Both the position numbers and the translations under genes were made by a program. From NCBI GenBank assembly GCA_958009085.1, contig OY253670.1:372001-436000 (forward strand): a stretch of DNA of 64,000 nt, in the 5' to 3' direction. Shown here one piece after another: positions 1 through 64,000 of this stretch. Position 1 is the first letter of the stretch; every line of letters starts with the position of its first letter. The DNA is from Protoeuglena noctilucae (lineage: Eukaryota > Chlorophyta > Pedinophyceae > Marsupiomonadales > Marsupiomonadaceae). The notes beneath the pieces were generated by a model that did no database searches, was not told where the DNA came from, and worked only from the letters and a program-made list of their open reading frames with translations.

Positions 1-400
1 CTCGCTACGATGGGTTTGGACGTCACATTCATGAGCGAACCCGTCGGCCCCGGCTGCAGAGCCTCAGATGCGTGCGGGGGGCAAGAGAAAGCGAGCATAG
101 CCCAGATGCGCGCTTGCCCCAACGCTAGGCTCCCTCGCAAGCTTGCCGATCCCACTGGTGTCCCGTCGAGATAATGAATCGACTGGACTTTTCATCCAAG
201 CCGTTTTCCTGCGACTCACCGGCACGCCTGCGCAGGAAACTTAGTTCGTTTAGCGCTGTCCAGCCACCGAAGCTGGCCCATTGTTCACCAGCAAGACGTG
301 GACCAGTTGGAGTGTCGATAGCGGCCACCTTTGTCCTCCATCGCAAGCGGCTCGGGGGAGAGGGAGCGCGTCAAGAAGGGTCGCACACGATTCCGCGCTG
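1..400. other. No supported gene
   Basis: I see no conserved protein block, RNA gene or repeat in this stretch. It is the upstream flank of the first gene and may hold its promoter, but no motif can be defended. Confidence 0.4.
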
Positions 401-1451
401 ATGGCGCAGGAAGCGGCGGCGGGCGCAAAGCCCACGCTCGCCGCTCTCGTCCAGCAGGCGCTGCAGGTGCTGGCAACGCGGAGCCGCGACGCCACCGTGG
501 CTTCTGCCTTGCGTCGCTTTCTCTGCACCCCGCGCCGAGTGCGCTGGCTCCAGACGGCCTCGTGGCTCATGGTCCCTGACTCTGTGCGCGCAGAATCAGG
601 GCGGTGTGAAGGAAAAGGGCAGCGAACGACAGCGCCTCTTCGACTTTGCGCCCGAGAACGTCAGCAAGGATGTGAGGGACGGCGCGTGATTGTCATTCGC
701 TTTTGACACCCTAGCGCGCCTCTAACGCTGGCTCTCTTGCGTCTGCAGGACTCGGAGTACGCGAAGCTGCTGCAGGCGATTGAGGAGGGGCATGGCGCGA
801 GGAAGGTTCACTACATCCACGCGCGCGGGGCCATGGACCGCGGCGACTTGGGGTGGATGAGTGAGCTTCAGGAGCGCCAGGCGCACGGTGAGCTCGCGGC
901 CGTGGAGAAAGAGAAGCGGCTCTTCAAGAAGCTCAAGCAGCAGTCGGTCGTGGAGGCCCCAGCCGCGGTGAGCTGCGCGCCGCTGAAGCCGCCCTGCGAT
1001 CACGATTCGCTACTCTATAGATACGTCTTGCCGCACAGGAGAAAAAGGGGCGCAGAACTGTCCCACGTCCTTCGCTGCTGTGCCTGAAAATCTTCTGCAC
1101 CCTCCCGCGCCGCAGGTGGACCCTCCCGGCCCGTCTCCTGCCGCGCTATCTCTTTTAGCTGGCAAGAAGGAGACGAGGAAGCGGGCGGCGGTGAAGATGG
1201 TGAAGAAGAGGGGCGCAGAGGCGGAGGGGACCGGGGCAGGGGATGAGGAGGGTGTCTCCGCGGTTAGCGGGGATCAAAGGGGCGTAAGCGGAAGCGTGGG
1301 GGACAGCAGGGAAGAAGGGAGCGGGGAGCGCGCGAGGAAGCGCAGCCGGGGAGGCGACGAGGAGGCAAGTGCGGGCAGCGAGGGCGATGGGGCGGGGGTG
1401 GGGGGGCTGGGGGGTTTGTTGGGGAACTACGGGAGCGACGAAGAAGACTGA
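401..1451 (+). CDS. NIP30/FAM192A (PSME3-interacting)-like nuclear protein
   Basis: Multi-exon model. The ATG is at 401; an internal exon begins after the CAG at about 592. The central exon (about 748-966) encodes a charged helix containing DLGWMSELQERQ and EKEKRLFKKLKQQ, and it ends at a GTGAGC donor. The last exon (from about 1116) has SLLAGKKETRKRAAVK, a long acidic and basic low-complexity stretch, and ends in GLLGNYGSDEED. This order resembles the NIP30 family, which binds the PA28-gamma proteasome activator in animal nuclei: a coiled segment, then an LLAG-basic patch, then an acidic Gly/Ser tail. The N-terminal exon boundary is uncertain; a GTGCTGG donor near 464 is one option. The resemblance is motif-level only. 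Confidence 0.42.
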
Positions 1452-1735
1452 CGGGAGCGTACGGACAATGCATGGCAGTTGAGGGTCCTTACTTGAGGCA
1501 TTGGGGGTTGCGGGGCCCATGTTAATGGCCTCGCAACGTACAGATTACACCGCATGTCCATCCTTGTCGCCCACTCGTCCCAGCATTTGAAACGGACATC
1601 TAGACACAACATCCATTGGGCTTTCTCACCCAGTCCAGCCCTACAGTGCCGGGGCACATGCCATCCAGTGCTGCAGTCAGGTCACAGACCAGCTTCTCAC
1701 TCACAAGATCCCCTTGAATTCAAATATTGTCTCCC

Positions 1736-3033
1736 TCACAGCTCGTCGGGCAACTGGTACGTCTCGATCTCCCCCGCCTTGTGCTTTGCGTTGTTCATCG
1801 TGCCCCCGCCTTGGAACAAAATCCCCTGCCCCGCGACCCACTGCGCGTTGCTGTTCTGTGGCCACATACGAGTTGCGAAAGTGGAATGGAATGCAAACAA
1901 TTCGATATAAGACGAAGGTGATAAAAGAGTACGCCACTCCCTCATCAGATTCTGACATTGCCTCAGCACAGAGATCGCGTCTCACCGCGACCGGGTGCGC
2001 AGCCACTTCCAGGTGGTGTGCCAGGGGCATGCCGTACTGCACGTTGTGCGTGATCAGGAAGCGACCAGATGCCGCGTTTTCCAAGTACACCTGCGCACCA
2101 TAAACCACCGATGCTTGTTGGCGTCACGCCCGTGCCACAACACGTTCCCACCGCCATCTCTCATTTGCCCAGAAACTCGCCTTGGACCCCAGCTTCCACT
2201 CGCCCCTGCTGTCCGTGTGCACAATCCACTCGGAGTTGTCCCGGAGGTCGCCCTCTTCAGCCTGTGGGCTCAAAGACAGACGCACCGCACTGCCGACCAG
2301 GTCCCACGCATGAGCGATGCCACGCATGATCGGTGCCATCCCAGCGCTGCGCTGCCGCGATTCCGTAACAACAATTCGCACGCTGTTGTTATCCCTGTAC
2401 CTTGATGACGCTGACTTCGTGGCTTTGGGAGAGGGGCGACGCGTGCGACGTGGACGTCAGCCATCGCCCCATCGGGAGGTGCCGGATGCGCACCGCCTGC
2501 CCGTCCTTGATCCTGCGGAATAGACGGCACGAAGCGCTATCTGTGTGACGGCAGCACATCCCGGCGCTTCCCAGCCTGTGCCATCTCGAGCAGTGCGATG
2601 TCGATCGTGCTGCAGCCGGCAGCCCCTCGCCTGTCTCCCTGACCGCACGGCTCGCTCCTGGTGCCGTGGATGGTCCAGTACGTCGATGACGTCGAAGACT
2701 CCCCCTCCATGATGCTCGACACGACCAGATTGCCGCTCCCACCTCCCCCATACGTCACCTGGGGGCATAGGCGTCGTCGGGCACTCACGCGACTGGACGG
2801 ATGCAGTTTCGGTGACTCGTGGCTGATATTGACGGCGTCGGTGCCGAGCTTCGCGGATCGGAGGCCCAGGCGCGGCTCGGCAGCCAACGCACCTCGTTGG
2901 CCAGCATCTTGACGCCGAGACCCGCATGGATCAACTTGATAGGGCTCCCACACGTCACATACGCGGTTGCTCCGAGCGTCGCAGCCGGCAGGAGCAGCAG
3001 AGAAGCCGCGGCTGCGACGCACAAGAGCGCCAT
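1736..3033 (-). CDS. SDF2: SDF2-like ER luminal MIR-domain protein
   Basis: Six exons: 3033-2893, 2758-2631, 2512-2401, 2261-2181, 2090-1986 and 1855-1736. The product starts with a hydrophobic signal peptide (MALLCVAAAASLLLLPAATLG). MIR repeats follow: AYVTCGSPIKLIH with a GGGGSGN loop; VRIRHLPMGRWLTS with SPLSQSHEVSV; and YLENAASGRFLITHN with MPLAHHLEV. It ends in LPDEL, a KDEL/HDEL-like ER retrieval signal. SDF2 proteins act in the ER lumen with Hsp40/BiP and protein O-mannosylation quality control. Phases agree at every joint. Introns 2 (donor at 2630, CAG|GCGAGG) and 4 (donor at 2180, AAG|GCGAGT) are GC-AG. The family match rests on repeat order, signal peptide and retrieval tail together. 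Confidence 0.88.
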
Positions 3034-3520
3034 AGCGCTCCCGGGCTTCTGGAACCGGAGCCACTGGCGCGGAGTACGAGGCAGAGGATGCGGCTCTCGT
3101 GTGGGGCGCAGCTTCGCATTAATTTTGATAGGCGAATGGTTCTGCGCCCGCAGGACGAAGGCGGGGTAAGTTTTTTTGCGCCAGAACTCAGTGTCACAAG
3201 CACGCCAGTGATCTCCTCCTGGAGGCTCCCAGCGCATTGTCATCTCGACTGCGTTGCCAGTCCGCTACTGAAGCCACTGCCGCTATTGCCGGGAGCAGGG
3301 GGCTGTCACAGAGTGTAACTCAGCAGCGGAGCGCCAGCTAGGGCCCAAACCTGGCAGCCTCTGTTGGACGCCGCGCGCGGGCACCAGGACACGATGCAGG
3401 GGGGCGCGGGGCCCGTGCTCCGGCACATATGGTCAGCCGCCGGCAGCCGCGTTGACCAGCCTCCCGCGCCGGGGGAGAGCCGCCGCGTTTTCGTAGCTCA
3501 GGCCGTTGCATCATCTCCCA
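3034..3520. other. Divergent intergenic region, SDF2 / RH22-like
   Basis: This region lies between two divergently transcribed genes, so it should contain both promoters. I see no TATA-like box, repeat or RNA gene I would defend. Confidence 0.4.
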
Positions 3521-6354
3521 ATGCAGCGAATCGCACCTGCCTTTCCCGCAGCGGCGCGGTGTGGATGCGGGTGTCTAGACCCGCGTCGCTGCTCGCCCCA
3601 CCTCGCGCTCTCGCGCCGCTGGGAGGTATCCCCGCGCTGCGCCGGCCGTGCCGTGATACGTGGATTGCATGCGCAGCACAGAAGTCATCCGCTGGACTCA
3701 ACGACCGCCAAGCACGCCCCGCGAGGTGTGCAGGAGACAGCTCATGTCTCGCAGCCCCTGCGCCGCCCACGCGCCACATTTCGTCGCTCTTTTCCAACTG
3801 ACCTGCACTCTGTTGTCTTCGCAGCACACAAGCTGTCTCCTTCCTCTCGGAGCGCACCTGGCCGGACTTGGGAGTGTCCCCGACCGTCGCTGCAGCTCTG
3901 TCCCGCGCCGGTTTCCCCGCTCCCGCGCACATCCAGGCGCGCTCCGTGCCGAGGATCCTCTCCGGCGGCACGGCGGTGGTCGCCGCGGAGACAGGGTCGG
4001 GCAAACCCTCAGCTACGTGGTCCCTGTGGTGGACACGGTCGTGCGGCTCGCGGGGCCACAGCCAGCCGCGGCAGTCGACAAGCGCAACCACGACCCTTTC
4101 TCACACGGACCCAAGGCCCTCATTCTCCTCCCGACGGGCATCCTCTGCGACCAGGCACGGCATTGCAGAGGACAACAGGACAGGCGCGTTTGTGCTCGTT
4201 CGCACCGCGTGCGACACAGCCCATCTCTGGCCCGCTCCAATCCCCGCAGGTTATCGGCGTGATCCACAGCCTGGCGGGCGACGCGGGTGCGCCTCTGGTG
4301 GAGGCAGCCAAGCTGAGCTCTGCCAGCATCCCAGGGTATGTGCCTGACGTGCTTGTGACCACCCCCGCGGCACTGCTGTCCTTCTGGCGCAACGTCTCGG
4401 TGGGGTATCCCCGGGGCTGGATGTCGCGAGAAAATTTGCTGGCGTCCGTTCGAATCGTCGTGCTGGATGAGGCCGACCTGGTGCTCACGGGTGAGGCGAT
4501 TACTGAAGCCGGGGCTGGTTGCGGGTCGACAGGCTGGTGTATGTGGTGGTTCTTGCGAGACGTTGTGAGAGGTTTCTGACTATGTCCTTCTTTGCCTTGC
4601 TTCTTTCGACCATCGCTACAGCGCGATGGTAAGGCAAGCCAGGGCACGTGCAGCTGTGATGCATGCTGCAGCTCCTCACTTCCCCGTCTCTGTGTCGCTC
4701 TCCGCAGCGAGTGCGCGCGCGTCGGAGCAGGTGCTGGAGATGCTGAGGCTGGACGACCGAAGGCGCACGGCGCGCATGTGCCAGGCGCAGATGGGGATCG
4801 GGCCCGACGAGTGGGAGGCAATCAGCTCACACAAGCGGCAAGTGGCATACGACGAGGGCGTCGCGGCCTTCCTGGTGAGCAGGGGGGTATGCTTGCTGCA
4901 GGACGCCCGATGTCTGGTGGTACGCTTGCTGCATAGATGGTAGCCATCGTAATCTGGGCTTTGCCGGTTTTGTTCGCTTGCGAGCAAGCACTTGAGGGAG
5001 CGCTGCTTCGCATTCCTCGCTCCTGGTCATATCTTTCATACCGTTCCCAGGAGTTGATGGAGAGGCCGGGACGTCCCCAGGCGGAGTCGGAGCCTTTCTA
5101 CTGGTCGCGGCAGTACGTGTTCGTGGGTGCGACGATTCCGGACACGGGGGCCAAGGGGGTGGCGTCGAGCATCATGGAGCGCGCCCCGCACGCGGCCTGG
5201 ATTGAGGGCCAGGTGGGTGTGACGCGTGAGCTTGAAATTTTCGAAAAATTCGAAGCAGCGCGCAGGTCTGATGTGCGGTGACACGCTATCGATGTCCCAT
5301 GCGCGCCGCTGTGCTTCATATCGTCTGCAGGAGCTGCACCAGTCAAAGCGCGTGGTGGCGCATTCGTTTGTGCGAGTCACAGACGACACCTGGGCAGAGG
5401 AGCTGGTGCGGGCCGTCAGGGGAGATGCCACGCGGGGTCGGAATGCGAAGGCCGGGCGCGCTGGCGGTGCGGTGGGTTCGGGGGACCGAGATGGGGACCG
5501 AGAAGGCGCAGCCACGGGCGGTGACGGGGCGGGCGGGACGGGGGCGGGAGAGGAGGGCGGGGGCCGGACGATGGTGTTCGCCAAGAGCAAAGGCGGCGCG
5601 GACGAGGCCGCGATGGTGCTCGCCAGGGCCGGGTGCGATGTCCTGCTCTACCACAATGGTTTGCCGGTCGAGGAGCGGGATTCGGCACTGCGGTGAGGGG
5701 CGTGGCTGGGACGGCGGGACTTGCAACAGACATTAAGCACTTGCTGTACTGCTGCCGGCTCCACTTGCTGTACTGCTGCCGGCTCCATGATGTGAGCGCA
5801 CGGGTTACCTTGTCGACTGCCCTGTGCCCCGGGGTGACCTTCACTGCATGTTGAGTCGCGATGCCCATCACCCTTTCGCTCTCAGGGCTTTCCGCGGGAC
5901 TCCGGGCAGCCTTCTGGTGTGCACGGACTCGGCGTCGCGTGGCCTGGACATCCCAGGGGTCGATCACGTGGTGCAAGCGGACTTCGCGTCGACCGCCGTC
6001 GACTTTTTGCATCGCACGGGGCGCACCGCGCGCGCCGATCGGCCCGGGCGCGTCACGTCGCTTTATACCGACGCCGACGCGGCTCTGGCGGGGGCCATCC
6101 GTGACGCCGTGGCCGCGCACAAGCCGGTGGAGGCGTGTTTCAGCCGGAACCGCAGTTTCCGGAAGAAAGTGAAGCGCAGGGGGGAGGATTACATCAAGGA
6201 GCGCATCCACATGAGTAAGAGGATAGCTGGGATAGTAGCGGCCTCTTCGCTGGCAGGGAGCGTGCTTAAATCGCCATGCAATGTGAGCCATCCTTTTCTG
6301 GCACTGCCTGGCCCTCTGCTGGCGAACAGAAGAACCTGCCGCGCTGGTCACTGA
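3521..6354 (+). CDS. RH22-like DEAD-box RNA helicase (frameshift in motif I)
   Basis: Secure exons: 3827-4154, 4251-4490, about 4708-4870, 5051-5210, 5331-5692 and 5886 to about 6211 or 6354. The first exon, possibly from ATG 3521 with an Arg/Ala-rich presequence, is uncertain. Helicase motifs: Q-motif region [14 protein letters not shown], motif I AETGSGK, Ia-like [12 protein letters not shown], Ib-like TTPAALL, motif [11 protein letters not shown], motif III GATIP, motif [14 protein letters not shown], motif [10 protein letters not shown]. The Ia variant, [15 protein letters not shown] and the HAAWIEG block match plant RH22 (organellar 50S assembly) better than other DEAD proteins, so an organellar ribosome-assembly role is inferred. 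The frame breaks inside motif I at 4003-4007: one A more would restore [12 protein letters not shown]. The intron after LCDQ starts with GC (CAG|GCACGG at 4155). An acidic/Gly insert precedes the [10 protein letters not shown] block. Confidence 0.82.
5738..5785 (+). repeat. 24-bp tandem duplication in an RH22-like intron
   Basis: Two adjacent identical 24-base units lie in the intron between the exons ending at 5692 and starting at 5886. The unit contains TTGCTGTACTGCTGCCGG. A looser direct repeat (GCTTGCTGCA, about 38 bases apart) lies just after an earlier donor of the same gene, at 4893-4935. Confidence 0.9.
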
Positions 6355-6853
6355 TGCTACTTCTCTCTCGCAACCTGTGGTCCCGATTTTCTTCGCCATC
6401 GGTGTGGTGGGCGCGGAGTCTGGGCCATCTTTTGGAACACAGCAAAACACAGTAGGATTGAGGTTTGGCGCACACCAACGTCTCGTCAGCGAATACCTCG
6501 TGTCGTACAAAGCAGGAGAGATACGGCTGGCGCCGCCCGCGTGTTTCTTTCGAGAGCTTTGGCGCTAACAGTCCGGACAGCATTCACGCAAGGTGCGCCC
6601 CTCTGGAGCCTCGGAAAAGCGTTTCGATTGCAAATTAAGTGCCTCATCCTTTTCCTATCAAAGCAATGAACCGATTAATGGCATCTTGTGTCCAGAAAGC
6701 TGCTCAGGGGCTGAGAGCGCGCACGCGCAAGGGTCGTGCTTGCAGCCCCTCCCCGCGTCCCATCTCAACACCATCTGCGTCTCACCTCTCATAAAAGGGT
6801 ACCACTAACAACAATATATCTATTCAGCACGTCCGCCTCGCCGCAGAGGCTCC
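6355..6853. other. Intergenic, no supported gene
   Basis: This holds the 3' flank of the RH22-like gene and the 5' flank of the next gene. It is locally less GC-rich around 6640-6830. No conserved coding block or RNA gene was seen. Confidence 0.4.
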
Positions 6854-8363
6854 ATGGCGCTCGCGGGCCAGGGCGCACAAGCGCTCGCCTTCGCGTCGTC
6901 TGGCCTGACGTCCTTCGCTCTCCAGGCCGCGTGCGTCGGGGGCGGGCGTTTTCTGGCGAGCATAGCGTCCGGCGAGGCCACTTCTCGGGCCACGAGCAGC
7001 GCTCCCGGCTCCACCCAGGGCAGCGTGACTGCGCGGACTGCCACCTCCGCAAGTGAGCCCGCCCTCTCTCGCTATCCCTCCCACACCACCTCCACACCCT
7101 TGTGGTAATTACTTACACGTGTTGCACGCGTCCGACCACACCCCAGGTCTTGAGCATGGCCACGCGGACGAGCGCGTACAATCGGGGGCCCAGTCCGGCG
7201 CACGCCCGCTGCCCCTGCCGACGGTTCAGGTCACAGCCGCGGAGGAGATCCAGAGCCTCGCCAAGAAGCGCTACGGGATAGCCAAGAAGCTTGCTCTCAA
7301 GGTCATTAACAAGAAGCTCGTCCTGCGCTTCCTGGCCAGGCGTCTGAGGTGGGGCGTGCGTGTCGACTTAGCAGCCTCTGCTACGGCGTACGTCCCTGCA
7401 CGCGGCGACCGCAGCAACATCTTCAGCAGCATGCGATGTGACCGAGCGCTGCATAGGTGTGCTGCACGCATGCAAGTGCTGCGCTGTCCGCGTGATCCCC
7501 GCAGCATTGCCGTCCCCGTCTACGGCCTCTACTCTGGCAGCAAGCTCCTCCGCAACGACATACGCCGATCGATCCGCGAGGCCGACGATGGGCTCCCGGA
7601 GGTGTGCGCCGTGCAGTGCAGCCCCGCCCGCCACTCGCTGTCGATTCGCCCCGCGCCCTTCGCCCTTCGCCACGCAACGCTGACTGACCTTTGCAAACAC
7701 ATAGCCCTGCGTTCCGTGTCCCCAGGCGTCCCGTGCCTTCGCGGCATGCGCCTTCCTCGACCTCATCGACGTGTCATGCCAGACCGTCGTGTTATCGTCC
7801 CTCATGGTCAGCCTGTTTGGGTAAGCACCGAACCCGCCACATCCACATCGCCTGCGCCCTGAGGCAGCCTCTTTTACCTTGCGGTCAACTTTCTACTGCA
7901 AGCTGACCGCTCGCCTGGACGCCCCCACCTGCAGGGCCGGCATCCCCGTCCACCCCGCCCTGGTCGGCGTGTGCGACAAGATGGCCATCAGCGCGTCTGT
8001 CATCTCCACGGCAATGGTGAGATACAGATAGCTAATCCATAAGGAGACGGGTTACATGACAAGGGCCCCCATGATTGGACGACCATCCACCCCTCGCCCC
8101 TCCTGTGGTTGCGGTGGCGTGTGAGGCTGACGCGTTCCTTTGCGCAGGGATTATACGGAGAGCACGTGGCCTTGCATCGGCTGTACCCCGCGGAGGCGAC
8201 CGAGGCCCTCGCAAACATCGCCCGGGGCCTGGACGCAGCGCCGGGAGCGCCGGTGTTGTCGCCGCCGATGGAAGAGGGAGAGGTCGGGGAGCTGAGCGAC
8301 GCGGAGTGGGAGGCCAGGGAAGAACAACGTGCCAAGGCCAAGGCTGAAAGGAGAGAATCGTGA
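6854..8363 (+). CDS. Unrecognised multi-exon membrane-associated protein
   Basis: Six exons with consistent phases: 6854-7050, 7147 to about 7349, about 7503-7602, about 7729-7820, about 7936-8016, and about 8148-8363. The product begins MALAGQGAQALAFASSG. A Lys/Arg-rich helix follows (EEIQSLAKKRYGIAKKLAL, then VINKKLVLRFLARRLR), then a hydrophobic core: IAVPVYGLYSGSKLLRNDIR, FAACAFLDLIDVSCQTVVLS, HPALVGVCDKMAISASVIST. It ends in an acidic tail (EEGEVGELSDAEWEAREE). The alternating hydrophobic helices suggest a small membrane or membrane-bound protein. I do not recognise the family. The alternation of exons with GTGAG donors and CAG acceptors makes the gene itself credible. Confidence 0.6.
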
Positions 8364-8509
8364 TACTAGAAGAATGCTGCACACGAATGACGCCTGACGC
8401 GTGTAGCGGTCGAATGAATTGGCTGTTGCGCAGCCCTACGCCGGATCCAGTTTCCTGTTGACCTCCAATACGTAGTGCTGCCGGCCATTGGGGCGTAGCG
8501 GCGCCCTCA

Positions 8510-9805
8510 ATGGCTGACGGGGCCTCTGAATGGACGATCGTCACAACGTCCCGCAAGCGCCCCAAGCCAGCTGAGTTGAAGCGGGTGCTTCATGATGCTA
8601 GCTATGAGAAGCCAAGGGACTGCTCCGCTGAGGATTTGGCATCCAGCGTCCCCCAGGAAAGGCAGCCCTAGCATCCTCGCGCGTTTGGCCAAACCGGCAC
8701 GCCATCCACGAGCCGATAGGCCCGCCGCTGCTCTGTGCAGACGTGAATGGTTGTTATTATTCGTTGGAGATGCGCTCATAGCATGAAAGCGGCTCCCTAC
8801 GCTGCAGTACGGACCGGACGAGGTCCAGCGCCTTGTCGGCGCCGCGGTGCGCAAGGTGGAGGATTGCAAAAGAGAGGTTGAGGCACATCCGGTCCTTGCA
8901 TCAGTCGTGGAGGCCGTGAACACCGCGTTGTCGCACGGACGCACGCCGACAGGCAACGCAGCCCAGGCGGACGGCGTCGCCGGTGACCGATCGACGCGGG
9001 CCGCACAACGGCGTTTATCGATGCTCCTGTCGCCGCCTTAAATATGTGCCCGTTGCGGAGCGCAGGGACATGGGAGCACATCGAGGAGATTGTCGTGTAC
9101 GGCCTTGGGAGCCCCCACGAGTCGAGGACGTCGCGATACCAGCTCGCCCTCGTGTGCGCTCTCCAGGCGCGGGCTCCACGGTTACGTAAACCGCCCCTTC
9201 TCTTCGACCCCATCTTCAGGTATGGCTGAGCGGGGACTTAACATCAAGGGGTCAGAGCCCGGCGTCTACGGCTGTACGCTTGCTCGACTCTCTCTCTGCG
9301 ATCTCCGCGCAGCGAGGTGGACAAGGGCGTGTTATTGGCGCTGGGGATGTCGGTGATACCGGAGAACGAGAGTGGCAGGCGGCGCGTGGGTGCCACGGAG
9401 GGCGGTGTGTCGCTCTTCTACCTCGCGCACTGCGAGAGCCACATCTGCGAAGCCCTGCTCGATGCCAACTGGGAAGAGGGCGCGATCCGGAGACTCGTGT
9501 TGCTCGGCAACAGCTTCGCGACGTACCAGGACCGCTGGGCCCTGCCGTCCGCCCAGGTCGGACGTGTCCGGCCCGAAAAGGCGAGCATGGGTCTGGGGTG
9601 GGTCAGGGAGGTATGCCCGCTGCACATATGGGGGAGGGAGACCGTCGCAGTCGTAACGAGTGTCGCTGCTGGCCTCCCGCAGCTGCTGTCACTGGTGCAG
9701 AGAGGCGCGGTGGTGGAGAGGCGTGTGGACGAGTGCGGGTTCCCCGACATCTCCGCGTTCAACGACATGTCCGCTCATGCCTTCGGATGGGCGGCGGGGG
9801 TCTGA
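8510..9805 (+). CDS. SRR1-like domain protein
   Basis: The first exon begins at ATG 8510 (MADGASEWTIVTTSRKRPK), the Trp and basic opening typical of SRR1 proteins. Later exons: about 8803 on (YGPDEVQRLVGAAVRKVEDC); 9070 to about 9220 (IVVYGLGSPHESRTSRYQLA, then FDPIF); and about 9315-9805 (EVDKGVLLALGMSVIPENE, FYLAHCESHICEALLDANW, RLVLLGNSF, FNDMSAHAFGW). These are the SRR1 core blocks: the GLGSP nucleotide-like loop, the FDP segment, the HC block and the GNSF block. SRR1 proteins affect circadian and light signalling in Arabidopsis and transcription or haem-related regulation elsewhere; the biochemical role is unsettled. The splice between 9540 and 9700 is ambiguous because the frame stays open. 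Confidence 0.82.
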
Positions 9806-9851
9806 AGCGGGACCGAGCCGCGCGCGTCCTGACGGTCTGGTGGCATCGCAG

Positions 9852-9952
9852 CGACGACGCTCGCTCAACAGGGCGGGGACGTGCCGGGGCTGCTGTGGGG
9901 GAACGTGGTGCTCGCGGGTGGCGTGGCAGCCGCGATGCCAGACGACAGGCCA
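9852..9952 (+). pseudogene. Inverted ARP6 C-terminal exon
   Basis: On the plus strand this interval is bounded by an acceptor-like CTGAC...GCATCGCAG and a GTGAGC donor. It reads TLAQQGGDVPGLLWGN followed by VVLAGGVAAAMPDDR. That is the actin-family block corresponding to the conserved NIVLTGGxxxxPGFxxR of ARP6. The rest of ARP6 lies immediately beyond on the minus strand (10006-11508), and no equivalent block exists on the minus strand here. It therefore looks like an ARP6 exon flipped by a small inversion, real or from assembly. The exact joint and phase to the preceding exon are ambiguous. Confidence 0.5.
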
Positions 9953-10005
9953 GTGAGCACTGCGCGCGCCCGGCGGCATGCGACCCATGTGGCCCCGCGA
10001 CGCAC

Positions 10006-11508
10006 CTGCACGCACGCCTCGGCAATGCCAGCCTGCGCCATGCCGATGTCTGCGGGCCGGAACAGCGCCTCGGCAGCCATGAAGCGCTCGTTGTTGAGCG
10101 GCAGGATGTGGTCCTCGGGCGGGGGCCGCGGCGCAGGGAGGCCGTTCTGCGGAGGGCAATGCGACGAGGCGGCTTGTGTCGCCGTCATCAACGCGCACCG
10201 CGGTCCACCCCACCTGGCTGGGGTGGTGCAGTGCGACTGACGCACCTGCTCGGCCCTCCTCGCCGCCTCTTTTTCCTTCTCCAAATCGCGTATGTACCCC
10301 CGCACGTTGGACAGCCCGTCTGGAAGCACGTACTCGAGGCGGTGGGGGCTCGTCTGGGGCTTGGCGGCCCGCCTCAGGTCCTCCACCACGTCCGGGCTGA
10401 CGAACGCCGTCGCCTCTTTGACGATATCCATCAGGAACGTCTCCTCCATCATGTTGACTGCGCCGCGCGCATAGAAAAGGGGTCACACAGAGGGGGCACG
10501 ACCGCCGTGGTTGACAGCGTGGGCTGCAGCGCTGGGTGGGTCGCTCACCGGACCGATAGGACACCATCTCCTTCATCAAGTTGGTAATCAGCTTGCCCCC
10601 CACGTTCACCCGCTTGATGCCGGCCTTCAGTGCCTGGCCCCCCAGGACGGGCACAGCGTGCGCAAAAGAGTACCCGCAGTCCACCACCAGGCCCGCCTGC
10701 AGCGCCCGCGCCGGGTGCGACCTGGGCAGCGACTTGTTATGATGCCGGAGAGCTGCGGGGAGGGACGCATCGCGGAAGGTAGGCGTCTCGTGGAATCTTG
10801 TGCACCTCAGAGAGGGTGCAACCGCGTGTCGAGACAACATCAGCCGACACGCGGCGGCAGTCACCGAGGCAGGCCGCGGGCGCGGCAACGAAGGAGGCGA
10901 CGGACAGGTCCTCGAAGAGCGTCTGGCACATGATGTCCTGGAGAGCGCGGAAATTGAAGAGAGGCTCCGTGACGACCATGTGCGATCCCCGCGTGCCGCA
11001 CCCGAGGACCTCCTGCACCGCCCGCTGGATGGTCTCCGCCTGGAGTCCCCAGTCTACCACGTAGCCGCGATCCACGGGCCGGCGCACCGACTGCGCGAGC
11101 GATGGTGCTGGCTTTCGCAATGACGCGCCCCGCCCCACGGCCGCATGCATCGCCAGCGGTCCGTCTGAAGGCCGTGATCGCTCACCAACGCTGCCACGTC
11201 CTGGCACTCGTCGATCAGATGCGCCGGATAGGTCTTCTTGTCCGTCTTGCATCGGCCCACGCCGTTCGTGAAGACCGCCCTGCGAGAGTGCGGCGCCTAG
11301 CCACGTTTGCGCCAATCATGATGCATTTCTGAGATATGTACCACGCAATGGTACCGAAGCGACGCGCCGATGCGACGACAACCGCGCGCAGGCGGCCCGG
11401 CACGGTTTGCTGCGACGCGCACCTCGGGGACGCCTCCCCCGCCACGCCCAGCTTCACATGCCCCCCGCCGATGTCGACCACGAGCACTTGACGACCCGAC
11501 GAGCTCAT
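10006..11508 (-). CDS. ARP6: Actin-related protein 6 (SWR1/INO80-type), C-terminus missing
   Basis: The start is at 11508 (MSSSGRQVLVVDIGGGHVKL, the actin phosphate-1 loop). Following exons: VFTNGVGRCKTDKKTYPAHL with DECQDVAAL; RPVDRGYVVDWGLQAETIQR with HMVVTEPLFNFRALQDIM and TLFEDL; GLVVDCGYSFAHAVPVLGG with KRVNVGGKLITNLMKEMVSY; MMEETFLMDIVKEATAFVSP with LEYVLPDG; and PLNNERFMAAEALFRPADIG with AGIAEACVQ, ending at 10006 before GTGCGT. The sequence follows ARP6 rather than conventional actin (RGYVVDW, VTEPLFNF, the YVLPDG insert). ARP6 is a subunit of the SWR1 complex that deposits H2A.Z. The last blocks (VVLAGG and beyond) are not on this strand; one appears inverted at 9852-9952, and the final AW-GG region was not found. 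Confidence 0.85.
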
Positions 11509-12041
11509 CGTGACAAGTCCAACCGCGGTGCGCGGCGCGGGGCACGGCCCAAAGACAGCGCCCCGCCCACCCCGCTTCGACCCTGAGCCTTCACGCGAGC
11601 GCGATGCCACCAGTCGATGCCTAAGAACATGAAATAAGAGCTAGAAGAGTGCGGAGGTCAAAGGTCGGTCCTTCGCGACGCCTCACGGTTTCACCACCAG
11701 CGTGCCTCCCGCGGGGTCTGTTTCACGAGACTCTCGGCACTGAGACAATTCAAACAACGCACGCTGAAAGTGGCTGCCGTAAAAATGTGTCGCTGTGATC
11801 TCGAAGTGAAAGAATTAGCGGGGAATGGCCCCTGGTGCCTGACACGGAAAAATGGCGTCCCTGCGCAAAGCCCTTGTCTGCCATCTACCCTGCCCTCTGC
11901 CCTGTGCTGTCTGCCACCGCTGCCCTCTACCCTGAGTCACCTGCCACCTGTATCACCCTGCCACTCTCTCAGCTTTGCTGTATACGTGTAGCTCTCTCAT
12001 GTATGTCCTATCTTCTCCTGCCTGACATCTGCACGCCTGCA
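11509..12041. other. Intergenic, ARP6 5' flank / methyltransferase 3' flank
   Basis: This should contain the ARP6 promoter and the 3' end of the next gene. A CTGCCCTCTGCCCTG-type pyrimidine-rich simple sequence lies at about 11880-11970. No gene is supported. Confidence 0.4.
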
Positions 12042-13498
12042 TCACGAGTCGTCCTCCGATACGGATATGGGCCTCGCGATGGCCTCGTCGTCGGAGTCCT
12101 CGCCCTGCCCGAACGTCAGCACGGCCACCATGATGTCGATCGATGCAACCAAGCCGTCGTGGTCCAGCAGCGCGTGGACCACGTGAGCGTCCACCTCCGC
12201 CATCTCCCCCAGCGCGTAAAGGAACGGCCTGCGTGTGCGGAGAGACCGCCAGCGTTCGACTGCCGTGAGGTGGCCCCCTCATGGCCTTGGTGTGTGTATG
12301 GGCATGCGCAGCTTTCTCACGTGAGGCCGGGTCGCTCGACGGGGCTAACGACGACGACGTTGCTCTTCTCGTGCACGACCTCGAGCACCGTCCGCAGGAG
12401 CGCGGAGCAGTCGGGGCGGTAGAAGAGGTCGCACGCCACCACCACGTCGAACCGCCTGCCCCCCGCGCCACCGCCCCACGCGAGCCTCGCGGCAGTGACG
12501 CCCGGGAGGTCCCTCAGCACCTCAATGCACTTGTGACACGCGTCTGCGTGCGTGCCGGGAAGGTGCGGGGTCGCTCTAGATATGGAGCTGGAGCTGCAGA
12601 GGCAAGGGTGGCACGCTCCCCCTGCCACCGGCACAGCAGCAGCCCCTGCGTGTCACGCACCCGTGGCGAGGACTGCCCTCGGCGGCGGCATCACGGCGGC
12701 GGCGGCGGCACTAGCCAGGCCCACCCCCGCGCCGAGCTCGATCACGGTCCGGCCGGCCAGCATGTCGTGTCCCATCGGCGATGCCGCGAGGGACGCAAAC
12801 ACGATGGAGCTCACCCAGGGCGCACCGCCTGTGGAGGGACTCTGCGGGGTGGTAGCGGCGCGGGGTATGGTGTGCGGCCCGTTCGTCGGGATGCCGTTGC
12901 ATGGTGTGCTGCACATTTGTCAACGCTGGGCGGGGCGCGGGGCGTGGCGATGCCCGATGCCTCGCCTCGACGGCCTCCCGAATGTTGATCTTGGCACTCT
13001 CCGTCAGGAATCGCTTCGTGAGCTGGTCCACTCGCCGCGCATGCACGTTCCCTAAGGGGAGCGTCGTGCCATGGAAGGAAAAAACGCCCGTGACATCTGA
13101 GAGCGCAGGAGGAAGGGCGCGGGCTGATGCGATCGGAAGAACGGCATCGAGTCTGGCATGCGCGGGCCAGGAAGGCACGCACCGGCGAGGCCCTGTGGCG
13201 CCTGTCCCTGCGCCACGAGCTGCGAATGAAATGGCGAGGCCTGAACCAGCGATAGCGACGCCACTCGGTCGGGTTTGGGGACAAATGACTTGCAGGTGGA
13301 TTCCTCGTCGCTGTCTGCGGTCTCTGCGGGTGGGAAAACGCGGGAGACGTTCTGGACTCTTGGACGCCCGCGTCGCCCCACCCGGACACGATCGGCGGAT
13401 CCCCGGCCACTCCGGCCCGTAGTAGAAGCATTCAAATAGCTGAGCCGCGCTGCACCTGCTGTGGCGGCCGCTGCCGGCGTTTGGAAATCGTGGAACAT
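12042..13498 (-). CDS. Family-16 (METTL21-type) lysine methyltransferase-like protein
   Basis: The model starts at 13498 (MFHDFQTPAAAATAG). An internal exon encodes FSFHGTTLPLGNVHAR. The SAM-binding exon at about 12830-12680 has MLAGRTVIELGAGVGLASAA, the E-L-G-A-G motif I of Methyltransf_16. The next exon (about 12560-12320) has RRFDVVVACDLFYRPDCSAL, the motif equivalent to the family's D-x-x-Y block, followed by LLRTVLEVVHEKSNVVVVSP. The final exon reads ALGEMAEVDAHVVHALLDHD and ends at 12042 after an acidic tail. These enzymes methylate lysines on chaperones, VCP, eEF2 or eEF1A; the substrate cannot be told here. Exon joints in the N-terminal half are uncertain. Confidence 0.7.
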
Positions 13499-13973
13499 CG
13501 CAGCGCCGAGCGGGCGCCCGAGAAGCTCTGAGCGGCCCCTTCAGCCTCGCTTTTGGCGCATGTGGAGAGTGCCGATGCGGAGGTTGTGGAGAGCCACGGG
13601 GCCGCGGGCTAGGGTAGATGTGCAGCACACAGTTTGTGGAGCTTTGACCCTGTCGTCGCCGTGCCACGGTGACGCGATATTCCAGTTCCAAACGCAGCTC
13701 TTGGTGACCGAGAAAGCAACCATGGTCCTCGTCGATGAAGAAAAGGGCGACATCCCCGGCGCCCGCCGGCCCGGATGCTGGAGGCGGTGAGTAGGCTCGA
13801 AACGCGTTTGAACGGGCCTAATTTCAAAGGTTTGGTGTCTGGCCGTCACACATGTCGGCTAAGATGGCCTCCTGAGTTGTCTCAAGAGTCACAGGCATGC
13901 GACCCCCCTTGCTGAGCCCTCAGCCTCCAAAGGCCTCCTATTCCATTCCAAGTATGTTACTTGCATTCCCAGT
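13499..13973. other. Divergent intergenic region
   Basis: This lies between the methyltransferase (-) and the glycoprotein (+). Only short fortuitous frames were seen; no RNA gene or repeat. Confidence 0.4.
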
Positions 13974-16354
13974 ATGAACCCGTGCGTGCGGATGGCGCTC
14001 GTGGTGGGCGGATGCCTCGTCCTCGTCGCCGCGGCGGTCTTGGTGGGGCTCGGCGCCTCGGGCATTTTGGGCGGGTCCAAAAAGGGTTCGTCTTCTTCCA
14101 CGTACGCCAAAGTCACGGCTGCCAACGCCAAAAACACCGGACGACGGCGCGCCGTGCTCGGAGCACAGGTCAACAACATCGCATGGTCGGCGGAGGCTTC
14201 GGGACTCCCCAGGTGACCACAACGGCTGTGCTGGCCCCACATCGTCCTTAATCTGGTATGTGACACCCCTGATTGGGATGGGCCGCGATGGGACCGGCGG
14301 GGCAGGCGGGCAAGGTGCGAGGTGTGCGAGGTCAATTGCACGCCACGTCACAAGCCGGCCGCCTTCGCATGAAACCTCCCTCCGCAAACTCTTACACAGG
14401 GTTCTGAACGCTGCCACTCCGACTCCGGCCTCAAGCACGCCCGGATCGACCGGCGGGCCGCCCTCCAGCGGCACGCCCCCGCCGGGCGAGCGCCCGGAGC
14501 CCTGCGTCAACTGCGCCGTCCCCGACCCGGTCGTCTTTCAGGTGAGAAAACGCAGGGATGGATCGGATTTGACTTTCACTCGCCCCAGGCAGCAAGATGT
14601 TCGCTAATGTATGCGCATGTGCACCGTTGATCCCCGCAGCGCCGCATCACATACATCTTCGTATCGGAGGAGAACGACACGTCTGTGCCCCCCGACACGC
14701 CCGATTCCGCCTACTTCCCCAGCCAAAACCCCCGCTTCGGGGGCGGCAGCTGCGTGATCCCCAACAAGTGCATGAACTTCATCGTCTACGAGGTGAGCTA
14801 GGAACATGTCGTTGTTCAAACATATTAAATGTTCATATATCATCGTTTGTAGTGTGCGCAAACCGGCCCTGGGGCATCTTATAGCCTCACCCGCTGCCCC
14901 TTCGCACGCAGAACCCCGGCTGCTGCGTGGGTGGCACCGTGTCTGCGGATACGTGCACGTTCGCCTACTCCCCCTGCTGCGCGACGACGCCCGCCGACTT
15001 CGACGCCAAGTACCCCACGCAGCAGGACATGATCAGCGCCTGCCAGGGTGGGCCCGACCAGACCGGCGGCTGGGCCCAGGCATTCCGTGACGGCACGACC
15101 CAGAGACCGAGTGCCGAGACGTGGATCGACTTCACGCAGACGTCCGCTGCCGTCACGGCCGAGCTGGGGTCCCAGGTGAGACGCGGTCGCCCTGCCGGGT
15201 ACGCCTGCCTGCGTCAGCGTGCCAGATATGCCACTGCCACGGTATGCCCTGGATACTCCCTGGCAACCCCGCCTGAGTTGGCGTGCTAGTGCCGCCCCTG
15301 TCACGTTTTGCCATGGTCTGCTGTGCCTGTGGTACGCGTGGTGGTGAGCTGTGGACCGCCCTAAGTGTCCACGCCCCATGTCGTGTTTGTCATGCTTCAC
15401 CGCCTCGCCTCTTTGCTGCCCCACAGCCCATCCCCTTCCTCCTCAAGGAAAACGAGCGCCAGTGGGCCAACCACAGCAGCGGCCAGCTACGAATGGTGGT
15501 CCTGCAGTTCGGCAACAGCAACACGGCAGCCAACCTTCGCTGGCAGTGCGGGCCCATGACGGCGCCCACCGAAGAGATCGGGGCGCAGGCGAGTGCGGTT
15601 CGGATCGCGACATGAAGTCCCGGTTGCACAGCACGAAACGGCGGCTGCACAGGCTGTGCATACAGAGCACGCGTGGTGTACAGCAATGCACTCACCCTGC
15701 ATCACCCTGCCCTGCCCACGTGCTCACGCTCACACTTGCCTCTCTGCAACCTTACCTGTACACCCATGTCCCCTTGTGTGCCCACCCCAGGCCCAAGTCA
15801 ACACGCTCTTCAGCTCCCCCATCTCCGTCCCCGAGAACATGACGGTCGTCTTTGAGCTCTCGTATGACTACACCAACTCCTGCGAGTGCTACACGACCAA
15901 GCCCTCCTGGTGGGACAACTTCACGCCCGCCGGGACCACCTACACCTACGACAAGTGAGACTCGCAATTTACTGACCGAGACGAAATGAGATGGAGACAA
16001 ACATGAGCCAGGGGTGTGGCTGTGGCTATGGCTGTGGATGTGACTGTGACTGTGAAGGTCGGCCGTTTCAACCCCTCCAACTCCAGCCCCACGTCCGCAC
16101 CCCACAGGAACAAGCGCCAGTCGGGCCACATCGGCACCGACAACTCCTCGTACTGGTGCATCTTCTGGGACCCCGTCATTACCCCCACCGCATCCCTCGT
16201 GGCCAACGCCGCGCCGACTCCGGAGCCCACCCGCCAGCACCAGTACACTGGCTCGCCCACCGCCACCGCCCCATCGGGCCCAGGCACACCGAGCGGCACC
16301 GGCGGCCCCACTTCGACGCCCGCGGCCGCGCCCACTCCCACCCCCACGCCCTGA
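13974..16354 (+). CDS. Cys-rich, Thr/Pro-rich cell-surface or secreted glycoprotein, family unknown
   Basis: Seven exons: 13974-14211, about 14399-14540, 14640-14791, about 14912-15174, about 15427-15588, 15792-15953 and about 16107-16354. The N-terminus has a 20-plus residue hydrophobic segment (MALVVGGCLVLVAAAVLVGL) followed by SKKGSSSS, so it is a signal anchor or signal peptide. The ectodomain has paired cysteines (CVNC, NPGCCVGG, CCATTPADFD, SCECYTT, SYWCIFWDPV) and N-glycosylation sequons (NDT, NHS, NMT, NSS). It ends in a Thr/Pro/Gly/Ala stalk (GPGTPSGTGGPTSTPAAAP), a likely O-glycosylated region. The frame stays coherent through all joints, including a GC-AG intron (CAG|GCGAGT at 15589). 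I do not recognise a family. Confidence 0.68.
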
Positions 16355-17290
16355 ACAAGAGATTCCTGGGAGGAACTTGCGAGTTGTTACGTCATCTCAG
16401 CTCAGCTCCCAGCTCCCAGCAACACACCCACCACTCTGCCCTTGTGGGGAGGGTCCACATCGTGATGCCGTGCACGTGGACGCACGACCTCGTAACATCC
16501 CGTCTAATAGCTATCCTCGTTTTCTGTGCTTGCCGCTTAACGAGACCTGTGGATGCCACCGCCCAGCTGCTCAGCGAGCATCGCTGGTGTCGCATCGTGT
16601 TACGTAGCACCCATGTCACGGTTGCTGCCCTGGCGCTCGCCTGCTGCCGATGCTGTCGGCAGCATGCCGACCGACAAGGGCCCTGTCACTGTAACGTCCA
16701 TAGCCGGCTTGTAATGAAGCTAGCTTGTCACGCCCTGTCGTGATCGTGCTGTCGCGACTGGTACCAGTGCCCTCGCGCAGGCGACTGACGGGACTGTGAG
16801 CTAAGCCTGAGGCACTTTCTGCCACCTTGGTTGAAACCGATAAGTGCCGAGCCACTTCACCTATGCAGTGTGTCAGGTCCGTTTGTTCCTAGCTAACCCA
16901 GAGCAGCGACACTATGCCTCTTCGCAGTAACAATCGCTCGACCGCCGCGCTCAGTGGTGGTCATTGTCACATGCATGCCATTGATTCACTTGGCCGTCGC
17001 CGCCCCCTTGGCCGCCCCCTTCTTTGTCTTGGCAGATGTCCTAAGCACTTGAAGGGCGTCAGGCCCTTCCTGTGGCCGCCCCAACGCCCCCCGACCCACC
17101 ACCACCATCGCGCGACCCCCCTTGCCACCCTTGCCGCGCCTCGCCAAAGCGTCACGCAACGCGCGGGCACGCGACTCCGCCTGCATTGCAGAGAGACGGC
17201 GGCTTCGAGAGTCACTCGTTATAAATGTGCAAACGGAGCTGCCATATCACCATCACTGACAACCCCTCTCCTCCCTGACCCTTACACACG
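16355..17290. other. Intergenic, no supported gene
   Basis: About 930 bases between the convergent glycoprotein (+) and Mak5 (-) genes. Pyrimidine-rich tracts are present, but no conserved coding block, hairpin array or RNA gene was identified. Confidence 0.45.
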
Positions 17291-20200
17291 CTACCACCAC
17301 CTCTCTCTCCTCCCATCCCTCACCAATGTCTCCACCCTCCCCTTCCCTTTCCCCTTCTTCCCCTCACGCCCCGCCCCACGCCCCGCCCCCGCCCCTCCCT
17401 GCCCAGCCGCCCCACTGTTACCCCCACCGCTGCTCCCCGCCTCCCCATCCGCGTTTCGCTTTGCTGGAGGTTCCTCGTTACCACCATTACCCCCACCCTC
17501 GCCCCGGCTCCCCACCAACTCCTTGGCGAGAGCCACGCCTCCCCTTGATGCCGTCAGCACAGCGTCGCTCCCCTCCCCGCCCTCTGCACCTGAAAAGAAG
17601 CGGGACAGGGTAGGGTTTCAGTGAGACCATTGCATGTGAGCCGAGGCACAAAGGGTCACAGCCACGGCCACAGCCACAACACATCATCCCTTACGCATGG
17701 CACCCCTCACATCCCCCACCTCCCCAACACCCCAAATCACCCCAACACCCCCTCGCCTGCTGCCCCCCCCACGTGTGCCAGTACGGTCGCCTGCGCCCCC
17801 GTGAAGAATCGATGGCTGAATCGGGGCTGCATGGGCTGGGCCAGTCGTGTAGATAGCTGGGCACGCAATGACCGTGCCTGAGCCAACGCCTTTGCGTCTG
17901 CCTTGGTGCGGGGGGAGGGGCCTGGGGTGCAAGAGTAAGAGAGAAGAGAAGTTGCAGTTGGGTTGCGGTTGCATCGGGTTGCGAGTTGCATGTGATGGGG
18001 GGTGACAAAGGAACAGTGGCACTTACAATCCACATTTTGACGCTCGCCTTTCCCATCAGCACCCACTCTCACTCACCCCCACTCCTCCCCTCACCTTCCC
18101 CGTCCCCCTCCCCCTCATCGCCCTCCACCTCAAGCCCCACCTTCCCCATCCCCACCCCCACTCCTCCCCTCACCTTCCCCGTCCCCCTCCCCCTCATCGC
18201 CCTCCACCTCAAGCCCCACCTTCCCCATCCCCACCCCCACTCCTCCCCTCACCTTCCCCGTCCCCCTCCCCCTCATCGCCCTCCACCTCCAGCCCCGCCT
18301 CCTCGGCATTGCGCCGCATCCAGTCACCCTCAGCCTTCTGCTTGCGCATGCCCCGCTCAATGTCATCCACACGCATCGCCAACGCCAAACGAGCCTTGGC
18401 CTCTGGCAGCACTGCGACAGAGGGAGGGCGATGAGTGCATCATGGGGTGATGTGTTATGGGTGGCAGAAGGGGATAAGTGTGTGGGGTGACGTGCCGCTT
18501 TGTCACCACAAGTGAGGGGTGCGTGGCACAAGGGAAGCGAGCGCAAGCGACAGAGGGGCACAACGTTGCGATGCTATGAGTGCCCACAAAACTGTCCCTT
18601 GTGAGCTGAGCCAATTCAAATCACTGTACAGTCACAGTCACTGACCTGTGGTGGACAGTCGCAGTCACTGAGTCACTAACCTGTGGGGTCTACGGGGAAC
18701 TCGGGTGGCAGGTCGTCGACGAGGTGAGCGAGGAGGGCGAGGTACCTCGGCTTGTCGGGGGGGGTGACCAGGGCCACGGAGAGACCCTCCTGCCCCGCGC
18801 GACCGGTGCGGCCGGCACGGTGCACGTAGATGTCTGCGTGGGGGGGTACATGGAGATAGATGACTGCGTTGGGTAAGTGGGGTGAGAGATGCCGATGTGT
18901 GTGGATGGGTGGCTGGCAGCTGCATGCGCGGGGAGTGCGGATGGCATGTGAAGGTAAGAAGTAGCATTGCTAATGCCGTACACTCACCCAGGCTGGCGGG
19001 CATCTGGTAGTGCACCACGCACCACACACAGACACACCACCCACACACACACACCCACCCACCACGCATGACACACTCACTCACCCAGGCTGGCGGGCAT
19101 CTGGTAGTGCACGACGCACCGCACCCCCCGGACGTCGATGCCCCTCGCCGCCACGTCCGTGGCCACGAGGACCGCGGAGGGATTCGAACCGAACCGCTCC
19201 AGGCTCCGCAGTCGCTGCCGCTGCTGCTGCTGGGCGTGGATGGCGTGGGCGGGGAGGCCCAGGATGGAGAGGAGCGCCACCACGCGCCGCACGGCCGACA
19301 CCGCGTTACAAAAGACCATCGTCCGGCCCGGGTGCAAAGCGAGGAGGTAGTAGAGCAGCGCGTCGCGGTCGCGATCGAGGCACTCGATGTGCGCCTGGTG
19401 GACCCCCGCGGCCAGGCGACGGGAGGACGTCACGTCGACGATGTCTGGCACGGCACCGCCACGCCAGATGCGCTCCACCAGGGCCTCGATCTGCAAACGC
19501 GATAACAGAAACGTGTTAAATATGTATATACAACTCAGAATATGCGTGAGCTTTCCTGCACGGCACTCGGAGCGGGCGGGTGGGAGGTCAGCAGCGAGGG
19601 CGTGTCAACTTGATCCCACCGCAGCACGCCCTCTGCGCCAGAGCGAGCCTCACGTTGGGCGCCCTGCCGCCGTATCCGCCCTTGCCGCGCTCGACTTTCT
19701 TCTTCCATGACTGCGGGAGCGTGAGCGTAGCCGAGAAGAGCATTCGCGTGACTTGCAGCCTTGCCCCCCGCCTCTTCCGGGCCAAACGCTCCTGCTCCCG
19801 CAGAACCGCGTCGCCGCGGTCCTCGTTCGGATCGACGGAGAGGAACTCCGCGTGGTCGGCGCCCCTGCAAAGCGATGATAAGGAGGGTGAGGGTCGGGGA
19901 GTGGAGGCAGGAGCACGCATGGCCACAGTCCCAGCTATGTGTGTCCATCCCGACAAGACGCCACAGGACGAACAGTCACTTGAGAGCACGCAGACAGATG
20001 CAGGCAGGCGTGCTCAAGAGAGAGCTCGAAGCCAGTCATAATGCCCCCACATCGGAGCTCGGCTGGCGTCGCCTTGCCTTGTGTGCATGTGCATATGACC
20101 CAGGCGCTCACCAGAGGGGCGACAATCGATCGAGGATGTGCATGAGTTCCTGGAAATGTCCCTTCTCCGCCATTCGGTCCGCCTCGTCAATCACCAGGAA

Positions 20201-21627
20201 TCGAAGTCCCGATGTGTCGGTGAGATGCACGTGGTCCCCGCTGCTCATCAGCTCCCACAGCCGCCCGGGAGTCGCCACCACCACCTCAGGGCGGTATCCT
20301 ACCAATCGCTCCTGTTTCTGATGCGAGATGCCCCCCACGATTGCCACAGTGCGGATGCCACAGGGGCGGCCCACCGCCGCGAAGTGCTCCGCCACCTGAA
20401 GGGCCAGCTCCCGCGTCGGGGCGAGGACCAGCGCGCGGAGGCGGCGGTCGGCCGCAGCGGCGTCCCTGCAAGCGCGCGAAGCGGGGGGCGTGAGGCAGGG
20501 GCGAGGCGGGGAGCGCAGGTGGGAGCGGCAGGCAGCGAGCGTCGGCCGATGAACCCCCAAACGCGCGTGCGCACGCGAACCGCACCCGTCCGCGTCGCTC
20601 TCTGTGGCCCCGACTGCTGCGCGCTCCTCCCGCTCCTGCAGTAACCGCTGTAGGATGGGCAGCGCAAAGGCAAGCGTCTTGCCGCTGCCCGTCTCGGCCG
20701 CGCCCACGACGTCCCGGCCGTCTCGCGTCACGCGCGGAATCACCGCCTTCTGGATCGGAGTCGGCCTCTCGAATCCAACTTTCGACAGCGCCGCCTCGAT
20801 GCGCGGATGGAGCAGGAGGGGCCGCCACGCAGACACGTCCACCCCCGGGGACGCATCCTCCTCCGCTCCCTCCTCCTGAGACGCCGCGAAGAGACAAGCG
20901 AGATATATAGTGCGGAACTAATGATGGCGCCGAACAGAATTACGCTTCGCCGCGGCGCGCGCACCTCCGCCTCCACGGCCTTCGCTTCGGCCCTTTCCTT
21001 CGCCTTGGCCCTCTTCCCGCGCCGCCCCTCGACCGCTCCCGACCCGCTCTTTCCTTCCTCGCTCTCCGCCCGCTCCCTGCCTCGCTTCGCGCCGCCCTCC
21101 CTGGCGCGCCCCTCCCCAGCAGCACCCGCACCGTCGGCTTCCCCCGCCCCCGCCTCGCGCAGCAGACGGTTTGCCTTCTCCTGGAGCTTCCGCGCGCGCT
21201 CCAACAGTTTCTCTCGTCGAACGTCGTCCTCGGCGCCGGATTCGTCCCTCGCGCCGCCCTGCGCCTTCGCTGGAGTCTTCCCGGCCTTCTTTCGCGAGCC
21301 GCCGTCACCGCCCGGGGCGCTTGTCCGCGCGGCAAAGAACTTATCCGGATTCAGGCGCTCAATAACCATCAGCCCGGGCTCCGAGAGGCCCCCGAAGAAG
21401 TCGTCGCCGGGCGCCACGGGCTCAAAGGCGTCATCGACCGCTGTCCTGCGGCCAAAGCGTGCCGGGGAGCGCATTCCGCGCCTCCCGAGACGCACGAGGG
21501 GAGTTTACGTGGCAAGTAAAAACGCACGGTCCTCACCAGTCGATGTCGGCGAGGTCGGCTGCCGCTTCCAGCGGGGGAGCAGCCTCGCCGCCTCGTGCAT
21601 CCTTGCGTTTCTTGACCGCTTTTCCCA
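17291..21627 (-). CDS. Mak5/DDX24-type DEAD-box RNA helicase
   Basis: Exon 1 (21627-21537) encodes MGKAVKKRKDARGG and ends in ADIDW. Exon 2 continues TAVDDAFEPVAPGDDFFGGL and a long charged coiled region. The helicase core follows: WRPLLLHPRIEAALSKVGF with FERPTPIQKAVIPRV (Q motif), [16 protein letters not shown] (I), LVLAPTRELALQV (Ia), VVVATPGRLWELM (Ib), FLVIDEADRMAEKGHF (II), MLFSATLT (III), ATDVAARGIDVRGVRCVVHY (V), YVHRAGRTGRAG (VI). C-terminal exons give the KARLALAMRVDDIERGM helix, then exon 17921-17791 (LAQPMQPRFSHRFFTG), then a Gly/Lys-rich tail ending at 17291. WxxV near the N-terminus and the tail blocks fit Mak5/DDX24 (60S ribosome assembly, nucleolus). The last intron is GC-AG (donor 17790). 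Three introns carry tandem copies of their own donor. Confidence 0.88.
18078..18300 (-). repeat. 79-bp minisatellite carrying exon end plus 5' splice site (Mak5)
   Basis: About 2.9 copies with a 79-base period; unit starts fall at 18081, 18160 and 18239 on the plus strand. Each unit contains, on the minus strand, GAGGGGGACGGGGAAG|GTGAGG, which is the 3' end of the Mak5 exon plus its donor. The period is not a multiple of 3, and reading through the first unit meets a stop. Only the exon-proximal donor gives the phase needed by the next exon at 17921. Confidence 0.85.
18626..18690 (-). repeat. Duplicated 5' splice site in a Mak5 intron
   Basis: The exon ends CCACAG|GTTAGTGACT at 18681/18680. 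A second copy, CCACAG|GTCAGTGACT, lies about 35 bases into the intron, followed by a similar GTGACTGYGACTG tail. Confidence 0.7.
18981..19120 (-). repeat. 96-bp spaced duplication of exon end plus donor (Mak5 motif V exon)
   Basis: The stretch encoding VVHYQMPASLG and its GTGAGTG donor occurs at 19077-19120 (the exon) and again at 18981-19023 inside the intron, 96 bases away. The spacing is a multiple of 3. Use of the distal donor would insert 32 residues (a Val/Cys/Trp-rich run plus a second copy of the peptide) without a frameshift. Confidence 0.85.
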
Positions 21628-21950
21628 TCTCAAACTGGGAGCGCGACTTCACTGACGGCAGCCGCCATTACGGAGCGCCAAGAGGCAGGGACGCCAGCTG
21701 AGCTGCAGCGGGTCTGGCACGAACACGCCAGCCCATGAAACGGGCTCCGCCGCGCAAAAGGCTTGCTGGGGTGAAGCTCCTGGTCAATGCCTGCTAGCTA
21801 ATTGTATTCCTCACCACCACTGTTGCATAAGACGCACCACGTGCCCCGTGGAAGCTTGCAACGTGGCCGCATGCCTCTGTCGTCACTTAGGAAAGGCTAG
21901 GGGGCAGTTCAAGTGCTCGCACCGCGGGCCCATAGCCGGGCTACGCGCGC
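21628..21950. other. Divergent intergenic region, Mak5 / EAF6
   Basis: A short shared upstream region between two divergent genes. No defensible promoter element seen. Confidence 0.4.
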
Positions 21951-22594
21951 ATGTCCGGGGTCGTCCAGCAGGCGCTCGAGCACTACGCGCAGAAGCGCGA
22001 GACGCTGCAGGTGCCCCGCTGAAACCGCCTCGCAGAGCTCCGTCGTCATGCGACACGCTTGCGTCTTTGTTATTTCATCTGGGCCCGCCAAATGGGATTT
22101 TGTGGCTTCGAGCGCGTCGCGCCGCGGCATGAAGTACCGCCCCGCCCCTCGTGGCGTCCCGCGCCGCGAGCTTTCCGGCCGCCGAAAGCGCGAGCATGGG
22201 AACGTTACGTGCATCGTGCAGGAGGACGTGCGGGTTTTGGACCGGAAGATCTACGATTTGGAAGGAGCGTACCTTGGGTCCGAGAGCAGCCAATGCGGGA
22301 CGGTGTTCAAGGGCTTTGAGGGCTTCATGTCCAGCAAGGACGCAAATCGTAGGGTAAGCGGAGGCGTTGGGGCGGAAGAGCTTCGCCAGTCTCGCATAGG
22401 CTGGCCAGTGTCTTGGGTTGTGTCGCACGACCGACCATTTCAATGTCTGGTGCTTCTCGCAGCGCGGCAGGGTCTTCAAGGCCGACGAGCGACTCTTCTC
22501 TCTGTCATCCTTGACGAGTCCCGCGCACCAGGAGGTCGAGGCGGCGATAGAGGCCGAGCAGGGCGTGGGTGGGGGCAAGAAGGGCAAGCGATGA
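21951..22594 (+). CDS. EAF6/MEAF6-like histone acetyltransferase subunit
   Basis: Three exons: 21951-22010 (MSGVVQQALEHYAQKRETLQ), about 22221-22354 and about 22463-22594. Joined, they give DVRVLDRKIYDLEGAYLG, then CGTVFKGFEGFMSSKDANRR, then VFKADERLFSLSSLTSP, about 110 residues in total. This is the full order of the EAF6 family: a coiled coil ending in LExxIYxxExxYL, a GxxxxGFxGF turn, and D-R-L-F-S-x-S-S. EAF6 is a small subunit of NuA4 and of MYST-type acetyltransferase complexes in the nucleus. The stop is 19 bases from the stop of the convergent LRR gene. Confidence 0.87.
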
Positions 22595-22613
22595 CTTGAA
22601 CCGATGAACGGAG

Positions 22614-24626
22614 TCACAGCCTGGCCACCATCCACATGCCGTCGACGCAGTAGGGCCGCACGTCGAGGTCCAGCTCGCGTCCCTCCTCTGCCAACTGCTC
22701 CAACACCTCCGCCAGAGTCTGGCTGGACGACGGGCCGAAGCGGTTGTCCCACACGCGCACGTACTGCGTGGGGCGGGCAAGACACAGGCCATGTCATTTC
22801 GATGCCATGACCATCGCTCCTTTACCCTTTCTTAATGCCGCTCCTCGCCCTGTGTCTAAGCCACTGTGGTTCCCATGCTTTCCGGCGTATCCCATGCATC
22901 TGTGTCAGCTGGCAATGGCCTTGCCTGTAGGGACGGGCACTGCGCCAGCGTCTCCGAAACCGCCTCCAATCCCAGGTCGTTGATGCAGCACGTCTGCAGG
23001 TCGAGGCGCCAGATGTTGCACTGGTCGCCCATGTCGATCATCGCCTGGCACAACTCCACCACCGCCGCGTCCCCCAGCCTGCGTGGCACGGGCAGCATGC
23101 GTGCGGTCAGAGCTTGGCAGGAAGCCCCGCACCGTTGCGTCGACCTGGCGATGTCAATCCAGCGTTGCTCGTATGAGTTAGCGTTGCTCGCTTCATTCCG
23201 TCCTCATCCTGTGCTCCCACCTGTTCCCTGCCAAGTCCAGCTCCTCCAGGCACGGGAGCTTCTTGACCATCTCCGCCAACGTCGGCCCGCTGACGTCCGA
23301 GAGCTGGTTCGACCGCAGCGACTGCAAGCGAGAGGAGGAAGAGGGGACGTGTTCGTTCCCAAACCCGGGAGGATCGCAATCAGCAACATTCCACAGTGCC
23401 ACCCACGCGATACTGCAGTGGGCTCCACTGCGCAGGCAGGGTCCTTATGATATATGACATCAGCAACTCACCAGCGACACGATGCCCGAACCCGTGGGCA
23501 GGGCCGTTCTCATGAGGTACTGCAGGTCGTGGTCCTGTATTTGGCAGACCTTGAGGCTCAGCTCCTTCAGCGCGGAGCAGGCGCTGATCACGTTGCCCAG
23601 GTGCCGCGTGGAGTGCTCCGAGGGGCCCCGGAACGTCGGGGCGTCGATCTTGAGCGACTCGAGTGTCGCCTTGCACGCGCCCTCGTGGGTAGCAGCAAAG
23701 AGGCCCATGAGGCCCTTCATGCCCACGCCGGTGTAGCCGATGTCGAGCATGGTCTGCGAAGGGCCGGGTCGGGCGGGCGCGATGTGCAGCCGGCGACGAT
23801 TGGCTGGTGAGAGCGCCGGCTGTGTGTGTGCGACGTTGCGCGTGCAAGTTGCTGGGCGATGCCTGCGGGCCGCTGCGCTTACCAGCGTGTCGTGGGTGCG
23901 GAGGAAGTCGGAAAGGCGCAGGATGCCGTCGTCGGTGATGCCCGGGTTGCAATTGAGGACGAGCTGCTGCAGTCCCGATCCCCGGGACTCTGCCAGGGCA
24001 TCAACGAGCGCGACCAGACCGTCGTCCGTGACGCGGTTGTTCGACAGGATGATGCTCGCGATGTTGGGATTGCGGCGCACCAGGGCGGCCAGCGCCCGCA
24101 CGCCCTCGTCATCGATCCTGGAATGCGGGAGGGACCGACATGAGCCCGGCAGGGTTGCGTGTAGAGCGAGCGTTCTTAGCCCAGCAGCATGCCGCGACGA
24201 AAGCAGGACCGCATCGCGTACCTGTTGTAAGAGAAGTCGAGCGTGTGGACGTTGGCGTCGTCCTGGAGGGCCTCGGCGATGGCGGTGACGTCCGTGGAGT
24301 CGAGGCGCTCGTTGAAGAGGACCTTGGAATTGCCCGTGAGCTTGATGGCTGCCACCACCGAGTTCACTTGCACCGCGTTCTGCACGCAATTGGCGCTTCC
24401 AGTCATACCGCGTGCCGTGCGCGTGAGGGGACGTACACCAGCAGCAGCATCGCCGTCCCGCCTCCCGACAGGCCAGACTGGAACTCTCTGGCCACGCAGA
24501 GTTTCGGTCTGACGTTCGATAGCATGTCGTAACGTCTCTCGCCTTCAGGCCGTTGACGAGGATGTGGAGCGGCTCGACCTGCAGCCTCTCGCATGCCGCC
24601 GTGTAATTGGCGAGGAGGTGGTCCAT
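22614..24626 (-). CDS. LRRC34-like leucine-rich-repeat (RNI-type) protein
   Basis: The start at 24626 gives MDHLLANYTAACERLQVEPL, similar to the LRRC34 opening. Ribonuclease-inhibitor-type repeats follow in successive exons: LDSTDVTAIAEALQDDANVH with TLDFSYN; IDDEGVRALAALVRRNPNIA with SIILSNNRVTDDGLVAL; LQQLVLNCNPGITDDGILRL; ALKELSLKVCQIQDHDLQYL; PCLEELDLAGNR; and WRLDLQTCCINDLGLEAVSE. The C-terminal exon has LAEVLEQLAEEGREL and ends VDGMWMVARL. LRRC34 is found in ciliated and germ-line cells, so a ciliary or nucleolar role is possible but not shown here. The first intron has a GC donor (AAG|GCGAGA at 24542). Convergent with EAF6. Confidence 0.72.
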
Positions 24627-25056
24627 GGCACCGGACCGGGGGCCCGGAAGCCCCCACGAAGTCTAACGGCGATACTCTGTCACAGACGTGGCAGCCGGCC
24701 AAGCAGCGAGGACGCCAAGGGGTGGAACAAGTGTGTATGCTTCAGTGTGTGCTTGTCCGATGAAATCAGGGGCTGTGCGTTGTGAGCAAGTTTGGATTGT
24801 GAACAAGTGCAGAGACTGAGGTGGAGTAGGGAGATTTTGAGCGCAACAGAGGTGATTGGCTTAAGCGCAAGTTGCAGCGCCAGCGATGGTTGCAGCGCTC
24901 GATCTCAAGCACGCCCGAGAGCGCGAGCTTATGCGTTGTTTTCCATGCATCTCTGACACGTGCCGAGTGCTTGCATCCGTTGTTCGCACGCTGGCAACGG
25001 CAAGCCCACGCGAAGTCTTGCCTCTTTGCTCCACGAATGGGCTCTTTCCAGCGACC
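24627..25056. other. Divergent intergenic region, LRRC34-like / J-protein
   Basis: This is the shared upstream region. An open frame in phase with the J-protein extends back to 24886, so translation could start earlier than 25057. Confidence 0.35.
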
Positions 25057-25932
25057 ATGATTGCCACGGATGGCATCGTTTTCCGACCCAGCCGCCTGAC
25101 CCGGTCTCGGGGTGCAGCGGGTCCCACGCAGGGGCGCACGTTGCTCGGAGCACCACGCTGGCATCAGGCGAACTCCGTTTCGCCCACTGCGTTCGTCCTC
25201 CGCGCTCTCCGCGATGATCGAAGCGTGCGCGACCCGTATGTCGTGCTCGGCGTGCCACGAGGGGTGCGTGGAGCTGCGGCGGGGCTGCCCAGGGAAACGT
25301 ACCCGGCCCGCACGCGCGCGGGACGACGACACGTCGATGACCCCGCCCTCGCAGGCATCTCGAGCGGAAATTCGCATGGCGTATCGCGCCATGATGAAGC
25401 AACTGCACCCGGACGTGAAAAGCGCCGACACAACTGCCGCTGCGGTGGAGGTGCCTCTGCCCGCCCTTTGCGATGCGTGGCGATGCGTGGCAATGTCATC
25501 GTGGTCGCTGTGTGACAAGCGTTGCCCTCCTTCCGTCTCCGGCAGGTCATTGAGGCGTACCGGTCGTTGATGGGCGAGACGCGGGCACGGTTAAGCGAGG
25601 AGGAGGAGAGCGCCCCAACCGGTCCGCAGGGCGACATCTTCGACTTCCCTGAGGGCCCAGCGGACGCCATTTTCGTCGATCCCTTCGCCTGCCTCAACGT
25701 AGACCCGTCGCTGTGGAGGGAGCTGCAGCAGGTCGTGCGCTCTGCGGAAGAGTCGGGGCGTGACCCTTTCGACGCCCTCACCGCCAAGGGCGTGTCGGGC
25801 CAGGGGGCAGTGACGTGGCTGACGCAGTCGCAGCTGTCGGATTTGGAAGAAGAGTTGGAGCTCATGGAGAAGTCCTTTTCCTACGAGACGTCACGATACT
25901 ACGTGCAGGACTGCCTGCTGCGAGCCAGGTGA
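25057..25932 (+). CDS. J-domain protein with degenerate ferredoxin-like tail (plastid-type)
   Basis: Three exons: 25057-25263, about 25353-25448, and about 25547-25932. An N-terminal basic, Ser/Arg-rich presequence precedes DPYVVLGV. The J domain continues in exon 2 as ASRAEIRMAYRAMMKQLHPD with the HPD tripeptide, and exon 3 as VIEAYRSLMG. The tail reads AIFVDPFACLN, later AVTWLTQSQLSDLEEELELM. Plant and algal plastid J-proteins have a 4Fe-4S ferredoxin domain with exactly this framing (FVD-x-x-x-CIGC... and IHW-x-x-x-x-QL-x-x-LE). Here only the first cysteine survives, so cluster binding is unlikely. Organellar targeting is inferred from the basic start and the domain pairing. Confidence 0.75.
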
Positions 25933-26370
25933 GGGAGGGACTCAATGCATGACGTGGTTACTCGGCGCTAGTCACTGTTACTCAGAAGAGACGTCGCCGC
26001 ACTTCCGCACCAGCCACCTCAGCAGCTGCGCCTCTCCCCCATGCCCGCAGCGGTGCCTACAACCGTGGTACACGAGGCTTTGGATGAGGCGGTTCTGTAA
26101 GGCAATGCCAGTTTCTAGCATGCCACGCCTCAGTGCCAGGTGGCTGTTTGCTTGCTATGGGTCCCTGACATGTTCTGACCCACATCACATCTATCCACTC
26201 ACATTTTTGGGTGCCCATTTATCCCCTTTTTCTTGCCAGCCGCTGAGCATCCCACTTCCCAGGGCCCCTCCCAGTGTTGCTGTTGCCGTCATCGCCTTTG
26301 GCACGTTTCAACCAAGCCGTCGCACGCACGGCAGCAGCCACGCTCGCCCGCCCGCCGAGCCCCTCGGCTC
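25933..26370. other. Convergent 3' flanks
   Basis: Intergenic stretch between the J-protein (+) and NOG1 (-) stop codons. It is less GC-rich than the genes. No gene or RNA seen. Confidence 0.45.
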
Positions 26371-29300
26371 TCATCGCCGGTCCGTCTTGCCCTGCTTGCG
26401 CTTCCCCGAGAAGAGGTGCTTGGGCATCTTGTTGAACAGGCGACGGTCAGCCTCGCCAGCGCGCGCCCGGTGCTTGTCCATCGACAGGTGTCGCTGCGGG
26501 GAGCAAAGCACGAAATGCAATTCGAATATACTCACAAGTGACTCCGGCGCAGCAGACGCGCCGCAGCGGGTGCGCGGGAGCGAGTGATGGGTGCCCTCAG
26601 GCGGACGATGATGGTCGCCCTTTAGTTTTGTCAACACGATCCATCGGCCGGTGCTACCCAGCCATTCAGGTCTCAAAGATTGCATTCCCTCGCAGGGCAC
26701 CTTCCCCCGCGCGAACCACGCCAGAGTTGCGGTTCGCAACCACGCTCTTTTTGCGCTGTACACACATGACCACTCCCGCCCCCACTCGCCTGCGCCACGT
26801 CCCCCATCTTGAGCGATTTGTTCCTCTGCGATGCGTCCTTGAGGCCGGACCCGGGCGCCACGGGCGCCATCGACACGCTCCGTCCCCGCGACAGGCTGCG
26901 GCTGGGCTTGGAGTGCGTGCGCACCCGCTTGCGCCCCTCCCCGCCCATCTCCGCGTCCCCGTCGTCGTCGACCTCCGCGCCGCCCCTGGAAGAGGCGCGG
27001 GACTCGCTCAGGCCGCGCTTGAGGGGGCGCCCGCGCGACTGGGACCTGCAAGCACAACACGGGAGGAGGGTGCAGTGGGGCGCATCGGGTGCGGTCACTC
27101 ATGTAGCATAAAGCAAACGATCCAGGCGGTGAAACATATGCTTAGCAGGGAAAAGCAGGGTGGTATGAGCGAGTCTTAGTGAGCCCTGCAAGTGAGGACC
27201 CAGCCCTCCTCTCACCGTATCCGCGCCTCTGCCGCAGTCGTGTCCACCCCCCGCCCCCGCAGCTCCTCCCTGGCCCTCTCTAGCCTCTCGTCTCCCGCGT
27301 ACGAGGCCACCGTGCGTGGCACCACCGGGTTGTTGGACGCACGGACCTTCTTCTCCCGACTCAAGGCCTGGGGACGCAACACAAAGGGTGGGGCGTAAGG
27401 CATCGGCACGTGTGGGGGGCTGCGAGTGGCGTGCGTTGTGTGTGGGACGGGCACCAAGCGTGCCAGGCGTGCTTGTGCTAGTAGTTGTCACAAAGCACCA
27501 ACATGGCATCGTCCCCCCCGTCGCTTCCTCACCTTGAGCTTCTTCTTCTTGTCGTTGATGCGCATAAGCAGAGCACGGTCCTCTGGGGTCAGGTCCTCCT
27601 CTGCAGGGATGGCTTCCGCCATCGACTGCTCCTGAAAGCACGATAAGACACGACGGACATGAGGTTGAGGCTGACTTTGAGGTTGAAGCGGGGTCAACGA
27701 GGGAGGCGCCGAGATAGATGCACTCCTAACTAGCTCGGTTGCAGTCGGATGCAGCCGCTTGCTGCCATGTCACACGCTGTGGTGTGGCATGCCGTTAGTC
27801 AGCACCCACCCCCGCTACCTCCACATCTCACCCGCACCCACCTGCCAGTCTCACCTGCCACTCCCTCAGCATCTCGTCCCCCTCCCTTCTACCACCACCC
27901 TAACAACTCTCACCTGCCACTCCCTCAGCATCTCACCCCACCACCACCCGCTCATCTCACCTGCCACTCCCTGAGCATCTCGTCCTCCTCCCTTCCACCA
28001 CCCACCCGCAAAGCCTCACCTGCCACTCCCTCCTTACCACCTGCCACTACCCCACCAACTCTCACCTGCCACTCCCTGAGCATCTCGTCCTCCTCCCTCT
28101 CCAGCGCCTCCAGCTTCGCGTCGATGTCCGGGTCCACGAAATCCGCCACGTTGTGCCCGTCGAGCGTCTCTGGCATGACGTCGTAACGCCAGTCCGCCGG
28201 CAGGTCGTACATCTTCCGCAAGTCCGCGTTGTAGACACCCGCGCCGCCGTTCTCCTCTTGCAAATCGCGCTGTGAGTTATGGAAGCGGAAAAGACTGCAT
28301 TTGCACGTAGCATACACACGGCCAACACGAAACAAGTTCGACAAGCCCGCACCCTCCATCCAGTGTCCATGTTCCATCTCCCACCCCAAACTCTTTTCAC
28401 AAGCCCCTCTCTTCCATTCCCCTAACACACCCGCTTTCACCACCCATAGCACCACCGCGCGCCCCTCACCTCCGTCTTTCTTCGCACCACCTCGCGCCCC
28501 GCCCCTCACCTCCGTCTTTCTTCGCAGCCCCTCCTCCCTGGCCCTCCGCGCCGCCTCCACCCCCGCCGGGATCACGGGCGGCCTCGCCGCACCCCCCGTC
28601 GCCTTGGGCACCGCCACGTGCACCCGATTGGCCACGTCAGCGACTTTCTTCGATCGCAACTTGAGCTGCACCCGCGCCGCCAGCAGCCTCTCGCACGCCA
28701 GGTTCTTGACTGCCTGGACTGACGCGTCGTCTGTCAGAGTCGACATGGCCGCGAAGCACGTCTCGCCCTGGCCGGCGTGGGGCGGGATGCCGCCGTTGGA
28801 GATCTTGGCGGCCTGGGGGGGATGGGGGCGGGGTGGCGGGGGTGTCAGGATGGCGGGGGGGGGTGGGCGGGGGTGTCAGGATGGGGAGTGAGTGGCGGGG
28901 GTGTCAGGATGGGGGGTGAGACAGTGGCAGGGGAGGAACCAAGTGGCACAGACCCTCGACATCCCAGCCACCACCCACCACCCCACCCACCCCGCCCTGC
29001 CCTTACCTCCCCCACCATCTCTTGCGCAGTCCGCCAAACACCCCAAACCACACACACCCGCTCTACCCACTCCACCCTCCCCTCACCTCCACCACATCTC
29101 CTGCACACACCCTCAACAACCCCACCAACACACACCAACTCCCCACCCCACCCTCCCCTCACCTCCTACACCATCTCCTGCACAGGCCCTCAACATCCAC
29201 ACCACCCCACCCTCTCACCTCCTCCACCATCTCCTGCACGAGCCCCCTGGCCTCCTCCCCCAGTGCCTCGTAGGGCGTCACGTCGACCTTGTTCACCACC

Positions 29301-31044
29301 ACCAGCACGGGCTTGTTGGCGAAAAGGGGCTTGATGCTGTGGAAAAGCGCGGCCTGCTGTGCGACCGAGTACCCGCACTGCTCGGAGACGTCGACCAGGT
29401 ACAGCACAGCGGCGCGCAAATGGGCCATGGCTGTGATGGACTGCATCTCGATCGTGTTGCGCTCCTCCAGGGGACGGTCCAGGATACCGGGGGAGTCCAC
29501 CACCTGCCACCGAAGGTACTTGTAGTCTGCAAGCAAGGCGAGGGGCGGGAGGGTGTCAATGGAGGGTGTCGGTGCAGTCAAGCACCTGCCAGCGGAGGTG
29601 CTTAGTGACTGTCGAATAAGTGATGGGTGGGGAATGCTACGTGGGAGGCTTGTGTGTCAGACTAAATGCGTGCGTCTGAGTGAGCCACGGTGTGCGTGCC
29701 GCTCCAAGTTGAAGGGAAGGTGCAAGTGGCATCTCATGCTCTGCTCTAATGTGATACCTCACCGAGGTGCCCGACGTAGAGCGACTTGGTGGTGAAGGCG
29801 TACGGCTGAACCTCCACGTCCGCCCGCGTGACCTTGTTAATGAACGAGGACTTGCCCACGTTGGGGTAGCCGCAGACGAGGAGCGTGCGGGTGTTGGGGT
29901 CGATCGATGGAAGGCGCGACATGTGCTGGCGGACCTGCGGGGAGGGTGGGCGACGGCAGGGGGTCTCGGCCCTGACCGCCCCACCCGTCGCGTGCGACGC
30001 ACGCCAGCTATCGCGCAATCCCAAAGGCGCCACTGCGCTGATCGGAGCAGTCGCAAGCCCTCCGGATGCAGCCCGTCGCGTCCCCGCGCCCAACGCCCCC
30101 TCCTCGCTGCCCTGGGTTCAGCTCACCTGCTCCAGGTAGGCCAGCGAGGGCCCCTGGCGCTTGATGATCGTGCACATGCGGCCCAGCGCGGCGCGCTTGA
30201 GCGTCTTCGCCCGATATTGAGAGTCCGCGTACTTGAGCATGCGAACGTAGTCGTTGGCGAGCTTGTCGATCAGCGTGCGCGCCATGTTGACCTGGCCCAG
30301 CGCGAGCTTGTAGTGGTCCTTGTCGTACAGCACGTTCATGAGGTCCGCGTAGAAGGGATGAATCTCGTCCACCTGCGGAGGCCGGGCGGCGGGCCTCGGA
30401 ACAACCCGCCACGTCCCAGCAGCCGGCGGGGCAGAAAGCCACCGCTCGGAGCTCGCGCGGCCCCGGTGCGTGGGGAGAGGAAGGCACAAAGAATCATCTA
30501 CAACATCGGCTGGGTTGCGGGGGAGGAGAACGTGCGTGCGCGGCGGCGGCGCGCGTAGACCTAGCAGCAGACTGAAGGACCGGCGCGAGGGCCTCCGCCG
30601 ACGCACGCGCTGCCGCGGCGAGCGGCAATGGCGATGGCGGAAAGCAGAAATGCTTGCACATTCGCAGCGCACCGAGAGGCCGGGTCGGATGGGAAAGGAC
30701 ACCGCGCGCGCGCAGCCGGCAGAGTGTGAGCGTGCTGCGCATCGCTCCGGACCGGCCAGGAGAAGCTCCCCTGGCGCATATAAACCACACGGTCCCACAC
30801 GCAGCGTGGGGCGTCCACCGCACGCCCTCACCTTGGGGAAGTCCTCCAGAATCTGCCCGAGGCGCTCGTTCCACGTCTGCTGGGTGTACTTGACCTTGCG
30901 CATGTAGAAGGACCGAATGCGCGTGATGTGCCACCCCGCATGATTCACGGTGGGCGTCTGCCGCTGCGTCTTCGACAGGACAATGTCGATGAAGTCCTTG
31001 GCCGTCGGCACGACCTTCATGGCCTTGAAGTTGTACGTCGGCAT
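26371..31044 (-). CDS. NOG1: NOG1 nucleolar GTPase
   Basis: About ten exons from 31044 ([20 protein letters not shown]) to 26371. Blocks in order: [40 protein letters not shown] and the helical NOG1 N-domain; G1 [18 protein letters not shown] with [18 protein letters not shown]3 [20 protein letters not shown]; the middle domain [11 protein letters not shown]4 [45 protein letters not shown] with [11 protein letters not shown]; and a basic C-terminus ending [20 protein letters not shown]. All are diagnostic of Nog1, the GTPase that stays on pre-60S particles until the cytoplasm. A Ser/Arg-rich exon (about 26780-27050) precedes the tail. Several introns carry tandem copies of their own 5' splice site. 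Confidence 0.95.
27850..28100 (-). repeat. Donor-ladder minisatellite, NOG1 exon ending [10 protein letters not shown]
   Basis: The exon end plus donor (minus strand GAGATGCTCAGGGAGTGGCAG|GTGAG) is at about 28060-28097. Similar copies lie in the intron at about 27957-27993, 27910-27939 and 27853-27891, with a truncated one near 28016-28033. Spacings are 45-60 bases. Every full copy has an intact AG|GTGAG. Confidence 0.85.
28463..28530 (-). repeat. Duplicated exon end plus donor, NOG1 exon ending RRKTE
   Basis: GCGAAGAAAGACGGAG|GTGAGG occurs at the exon end (about 28505-28527) and again about 38 bases into the intron. Both copies are followed by GGGCG. Confidence 0.85.
28826..28920. repeat. 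Short minisatellite in a NOG1 intron
   Basis: Three copies of GGCGGGGGTGTCAGGATGG at about 28834, 28866 and 28893 on the plus strand, within the acceptor half of an intron. These copies contain no splice junction. Confidence 0.75.
29004..29245 (-). repeat. Donor-ladder minisatellite, NOG1 exon ending LVQEMVE
   Basis: The exon end plus donor (minus strand GTGCAGGAGATGGTGGAGG then AGGTGAG) is at about 29215-29245. Diverged copies lie at about 29158-29185, 29083-29110 and 29004-29035, each with a GGTGAG or GGTAAG donor core. Spacings are 57, 75 and 79 bases. Confidence 0.8.
29578..29611 (-). repeat. Decayed intronic copy of a NOG1 exon start
   Basis: About 85 bases upstream (in transcription) of the exon that begins [14 protein letters not shown], the intron holds a roughly 80 percent match to the first 33 bases of that exon (both share CTGGCAGGTG or GTGGCAGGTG and a following GACT). 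It is an exon-start copy, unlike the donor ladders. Confidence 0.55.
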
Positions 31045-31583
31045 GACGGACCCGGGCGACGGAACGCAGCGACAGCCACTCTCGACGCTGGGCTGGCGGC
31101 CCCGCCCCGCCGCGTCGCCCCTCGCTCTGCTCCCTAGTTGGCCGGGTGCAACCTCTCCGCTAGTTTAGACTAAATGCAAGTCGCGCAGTCGGATGCCTTG
31201 GATGTGGAGCGACGAGTTCGTGGAAACATCGCGACGATGACCAGAGGATCGGATTTGGCGCACTAGCTAGGGTGCTGCCCTGCGCTGGAATGATGGTTCG
31301 TCGCGTCGGACGCGCTTCGGATATGGCCCGGCCTCTGCAGCGTCTCCTCAAAAAGAGCAACGTCGAATCTGAGTGCCATTGGCTCCGAGAGACTTTCCGG
31401 TTGTCGCATCAAGGCAACGTGCAGTTCCCACGCTCTCCCCGCTCTCTCCGCGCGCGTAGCCATCCTTTTTCCTCCATTCATCTCCCGTCGACATCTCTTA
31501 TTAATAAAGCCCGATTAGGGACTGGATCCTTGTCCAGAGACCTCCGGCCGCGGCTGCCTGCCCCCGTCTCCAGGGGCGGTGTC
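31045..31583. other. Divergent intergenic region, NOG1 / NELF-A-like
   Basis: Shared upstream region. An A/T-richer patch is at 31490-31515 (TCTCTTATTAATAAAG). It might be a promoter element of the plus-strand gene, but this is only positional. Confidence 0.3.
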
Positions 31584-32524
31584 ATGTCAGTCGCCGAGCG
31601 GGTGGCGGACATCGCCGCCTCGCTGTCGTGGCCCTGGAGCAGCATGCACGAGGGCCACAAGATGTCGGAGGAGGACGCGCGCCTCGCCGTCGCCAACTAC
31701 GCGACCTTCAAGCCCGTCGTCCGGATGCGCTTGCTCATGGCCCTCTGGCATCTCCCTGCGAGGGACAAGGCCGCGATCGCCGCGGATCTCGAAAGGCGAG
31801 GCTCACCTCTAACGATGTCGCGTGGGACAGTGCCACGCGCACCTGTAAAGGGTGCCATGCCGCACCACGACCCGACCCAGGCCAAGCCATCAAAAGCCAG
31901 CCGTCTCACACCCCCGCAGGCTCTCTCAGATGGCGCGAGCGGACGATGACCAGTGGGTCCGCGTGGTCGCCGCGGCAGTGGGGGAGTTCCGCGGTCCCTT
32001 GGACCTGCCCAGCCTCGTGGCACTACCAGCGGTCAGGGACACGGTCGACGGCATCGCCCGTGTGCTGGCAGACAACGAGGCAGCGGGAGGTCCACTGATC
32101 GTCCCCGAGGCCGCCTATCTCTCGCCGTACGCCATGCAGTGCCTGGGCCTGCCAGAGCCTCACCCCGAGTCACGGTCACCCCATCTGAAGGCGCGGCCGT
32201 CGCACGTGCCACCCTTCCAGCCCCTGCCGCCCCGGACGCAAGGTGCGGTCGGACCGAGTCCCTGCGATACTTTCGTGAAATACCGCTTTTTGTTTTCACC
32301 CGTCCCTTTGCAGCACAGGGGCATAAACTACAACTGAGTGGGGCATGCGCCTGCTATTTGGGGATAAGCCGCATCTGCAGGTGTGGGACTGGATATGGCG
32401 GGAGGGGTTCTGGGGCGTGCGGGTCCTGCGTCGGGGGAGCGTGCGAACGGGGCCGTGGCAGGCGGGCTGCACGAGGCGGCGAGCGGGGCGGGCGGCGTCG
32501 GGATGGAGAGCGACGGGCTCGAGG
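31584..32524 (+). CDS. NELF-A-like (WHSC2) protein, 3' end unresolved
   Basis: Exon 1 (31584-31795) encodes MSVAERVADIAASLSWPWSS and the block VANYATFKPVVRMRLLMALW with HLPARDKAAIAADLE. Exon 2 (from 31920) gives RLSQMARADDDQWVRVVAAA, then LPAVRDTVDGIARVLADNEA and PLIVPEAAYLSPYAMQCLG. This follows the NELF-A N-terminal domain step by step: VKLKLLLGTLHLPRR, DSDPWVLMVAD, LREKVGECEAS, LPLECQYLNKNAL in the human protein as I recall it. NELF-A pauses RNA polymerase II. The intron is GC-AG (AAG|GCGAGG at 31796). A third exon (about 32381-32524; ESDGLE before GTGAGC) is likely; later exons were not resolved. The C-terminal half is therefore missing from this model. Confidence 0.62.
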
Positions 32525-33629
32525 TGAGCGGCGGCGCTGCTGTACCTGACAGACGCCGGCATGGGATAGTGCAAACCTCCCAAGCATCGCAGTCATCACC
32601 AGCCACGCCGTTGCCCAGCAGCTTTTGCTGCTTCGCCTGTGTCCAGCATTCCCATCAGCTTCGTTTGTCACCATGATTAAATCTGCTTTGCTGCATGCGC
32701 AGTGGGAGGAGGCGAGCCTCGGGGATGCAGGGCCTGGGCTACTGATGGGGTCGCGTGGCATGGGGGATGGCGGCAGTCTGGGAGTGCCCAGCCGACCAGG
32801 GACGGCGATGGGGTGCGGAACGCAGGCGGCTGCATCGCGCTTGCCTCTTTGTATGGCCCGTCCTGTCCATGGGCCATGCCATGCCGATGTGTGGCTCGGC
32901 GGCTGCTGGCGAAGTGGACACCATCCTTTCATTGCCAGGGTGAAAAGGCGAACATTCTAACACATCTCTGTCTTGCAGGGTGGATGTGGCTTCGCAGGGG
33001 AGTGCGGGAGCAGCGGCGTCCATGCCGGCCAAGCGGCCAAGGCGATGACAGTGGGGTGCGGAGTGAGGAGCTGTTGAAGCACCGGCGCGTCGCATTTCAC
33101 AGACACTGTTCAACTGTGCACTATTCAACTGTGCCTGGGATGCTGGGGTGCAGGTAGCTAATGGCCCACGGGTCACGGCGTGGCCTGCGGTTGCCTAGTA
33201 CTAGTTGCCTAGCTGTGCTGGTGCCAGGCAGCCAGTCACACACGCTGGCCCGCGATCCACGGCGCGTGGTCGCCGCCGATGCGTTTCGAAACAAGATCAG
33301 GGGAGGAGATTACTCACGGGCGTAACAGCAAACAACAGGACCTGGTGTTGCGCCTCTAGGCCGGAGCGAACACATGACCCCTCGTTAGGACAGGAGCACC
33401 CGGCTGTAATCCAACGAGACAGGCAGGTCCGTGATGAGATCAGAGATCAGAGACAACACATGATGCGTAACAGAGGCAGCTCTCAGCATGCACTGCGGGC
33501 AGCTGAGGTTTCGCGCGATGTACGTGAGGGTGTTTCGTGATAAACCCAGCAGGAGTGCTATTACATGTGGAATCAAGGTTTGCTATCGAATGACCGGTCG
33601 GAGTAGGCGGGAGGGGCGCCGGTGGCCGG
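32525..33629. other. Unresolved 3' region of the NELF-A-like gene and intergenic
   Basis: Possible further exons (for example after the CAG at 32701, WEEASLGDAGPG) are low-complexity and cannot be confirmed. From about 33160 on nothing coding is recognisable. Confidence 0.35.
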
Positions 33630-36600
33630 TCAGCGGCTCTCACGCTCGACGGCCTCTGGCGCAGCTGCGGACTTCCCCGTGTTAGCCGGGGACGCGGCCA
33701 GGTGCGTCTGATAGACGGTCTGAATTCCCGCGCCTTTGGTGTACATCTCGACGGATACGAAGCCAGCTGAGGAGGGGCCCTGGCTGGATCGCATCGTCTT
33801 GGCACTGCGGAGGGAGGGAGGGAGCGGGGCATGGAAATGAAAAAACAAACGTTAAGGACCGATCGCTGGCACGGCGAGGATGTAAATATGATGGAACAAA
33901 ATAACAACACGATCTTCGCTGATTCCTGCAGGGCGCAGCGTGGTTCAGGCGAGGTCGTGAAAGCGCGACGTCGCAAGCACTAGCGTCCCCTCACCTCGCG
34001 CTCATCCAACCCACGGGAGTCCTGTCCAGCAGCTGCGTGACGTCCGACACCGCCTCGCCCATCACCGTGAGCGTCGGCTGGGCCCGGCCGAGCACGGCCG
34101 CCCCCACCGCACCCGTCGCCACTGCAACCTTGCACCCAGGGGTGAGCCGGGTCGCTGACCACCCCGTCAGGTGCATGGCTGCGTGGAAGAGCTGCCTCGC
34201 GACGTTGGCCGCCATGGCCGGGTGGTTGCGCAGGGGTGCGCGGAGGTTGAGGGCCACCACGAGGGTGGCGTTGCGAGTCAGGGGCTCCACCTTGGTCAGA
34301 CCGGTCATGCCTGCGGGGGCGGTGACGGGTGTCGTCAAATGTCGCCAACCGGTCGAGCCATTGCGCCTCGGCCGCGGCTGATGAGTGCAAACAGTAATAC
34401 TAGGTTGTACGGCGCAGGCGCACGGACTGCAGGGCTGTCGCGCCGCTCACTCGCGGCGATCCTCTCCATCGCGCAGTGCAGCTCGTTGGCCAGAAACACC
34501 GAGGCGTCCAGGCGGTCCGTGCAGGCCTCCCGCTGCAGGCCCGCCAGCTCCACGGCCACCAGCGTCACGTCGCTCGCCGTGTAGAGGAAGCCGCTCGAGG
34601 GACGCTCGCTCGCAGCAGACGACTCGACCTTGCTCCGGGTGTCGCTCAGCATCTCGCTCGGCATCACGCGCCCGGACCTCCCGCCCGCGCTCGCCGCGCG
34701 GCCGCGCAGGCCCTGCCACGCCGCCACCGCTTCGTTCGCCGGCAGCACGACCTCGCCGGTCCGCTCGTTGTCGGGGCCGAGCGCGCTCTTCACGCGCCCC
34801 GGGTCCGCGGGCGACACGCGCCTGGCGAAACGCCCCTCGGGCGCGTGGCTGCCCCGCGTCACGCGCACGCCGGGCGATACCGCCTCGCCCGTCTCGGAAG
34901 TGAGCCGGTGGGATGGCCCGTTCGACGGACCCATGGGGAAGCTGTCCACCGAGTCCTCCTCCTCTGCGACGCTGCAGTGCTTGGCGCATGCCGCGAAACG
35001 CTTCGTCTTGAAAGGCTCCTGGCCACCGTCGGGGTCCTTCATGGCAATCTGGCGCAGCGGGTACTGCGTGCGGGGTGGGTGAGAGAGCGACGTCGCTGGT
35101 GCGCGTCAAAGTGCTGAGACGCTCTGATTGCCTGTGAGAGAGTGTGGAGGGCGGCAGCGCTGGCGCAGCCCAGTCACTCCGCTTGCACCAGCCGAGTGCA
35201 ACGCATATCACTACTGGGCCCCCCCATGACCATCCTCACCTCTGCGGCCTCCTGGGGTAGCATGTTGAGGATGAGGCGGTCGCGGGCGTGGAGGGCGAGG
35301 GAGCTGCTGAGCTTTACGATGGCCATGTTGAGGAGCGCAAAGAGCAACGCAAGGACCGACAGCATGTCGACCGTGACCCACGGCAGGCTGGCCGACCCCG
35401 TGACGACCACGAGCCCAATGGCGCCGACCATGATCGTCCACAGACCCCAGCCGAGGAGGTGCAGGGCTCCGGAGATGTCGGACTCAACCGTGGGGCGCAC
35501 AGCCGACGACAGCGGGTGCGTGCCCAGGCGCGCTGCCTTCTCCGAGCTCGCCATGCCTCCGTGCAGCGCCGTGCTGCGGGACAGACGCGAGCGTGGGGCG
35601 AGATGGGAAGGTTGAGGAGGTGCATGTGGGATCAATGGAGCCAACTTGCAAGCATGCATGCCCCATCACCAGCAGGCCCAGCACACGCAGTTACAAAAGC
35701 CTCAGTACGTGAACCACAGCAACCTCTCACCAGTAGATCCAGTACATGAACCACCAAAGGAGCGTGACTCCCAAAGCTCCAACGAAGTGCCCGGCCGCCG
35801 GCGGGGCGTACTTCCCACCGTGGAGCTCATGGTAGGCGGCGCCGCCCATGTCGTGGAAGTGGCCGACGTGCGCGAGCGTTGAGATGGTGCCCGTGGCCAG
35901 CAGCGTGCCGAACTCAAGGGCGACGGGCACGGCGACGCCCGTGTGCATGGCGACGGCGTAGATGCCGGGCCAGAAGAGGGCGTCGCGCACGCGCATGGCG
36001 AGAAAGGCGTCGGGGAGGTAGGCGAACCATCCCACCCCGCCGCGCCACGCGCCCAGCAGCATTGCGGCGACGCCCAGCTGGAACACGGAGCCGGCGATGG
36101 GGACCAGGGTCTGGCAGGTGCGCTTGCGACAGAGGCAGCACGCGACGAGGGTGATGCCCACGGAGCCGACGCATACGGACGAGCATGCGAGGACGAAGAG
36201 CCATGGCGCGCCGCGAGCAGAAGCGACTGTCCCAGCCGCTTCCGCGGTCGCGCGCGAGGTACGCCATGACGCCGCATTCGTTGGCGGGGGAGATGACCTG
36301 CGGGATGGCCAGGACGGGGTGGGCGGGTCTGGAACGCGTGTTCGGAGGAAATCTTTGGGAGAAGCGGAAATGCAAACGAGCGCATGTGCACCTCAACCCA
36401 AGTCCCGCGAGACAAATCAGCGCGCACGCACCTCGAACCACGTCCCGGCCAGGAAGAACGGTAAAAGGAGCGCGTGAGCGAAGAACATCTTGTGCCGCGA
36501 ATTGAGCGTCAGGTCCCAACCCTTGAGGGCGACGTTCCCGCTGAGCCTGGCCGCCCAAACGAGCATGCGGCTGACGAGGCCCGCGAGCCTGGCGGGCGGC

Positions 36601-36848
36601 GCGTCGGCCGCGGGGGCCGCCGACCACAGACCCTCGCTCCCGGGCGGCCCCGCGGGCGGAGCGATTGCCCCGGAGCGATCGGACGTCTCCGCTGATAGGA
36701 TGGAAGTGGTGTGTCGCTCAGCGACCGGCACCGTAGGAGGGGCCCGCGATCGGGAGCGCGAGGGCTGCCGCGACCGGGACCCAGAGCAGCGAGACTCCGG
36801 CCGGTCGTGGTGGCGGCCGTAATACAGCTCCGCATCTGCTCTGAGCTT
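33630..36848 (-). CDS. Multipass membrane protein with degenerate class III cyclase domain, copy A
   Basis: The 5' end is cut by the N gap. Order: a Ser/Arg-rich cytoplasmic segment; WDLTLNSRHKMFFAHALLLP (TM); ECGVMAYLARDRG; APWLFVLACSSVCVGSVGIT (TM); further TM helices including FWPGIYAVAMHTGVAVPVAL and ALGVTLLWWFMYWIYW; LHLLGWGLWTIMVGAIGLVV; WVTVDMLSVLALLFALLNMA; the linker LILNMLPQEAAE (the LP-x-x-xA signature before class III cyclases); and a cyclase-like domain (ASDVTLVAVELAGL, KVEPLTRNATLVVAL, CKVAVATGAVGAAVLGRAQP, TVMGEAVSDVTQLLDRTPVG). Both metal aspartates are replaced (E and R), and the catalytic N and R are also absent. The reading frame slips near 36205-36240, before the second TM. 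A C-terminal block GFVSVEMYTKGAGIQTVYQ is shared with copy B. Confidence 0.7.
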
Positions 36849-37048
36849 NNNNNNNNNNNNNNNNNNNNNNNNNNNNNNNNNNNNNNNNNNNNNNNNNNNN
36901 NNNNNNNNNNNNNNNNNNNNNNNNNNNNNNNNNNNNNNNNNNNNNNNNNNNNNNNNNNNNNNNNNNNNNNNNNNNNNNNNNNNNNNNNNNNNNNNNNNNN
37001 NNNNNNNNNNNNNNNNNNNNNNNNNNNNNNNNNNNNNNNNNNNNNNNN
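36849..37048. other. Assembly gap (200 N)
   Basis: Exactly 200 undetermined bases, a typical fixed-size scaffold gap. It lies in the 5' part of cyclase-like copy A, so the start of that gene cannot be read. Confidence 1.
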
Positions 37049-37427
37049 CATATCGCGGACGGCGCAAGCGGACGCCTCGGCGCAATGCCCCCAGCGCGCA
37101 CCCTGATCAGTGGGCTCCAGCGCCAACATGGGCTCCCGCGGTCGGCGGCTGCAGAAGTGCAATGCAACAATGCTCACGCAAAGCGAATTACGGGCTTTGG
37201 GGCTGTGCTAACCACGGAGCGCTTTCAAATGCAGGTTTTCCTAAGGGGGCACCCTCACGACGTCCCCGCGAAGGGAACGTACAGATGTTGTTTGGCACTG
37301 GACCATGCCAATGGGTGGCAGCAGGCGAAGACGCGCGAAACGGGGACGCGGGCAAATGAGTAGGGCAAAGTCTCTCATGTTTCGCATTGAGCAATGCGCA
37401 TTGCTGACAAAAGACGGTCGCGATTTA

Positions 37428-40400
37428 TCACATACCCGGCACACTGCCCGGCGCACTGAGTTGTACCTGATAAAAGGCCTGGATTCCGATGCCGCGCACG
37501 TACGACTCATGGCAGATGAATCCTTGCGCCACAGGGTCCCCGACCATGGACTTGAGGCTACGTGACGAAGCAACATTGCGTCAGGAGGCGCTCCTGAAGT
37601 CCCACACAGCGCAAATGCACCGGAACGCAGGCGCACCTGACGCTCATCCAGCCGACCGCGGTGCGCTCGAAGAGCATCGCCACGTCCGTCGCAGCCTCGC
37701 CCAGGACGCTCAGCACGGGCTGGGCCCGGCCGAGCACCACGGCAGTCGCGGACCCGGTCGAAATGGCGACCTTGCAGGCGGGCGTCAGACCGCTGCCCTG
37801 CGAGCAGGAGCAAGAGAGGACGCAGGCGCTGAATCCTCCTGCTTTCGCACAGCCGACCCCGCAAAGCGAGCTGCGATCCTGATGCCACTCGCCTCCCAGG
37901 CCTGGAGCCCCATTGCCGCGGCGAAGAGCTTGCGTGCCAGCGCCAGCGCGGCGGGGCGGTGGTCGCGCACGGCGCTGCGGAGGTTCAGGGCCACTACCAG
38001 TGTCGCCTGGCTCCCGAGGATCTCCACCTTGTTCGCGCCAGGGATCCCTGCAATCACGAGACGACACAGCAAACGTGGCTGATTGTAGCGAGCTGCACCG
38101 ACCGATGCTTCGCCAGCTGCGGGCGACAGGGCGGCACCTTCGACTGCGCCCTCCGCCACGCAATGCAGCTCGTGGAGCAGCGCGGCCGCCTGGTCGGGAA
38201 AGGGCGCCCGCGAGAGGCGATCCAGGCCCGGCACGCCCACCGCCATGAACGTCACGTCCTGGGCGTGCAGCTTGAACGCCGCCGGGAGCTGCGCGGGTGC
38301 GCGACCCGGCCCCGAGCCCTGAGGGCCGCGGGTGCGACCCCGCACGCTCCGCCCGGCCTCCGCGCCGGACGCCCCTGTGCGACTTGACGACCCCCCAATG
38401 TGCTGCAACCCGGGACCAGGGCGGCCCCCTTTGCCGGTTTCTCCGGAACGCGAGGCGCCGGACGACAGCTGGCCCTGCCGGTCGGGCCCGGACGCATCCG
38501 CACCGGCCTGCGCGAACGAGTGCCCCGGTATGCGTTGCGAGTGCGCCCCGAATGTGCACGCGCATGCAGCCGCAACGCTCAAGGTCTGAGGTCGGCAGAG
38601 AGACCCACCGTCTCTGGTTTCCCTTGCTCCTCCTCCCGTATGTCCCGCAGTGGCCCTTTGGCGCCTCGCTCCTCTGCGCCCGACGTCTGCTCAGCCATCC
38701 CGTCGTCATCGTCGGCGTTTGCGATTCGCCGCAGCAGGACCTGCGATCTCAGCCGTGCCGCGGCATGGAAAACGCGCACACGCACGGACGTTTCGGGCAG
38801 CTGGCTAGACCTGGGCTGGATGGAATGTCCAACCCCAAACCGCACACCCGCAGGACTCCTGTGCAAGCTGCCGCTGATGGTTTGGCCACACAGCTGCTCT
38901 AGCGCGTCACCTTGGCTGCATCCGGTGGGAGAATCTGAAGGATGAGTCGGTCCCGCGCCTCGAGGGCGAGGGTACTGCTGAGGCGGACGATGGCGGTGCT
39001 AAGGATGGCGAAGAGCAGTGATACGACGGCCACATCGTCGACGGTGACCCACGGGAAGGTTGGGCCGCCCGCAGCGACGAGGACGGCGATGCTCGCGACC
39101 ATGACGACCCAAACCATCCAGCCGGCGAGGTGCAGGGTGCCACGGAGGTCCACAGAGGGTGACTTTGGCGGGGGAGCCGCAAGGGAGGCGCCGGGGCCGA
39201 TGGCGCGCGCAGTCAGCCCGGTGCGGCTGGCGAGACCCCCGTAAAAGGCGACGCTGCGGCGGGACGCGAGTCGGGGAGCCATTGCCGTCGCGCTGCCACC
39301 TCTTGCGAGGCCATGCTCCAGCTCGCTGCGTGGGTGTGCGCCCCAGACGACAGCTTACACCTCCTCACCTAATCATCCAATACACAGTGATCCACATGGC
39401 GGCGAGGAGGGGCACGACGAAGTAGGCCCAGGCGTTGGGCGCGTGGTTGGGAAGCCCCTCGGCTCGCAGGTAGTCATGGAATCGGTCATGCGACATGTCA
39501 ACCAGGTGCCCAAAATGCCCGATGGCCGGGATGACCGTGGCGATGGCGAGGACGATTGCCTCGAGCGCCACTGGCACGCGGACGCCGGTGTGCAGGCTGG
39601 CCGCGAGCGTGCCGGGGAAGACGAGCGCGTCACTGCAGTGGGGCGGGGGAGGACCGGGGCTCACACGGTTAGCTGCAAATCTCAAGTCAATAAGGGTCAC
39701 GATGGCTAGCTAGCAAGCTGCACAGGGTGCAGGGGTTTGGCGTTGTGGGTGGTGGGGGTTCGTGTCACGGCAGCCAGCAGAGTGCACAGGATGTGCAGCC
39801 GAGCACGAGGGGTGGGTGCCGTGCAGGCTGGGCGCCGGCGCAGCACTCACCGGAGGCGGTTCATGAGGAAGGTGCTCTCGGTCATCAAACCCCAGGCGAA
39901 GCCGCCCAGCCATCCCCCGAAGATGGCAAGAGCGAGGCCCAGGTGGGCGACGGTGGCGAAGTAGGGCACGACAGTGCGACAGGACAGGTCTGGGAGGAAC
40001 ATTGCGCAGAACACGGCGGCGAGAAGGGCCACTGCAGACAGAGCGATGGATGCCAGCACAAGGACAGTGCCCTCCACGCGGCAGATGCCGTATCGCCACG
40101 TGGCCCGTCCGTAGTGGTCGAGGTAGGCCACGAGACCGCAGTCGTTGGAACGACCCAGGAACTGCGGGTGAGCAGCCAACGGAATAGCGCATCAACTGAG
40201 GTGCAGCATACAACATGCATGGGAAGTTGCCTCCCGCTCCACCCTTGATGGGAACTCGACAGGTCCCCATTTCGATCCGCAACGACTCGCCTTGGCCCAA
40301 GCGCCGCCGAGGAAGAGGATGAGCAGTACGAAATACCACCAAAACACCCGTCGGCGGGTCTTCAGCGCCAAGTCCCAGCCATGCAGCGCGATGGAGCCGC

Positions 40401-40860
40401 TGACGCGGGTGGTCCACGCGGCCACGCGCGCAAACCAGCTGTCGCCACGCAAAGACTGGGCCGGCAATGCAGGCTCCGCCGGAGAGTCGTCCATGCCGCC
40501 CCCGTCCGTTGCAACGCTGGGGCGGAGCGCAGGGGGCGCCGCTGCAGCCCCTGCGCTCTGCGCTGCGGGTTTTCGCGATCGCGATCGGGACCGGGACCGG
40601 GACTTGCGGTGGGCGAGCTGGCCGTCGTAGTACGAACGGGCCTGGGGATCGGTGGGGGCAGACATTCCAACCTGGGCCCCCACGGCGAGGTCCAGCACGG
40701 TGGCCGCCTCAGCCCACACGCGTGCGGCGTCGGGGAATCCAGCATTCGGAGGGGGCATGAAGTAGCCCAGGCGCTGCGCCACGGCCTCATCTTCGGACGC
40801 TGCGCCACAGGAAGAGGACCCGCGTCGCGCCGCTCGATAGGCCGCCGCGCAAGTGATCAA
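37428..40860 (-). CDS. Multipass membrane protein with degenerate class III cyclase domain, copy B
   Basis: Tandem paralogue of copy A, transcribed toward it. An N-terminal soluble segment (from MITCAAAYRAARRG, start uncertain) has HRKSRSRSRSRSR. Then WDLALKTRRRVFWWYFVLLI (TM), DCGLVAYLDHYGRATWRYG, EGTVLVLASIALSAVALLAA (TM), DALVFPGTLAASLHTGVRVP, AWAYFVVPLLAAMWITVYWM, LHLAGWMVWVVMVASIAVLV, the linker LILQILPPDAAK, and the cyclase-like domain: DVTFMAVGVPGL, KVEILGSQATLVVAL, CKVAISTGSATAVVLGRAQP, SVLGEAATDVAMLFERTAVG. The metal-binding aspartates are replaced by G and S. The tail GFICHESYVRGIGIQAFYQ ends at 37428. An intron (about 39633-39850) interrupts the TM region where copy A has none, and the intron after GGAWAK has a GC donor where copy A has GT. 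Confidence 0.75.
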
Positions 40861-41140
40861 GCACCTCCCCTAATCAAGGTATCTTACCAAGCTCCAAAGA
40901 GCTCTGGCCGTGCATTGTTCCGGCCACCTGCGGCCCGTGCGGCAAGCTACATGACACAAAGGGGCGCACGGAACCGAGCTCTGTTGACTGTACCGACGTA
41001 ATGAACTGGATTAATCGTCCATTTTCAGAGTGCGACCGCGAAAGGCAGATGCCCGTGCCGGGAGGGTTTGTGACACGGCATGCCAACGCGTGCACAAGTG
41101 TTCCCGTGCTAATCGACATCTCTTTTCCGCGCTAACGCCG

Positions 41141-44100
41141 TCAGTTCCACCTCCCCCCGAGCGCCAGCGGGTCCGCCTCGATGCTCTCGGCGCTCTTGGG
41201 CACGCCGTCCGCCTGGCGCGTGTGCCGCGAGTGGGCGATGCGAAGGATGTACTCCGGCACCGCCGTCGTTGTCGGCTTGAACGTGCACTTTTGCAGCTCC
41301 TCGAGCTCCCGCCGCCGCAGGATGTTGTGCCTGCGACCGAGAGAAACGCACGCTTGGAGATGCCGCTGCTCCCCCGGCCCCGCACGGCCGCCTCCCGGCG
41401 CCTCGCCGCACCTCTCCGTCTCTTTCTGTTGCATTTGAAGCGTCGCTCGATCGATGTAAGCCTCCGGGTCCTCCAGCACGCGCAGCTTCCCCGACACGCC
41501 CTCGCTCGCCGCGCTCTTGCGCATCCGCGGCTTGAAGGGCAGGCGCCGCAGCTCCTCCGCGTCTTTCTGCGCCTGCCGCGCGCGGAGACGCGCCTCCCGC
41601 GCGCTCTGGTCCAGGTAAAGCTTCTCGAAGTGCTGCGGGGGCACAAAACAAGCACACGCGCTTCGCCGCACGCAGCAGAGGCGCCGGAAGGGTCTTGACA
41701 CAAGCGCCCGCCGCGCCCCTCGCCTCGTCCACAGTCAGCTTAGGCGCCAGCCGCTCGCTCCTCGGGTTGATGTGCGGCCGGAAGAGATCCGCCTCTTCGC
41801 CGGGTCCCCTGTACCTTGGGCCTGCACTCTGCGGCCGCCCTCCGCTCCGCGCCCCGCCCGCGCCCGCCTCCGCGCCCCTCCCGGCCTGCTCCTTGTCCGG
41901 CGAGGCGCGCGCGACCGACGAGTCGTCGGCGGAAGTGCCCGGACCCGCGGGTGGCCGTCGGCCAAGCACGCCCTGCCTCCCCGTCATGCGTGCCAGGATC
42001 CGCTTCGAACCCTGCGACATCCCGGGGCCCTCCATGGCCGCCCGGTCCGCGGCGCTGCGTGCGGGAACATCACCCGGGCCGTCACCCCCAATGCCAAGCA
42101 CCACGCCGCCCAAACGCTCCACCCTCCACGCCGGCTGCATGCTCACCTGAGCCGGACGGCCGTCTGCGCCTTGCGCTCCAGCAGCGCCTGCTGCCTCGCG
42201 AGGAAGCGGTCGAGCTTGTCAGGGTCGACGCGGAAGGCCCCCAAGTCCTGGGACCCGTCCAGCCCCGCCCCGCGCACCGCGTGGGAAAAGAGCGCGTCAC
42301 CCAGGGCCCCCGCCGCGTCCTCGATTCGATTCTCGACGACCTGGAGTCGCTTGAGCATCTGGAAGGACCGCTTGCTGGGCTTGGTGTCTGGGTTGAATGC
42401 CCCGGGGGGCGGGGGGCGCTGGGGCGAGGGCGAGCGGGGCTGGCGCCACCGGGAGGGGACCTGGGAGCGCGGGAGCGGAGGGTGTGCGCGCGTGGTAGGG
42501 CGGAGCGGCGATGAGGGCGGCGACAGCGGCATGGTGGGCAAGCACAAGGCCGGGGACGGACGGCATAGCAGAGGCGGGGAGCGTGGGTGTGGATGCCAGT
42601 ACTGTGCTCACCCTCGCGTGGGGGTTCTTGGGGAGGTTGAGGATGCGCGATGCGTCCTCGAGCGTCATCGACTCGCGCTCCATGTTCGTCCGCTGCTGCT
42701 TCATCTGCAGGCGGAGATTCTGCGGGCGGGACCGAGGGTAGGGGACACGACTTAGCAGTGCGGACGGGGCAGGGTGCCAACGACGCAGGCACTGCGGGGG
42801 GTGCAGTCGCGACCGCGCTCCCGCCAGCATCCCCGCGCATGTATTCTAGATGTGTCATTAAGAATGAAGACCCTAAGAATAAAGACCCGCCGCCGCCCCT
42901 CGCCTTCCCCTGAGCGTAGGCGTACAGCCGCAAGCACGCCCGGGTGCTGACGTCGCCCTCGCTGGGCCCCTCGCGGCCCGACAGGGGGCGGTAGGGCCCG
43001 GTGGGGGGCGCCCCGACGCCGGCGAACTTATCCACGAGTCGCAGGCCTTGCGGGAACTGCGAGTGGTGGACGTAACAACACAGGTTTTGCCAAGCAAGGA
43101 GAAGTACGGTGAGACGCGTGGGGTGCGACGAGGAAGGAGGGTTGGGTGCGCTGTGCTGTATGCAGCCCATGTCGACATAGCCCTCCCAGGTCTGCATAGC
43201 CTACCTGCTCAACCGAGAGGGACGTGCCGCCCTTTCGCGGGGAGTCCGGCCTGGGCCGCTGGGGCGTGGTGAGCGGGGACGCCCGCACCCACTTGTCCCC
43301 GGGGTAGGCAATGCCCTGCTGTGCCAGGTGCTTCGACTTGCGGTCGATGCTGGGGCTGAACGTGCACGCCGCCATCTCCTGCCTGCGCGCAGCGAGCCGG
43401 CGAGCGACACCTCGACATCTCGCCATATGCAACCCAACCACCCCCAACACCTCTAGCTACCCCGCACATGCCACTTACGGACGGGCAGGCACCCTGCTTG
43501 TAGCACAAGTGTGCCCCTCCCGCAGCCCACGCCACGGCCTCACCTCACTCCCTCCCTCCTCTTCTCTTCGTACTCCTTCTCCCGCTTCTTGCTCTTCTCT
43601 TTCCAAGCCTCGTACATCTCCTCCCCCCAATTGCTGTCGTCCACATCACGAGACAAGCCCGCCCCGCCCTCCCGCAGACCCTGCGCCGCCATCCACTCGT
43701 CCCAGTGCCGGTCCGACTCGTCGCCACCGCCCGCACCCCCGTAGCGCTCCGAGCTCGGCTGGTAAGCGCCCGCATAACCCCCCGCGTACCCCGGCCCCAT
43801 CGGCCCCGTCGCCATGCCCGCCCCGGCGCCCGCCCGCGCCCCACCGCCGCCACTGTCCTCCCCCGCGATCGCGAACCGCGACTCGGGGGTCCGCAGCGGG
43901 TCCAGCGCCTCGCTGCCATCGCCGTCGCTGCGGTCGGTGCGCGACGTCATCACCGTGTGGCGCGTGTACTGCCCCGCCACGTCCACCGACACGGCCGTGT
44001 ACACCGGCTCCTCCGCTTCGGGCGGAGGGGTGCGCCGGGCCGACGCGGGCGGCGTCGACGGAGCGGAGGGCTGCCCCGACGGCGCGACGCTCGGCCGCGC

Positions 44101-44643
44101 CGACACGCGGGCGCTGTCACGGCGAGACTGGGATTGCGACCGGATCTGCTCCTGCATCGGCGCGGGCAGCGTCGCGATCAGCGCCGCGTCCAGCTCCGGG
44201 CTCGGCTCGCGAAGCGCATCCCCCGCCGTGGCGTCCCCGGGCCGCAAGCCCAGGCTCTCCTCCAAGGCACGCTCGGCCGCGTGCATCTGCCGGGCGTCCA
44301 GCGCGCCCGCGGGCTCCCGCCGGCGCGCCGCCGCGGTCGTTCCGGCCTCGGACGGCGTGCGGGTGCCGTCGCGAGGGGTCGTCGCGCCGGACAGGATCCC
44401 CTTGACCGCGTCCTGCAGCGAACCCGCTGCGGACATGGACGCGTCTCCGTGGCCTCGCGCGGCGCGCACCCGCTGGAGGAGCTCCTGCGCGCGCGAGGAG
44501 AAGCAGCTTGCGTCGCAGCTGGGACGACCCATGGCAAGAACGGGAAGGGCCGCCACGCTTTCGCCGGCGCGACTCGCCTGTTGCTTCACTCGCTCCTGCT
44601 CTGCTTCTTGAATCGTCACTTCCAGCGCCCCGGCGCTGGACAT
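41141..44643 (-). CDS. FxP-repeat coiled protein, probable ciliary or basal-body component
   Basis: Starts at 44643 (MSSAGALEVTIQEAEQERVK) and ends at 41141 (DPLALGGRWN). A long first exon is Ala/Ser/Pro-rich and ends in the acidic and basic stretch DDSNWGEEMYEAWKEKSKKR. Then come spaced motifs of the form basic-x-F-x-P-x: MAACTFSPSIDRKSKHL, FNPDTKPSKRS, DLFRPHINPRSERL, RLPFKPRMRKS and LQKCTFKPTTTAVPEY, between charged helices. Arrays of short FxPxI/V motifs after ELxxCTF are common in flagellar and cytoskeletal proteins of protists. I do not recognise an orthologue by name. Exon junctions in the middle (41700-42900) are approximate. Confidence 0.62.
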
Positions 44644-45973
44644 CGGACGGCGGACTGCCTGAAGAGAGACCCTGCACCTTCTGCCAGCCTAGCGCCAATG
44701 TCCGGGAGCTCTGGGTGATCCGGGCCTGCGAGCGTGCAGAGAGAAAAGGCTAGCGTCGGCAGCGTGGCCAGGCAGCCGGGACGGGGGACGCGTCAAGCAC
44801 CCACGGCGCCCACATCCCTGTCGCTGCCGGGCAGGACAGCGGCATGGTCGGGGAGTCTGTGGGCGGTGAAACCCAGTCCGGCCAAGGAGCGCGCAACAAG
44901 CATGCGCCGACGACTCTCAGAGCGGAGTTGGAGGGCCGAAACCCCGCCATCGCTCGGGGAGACCTCTGGCCCACGAATTCCCGAGAAATGGACACCCTCG
45001 TCGTGGGCGACCCGAGCGACCCGTGCGATGAGAGCAATGAGGCCAGGAAAGACGAGCGCCGAACGCATCTCGCTCGCGCTCGGCCCTTCGCTGAGCTGTG
45101 TGGGCAGGCAGCTCACCCTGCCCCCTCGGGACGCCCACGACGTCGGTGTGAGCAGTATCTAGCTCGTGACGTACCGGAGATGCTGCCGCCTTGCGGGAAA
45201 ACGAGCTTTATCCCCCGGGCCGGCTCGGCAACAACGCCCCTGCTTGAGGCTGACCGGCCTCGGCCATGCGCCCGCGTCACTTCCGGAGTAAAAGCACCTT
45301 CTGCATGCTCATGCGCGCCCCCCCCCGTACCTGTCAGACAAGCAGTGCCCGCCAATGGTGTGTCGCGGAGCGTCGGGAGCTGGCTTGATTGCACACGACA
45401 ACGATGCTTCTCGGCAGACGGCTGAAGCGGCCCGCCTAGGGCAGCGTCATCGCCCCTCCTTGCCAGTGCACGCGCGGCTGCGCGCTTGTGACGGCCTTTG
45501 CCCCATGCTGCGGCGGGGATGGCCGGGCGCGCTTCTCTCACGGCTCATGCTTCGAACGTACGCCAAGACCGACGGGGTGAGCGCCTCTGCGGGGTCGCCT
45601 TTTGGCCATCCAGGGCCCATTCGGGGGACCTAGGCGCCCGCCGCGCGCGCTCAACGCTCCTGGAGCCTCCGCGCCGCGCAGAGAGCACCATCACAGCCGT
45701 ACTTACGCGCGCACTGCTGGTTTGGGAAGGACCTAGGCCGCCTGGCGGGGGAACGGAACCTGAGGATATGCGTGCACGCCCGCAGGCGCTTCACTGCTTC
45801 GCCCCAAGGTGCCGCGCTTGGCATGCCGCACCATTGTATCTGGGTCTTGAATCCACTGTCGGCCGCCTTGCCATCCGATGCGGTTTTCTATGCCAAACCA
45901 CTGCTGACTGCTCTGCTCCCGTCCACCCACGGCCCCCGCGGCGGACGACCGCGATGAAAGGATTGCCTATGCA
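44644..45973. other. No supported gene
   Basis: About 1.3 kb between the divergent FxP-repeat gene (-) and the nucleotidyltransferase (+). Several open frames exist on both strands, but none shows conserved blocks or a coherent chain of exons. The true 5' exon of the nucleotidyltransferase is probably in the right-hand part. Confidence 0.4.
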
Positions 45974-48900
45974 GAGTTAGAAGAGTATGTTCTGGAGGAT
46001 GTCGTCGGCCCGCCGCCGCCGACCGCGGGCCGCGAGCAAGCCGACGCGGGCCCGTCTGGGCGCCCGGCCGCGGGGAAGGGGAGGTCCCCGAAGGATTTGC
46101 GGCGCCGCAAGGGTGTGGGCGTCGCGAGGGACGATATCGCGCAGCGTCGGCGTGCGAGGACGCAGCGCGAAGGGGTGCTGTTCCGTGGGGAACACCCCCT
46201 GGACTGCTCGGCATTGCCCAGCGAAGTCCGGGCAGTCCTGTCATACATCACGTGAGACGCTGTCACGACTACAAGACCTTGTCCAATCGATTGCTGGACT
46301 GGTCTGGGCCGCGTGTCGCGTGCTGACTCACCTGGCTATCGGGCACACCACCGCAGGAAGCAGGGGCACGACGTGTGGCTTGCGGGCGGGCCTGTCCGGG
46401 ACCTATTGATGGACCGTCCCGTGAAGGACTGGGACCTAGTGACGTCGATGCCTCCCGGCGAATGGCGCGTGCTGTGGCGTGCGCCGGGAGCACGAAGCGT
46501 CGCCATCTACGGGATGAGGTTTAAGGTGGGTGCAAGCCACGGGGCACTTACGGGGGCCCTGACATGTAGAAGCCGTTACGGTCATTGCTCGACTCCTGAA
46601 GTGTACCCGGATCCTCGGAGGGGTGCGGCAGACGTGCTTTCAGACGTGCTTTGCAAGCGCGCCTCGACCGCCCTTTCGTGCTACGCAGGTCGCTGACGTG
46701 AAGCTGAACAGCAAGCACCACTTGCAAGTGACGCACATCGCCGCGTTCATGGACAAGCACTGCCCCCCGCCGCTCGCGTCCCTGGGAGTCGACCCCAACT
46801 CCCTGCGGGCCCGTTTCCAACGCACCGAGTCAGGGCGTGACGGCGAGGACGACGACGAGGATGACGACGGTGACGGGAAGCGCGCGGGAGGGGGGCGGAA
46901 GGGCGGGAAACGCAAGAATCTGGACGCTTTCAGGGTCTGGCGGTCGTGGGTGCGGTACTTGCAAAAGGAGACGGCACGGCGTGACTTCACGGTCAACAGC
47001 ATGTGAGCGCCCGCGCTGGTCACAACAGCGGGCGCCCAGCGCCGGGATGGAAGCCGCTTCGTGCTGCGGGGTCGCGTCGGTCACGACTGACTCCCGATCG
47101 TGCTTTGCGCTGCCAGCGCCATTCGTGGGTTTGGCCGGACGTGCTTTGTGCTGAGGGCGCCCGCAGGCTCTTCAACGCGACGCACGAGGTGCTCTTTGAC
47201 TTCCACGGCGGCCTCCCGGACGTCTCAGCGGGGCTCCTGCGCACGGTGGGGGACCCCAGGGATGCAATGGCAGAAGACGCAGCTCGCACGTTGCGCGGGA
47301 TGCGGTTCGCGGCGAGGCTCGGGTTCCGCGTGCACCCGGCCACGGAGAAAGCCATGAGGTGATTGCGATCACGCCTTGGGGGCATTGTATGTGATGCTTG
47401 CACAGGCAGTCGTCGGTTGGGAGCAATGCGCGATACGCTTGCAGGCACGGTGGTCGGAGTGGACCCCAAGCTCAGATGCGACCATCGCTGGCATGCCCCT
47501 CACTTCGCCCCTTTCCTAACTTCGCCCCGCCCCTCTCTCTGCAGGGTCGCTCGTGTCGATGCGCTGCCCACCGGCCGCATCCGCTACGAAGCGCACAAGA
47601 CGCTGCTGGACCCGGGGCGCGCAGACGTGCTGCGGATGATGTGGGAGTGGGGGCAGCTGCAGCACGTTTTGCCGGACTTGTACGGGCGATTGGTGCAGAC
47701 GCGGGCGAGGGACGGGGGATGTCAGCAGGACAGCGTGTTTCGCTTGCTGAGGGAGACGGCGCCGGGACAGGCGAGTGGGTGGGCTTAGTCAGTGGTGGTA
47801 GCAGCAGTGGGGCAGGCAGGCGAGCACGAGCATGCTGTCAGTAGAAGGCAGTAGTGAAGCACCATTGCCTTTTTTTGCCGTCTTATTTAAAGTTAGTATG
47901 TTTGATAGCCGCAGAGCAACGATGGCGCATCGGGGTGGTGGACCGACAGCTCTGCGGACTCGGAAGTCATGGATCGGATGGGAGAGCCACTCTCCGTGCT
48001 GGTGAGCGGAAGAGAGCGGAAGAGAGAGATAGCAGCTTGCGTGTCTGACAATTGAGACCGTTGCGTGCAAACCGTCACTTGTAACTTGTGACGGTTACGC
48101 GTCGCTCCACACCTGTGCACCCCGCAGACATCGTTGTTGGCCCGGTGGGTCCTGACTCCCTCCTCTTGGCCCAGCGCCGTTCGCTCCGAGGTCGTCGCCG
48201 CGTCGAGGGCCGCGAAGAGGGCAGAGCACGTTGCGCGTGACCTGGAGGGTCCGTGGCCGAGGGCCGAGGGCGATGCGGAGGTGTTGCCCCGGTCGCTACG
48301 GGGGTCTCTCCTCCAGTGGCCCATCATCGGTGCCAAGAAGGGTGAGGGAATGCTGAATGCGAGTTTCTTTAGTGTCTATAGTGTCTAAAATTGTGAGGTT
48401 GTCTGACCATTGCACCTCGCTCTCTCGCTCTTCCCAATGCCATGACCTACACGTGTGGAAGACCCTGCCCACCCTCGTCAACTCACAGTCTCCACTCTCT
48501 CATTCAAAACCAGTCACAGCACCTGTCCTGCTTGCAGAGGGGAAGGCGAAAGACCCGACACCGCTCGAGCGATGGGCTTCAGACTTCGCCCAGGCGAACC
48601 CCACCCTGGCCCGACTCTCTATCGCACGCATCCTCCGCGCCACCGCCGACGCGCCCCTGCACCCCAGCACAGCAACAACGGCAGGGAGCAGCGACGGGGC
48701 AACCAACAATGCGCCCCTGCTCCCCAGCACAGCAGCGGCGGCGGCGGGGAGCATCGACGGCGCACCCACCAACTCCCCTGTTTCGGATATTGGATCGAAT
48801 CCCACCGACGCCTCTGACGCCCCTACCGCTTCCTCCTCCACCGCTGCGCCATCGGAACATCCATCAGAGCGACCCTCGCAACACCCATCAAGACACTTGC

Positions 48901-49901
48901 CCTTAGGACCCTCCGAGCGTGCCCGCTTCTTCTCTCTAGCTGTCGCGCTCGGCCCCGTGGGTCTCGCCAGGCTCGCCTGGGCTCTGGCATTGAGCGAGGA
49001 CGCCGTCCGCGTTCTCACGGCGTTCACGGTGTCTAGGCGGGACGCGGACTTTGCTGCCGCGGAGGTCGCGAGGCGCCTGACGGTGCAGGCGGTTCTGGCG
49101 GTGGCGCTGCCAGAAAGCGTGGGGCTGCGGTGGGAGGGGGCCGCGGGGCCGTGGGCGCTGGAGGAGGGGGGCGTGCGTGCGGGGGGAGATGCGTCTGGGG
49201 GCGTGGCGACGGTATCGGGTGTGGCAGATGGGGTGGTGGGGGCGGGTGTGGCAGAGGCGGGGACGGTGTTGGGGACTGCAGAGGTGGGGACAGTGGTTGG
49301 GATGGCGGAGGGCGGCTCGAGGGGCGGTGGGGAGGGGGCGGAGTCGGGCAGTCGGTCAAGAGAGCGAGAAGAGGGGGTAGAGAGGGCGTCAGAGTGGGCA
49401 GGGCCGACGGTCGAGGCGCTGCGGGGCTGTGGGATGGAGGTGATGCGGGTGAGTGACCGTGGTTGGGGAAGAATGGCTGCAAAATGTGTCGTATCTTCTG
49501 CATCTCTGTTAACAACAATCATTTTGCAACAATCTAATCATTCGTCTCTCTTCAACTCTTCCCAGTATCCCCCAGAGATGGCTCCGTTTCTGACACCGGT
49601 CGGCAGGGAAGCATTGGCAGAGGGGCGCGGGGGGCTGAGCGTATGGGCAGCTGATGCCGCACTGTCAGGGGCGCTCGTCAGAGCCTTGCAGGGCCAAGCG
49701 GGAAGGTGGGTGGAGGTGGTTGGGGCTGCAGAGTCGGGAAAGTCCAAAGGGGGACGTGGGGCAGGGGGCGGGGGTGAGAGTGGGGGCGGGGGCGAGGGCG
49801 GGGGTGGGGGAAGTGGCAAGGGGGGTGGCAAAGGCAAGGGCGGGGCGAAGGCTGTGTGGGTGACTAAGAAAAGGAGATCGGGGGCGAAGGCGAAACGCTA
49901 G
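45974..49901 (+). CDS. Class II nucleotidyltransferase, PcnB-type poly(A) polymerase / CCA-adding family
   Basis: The first supported exon begins after TATGCAG at 45973 (ELEEYVLED); an upstream start exon is needed. Catalytic exon (about 46357-46525): GHDVWLAGGPVRDLLMDRPV with KDWDLVT, the GG and DxD of class II nucleotidyltransferases. Next come VTHIAAFMDK and RRDFTVNSM, NATHEVLFDFHGGLPDV, LRTVGDPRDAMAEDAARTLR with GMRFAARLGFRV, then RIRYEAHKTLLDPGRADVLR with WGQLQHVLPDLY. The last block resembles the RLFEE...GLL..LFP region of bacterial PcnB, so poly(A) polymerase is slightly preferred over CCA addition. Later exons add a long tail ending in Gly/Lys-rich repeats (GGGKGKGGAKAVWVTKKRR). An acidic insert (DDDEDDDGDGKR) interrupts the palm. 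One intron has a GC donor (CAG|GCGAGT near 47770). An organellar location is likely but unproven. Confidence 0.8.
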
Positions 49902-50201
49902 CTGTGCTGCTGTTGCAACAGTAGTATACTGTTGTGCTAGCGGTGATACTGGGGTGAGACCATGCTACTTGGGGTGTTACCGAGGCCATCTGGGCTCGCA
50001 TGATGCTTTAAGATGAGCTTGCTTTCAATGCCTGCTTCGACTGATATGAAGCAAGGACTTCGCCGATAGAGGCAAATCTAAGCATAGCTGCTTCATACCG
50101 ACGGCGTTCGTCATCGATAGCAACAACATGCGACACCCGCCATGTCGTGAGCCATTCAACATCCACAAAGACATTACCCCACCACATGCTTCGCCAATCA
50201 T
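49902..50201. other. Convergent 3' flanks
   Basis: Short A/T-richer stretch between the stop codons of the nucleotidyltransferase (+) and snurportin (-). No feature seen. Confidence 0.45.
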
Positions 50202-52498
50202 TCACCCTGTCCCCCCCTCCGCCATCTCCACCTCCTCCTCTCCCCCCGCCCCCATCGCCACCCCCACGCCCGCCCCCGCCCCTGCACCCCGCGCCCACTC
50301 GCCACTCCCCACCTCCTCAATGCGCACTCCCCCGCTCCCGAAACCCCGAAACGACGCGTCACCCGCGCCCGCGCCCTGCCCCAGCCCTCCCCACACCCCA
50401 AACGACGCCCCCGCACCCGCACCCCCCTCCGCACTCCCAGACCCACCCTGGCTCAACGGCTCCTCCACCCAGACCCTCCCGGTGCTCGCGCTGCTCCCTG
50501 GCCCCGCGGGCGCCCCATTCCTGTCGTCATCGTCCCCTATTTCCTCAATCACCACACCCCCTGGGTTCCTTGCAAACCCCACCCTCGTCGCACCGTCTGC
50601 CGCCCCCGCTTCGCACCCACCCATCACCGCATCGATACCCAGCGGCTCATTCCTCGCCATGTACTGAAAAAGGACCTTGCTCCAGGTGTCTGCGCGGCCC
50701 CGGCGCTGGTTGCCCACCCCCTCCAATCGCAGGTCCGCACCGGCAGGCGCGCCTCCCTGCAGCACAATCCCGCCCTCACGCACCGAGAATCGCAGCAGGC
50801 GGCCGTCGGGGGCCATGGGCCGGCCGGGACCGGCGCGCTGTGCGTCCATGAAGGCATTTGGCATGCGTGCCACGACGACGGGCGGGTCGTCCTCTGGGGT
50901 GGTACAGGAGATGGGGTGGAGGGTGAGGGTGGGGGTGGCAGGGTGGCATTTGAGACCCTGACAGCCCCGTCCATCCTCAGCCACATCAAATAGATATGCA
51001 GTCAGAACATAATATGCATATAATACATCCAATGCAAGTCGCCGCCTCACCGGTGGCCACGGTGCCGTCCATCCTCAGCCGCAGCGACACGACTTGGTGC
51101 GTGGGGACGCGCCCCTCCGCATCGGTCTCCAGAAAGAACCGACTGCAGGAGGGGTCCTTCCAGAGTAGAGCCAGGGGCGTGCCGCCCGGCGCGTACATCA
51201 TGCCCTTGTGAAGGAACAGCAGGCCGTCCCGATCGAACTCGACGGACGCGTCGCGATATGCCTGCCGCACCCCCTGCGCCGTCGCCGGCCAAAAGGGCAC
51301 CACCCGGAATTCGAACGGACACCCGTCCTTCCCCCGCGGACCCTCGCACGCGGCCTCGGCCCGGCTGCCACGGCTGTCTCCCATCTCCGCGTCCCCCTCC
51401 TCTTCTTGCACCCCACCCTGGCGCCCTGCACCGGGAACGCCACCCACCGCGAACCCCTCGTCTTCGCTGCTTTTCGAGTGCGCCCAAAACAGCCGGAAAT
51501 CCGCGCCGCAGTCCTCCAGTGCCACCCCGCGCCACGCAACCACGTCTGTCACCCAAAAGACGCCCCGCTGCTCATCAAACACGCAGTCCAGCACGCAGCC
51601 GTCCGCGCCCTGCGACGAGCCTAAACCACCGCCAGGAAGCCTCGACCTGAGAGGGCCGAAGCAGCAGCGGGGTTGCAGTGGGTGGTGGGGGGGGCGGGCA
51701 TAGTGCACCTGAGACACCCTGCCACCTGTGTCACGGCAGGTCGTGCTGGCTTGGCTCAGTTGCTGGAGATGCAATGGTAGGCTTGTAGTTGCGTTCACGT
51801 GACTCCCCGTGACTCTTGCAACTCACTTGAACCTCCGAATGACAACCCCTGTCCTGTTGCGTGCGACCGTCCACCCTGCGCCGCTGGCCACAAGGCACCG
51901 CTGTCCCTCCGGCCGCGCCATCACCAGCCATTGGTCCCCCAGGTCCCCCGGGACGCTCGTCATCCATTCCGGGTGCATCATTTGGCGGGACCAGAACTCG
52001 CGCATACGTGCGCTCTGGCCTGCGAGCAGCCGGAAACACATTCGGCAAAATGACGTGATAAAATCGCAACAATAGTTGCCATCTACGCGGCGTCGAGGAC
52101 GAAGGGCCGGCCAGCGCAGGGAGAGGACCGCAGCACTCACTTGGGACCACGGCCGTAGTCGAGGGCAGGCCCGGCGTGGACATGGGGGCGTCCGACGCGG
52201 TGTCCGAGTCGGTGCCCCGCATCGCACTCTGCGGAACAGGTGCGAGCGCCTCATCGAGCCATCCCAGGCCGAGTAATCTCAGGTTTACGCCCAAGAGCCA
52301 ACGCCAGCGCACGCCGTCGCCCACCTGCGCCATCTCCTCATGATGCGCGCGCGCTAGTTTGATCGCCAGCTCTCGGCGCTTGCTGCGGTCCCGCTGCGCC
52401 GCCTCCAGCGCCCGCTTCCTCCGCTTCTCTTGGAAGCTCGCCGCATCCGCGGCCTTCAGCCCCTTCGGCATGCCCTGCCGTGCACGCCCGCGCGCCAC
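50202..52498 (-). CDS. SNUPN: Snurportin-1 (m3G-cap snRNP import adaptor)
   Basis: Exon 1 (52498-52325) has SFQEKRRKRALEAAQRDRSK and ELAIKLARAHHEEM, an importin-beta-binding-like basic helix. After a linker exon come MMHPEWMTSVPGDLGDQWLV with PEGQRCLVASGAGWTVARNR, then SRLPGGG, CVLDCVFDEQRGVFWVTDVV, and ADFRLFWAHSKSSE. These are the cap-binding domain blocks of snurportin (P-x-G-K/QRC, the LP-G-G turn, LDC, DV-x-W, FR-x-FW). The next block, DGLLFLHKGMMYAPGGTPLA, also matches. The adaptor carries trimethyl-capped snRNPs into the nucleus. The C-terminus is extended by an acidic and Gly/Ala-rich region ending at 50202, longer than in animals. Confidence 0.88.
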
Positions 52499-52995
52499 GT
52501 GGGCACGACAAGGGACACGCAGCCTCTCCCGACGCCGCGCGCGACGAAGTTACCAATTTGACAGGCGGGCAGCGGAACGTTCTTTCGTGCGCGCGAGCAG
52601 GCGTCCCGAGGGGCGAGAGGATCGGAATTTTGCGCGCGTCAAGCGAGCAGCGAACTCGATATGGCGCTGGACTCGTCGCTCTGCCAGCCATCGCTCTCAT
52701 TCGGGCGTGCGTTGCTTGCCAGACACTCGGTGCCCATGAAGCGCCTACGAACGATGCATTGCGCGAGAGATGCATTCCCCCGTTCGTACATGTGACAACC
52801 TTGAGGCGAGCCGGGGTCCTAGGAGCATCATGTTCGCGGGGCCTTCGGGCCTGGGGGTTTCTCGCCGCGCCTTCGCATTCGTGCGGGTGAGCGCAAGCGA
52901 GTGCTGCCTGTTATTATGCCTTACACCGTTCGGATTGCAACGCAACCCAACGCGCCCCTCCGCTCGCCGCGCAGGCCAGTCGCGGCGCACGGACG
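52499..52995. other. Divergent intergenic region, snurportin / SelO
   Basis: Shared upstream region. An in-frame ATG upstream could add a presequence to SelO, but the frame that would encode MFAGPSGLGVSRRAF (52830) is not the SelO frame. Confidence 0.4.
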
Positions 52996-55321
52996 ATGGT
53001 GCTCGCCACGAGTGCTCCCGGCGTCGCCCCCGCCGCGGCGCCGGCGTCGGGCCGCCTCGTGGCGCTGGAGGAGCTTGCGTTCACCAACAGCTTTCAGGCG
53101 GAGCTCCCTGCCGACCCCGAGCCCCGTTCCTTCATCCGCCAAGTGTCCGGCGCGGCCTACAGCCGTGTCCTCCCGACCCCCGCCGATGGCGAGCCCCGCC
53201 TGGTCTGCGCCTCGCGGGAGTGTGCGGAGCTATTGGGACTGGACCCTTCGGAGCTGTCGCGCCCGGAGTTCGCGCTCGTTTTCGGCGGCAGCGCGGTCTT
53301 GCCTGGTATGGACCCCTACGCGCAATGCTACGGAGGGCACCAGTTCGGCACGTGGGCGGGGCAGCTGGGCGACGGGCGCGCCATCACACTGGCGGAGGTG
53401 TCGCCCGAGGGCCGGGCTTCCCAGGAGGTGCAGCTGAAGGGAGCGGGGCAGACGCCTTACTCGCGCCGCGCGGATGGCCGCGCAGTGCTCCGATCGTCTT
53501 TGCGAGAGTTCATCTGCTCCGAGGCCATGCACCATTTGGGCGTCCCCACCACGCGCGCCCTGTGCCTGGTGGCCACGGGTGCCCCCGTCGTGCGCGATAT
53601 GTTTTACATGGGCGATCCGAAGGTCGAGCCCGGCGCAGTGACGACCCGCGTGGCGCCCAGTTTCGTGCGCTTTGGCACCTTCCAGCTCCCCGTGTCTCGC
53701 GGCGACAAGGCCCTCGCGCGGCGCGTGGCGGGGTACGTCATCCGGCGGCATTTCCCGCAGCATTGGGACGGCAAGGCGGAGATGGATGCGGAGAGCGAGA
53801 GCGAGCCCAAGGGGTATGACGTGGAGGGGTGGCTGCGGGAGGTGGCGGAGCGCACGGGGCGGCTTGTCGCAAAGTGGCAGCTGGTGAGGCAGGAGCAGTG
53901 GCTGGTCTTGAAGTGGATGGGGCGGTGGCAGGTGGCGTGGTGGCATGGGCGGGGTTGCAAGTAGCGTGTGCGGATGCGGGTGCGTGGGCTATCGGGAGGA
54001 CAAGAGCTGTGCGCTTATCTGTGTTTGCGCAGGTTGGGTTTGTCCACGGCGTGCTCAACACGGACAACATGAGCATCCTGGGAGTCACGATCGACTACGG
54101 CCCGTATGGGTTCTTGGAGGCGTTCGATCCCACCTTCACGCCCAACACGACCGATATGCCGGGGCGCAGGCGAGGTTCCGGGATGAGAATGGGGTGCAGC
54201 GATACGATGCCGACAAAGCGTGTGGCACTACAACAAACAGCGCCCCTCTCATCGGTCTCAACGTGCAGGTATGCGTTCCAGGAGCAGCCGGAGATCGGGC
54301 ACTGGAACCTGGTGATGCTGGCGAATGCGTTGATCGGGGCGCGCCTCGTGGGCAAGGCCGCCGCTGAGCGTGCCCTGGGGGCCTACTGTGACGCTTTGCA
54401 GAAGACGTACACGGCGGGCATTGCGAAGAAGATGGGGCTCAAGTGAATCGCGCAAAGCGACAAAATGGCTGTCTCTTCAGCTTGGCACTTTGGCTATGCG
54501 CAAGTGTCTGTTCGCTGTCGATGTCGCACGCTTGCGCAGCAGCTCTGCGTGGCTGCGCTTATACTTGCCTTCCCGCGCCTCTTTCACCTCGCAGGGCGTA
54601 CGACGGTGATCTGTCGGTGTCGTTCCACCAGCTCATGTACGACTCCCAGGCGGATTTCACCCGGACCTTCCGGGCATTGTCGACCGTCGACCCGGACGGG
54701 ACGGACGAGGTGCCCGAGGCGCTGCTGCGGGAGGTGATGCGGAGGGCGCCGGAGAACGAAAGCGCGGCGGCCAAGGGCAAGGGCATGCAGTCGCCGGTCG
54801 TCGAGTTGATCGCCAACGCCAGGCCGGCCGGCGGCGACGCTTCGGGGCGCACGAGCTTCGGCAGCGCGGCGAGCGGGGCGGGGGACGAGGGCGAGTGGGA
54901 GGGGCTGCGGCGGCGGTGGGCGGAGTGGGTGGCCAAGTACCGTGCGGCGCTGCGGGCGGAGGGGCGGTCCTGGGAGGAGCGGCGGAGAGAGCAGGACTCG
55001 GCCAATCCCATGTACATCCCGCGCAACTGGCTGGCGCAAGTGGCGATCGAGGCTGCCGAGGTGAGGGGCGGCAGGGTGGCGCAGGCAGGCAGGTAGGGTA
55101 GCGGGGCGCCTTGCTTTCCCTGCGCCGCAAACGCAGCTCGCGCTTCATTGCATCGCTCGGTTGCGCCGCCGCAGAAAGGGGATTATTCGCGGGTCCAGGA
55201 GCTGCACGAGGTGCTGAAGCGGCCGTACGAGGAGCAGGAGGGCCGCGAGATGTATGCGGACGTCGCGCCGCCAGAATATGCGACACGGCCGGGGGTCGTG
55301 TGCCTCTCGTGCTCGTCGTAG
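52996..55321 (+). CDS. SELENOO: SelO protein-AMPylating pseudokinase, Cys form
   Basis: The first exon (52996 to about 53889) has [40 protein letters not shown] with [57 protein letters not shown] and [11 protein letters not shown]. Next comes [20 protein letters not shown] with [13 protein letters not shown] (the metal-binding N and D). [34 protein letters not shown] and [19 protein letters not shown] follow, then the C-terminal exon ending GVVCLSCSS. Known SelO enzymes transfer AMP to proteins in mitochondria or bacteria. The penultimate region has Cys where animal SelO has selenocysteine. The intron after TTDMPGRR is GC-AG (CAG|GCGAGG near 54164), fixed by the conserved continuation YAFQ. 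Confidence 0.95.
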
Positions 55322-55472
55322 TTCCATCGCCGCATGCTATCGCCAGCACTTTTTCTAAGCCGTTTGCGGCTGTTTATCGGGTTGGCTGGTCCTAAGCAGT
55401 TGAACACGCATGCAGGCGTTGGTTACGCTCCGATCCATGGTCTAGCCATCACACAGCCCCTGCAGCATGACG

Positions 55473-57174
55473 CTACGTGTCCGTAGCCCTGCGCTCGACT
55501 CCGAGCATGCCCTTGGCGGCCTCATACGCGACGAAGCGCATGCCATTATGGGGCAGCACGCGCAGTGCGTTGGCAGCCATCCCACGGTAGAAGCCACGGT
55601 ACCCCTCCTGGCGCCACAGGGCCACCACAGCGGAGACCAGACCACTGGCGTGGTCCCCGGGCATCTGCATGCGCCGCCGAATCGTGTCCAGGGGATAGCA
55701 GCACAGCGTGGCTGCGGGCAAGAGAGCGAGCCACCCACTCACAATGGAATTGCAGCCAATTGACCCGCAAAGCGGCGGTGCGATCGTTGAGCGCAGCGCC
55801 GACGCGCTTTGGACCCGCTGGCGCAAGCGACGAGGCTGGCTCGCGCGCCCTCACCGATGCTCCCCGCAAGCGCCCCCAAAACAGCGTTCACAGCCACCAG
55901 CTGGTCGCCCTGGCCGCGCCGCTCGAACAGACGCAGCCCAACCGCCCCCGCCGGCCGGCCGTCTGCCCCCGCCGCGCCCCCTTCCTCGTAGACAAGCGCC
56001 TTAAGGGCGTCATAGCATGCAAAGTTGATGCCCGCGTACGGCGCGACCCCCAACATCGCCGCGGGGAGGCCCCGGTAGAACCCTCGCGCGCCCTCGGTGC
56101 GCGCTATCGACGCGGCGGTGGCCACGAGGCCTCGGCGGGACGCCCCACGAGCCACCGGCATCGCCATGCGGAGCCTCAGGGTGTCGAGAGGATGCGTGGC
56201 GGCTGTGGCTGTGACTCCCGCCAGGGACCCTGCCAACAGACGCTCCGCTGGGGACAGGTAAGGCGTGTCCCTGCCACGGGCGAACACCCTAGGGCGGAGA
56301 CGGGAGGTGGCGCATGAGAGCGGTCATCGCGGCGGTGGTGTAGCGACCGTGCACAACCGGCGCTCGCCGTGCGACTACAATCTTGCTGAGGCGATCCCGT
56401 GCGCTTCCTCGCCTCTTGAAAAAGTCGTTCGATGCCAGCTGCACTGCGGAGTAAGGGAACACGCGTGCCAGGCTGGTGGCGTTGCCCCTCCAGAGCGCCC
56501 AGACACCCTCCTCGCGATAGATTTTGGTGAGAGCTTGCCACACCCCGGTATAGGACTTGGAAGCTAGCCCTGGAGCGCAGGGAATGGGTGCGTAGGTGCG
56601 GCGGGCTGGCACAGCGGGTGGCATAACAGTCCTCGTCATGCCGATTCCTAAAAGAGTCAGCATGTTGCGGCTGCGTTGGGTGTGTGGCAAAGAGCATGGC
56701 ATGGGACCGTTTTGACGCCAATACTGCATCACATGCGCTCTGCCGCACCGCACCTGCGCTCGCCCCGACTCCCTGGACCTGGAACAGAATCTTGACGCGG
56801 TCCAGCGGAGCACTCGATGTCCTCGCAATCGCTCCTGCCAATCAGAATCGGGCGAGGACGGCCCAATTCGCAGAAAGCCCATCGCAGGACTTAGGGTGCA
56901 TGATGAACCACGCAGGAATCCCTCCTAGCAATGTCCGGCGCATGGTTGCAAGAGAAACGTAACTACCAATGCCTCAGTGTCCACGAGGAGGGTCGCGGTA
57001 GAGAGTTCGACGTGCACGAGGCCCGGCACTTCTTCCGGGCTGAAACGATGTCGAGGCAGGAGCGCAGTCACCTGCGACACCTCCTGCCAGTAGCATCTTC
57101 CAGTGGTCATGGACTGACCGAGCGGCCCGCGCCCCATCCCCAGCCTCGGCGCGCAGCACGGCGCCGTGCCCCAT
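55473..57174 (-). CDS. SLC25 mitochondrial carrier (CoA / ATP-Mg type)
   Basis: Exon 1 begins at 57174 (MGHGAVLRAEAGDGARAARS) and ends WKMLLAGGVA at 57072. Exon 2 (from about 56854) supplies GAIARTSSAPLDRVKILFQV, completing the first carrier signature PLDRVK. Exon 3 has YREEGVWALWRGNATSLARV with FPYSAVQLASNDFFKR. Exon 4 has AGSLAGVTATAATHPLDTLR with GFYRGLPAAMLGVAPYAGIN. Exon 5 has LALLPAATLCCYPLDTIRRR with GFYRGMAANALRVLPHNGMR, ending at 55473. The three PxDxx[KR] signatures and paired helices define SLC25. The RG-N-ARVFPY pattern fits the CoA / ATP-Mg-Pi carrier group (SLC25A16, A42, A24). Substrate is inferred only by group. It transports solutes across the inner mitochondrial membrane. 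Confidence 0.88.
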
Positions 57175-57464
57175 CCCCCTCGCTGCGCCCGTCCAGCACC
57201 GGCCCCGTCTAATGCACGGGCCGGCCGCTGGACTCCCGCGTGGTGCCTTTGCTGACTGCAGCTTAGATCGATATGGATGTCTTGCAGCTGTCTGACATCG
57301 TCTGGCACCAATTTCCACTCCTCAAGCAAATGAATGCATGCTTTTCGCCCAAGCCAATCACGTGCATGGAGTCGTGCGCTTCCTGTTAAGCTGCGGCCTC
57401 CTGACCCCTCCCAGCGGACACAGCGACCCACATCGTCATAAAGTTTGCGAGCTCTTGTAACTGC

Positions 57465-58607
57465 GATGGGTTGGCTGTCGTGGCTTGGTCGCGATGCGGG
57501 CTCCGCGCCCGGCCCTAGTGACAGGGACGCCGCTGCCGGGGTGCGCGGGGGGGACGCAATGGGACAGCGGCCGCCGGGCGGGGATGGCTCAGAAGGCCCA
57601 GCGAGTCCCCGGCCGGGTCCCCGGCCCGATCAGATGCAAGGGGATGGTCTTCAGAGCAGTCGAGGGGATGGAAGCGAGGGAGATCCCCAGGAGAAGCGGC
57701 AGCTTTACTACCCCAACGGGCAGCCCATCCCAAAGGGCCCGTACGAGGACATGAGCGACCGGGCGTTCCGTGCGCTGGTCGACAGCATCATCAGCACCAA
57801 CCAACGCGTCCGGCACATCATGCAGGCGATGACGAAGGCGAGTGCGGGGGCGCGCAGGCGAGTGCAAGGCGTCGCGGTGGCAGGGGGCAGCGAAGGCGAA
57901 AGGCAGCTCCCCGGCGCACCCCCGCAGCTTGGTTGTCATGTGGACAAGAACTTCGTGCAGGTGGAGGTGTGCGACGAGGCGGTTTCCGGGGGATATCGCC
58001 CTCCGGACGGGGTTGTGCTGTGCAAGAACCACCTGAGCTTCGAGAAGGACATCGCGACCACCATGCAGGCGAGTCGGTTGCAAAGCATTATGCGCGCTTG
58101 GTCGAACCATCTCGCGTTGCGTCCTTGGTGGCAGCAGCACCGATCACGCTCCCACTCCCTGCCCCGCAGCACGAGCTCATCCACGCGTTCGACTCGTGCC
58201 GAGCGCGCAACCTGGACTGGGACAGCTGCGAGCACCACGCGTGCTCCGAGGTGCGGGCGGCCGCGCTCTCGGGGGACTGTGACTGGGACATGGAGGTCCG
58301 TCGAGGCAATTACAGCATCATCGGGCAGTGGAAGGCGAGTGGCGGCTCCGCGACTCGTTTAAAAATGGTTGATAGAATGTGCCATGGCAGACGCGCCCTC
58401 CGCCAGGGCCGTACAGCTCGAGCATTGTGGTCACTTTTTTCAACCCACACCCTGCATCATGCGCGCCCCCAGCGGTGCGTGCGGCGCCGGGCCGAGCTCT
58501 CCGTGTCGATGAAGGCGGCGTGCCAGGGTCCGCGGGCGAAGGAGGCCGTGGACGCAGTGCTGGAGAAGTGCATCAAAGACACCGCACCCTTCCACCGCAC
58601 GCCATGA
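57465..58607 (+). CDS. ATP23: ATP23-type mitochondrial metalloprotease (M76)
   Basis: Three exons: 57465-58067, about 58171-58330 and about 58473-58607. The N-terminus is Gly/Asp-rich, then DMSDRAFRALVDSIISTNQR and PPQLGCHVDKNFVQVEVCDE. The middle exon opens with the active-site HELIHAFDSCRARNLDWDSC and HHACSEVRAAALSGDCDW. The last exon reads CVRRRAELSVSMKAACQGPR and CIKDTAPFHRTP. HExxH, the H-x-A-C-S-E-x-R-A block and the CxxDTxPF end are all M76 hallmarks. ATP23 processes Atp6 and assists ATP synthase assembly in the mitochondrial intermembrane space. Both introns have GC donors (CAG|GCGAGT at 58068 and AAG|GCGAGT near 58335), which is unusual. Confidence 0.93.
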
Positions 58608-58701
58608 CAACATGTACTCCCAGACAGTACTCAACCCTGCTTGGTCCGCCGTGCTTCAAACGTCGATAACGACGCATGCCGCACCAACCGCGCCAATTGC
58701 C

Positions 58702-60459
58702 TTAGCCGTAGCACCGGATGGGGTCGTTGCAGCCCTTCGCCGCCGACTGGGGCCTCCCGAACCGCCCGCCCCGGGCCAGGTACTGCTGGTGGTAGGTCTC
58801 CGCGGGGCAGTAGTTGCGAATCTCCTCGACCTCCGTCACCACCGGGTCGCTGTGCTTGGCCTGCACCTTCTGGATCGCCTCCTTGGCGGCCGTGACGCGC
58901 TCCGGCTTGCTCACGTAGATGCCGCTCCGGTACTGCGTGCCGACGTCGTTGCCCTGCCGGTTGAGCTGCGTGGGGTCGTGACGGTCGAAGAACACCTGTA
59001 CCATAGAAAGGAGTAGATGCTGATGAGACACAGTGCCCAACATCGCCCTGACGCGCAGGACCGGTGGCCGTGTGCACAGCGCATGGATGGCCTGGATGGC
59101 GCATCTCGCCTCAAACAGCCGATCGAGCGTCACGGTCTTGGGGTCGTACTGCACTTGCACCACCTCCACGTGGCCCGTCTGCCCGGAGCACACCTCCTGC
59201 GTGCACACCAAGCACCGCCTCGGCTCGCGTCACACAACACCCAGCAACGCAGGTCACGTGCTGCCTACGCTTCCAACCAATTCCGGTGGAACAGAGGTGG
59301 CCACCGCATGCGGCACTGTCTCGCCCATCACTTGCACAAGCTCACACATCCACCCAAGTCTATCGATGAGACGAGGACGCGTGTCTTGCAGCGTGGCTCG
59401 TCACCTCGTACGTCGTCTGCTCCGATGACCCCTGGCAGTACCCGACCTGGGTGGACAACACCCCCGGGATGCGCTGGAATGCCAACTCGACGCCCCAGAA
59501 GCACCCGGCCCCAAACGTCACCGTCTCCATCGCAGACTTGGGCACGCTGCTGACCAGCTCGACCTGAGAGAAGCAGAGCAGACTCGGTTAGCTTTAAGAT
59601 ACATCAGTTATTGAGACGGAGGAGTGATGGACGAATACTCAGATGGGCAGTGGAACAGAGGGCTACGGCATTGGCGGGGCCAGCTATGCAGACACACGCC
59701 AACCCCCGCCGGCTCGCCTCGAACGTCAGGTCCTTCCCCGCCAGCTGGTGGTTCGCGTCCAGCGTGATGAACTCGTCATCCATGTCCGTCACCGCAGCCA
59801 CCATCCCGTTCGACAGCTGGACAGCCGCGCCCTTCTTGAGGCCCTGCGATTGCCATACGATGAGAAGCATGGCTGCTAAGCATGGCACTTGATGAAAAGC
59901 TGCAGCTCTGCCGATGATAGTGCTCCACGCAGGCACAAGCAAGCTCGCAGGTGCAGATGGGAACTCACGTCGGGGGCTTGCGACGCGGGGACCTTGGCGA
60001 CGAGGTCCTCCGACCACTCGCCGTACGCCTTCTTGGCCTCGATAGTGCGTGTGCGCTTCTCTCCTGTCCCGAGACCCATCACCAGGTCGTGGAAACCCTC
60101 GATAACGTTGCTAGACCCCACGACGAACTCCAGAGGTCCCCGGCCCCGCGACGAGTCGAACTCCGAGCCATCCGCCTGCAGTAACAGCGCCAACAGATGG
60201 TATGAAATACATACTGCCGCGGCACTGCGGCAACGCGAGGCCATCGTGAGCCCCCGATGCGAGAGACGGCGGAACGCACCAGGGTGCCCGTGTAATGGAC
60301 GCGAACGAAGTCCCCTGCCTCCACGCCAGCGTACACAACCGCGTTGCGCTTCCCCCCGACCCGGCGAATGCTCAGCGGCGACGCAGCGACGGAGGGGCGG
60401 GGCGCAGAGGCCGCTGCGGGCGCCAGGCAACATATGGCTGTCCCCGCCTCGCCAGGCAT
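58702..60459 (-). CDS. SlyD-type FKBP fused to methionine sulfoxide reductase A
   Basis: Six exons in one coherent frame from 60459 to 58702. An Ala/Ser/Arg-rich presequence (MPGEAGTAICCLAPAAASAP) precedes DFVRVHYTGTL, then ADGSEFDSSRGRGPLEFVVG with VIEGFHDLVMGLGTGEKRTR and KAYGEWSEDLVAKVP, then LKKGAAVQLSNGMVAAVTDM with DANHQLAGKDLTFE. That completes a SlyD-like FKBP including its insert-in-flap. The next exon starts VELVSSVPKSAMETVTFGAG, finishing the last FKBP strand and running straight into the MsrA active site GAGCFWGVE. MsrA continues CSGQTGHVEVVQVQYDP, DRHDPTQLNRQGNDVGTQYR and ends NDPIRCYG with resolving-type cysteines. The two activities are peptidyl-prolyl isomerisation and Met-S-sulfoxide repair. 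Introns after DLTFE (near 59724) and LDRLFE (near 59112) have GC donors. Confidence 0.85.
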
Positions 60460-60842
60460 TTTCCTTCTCGAAGGCTCCACGTGATGTAATGACGTTTGAC
60501 GTTTACCGCAGCATATGCGCTCGATCCGCGGAAAGGTGGTCCAGAGCGGGCGCGGCGGGGGGAGCGGGTATCTGATGGTTCATCACGCACCAGCGCTGCG
60601 AAGAAGCCTCGAGGGCCCTGCTGCTGCCCCTCCACGCCGCATTTGGCTCCCTCGCGCGCCCATCGCGACGCACGAGGTCGCCATCGCGCTGATACCCCCC
60701 GCTGCCATGTCTGCCACTAGTTTCACCCTTAAAACAATCGGCAGCTCTTCCTATACGCCGCTGCAGGTAATAAGGGTGTCACTCTGCCATACAGTGCATT
60801 CTGAAAGCGCAGGAGCGGGCGGCCAAACGCCAGCCAGGTGTT

Positions 60843-62613
60843 TCATGGCATGAGGGCGACAACGACCGCCTCCCTCGGCCGGTGTTGCCGGAGCTTGACC
60901 CCCGCGAGAGCGAGCAGCGTCCTGGATGCCTCGTAAGCCGGATCCGCGCGCAAGCCACCCTTGGTCGGCGTCTGCGTCCAAGGAGAGAGCATGAACGTGC
61001 TGTGGCCCCACCGTGGTCGCCGCAGGGCAAGGGCCGCGCGATCGAGGTCCTTGCAAGCCCCGCAGGCATGCGCTTGAGATGCATCCGCATACGTGCTTCG
61101 TGCTGTCCATCCCTCACCATCGAGTCGCGGAGGGACATTACGTTCTTGTCCTCGTAGAAAACGACCTCCACCAGTCCCGACTGGATGATGAGCTTGGCGC
61201 ATTCGTTGCAGGGGAACATGGTCACGAAGATACGGGCCCCAGCGAGGCTGGCCGAGTTCTACGAGAACGGTGCACAGGACAACGATTGTGACACGCCGTC
61301 GCCCTACCCAGGGTCAGCGCAGGAAAGACATCCCAGCATTGGACTTGAAACGCAACATCTCGCCAGCTTGCGTCCCTCCCGCCTCGCCTTGTTCATGATC
61401 GCGTTCATCTCTGCGTGACACACGTACGGGTACTTGGTCTCGAGAGGGTTGTTGCCCTGGGACGCCTTAGACCAGGGGAGGTGCTCGTCGGGGCAACCTC
61501 GAGGGAAGCCGTTGTATCCAATCCCGAGAATGACGTTCTCTGCAGCCACCATGCCTCGCCAAGGCTCGTTACGGCTGCCTTGGCAAGCAGGGGGGTGCCG
61601 GCCCAGCAGACCAGACAGGCTCCGGGGCCGCCCTGCGACTCCGCGCGCTGTCGCGAGTCACCTGGAGACACGATGCACGCCCCGACCTGCTTGTTGGGGT
61701 CCTTCGACCGCTGGGCTGACAGAAACGCAATGGCCATGAAGTAATCGTCCCACACCAGGTACCCCCCCCGAGGCCTGGGGTCGTACGGATCGCTGCATTT
61801 GTCCGCTCGGAGACTCGAGGCCGTCCGCACGCCCCCCGTGCCACCGCACTGCGCCACGGGGCACCCCACACACCCCGCGCCACTGCAAGGCCCCTCTGGG
61901 CCGGGGCCGGCCCCGCCGTCCCCACGCCCCTCCTCCGTACCCACGGCCCCCCAGAGTACCCGCGCTGCCTCCGCCATGACGTCATCGCCGACCGTGCGGC
62001 GAGCTGGCGATGCTGAGCACGCCTCCACAGAGACCGTGTCCGAAGGCGACGGCGACGCTGTCGATGGTGTGCAGTCACTGCACGCGTCTCTTCGCCGGAT
62101 GGCATCGCAGTCGCATCGCACGATGGCCTCGCTCGGGAGCGGCTGTCTGTCGATGGGTCTGTCGGGCGTCGCGGGCTTCGTACGCACAGCCGCCCCGGGA
62201 GGCGCCTCAGCGGCTGCAAGTTCCAGCGCCACGCACCCTGCGATGGACGTAAACGTCGATGGAGATGCTGGGTAGGTCAATGCAGCCGCCGCTGCGGCTT
62301 GCCCGGGACGGGCTCGACACACGCAACCACAAAGTGAACCGGGAGGCGCGAAACGCACCTGGAGTCGCGACGCGGTCGGCTTCTGCAGGGGCGCTTCGCT
62401 TAGCATATTCTCTGCACATTGCAAAGGTAGCGAACCCTGCACGTGGTCGGAGAACGCGGAATTTGGGTCTCCATGCGTGTGGCGCAGACGGCGGGCGCCG
62501 CGAGCGCCGCCACGTCCCCGGCAGCCCTCCGCGGGGTTTGAGAGCGAGCAAGACGAGCTAAATATGTTGGCAACCAAATCTTGGGCGCAGCCGACGGGAT
62601 TTTCGAATGGCAT
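60843..62613 (-). CDS. DCTD: dCMP deaminase
   Basis: Core exons encode [20 protein letters not shown] with [30 protein letters not shown] with [34 protein letters not shown] with [19 protein letters not shown]; and [20 protein letters not shown]. The zinc ligands are in CHAE and PCNEC. dCMP deaminase makes dUMP for thymidylate synthesis. The frame is open upstream to 62613 ([14 protein letters not shown]), giving a long Ala/Gly/Cys-rich N-terminal extension. A start as late as the VMAEAARV methionine is equally possible. The intron after AIMNK is GC-AG (AAG|GCGAGG near 61389): the conserved NKNSA continuation leaves no GT alternative. Confidence 0.92.
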
Positions 62614-63362
62614 GGGCCCTAGTCCATGACAGCTGCCACGGCCGCTCCTCGGCCCAGCGTGCCGCCAGCATGCCGCGGACGAGGCAACCGCTCGGTGACG
62701 AGTCCATCATCGCAGCAGGAGCTTGGAACGGCTCACCAGTGACGACCCCAGCCATGACCGCCATGGGCAAGAGCGTGCCAGCGCCCAGAGACCACCCGGC
62801 CCCCGTTGGCCCCACCATATTCACGACTCTTAGATGCGATGTGAGCTGAGGCAGGATGACCAGGGAGACGGCTGCGCGAGACACACCAAAAGGCGCAACG
62901 TGGCAACGTGCCAAGGGCGCTGGCAGGCAGTGTGCAACGTAGGCGAGTTGCCAGGGCTATGACGTCCCGCGCGCGATGAATGAGTATTGCATGGATGGCT
63001 CCACGAGTGCATGCGCGAGCCAGATAGCTTTTCGCCAGTGGAACATGCCAGACGATGCCTGCGCTCACAAAGCGCCCACATCCCGCCACGAAGTCAATCA
63101 GTCGCACCTCTTTCTCGCGCTCACGTCGACTTCCTGGTCTGCGATGGCGCGCGTCTTGCAGCAGCAGGCGGCGGGGCTGCAGCGGGATTTCGGAGCGGTG
63201 CTGCACTCGCTCTCGCAGCTCACGTCGGCCGTTCACGAGCTGGGAAGACGCTCTGATGCCATCTCTCTCGGCGTTCAAGCGTGCGTGCGCGAAATGTGCG
63301 GCTTTTCGCTCATGTCTTTGGCACTGCGGTTGCTCGCAACGAGGAAGTTCTCCGCTCCGCTG
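62614..63362. other. Intergenic, no firmly supported gene
   Basis: Shared upstream region of dCMP deaminase (-) and the DZIP1-like gene (+). A minus-strand frame (MVGPTGAGWSLGAGTLLPMA) and a plus-strand helical frame (VLQQQAAGLQRDFGAVLHSL at about 63145) are open. The latter could be an upstream exon of the DZIP1-like gene, but no splice evidence fixes it. Confidence 0.35.
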
Positions 63363-64000
63363 ATGCGCAGGTTTGATTTGCCAGACACCCAAGAGCGCGG
63401 CGTTCAAGCGTCGCTCGAGGCAGGCCCCTCCGCTGGACTCCCCACGCGCATAACTGTCGGCGCGCCGTTCCGCTTCCAAAAGTCGGACCGCCGGGTCAAC
63501 TGGGCGCGGCTGCGCTCTCTGGACCTCGCGGAGATCCATCGCGAGACGGACGTGCAGGGGCTGATGAGCGCCTTGGAAGGCAAGGGGTCGAACACACTTC
63601 GACACTCGCAATTTCCCTTCTGAGCGTCGAGGCGCGTCCGGGCCCGTGCCGACGATCTTTAGCCCCCGAAAGCTGCCGCAGATTTCGCGTACGGGGACCT
63701 GGAGCGCGAGAGCACGTTCAACCTGACGGAGGCGTCCCTCTTGCGCCTGTGCCGGGCGCAGCAGATGGCAATTCAGTACCTGTTGCACGAGAGGCAGCAA
63801 GCGACGGCGGAGGCGCTTCAGATCAGCGACGGGCACGCGCGCATGGAGGCGTATTTGGACCGGCTGGATGCGGCGGGGCAGGCGGTGCATCTCGACAAGC
63901 TGTCGCAGCAAGTGTCAGCGATGGAGGACGCCCTGCGGCATTTGAGCGACGGCGATATGCAGGCGCTGGCCGGGGAGTTGGCGGCGGTGGGCGCTGCGGG
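63363..64000 (+). CDS. DZIP1-like ciliary protein, 5' part only
   Basis: Probable start at 63363 (MRRFDLPDTQERG). The N-terminal domain reads FRFQKSDRRVNWARLRSLDL and AEIHRETDVQGLMSALE, then exon 2 (from 63678) DFAYGDLERESTFNLTEASL with LCRAQQMAIQYLLHERQQA, followed by a coiled coil to the end of the window. This is the DZIP1 N-terminal signature (F-x-F, DWRxL, DxLxxxxxLENITF, AQLxIEYLL). DZIP1/Iguana acts at the basal body in ciliogenesis and Hedgehog signalling. The intron between the two exons is best explained by a GC donor (GAAG|GCAAGG near 63581). The gene continues beyond 64000. Confidence 0.78.

Follow-up and report, generated by a model that had tools for sequence, protein, structure and literature searches.

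Direct copies of exon ends and splice sites inside introns of a green alga and their probable origin by local duplication

The nearest known kind of repeat to those described here comes from new introns of Daphnia pulex. In the parts of that account relevant here (PMC4202315), direct repeats lie around inserted DNA, some of them repeating bases from the end of the neighbouring exon; they were attributed to staggered breaks, and passive intron growth by repeated rounds was proposed. The exon-sharing repeats are 4-12 bp in Daphnia, do not include the splice site and lie at the opposite end of the new intron. In the potato RdRp gene (PMC4974935) and in Drosophila (PMC2891723), the passages concerned describe short tandem exon duplications of which a part becomes intron, and the potato duplication crosses an intron-exon boundary. 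The fission yeast genes SPOG_01682 and SOCG_00815, the two described in the relevant part of PMC4974935, have an intron over tandem exonic AGGT copies with 24-bp repeats. Introners, as outlined in PMC9860276, are insertions that concern introns. In mouse cells, opposite nicks with 43- or 50-bp overhangs produced tandem duplications (PMC8355091); these breaks were engineered in mammalian cells, and the sections of that account considered here draw no link to splice sites.

The introns of the green alga share with Daphnia the direct repeats and the likely passive growth by repeated rounds; for some copies the filler looks non-homologous, but 15 of 39 donor copies keep flank homology. Unlike in Daphnia, however, the blocks are mostly longer, with up to 55 exon nt and a strong splice site, they are found within longer introns, at times as ladders, and 41 of the 52 junction-spanning copies are spaced 36-125 nt from the junction. 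In contrast to the potato and Drosophila cases, an existing intron appears to grow and no new intron seems to be made, and the copies are not acceptor-like. When compared with the two fission yeast genes, the block stops at an existing splice site, the intervening DNA is diverged or unrelated in many copies, and copies at donors or acceptors occur in 15 of 94 genes of a 324-kb set that was enriched for positive loci. The size and direct orientation fit the staggered-end fill-in of the mouse duplications at complementary-overhang breaks, and, unlike for introners, no common element family was found, either within the 324-kb set or for three fillers searched genome-wide.

The sequence scanned consists of the window, i.e. 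the whole stretch of 64,000 nt analysed here, and 20 further 10-kb stretches of the same 26.3-Mb assembly. The window had been selected for the finding of donor ladders, and in an enlarged set of 324 kb the totals are skewed upward because 6 of the 26 extra stretches were picked beside positive loci. Introns and exons were taken from our own ab initio gene models. Introns shorter than 60 or longer than 1,000 nt and those with flanking exons below 30 nt were excluded prior to counting (38 of 456 removed). A copy was called at a local alignment score of at least 14, while a stricter cut of at least 16 was used for the edge-specificity comparison. Low-complexity matches were removed in the copy tables and in the codon-difference and block-length counts.

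Of the 418 introns in the window and the 20 stretches, 18 hold a copy of the preceding exon end with its donor, whereas cross-gene pairs lead one to expect 0.07, and the upstream-exon control gave 0 matches out of 356. For the 20 stretches alone, the figures are 12 of 314 introns, from 6 of 58 genes. The repeats are genuine, exceed chance and extend beyond MAK5 and NOG1, the two genes to which a sequence-only reading of the window had confined them. Mirror copies on the acceptor side occur in 6 of the 418 introns, all of them in the stretches outside the window, where the difference between donor and acceptor (12 versus 6 of 314) is not significant (p 0.23). The copies cluster by gene, with p values of 0.006 in the 20 stretches, where 7 of the 12 donor copies sit in two genes, 0.053 in the window and 0.0006 in the enriched 324-kb set. 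At a score of at least 16, matches were found with the upstream exon end in 22 of 549 comparisons, with the downstream exon start in 7 of 542 and with the upstream exon start in 1 of 549, while the edges of the gene's other exons gave none in 8,914 direct comparisons. In inverted orientation, there was no match in 11,096. This agrees with the earlier proposal that each repeat arose locally from its own junction. At the cut of 14, one inverted match that was not of low complexity was found versus 42 direct ones. Donor copies are present in 2 of 282 introns below 150 nt versus 25 of 150 introns of at least 200 nt (a sample enriched for positives), as expected from the suggestion of a tolerated route to intron lengthening.

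Table 1. Intronic copies of exon ends in the window (positions of the window; distances in nt from the exon end).
Feature	Range	Strand	Exon end	Exon-side donor	Copy donors	Distance	Exon parts of copies	Score
NOG1 intron, three copies	28813..29218	-	29219	29218	29162, 29086, 29006	56, 132, 212	29163-29183, 29087-29106, 29007-29025	23, 19, 15
NOG1 intron, one copy	28270..28509	-	28510	28509	28469	40		26
NOG1 intron, four copies	27632..28065	-	28066	28065	28019, 27960, 27913, 27854	46, 105, 152, 211		17, 40, 26, 33
MAK5 intron, 79-bp tandem array at start	17584..18252	-	18253		18173, 18094	79, 158		50, 50
MAK5 intron, one copy	18834..19084	-	19085		18987	97	18988-19027	41
MAK5 intron, below threshold	18412..18680	-			18645 (second donor-like site, GTCAG)	35		9
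Further gene, weak exon copy inside intron	50894..51050	-						16

MAK5 and NOG1 both lie on the minus strand of the window. Six ladder introns had been claimed for them, of which five pass the score of 14 and one, MAK5 18626-18690, fails, with just 6 exon bases and the donor common to both of its sites. From Table 1, the copied exon part in the five introns is 12-48 nt, and the intron part of all 11 copies starts with GTGAG or GTAAG. The donors were said to be intact AG|GT sites, which does not hold for the MAK5 19085 junction (GG|GT). Whole units stand head to tail, as in an ordinary minisatellite, at MAK5 18253 and NOG1 28510 but not at MAK5 19085 and others. TRF describes MAK5 18074-18300 as a true tandem array (period 79, 2.9 copies, 98% matches) and also reports arrays at NOG1 28449-28533 (period 40, 2.3 copies, 80% matches) and NOG1 27824-28103 (period 106, 83% matches); in the latter intron the copies alternate and form a nested unit of about 106 nt. 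The 3' end of the MAK5 intron that starts with the 79-bp array is as predicted, and an exon near 17920 was probably missed. In the further gene, the match ends 14 nt short of the junction and the copy has no donor. The spliced protein record P0001 is identical to the NOG1 model over 691 aa, which implies splicing from the exon-side donor in each of the three NOG1 ladders; no own-species MAK5 record is among the 120 matches listed.

The copied blocks contain 4-55 nt of exon, and at least 15 nt in 24 of 30 donor cases. They reach a median of 27 nt into the exon versus 7 nt into the intron, the exon side being longer 22 times and shorter 3 times (p 0.00016), and the intron side is at most 10 nt in 18 of 26 donor cases. 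The block ends close to the splice site, more sharply than in simulated neutral tandem duplication. In a test by position with the low-complexity filter, repeats spanned the donor in 26 of 264 cases, the intron midpoint in 5 of 264 and intergenic points in 0 of 351, the last being scored with this filter only. Without the filter, the counts were 27 for the donor, 8 for the acceptor, 12 for the 25% intron point, 5 for the midpoint and 0 for mid-exon. Compared with the 25% intron point, the surplus is modest (26 versus 11 of 264, p 0.016), and some of the 11 may be ladder copies. The surplus over the midpoint may hint at seeding at splice junctions, as suggested earlier, but constraint on the exon alone would favour survival; the sharp block edge is the stronger hint of such seeding.

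We account for the copies by recurrent local duplications across splice sites, probably through the repair of staggered breaks, and put the probability of this reading at roughly 0.55. In most cases, the break would be staggered, or consist of two opposite nicks, across the exon-intron junction, both overhangs would be filled in, and the ends would then be joined either directly or with additional DNA. The result would be a second exon edge and splice site in direct orientation within the intron, frequently separated from the first by filler that looks unrelated. Some events are plain whole-unit tandem duplications, such as those of 79 bp in MAK5 and 40 bp in NOG1. Splicing would pick the exon-adjoining copy and the remainder would turn into intron, so the copies would be neutral and persist with the protein unchanged, and repeated rounds would give ladders and long introns. 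The use of exon-side donors at loci other than NOG1 is presumed by extension from its one protein record. Several findings speak against duplication by break repair: the block edge is fixed at the splice site, which random breaks do not predict; intergenic DNA, which is expected to tolerate such events, has no repeats at the points scored; and part of the donor copies keep flank homology.

It is rather unlikely, in our estimate, that whole-unit tandem duplication of 36-125 bp, by slippage or unequal exchange, is the only process, with the intron part decaying fast and nothing but the exon edge and splice site left to be recognised, perhaps renewed by gene conversion from the exon. The direct and local nature of the copies agrees with it, as do the plain tandem units of 79 bp in MAK5 and of 40 and 106 bp in NOG1. 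Of the 39 donor copies, 15 still show flank homology, as do 7 of the 10 acceptor copies (rank p of at most 0.1), and a second flank test finds it in 11 of 34 copies, donor and acceptor pooled. As 15 of the 39 donor copies retain it, many copies may be filler-free whole-unit duplications. However, our simulations require the intron flanks to evolve at some 4-8 times the rate of the copied edge in the same intron, a figure to be taken as a guide and not a measurement, since the simulations were simple (uniform ages, assumed rates and a detection step that differs somewhat from that of the position test). Raised indel rates and lengths failed to yield the sharp edge. Moreover, near-identical blocks stand without detected flank homology at MAK5 19085, where the intervening DNA was compared with the DNA past the copy (both flank tests p 1.0), and in a gene on stretch L017.

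We regard as distinctly unlikely an event or survival tied to the splice site itself, either through targeted breaks (e.g. by transcription or R-loops) or through selection for spare U1-binding or splicing-regulatory sites. The short intron side of the blocks, the excess of donor-spanning repeats and the clustering by gene are consistent with it. The copy donors are also strong; their median score of 7.0 lies between that of GT donors overall (6.1) and that of the exon-side donors in the introns that hold them (7.8). On the other hand, 11 of 53 donor-side copies have a match that fails to cross the junction, the 25% intron point is exceeded only modestly, frame bias is absent (13 of 42 spacings divisible by three), and open prefixes up to the copy donors are rarer than in the background (13/42 versus 533/1,063). 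The strength of the copy donors suits the decoy donors proposed earlier, as does the frame shift or stop that their use would cause in 36 of 42 cases; the one spliced NOG1 record, however, has the exon-side donor.

A coding function for the copies was also considered and dropped. Codon differences between exon and copy are 26 synonymous and 27 not, a synonymous share near the calculated 0.44 expected if changes are silent in the exon and unrestricted in the copy, and a bias to multiple-of-three spacing is not seen. A few copies look strikingly silent in their codon differences, e.g. in the gene on L017 near 7820.

Three further explanations are highly improbable. A mobile element (introner-like) as filler, with the exon edge as its target-site duplication, would suit some copies ordered repeat, filler, repeat, but the 3 fillers searched all match only themselves genome-wide (the search skips simple repeats), an all-against-all comparison of introns within the 324-kb sample gave no family and 37 short matches, of which those inspected were mostly C- or G-rich, and the filler varies from 9 to 112 nt (one of 250 nt) and the exon part from 4 to 55 nt; for the fillers tested, an introner or transposon is thus largely refuted. 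The copies with AG before the GT (25 of 42) could be suspected of being recursive-splicing (AG|GT ratchet) sites or acceptors of new introns sensu Rogers, but 0 of 42 reach the 5th percentile of predicted acceptors and a pyrimidine tract with AG directly ahead of the internal GT is missing in the 42 scored, which speaks against recursive splicing; nor do the copies show the tandem-duplication pattern of Rogers (GT from the first copy, AG from the second), as NOG1 introns terminate at acceptors separate from the copies. That the copies are artefacts, whether of the gene models, of low complexity or of the assembly, might be feared from the ab initio prediction and several G-rich arrays, but the cross-gene and upstream-exon controls are near zero, NOG1 is confirmed by its protein record, and a VPS11-like locus, acceptor copy included, agrees throughout 574 codons with another record, which lies on a 399,371-bp contig of an assembly that may not be independent; the near-identical record for this gene is an unspliced read-through.

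We hold it only tentatively, and think it doubtful, that splice sites direct how the duplications come about or which of them survive, the consensus setting the intron side of the block at donors and, less sharply, at acceptors. If this were true, introns of this lineage would grow by events acting on exon edges and splice sites or preserving them, and the spliceosome would bypass arrays of full-strength spare donors for the exon-side one. Intron lengthening is mostly inferred from old, decayed sequence, whereas here many apparent intermediates are found in one compact genome and each copy shows its own source and direction. The ladders are natural competition tests with strong donors in series, the exon-side one being chosen in NOG1, from which the one spliced record comes. 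Copying makes the intron longer, apparently without a change in the protein, and leaves rows of spare splice sites.

The last 40 exon bases and 6 intron bases of each donor were aligned to the remainder of their own intron, and a score of at least 14 was taken as a copy, that is, an exon edge with its splice site found again inside the adjoining intron. The comparison sample consisted of 20 stretches of 10 kb each drawn from five contigs of the 26.3-Mb, 26-contig assembly of which the window is a piece; together with the window they make 264 kb, or 1% of the genome. Gene models came from a small self-written hidden Markov gene finder, seeded with NOG1 and self-trained on the 264 kb, and gave 456 introns with exons on both sides (median length 130 nt), 418 of them testable. 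Introns are predicted throughout, NOG1 excepted, and gene names beyond NOG1 and MAK5 (VPS11-like) were assigned by reading the predicted proteins rather than by search. By protein search, NOG1 indicates a green alga, its top named matches being Parachlorella kessleri (67%) and Pedinophyceae sp. YPF-701 (63%); for MAK5, the first match by E-value was Oxalis (37%) and the second Pedinophyceae sp. YPF-701 (55% over 531 columns).

Donor copies were found in 18 of the 418 introns and acceptor copies in 6, compared with 0.07 donor matches expected from the edges of other genes and none in 356 for the exon block just upstream of the donor edge. The sequence-only reading had proposed a genome-wide scan of exon ends against the following introns with controls, and an excess is seen in this sample. 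It had seen the repeats only in MAK5 and NOG1, but they are not confined to these, as the 20 other stretches contain donor copies in 6 of 58 genes (within-gene clustering, p = 0.006). These stretches alone gave 12/314 donors and 6/314 acceptors, with 0.05 donor matches expected and 0/262 in the upstream control; the window alone gave 6/104 donors, spread over 3 of its 21 genes with a clustering p of 0.053, and 0/104 acceptors. When six stretches were added, the 324-kb counts were 32/527 donors, 11/527 acceptors and 15 of 94 genes with either, all biased upward since the added stretches adjoin positive loci. Longer introns carried most donor copies in this set: 25/150 at 200 nt or more, 5/95 at 150-199 nt, 2/282 below 150 nt and 0/128 below 100 nt.

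The copying is local and direct duplication, which rules against scattered insertion. At a score of at least 16, copies in the adjoining intron came from upstream-exon ends (22/549) and downstream-exon starts (7/542), with one of 549 from upstream-exon starts; edges of other exons in the same gene gave 0 in 8,914 direct comparisons, and inverted comparisons 0 in 11,096. With the cut at 14 and low-complexity sequence excluded, there were 42 direct matches and 1 inverted match in the 264 kb. Of the 52 copies that span the junction, 41 have a spacing of 36-125 nt.

Ungapped direct repeats were also collected across the 264 kb without reference to junctions. The 54 clusters comprised 32 of exon plus intron, 17 of intron only, 3 of exon only, 2 of exon plus intergenic sequence and none of intergenic sequence only. 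The spacings of the three exon-only repeats are each divisible by three, which fits survival of in-frame duplications alone within exons. Of the 264 introns of at least 150 nt in the 324 kb, 26 have a repeat spanning the donor, 8 the acceptor, 11 the 25% point and 5 the midpoint; mid-exon (0/392) and intergenic points (0/351) had none. The 26 donor blocks reach a median of 27 nt into the exon versus 7 nt into the intron, the exon side being longer in 22 and shorter in 3 (p = 0.00016); acceptor blocks are less sharply edged (21 and 10 nt). When every predicted intron is counted, 21 of the 30 donor cases have an intron side no longer than 10 nt. In match-anchored alignments of 27 copies, identity is 0.97 across the ten bases centred on the junction (five exon, five intron) and drops to 0.61 over the following five intron bases. 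Exons and their copied parts differ at 68 of 1,038 aligned bases.

Locations of the features discussed (ladder, an exon edge followed by one or more copies; ladder introns are named by exon end)
Feature	Location	Coordinates	Unit or spacing
Ladder intron	MAK5, window	18253	79 bp
Ladder intron	MAK5, window	19085	
Ladder intron	NOG1, window	28510	40 bp
Near-identical block	L017 (sampled stretch)	near 5278	
Exon-only repeat	L010 (sampled stretch)	8478-8589	96
Exon-only repeat	L015 (sampled stretch)	4685-4784	63
Exon-only repeat	L016 (sampled stretch)	9865-10000	114
Intron-only minisatellite	window	28820-28916	
Apparent missed exon	MAK5, window 17584-18252	near 17920	
Acceptor-side copy apparently called as exon	L017	5842-6081	
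Acceptor-side copy apparently called as exon	L024 (sampled stretch)	3779-3837	
P0241 read-through	G000 C5 (contig; L024)	507884-509605	

Many copies may be decayed tandem duplications, because the intron flanks just after donor and copy remain similar for 15 of the 39 donor copies and 7 of the 10 acceptor copies (rank p ≤ 0.1 against other loci; 11/34 in a local-alignment variant). The whole unit is repeated at MAK5 18253 and NOG1 28510. At MAK5 19085 and a gene in L017, for example, the blocks are near-identical and the flank comparisons detected no homology; the three fillers searched matched only themselves in the whole genome (3/3, in a search that skips simple repeats). Simulated neutral whole-unit duplication with equal rates placed the intron edge within 10 nt in 14-30% of detected cases, rising to at most 42% when indel rates were extreme, compared with 18 of 26 observed. 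To reproduce the data, the simulation required intron flanks to evolve at some 4-8 times the rate of the copied edge in the same intron; therefore, either the edge was duplicated alone with filler, or it was refreshed or preserved afterwards. Several ladder genes also contain intron-only C-rich or G-rich minisatellites, with periods often of about 24-48.

The median score of copy donors, 7.0, lies between that of GT donors as a whole (6.1) and that of the exon-side donors in the copy-bearing introns (7.8). Use of the copy donor is predicted to cause a frame shift or stop in 36 of 42 cases, and open prefixes up to it are rarer than in the background (13/42 versus 533/1,063, p = 0.018). Codon differences between exon and copy were 26 synonymous and 27 not, and none of the 42 copies scored as an acceptor at the 5th percentile of predicted acceptors. 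In our reading, the copies are non-coding and largely passive. The NOG1 model is identical to the public JGI protein P0001 across all 691 residues, with 9 introns. P0001 sits on a 3,364-bp contig, shorter than the 4.7 kb of genome covered by the NOG1 coding exons, from which we infer that it is spliced. For NOG1, the record fits exon-side donor use at all three ladders, suggesting that the exon-side donor wins over the copies. Another public record, P0241, is an unspliced read-through of the VPS11-like gene, 574 of its 574 residues agreeing with the DNA, introns included.

Among the 582 predicted introns of the 324 kb, 78 start with GC, a putatively high GC-AG share, in a near-invariant AG|GCGAG context (A-2 0.96, G-1 0.99, A+4 0.96, G+5 1.00); the gene finder penalises GC donors, so that strong contexts are favoured. 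Longer introns are G-rich in the first half and C-rich in the second, and the two halves could pair in RNA; for those of 200-299 nt, GC skew averages +0.26 and -0.32, respectively. MAK5 and NOG1 lie on the minus strand, and therefore their ladders appear as CTCAC on the plus strand.

Among the matches listed in one open-access library, no account of a genome-wide pattern of copying of exon edge plus splice site was found. The passages considered from the nearest published accounts did not contain the block size, the splice site inside the block, the sharp edge, the ladder scale or the frequency. As for the gene models, by eye another exon, possibly with a GC donor, appears to have been missed in MAK5. 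At two sites, acceptor-side copies of exon starts were apparently called as extra small exons by the gene finder, and the same error is possible for annotators of this genome.
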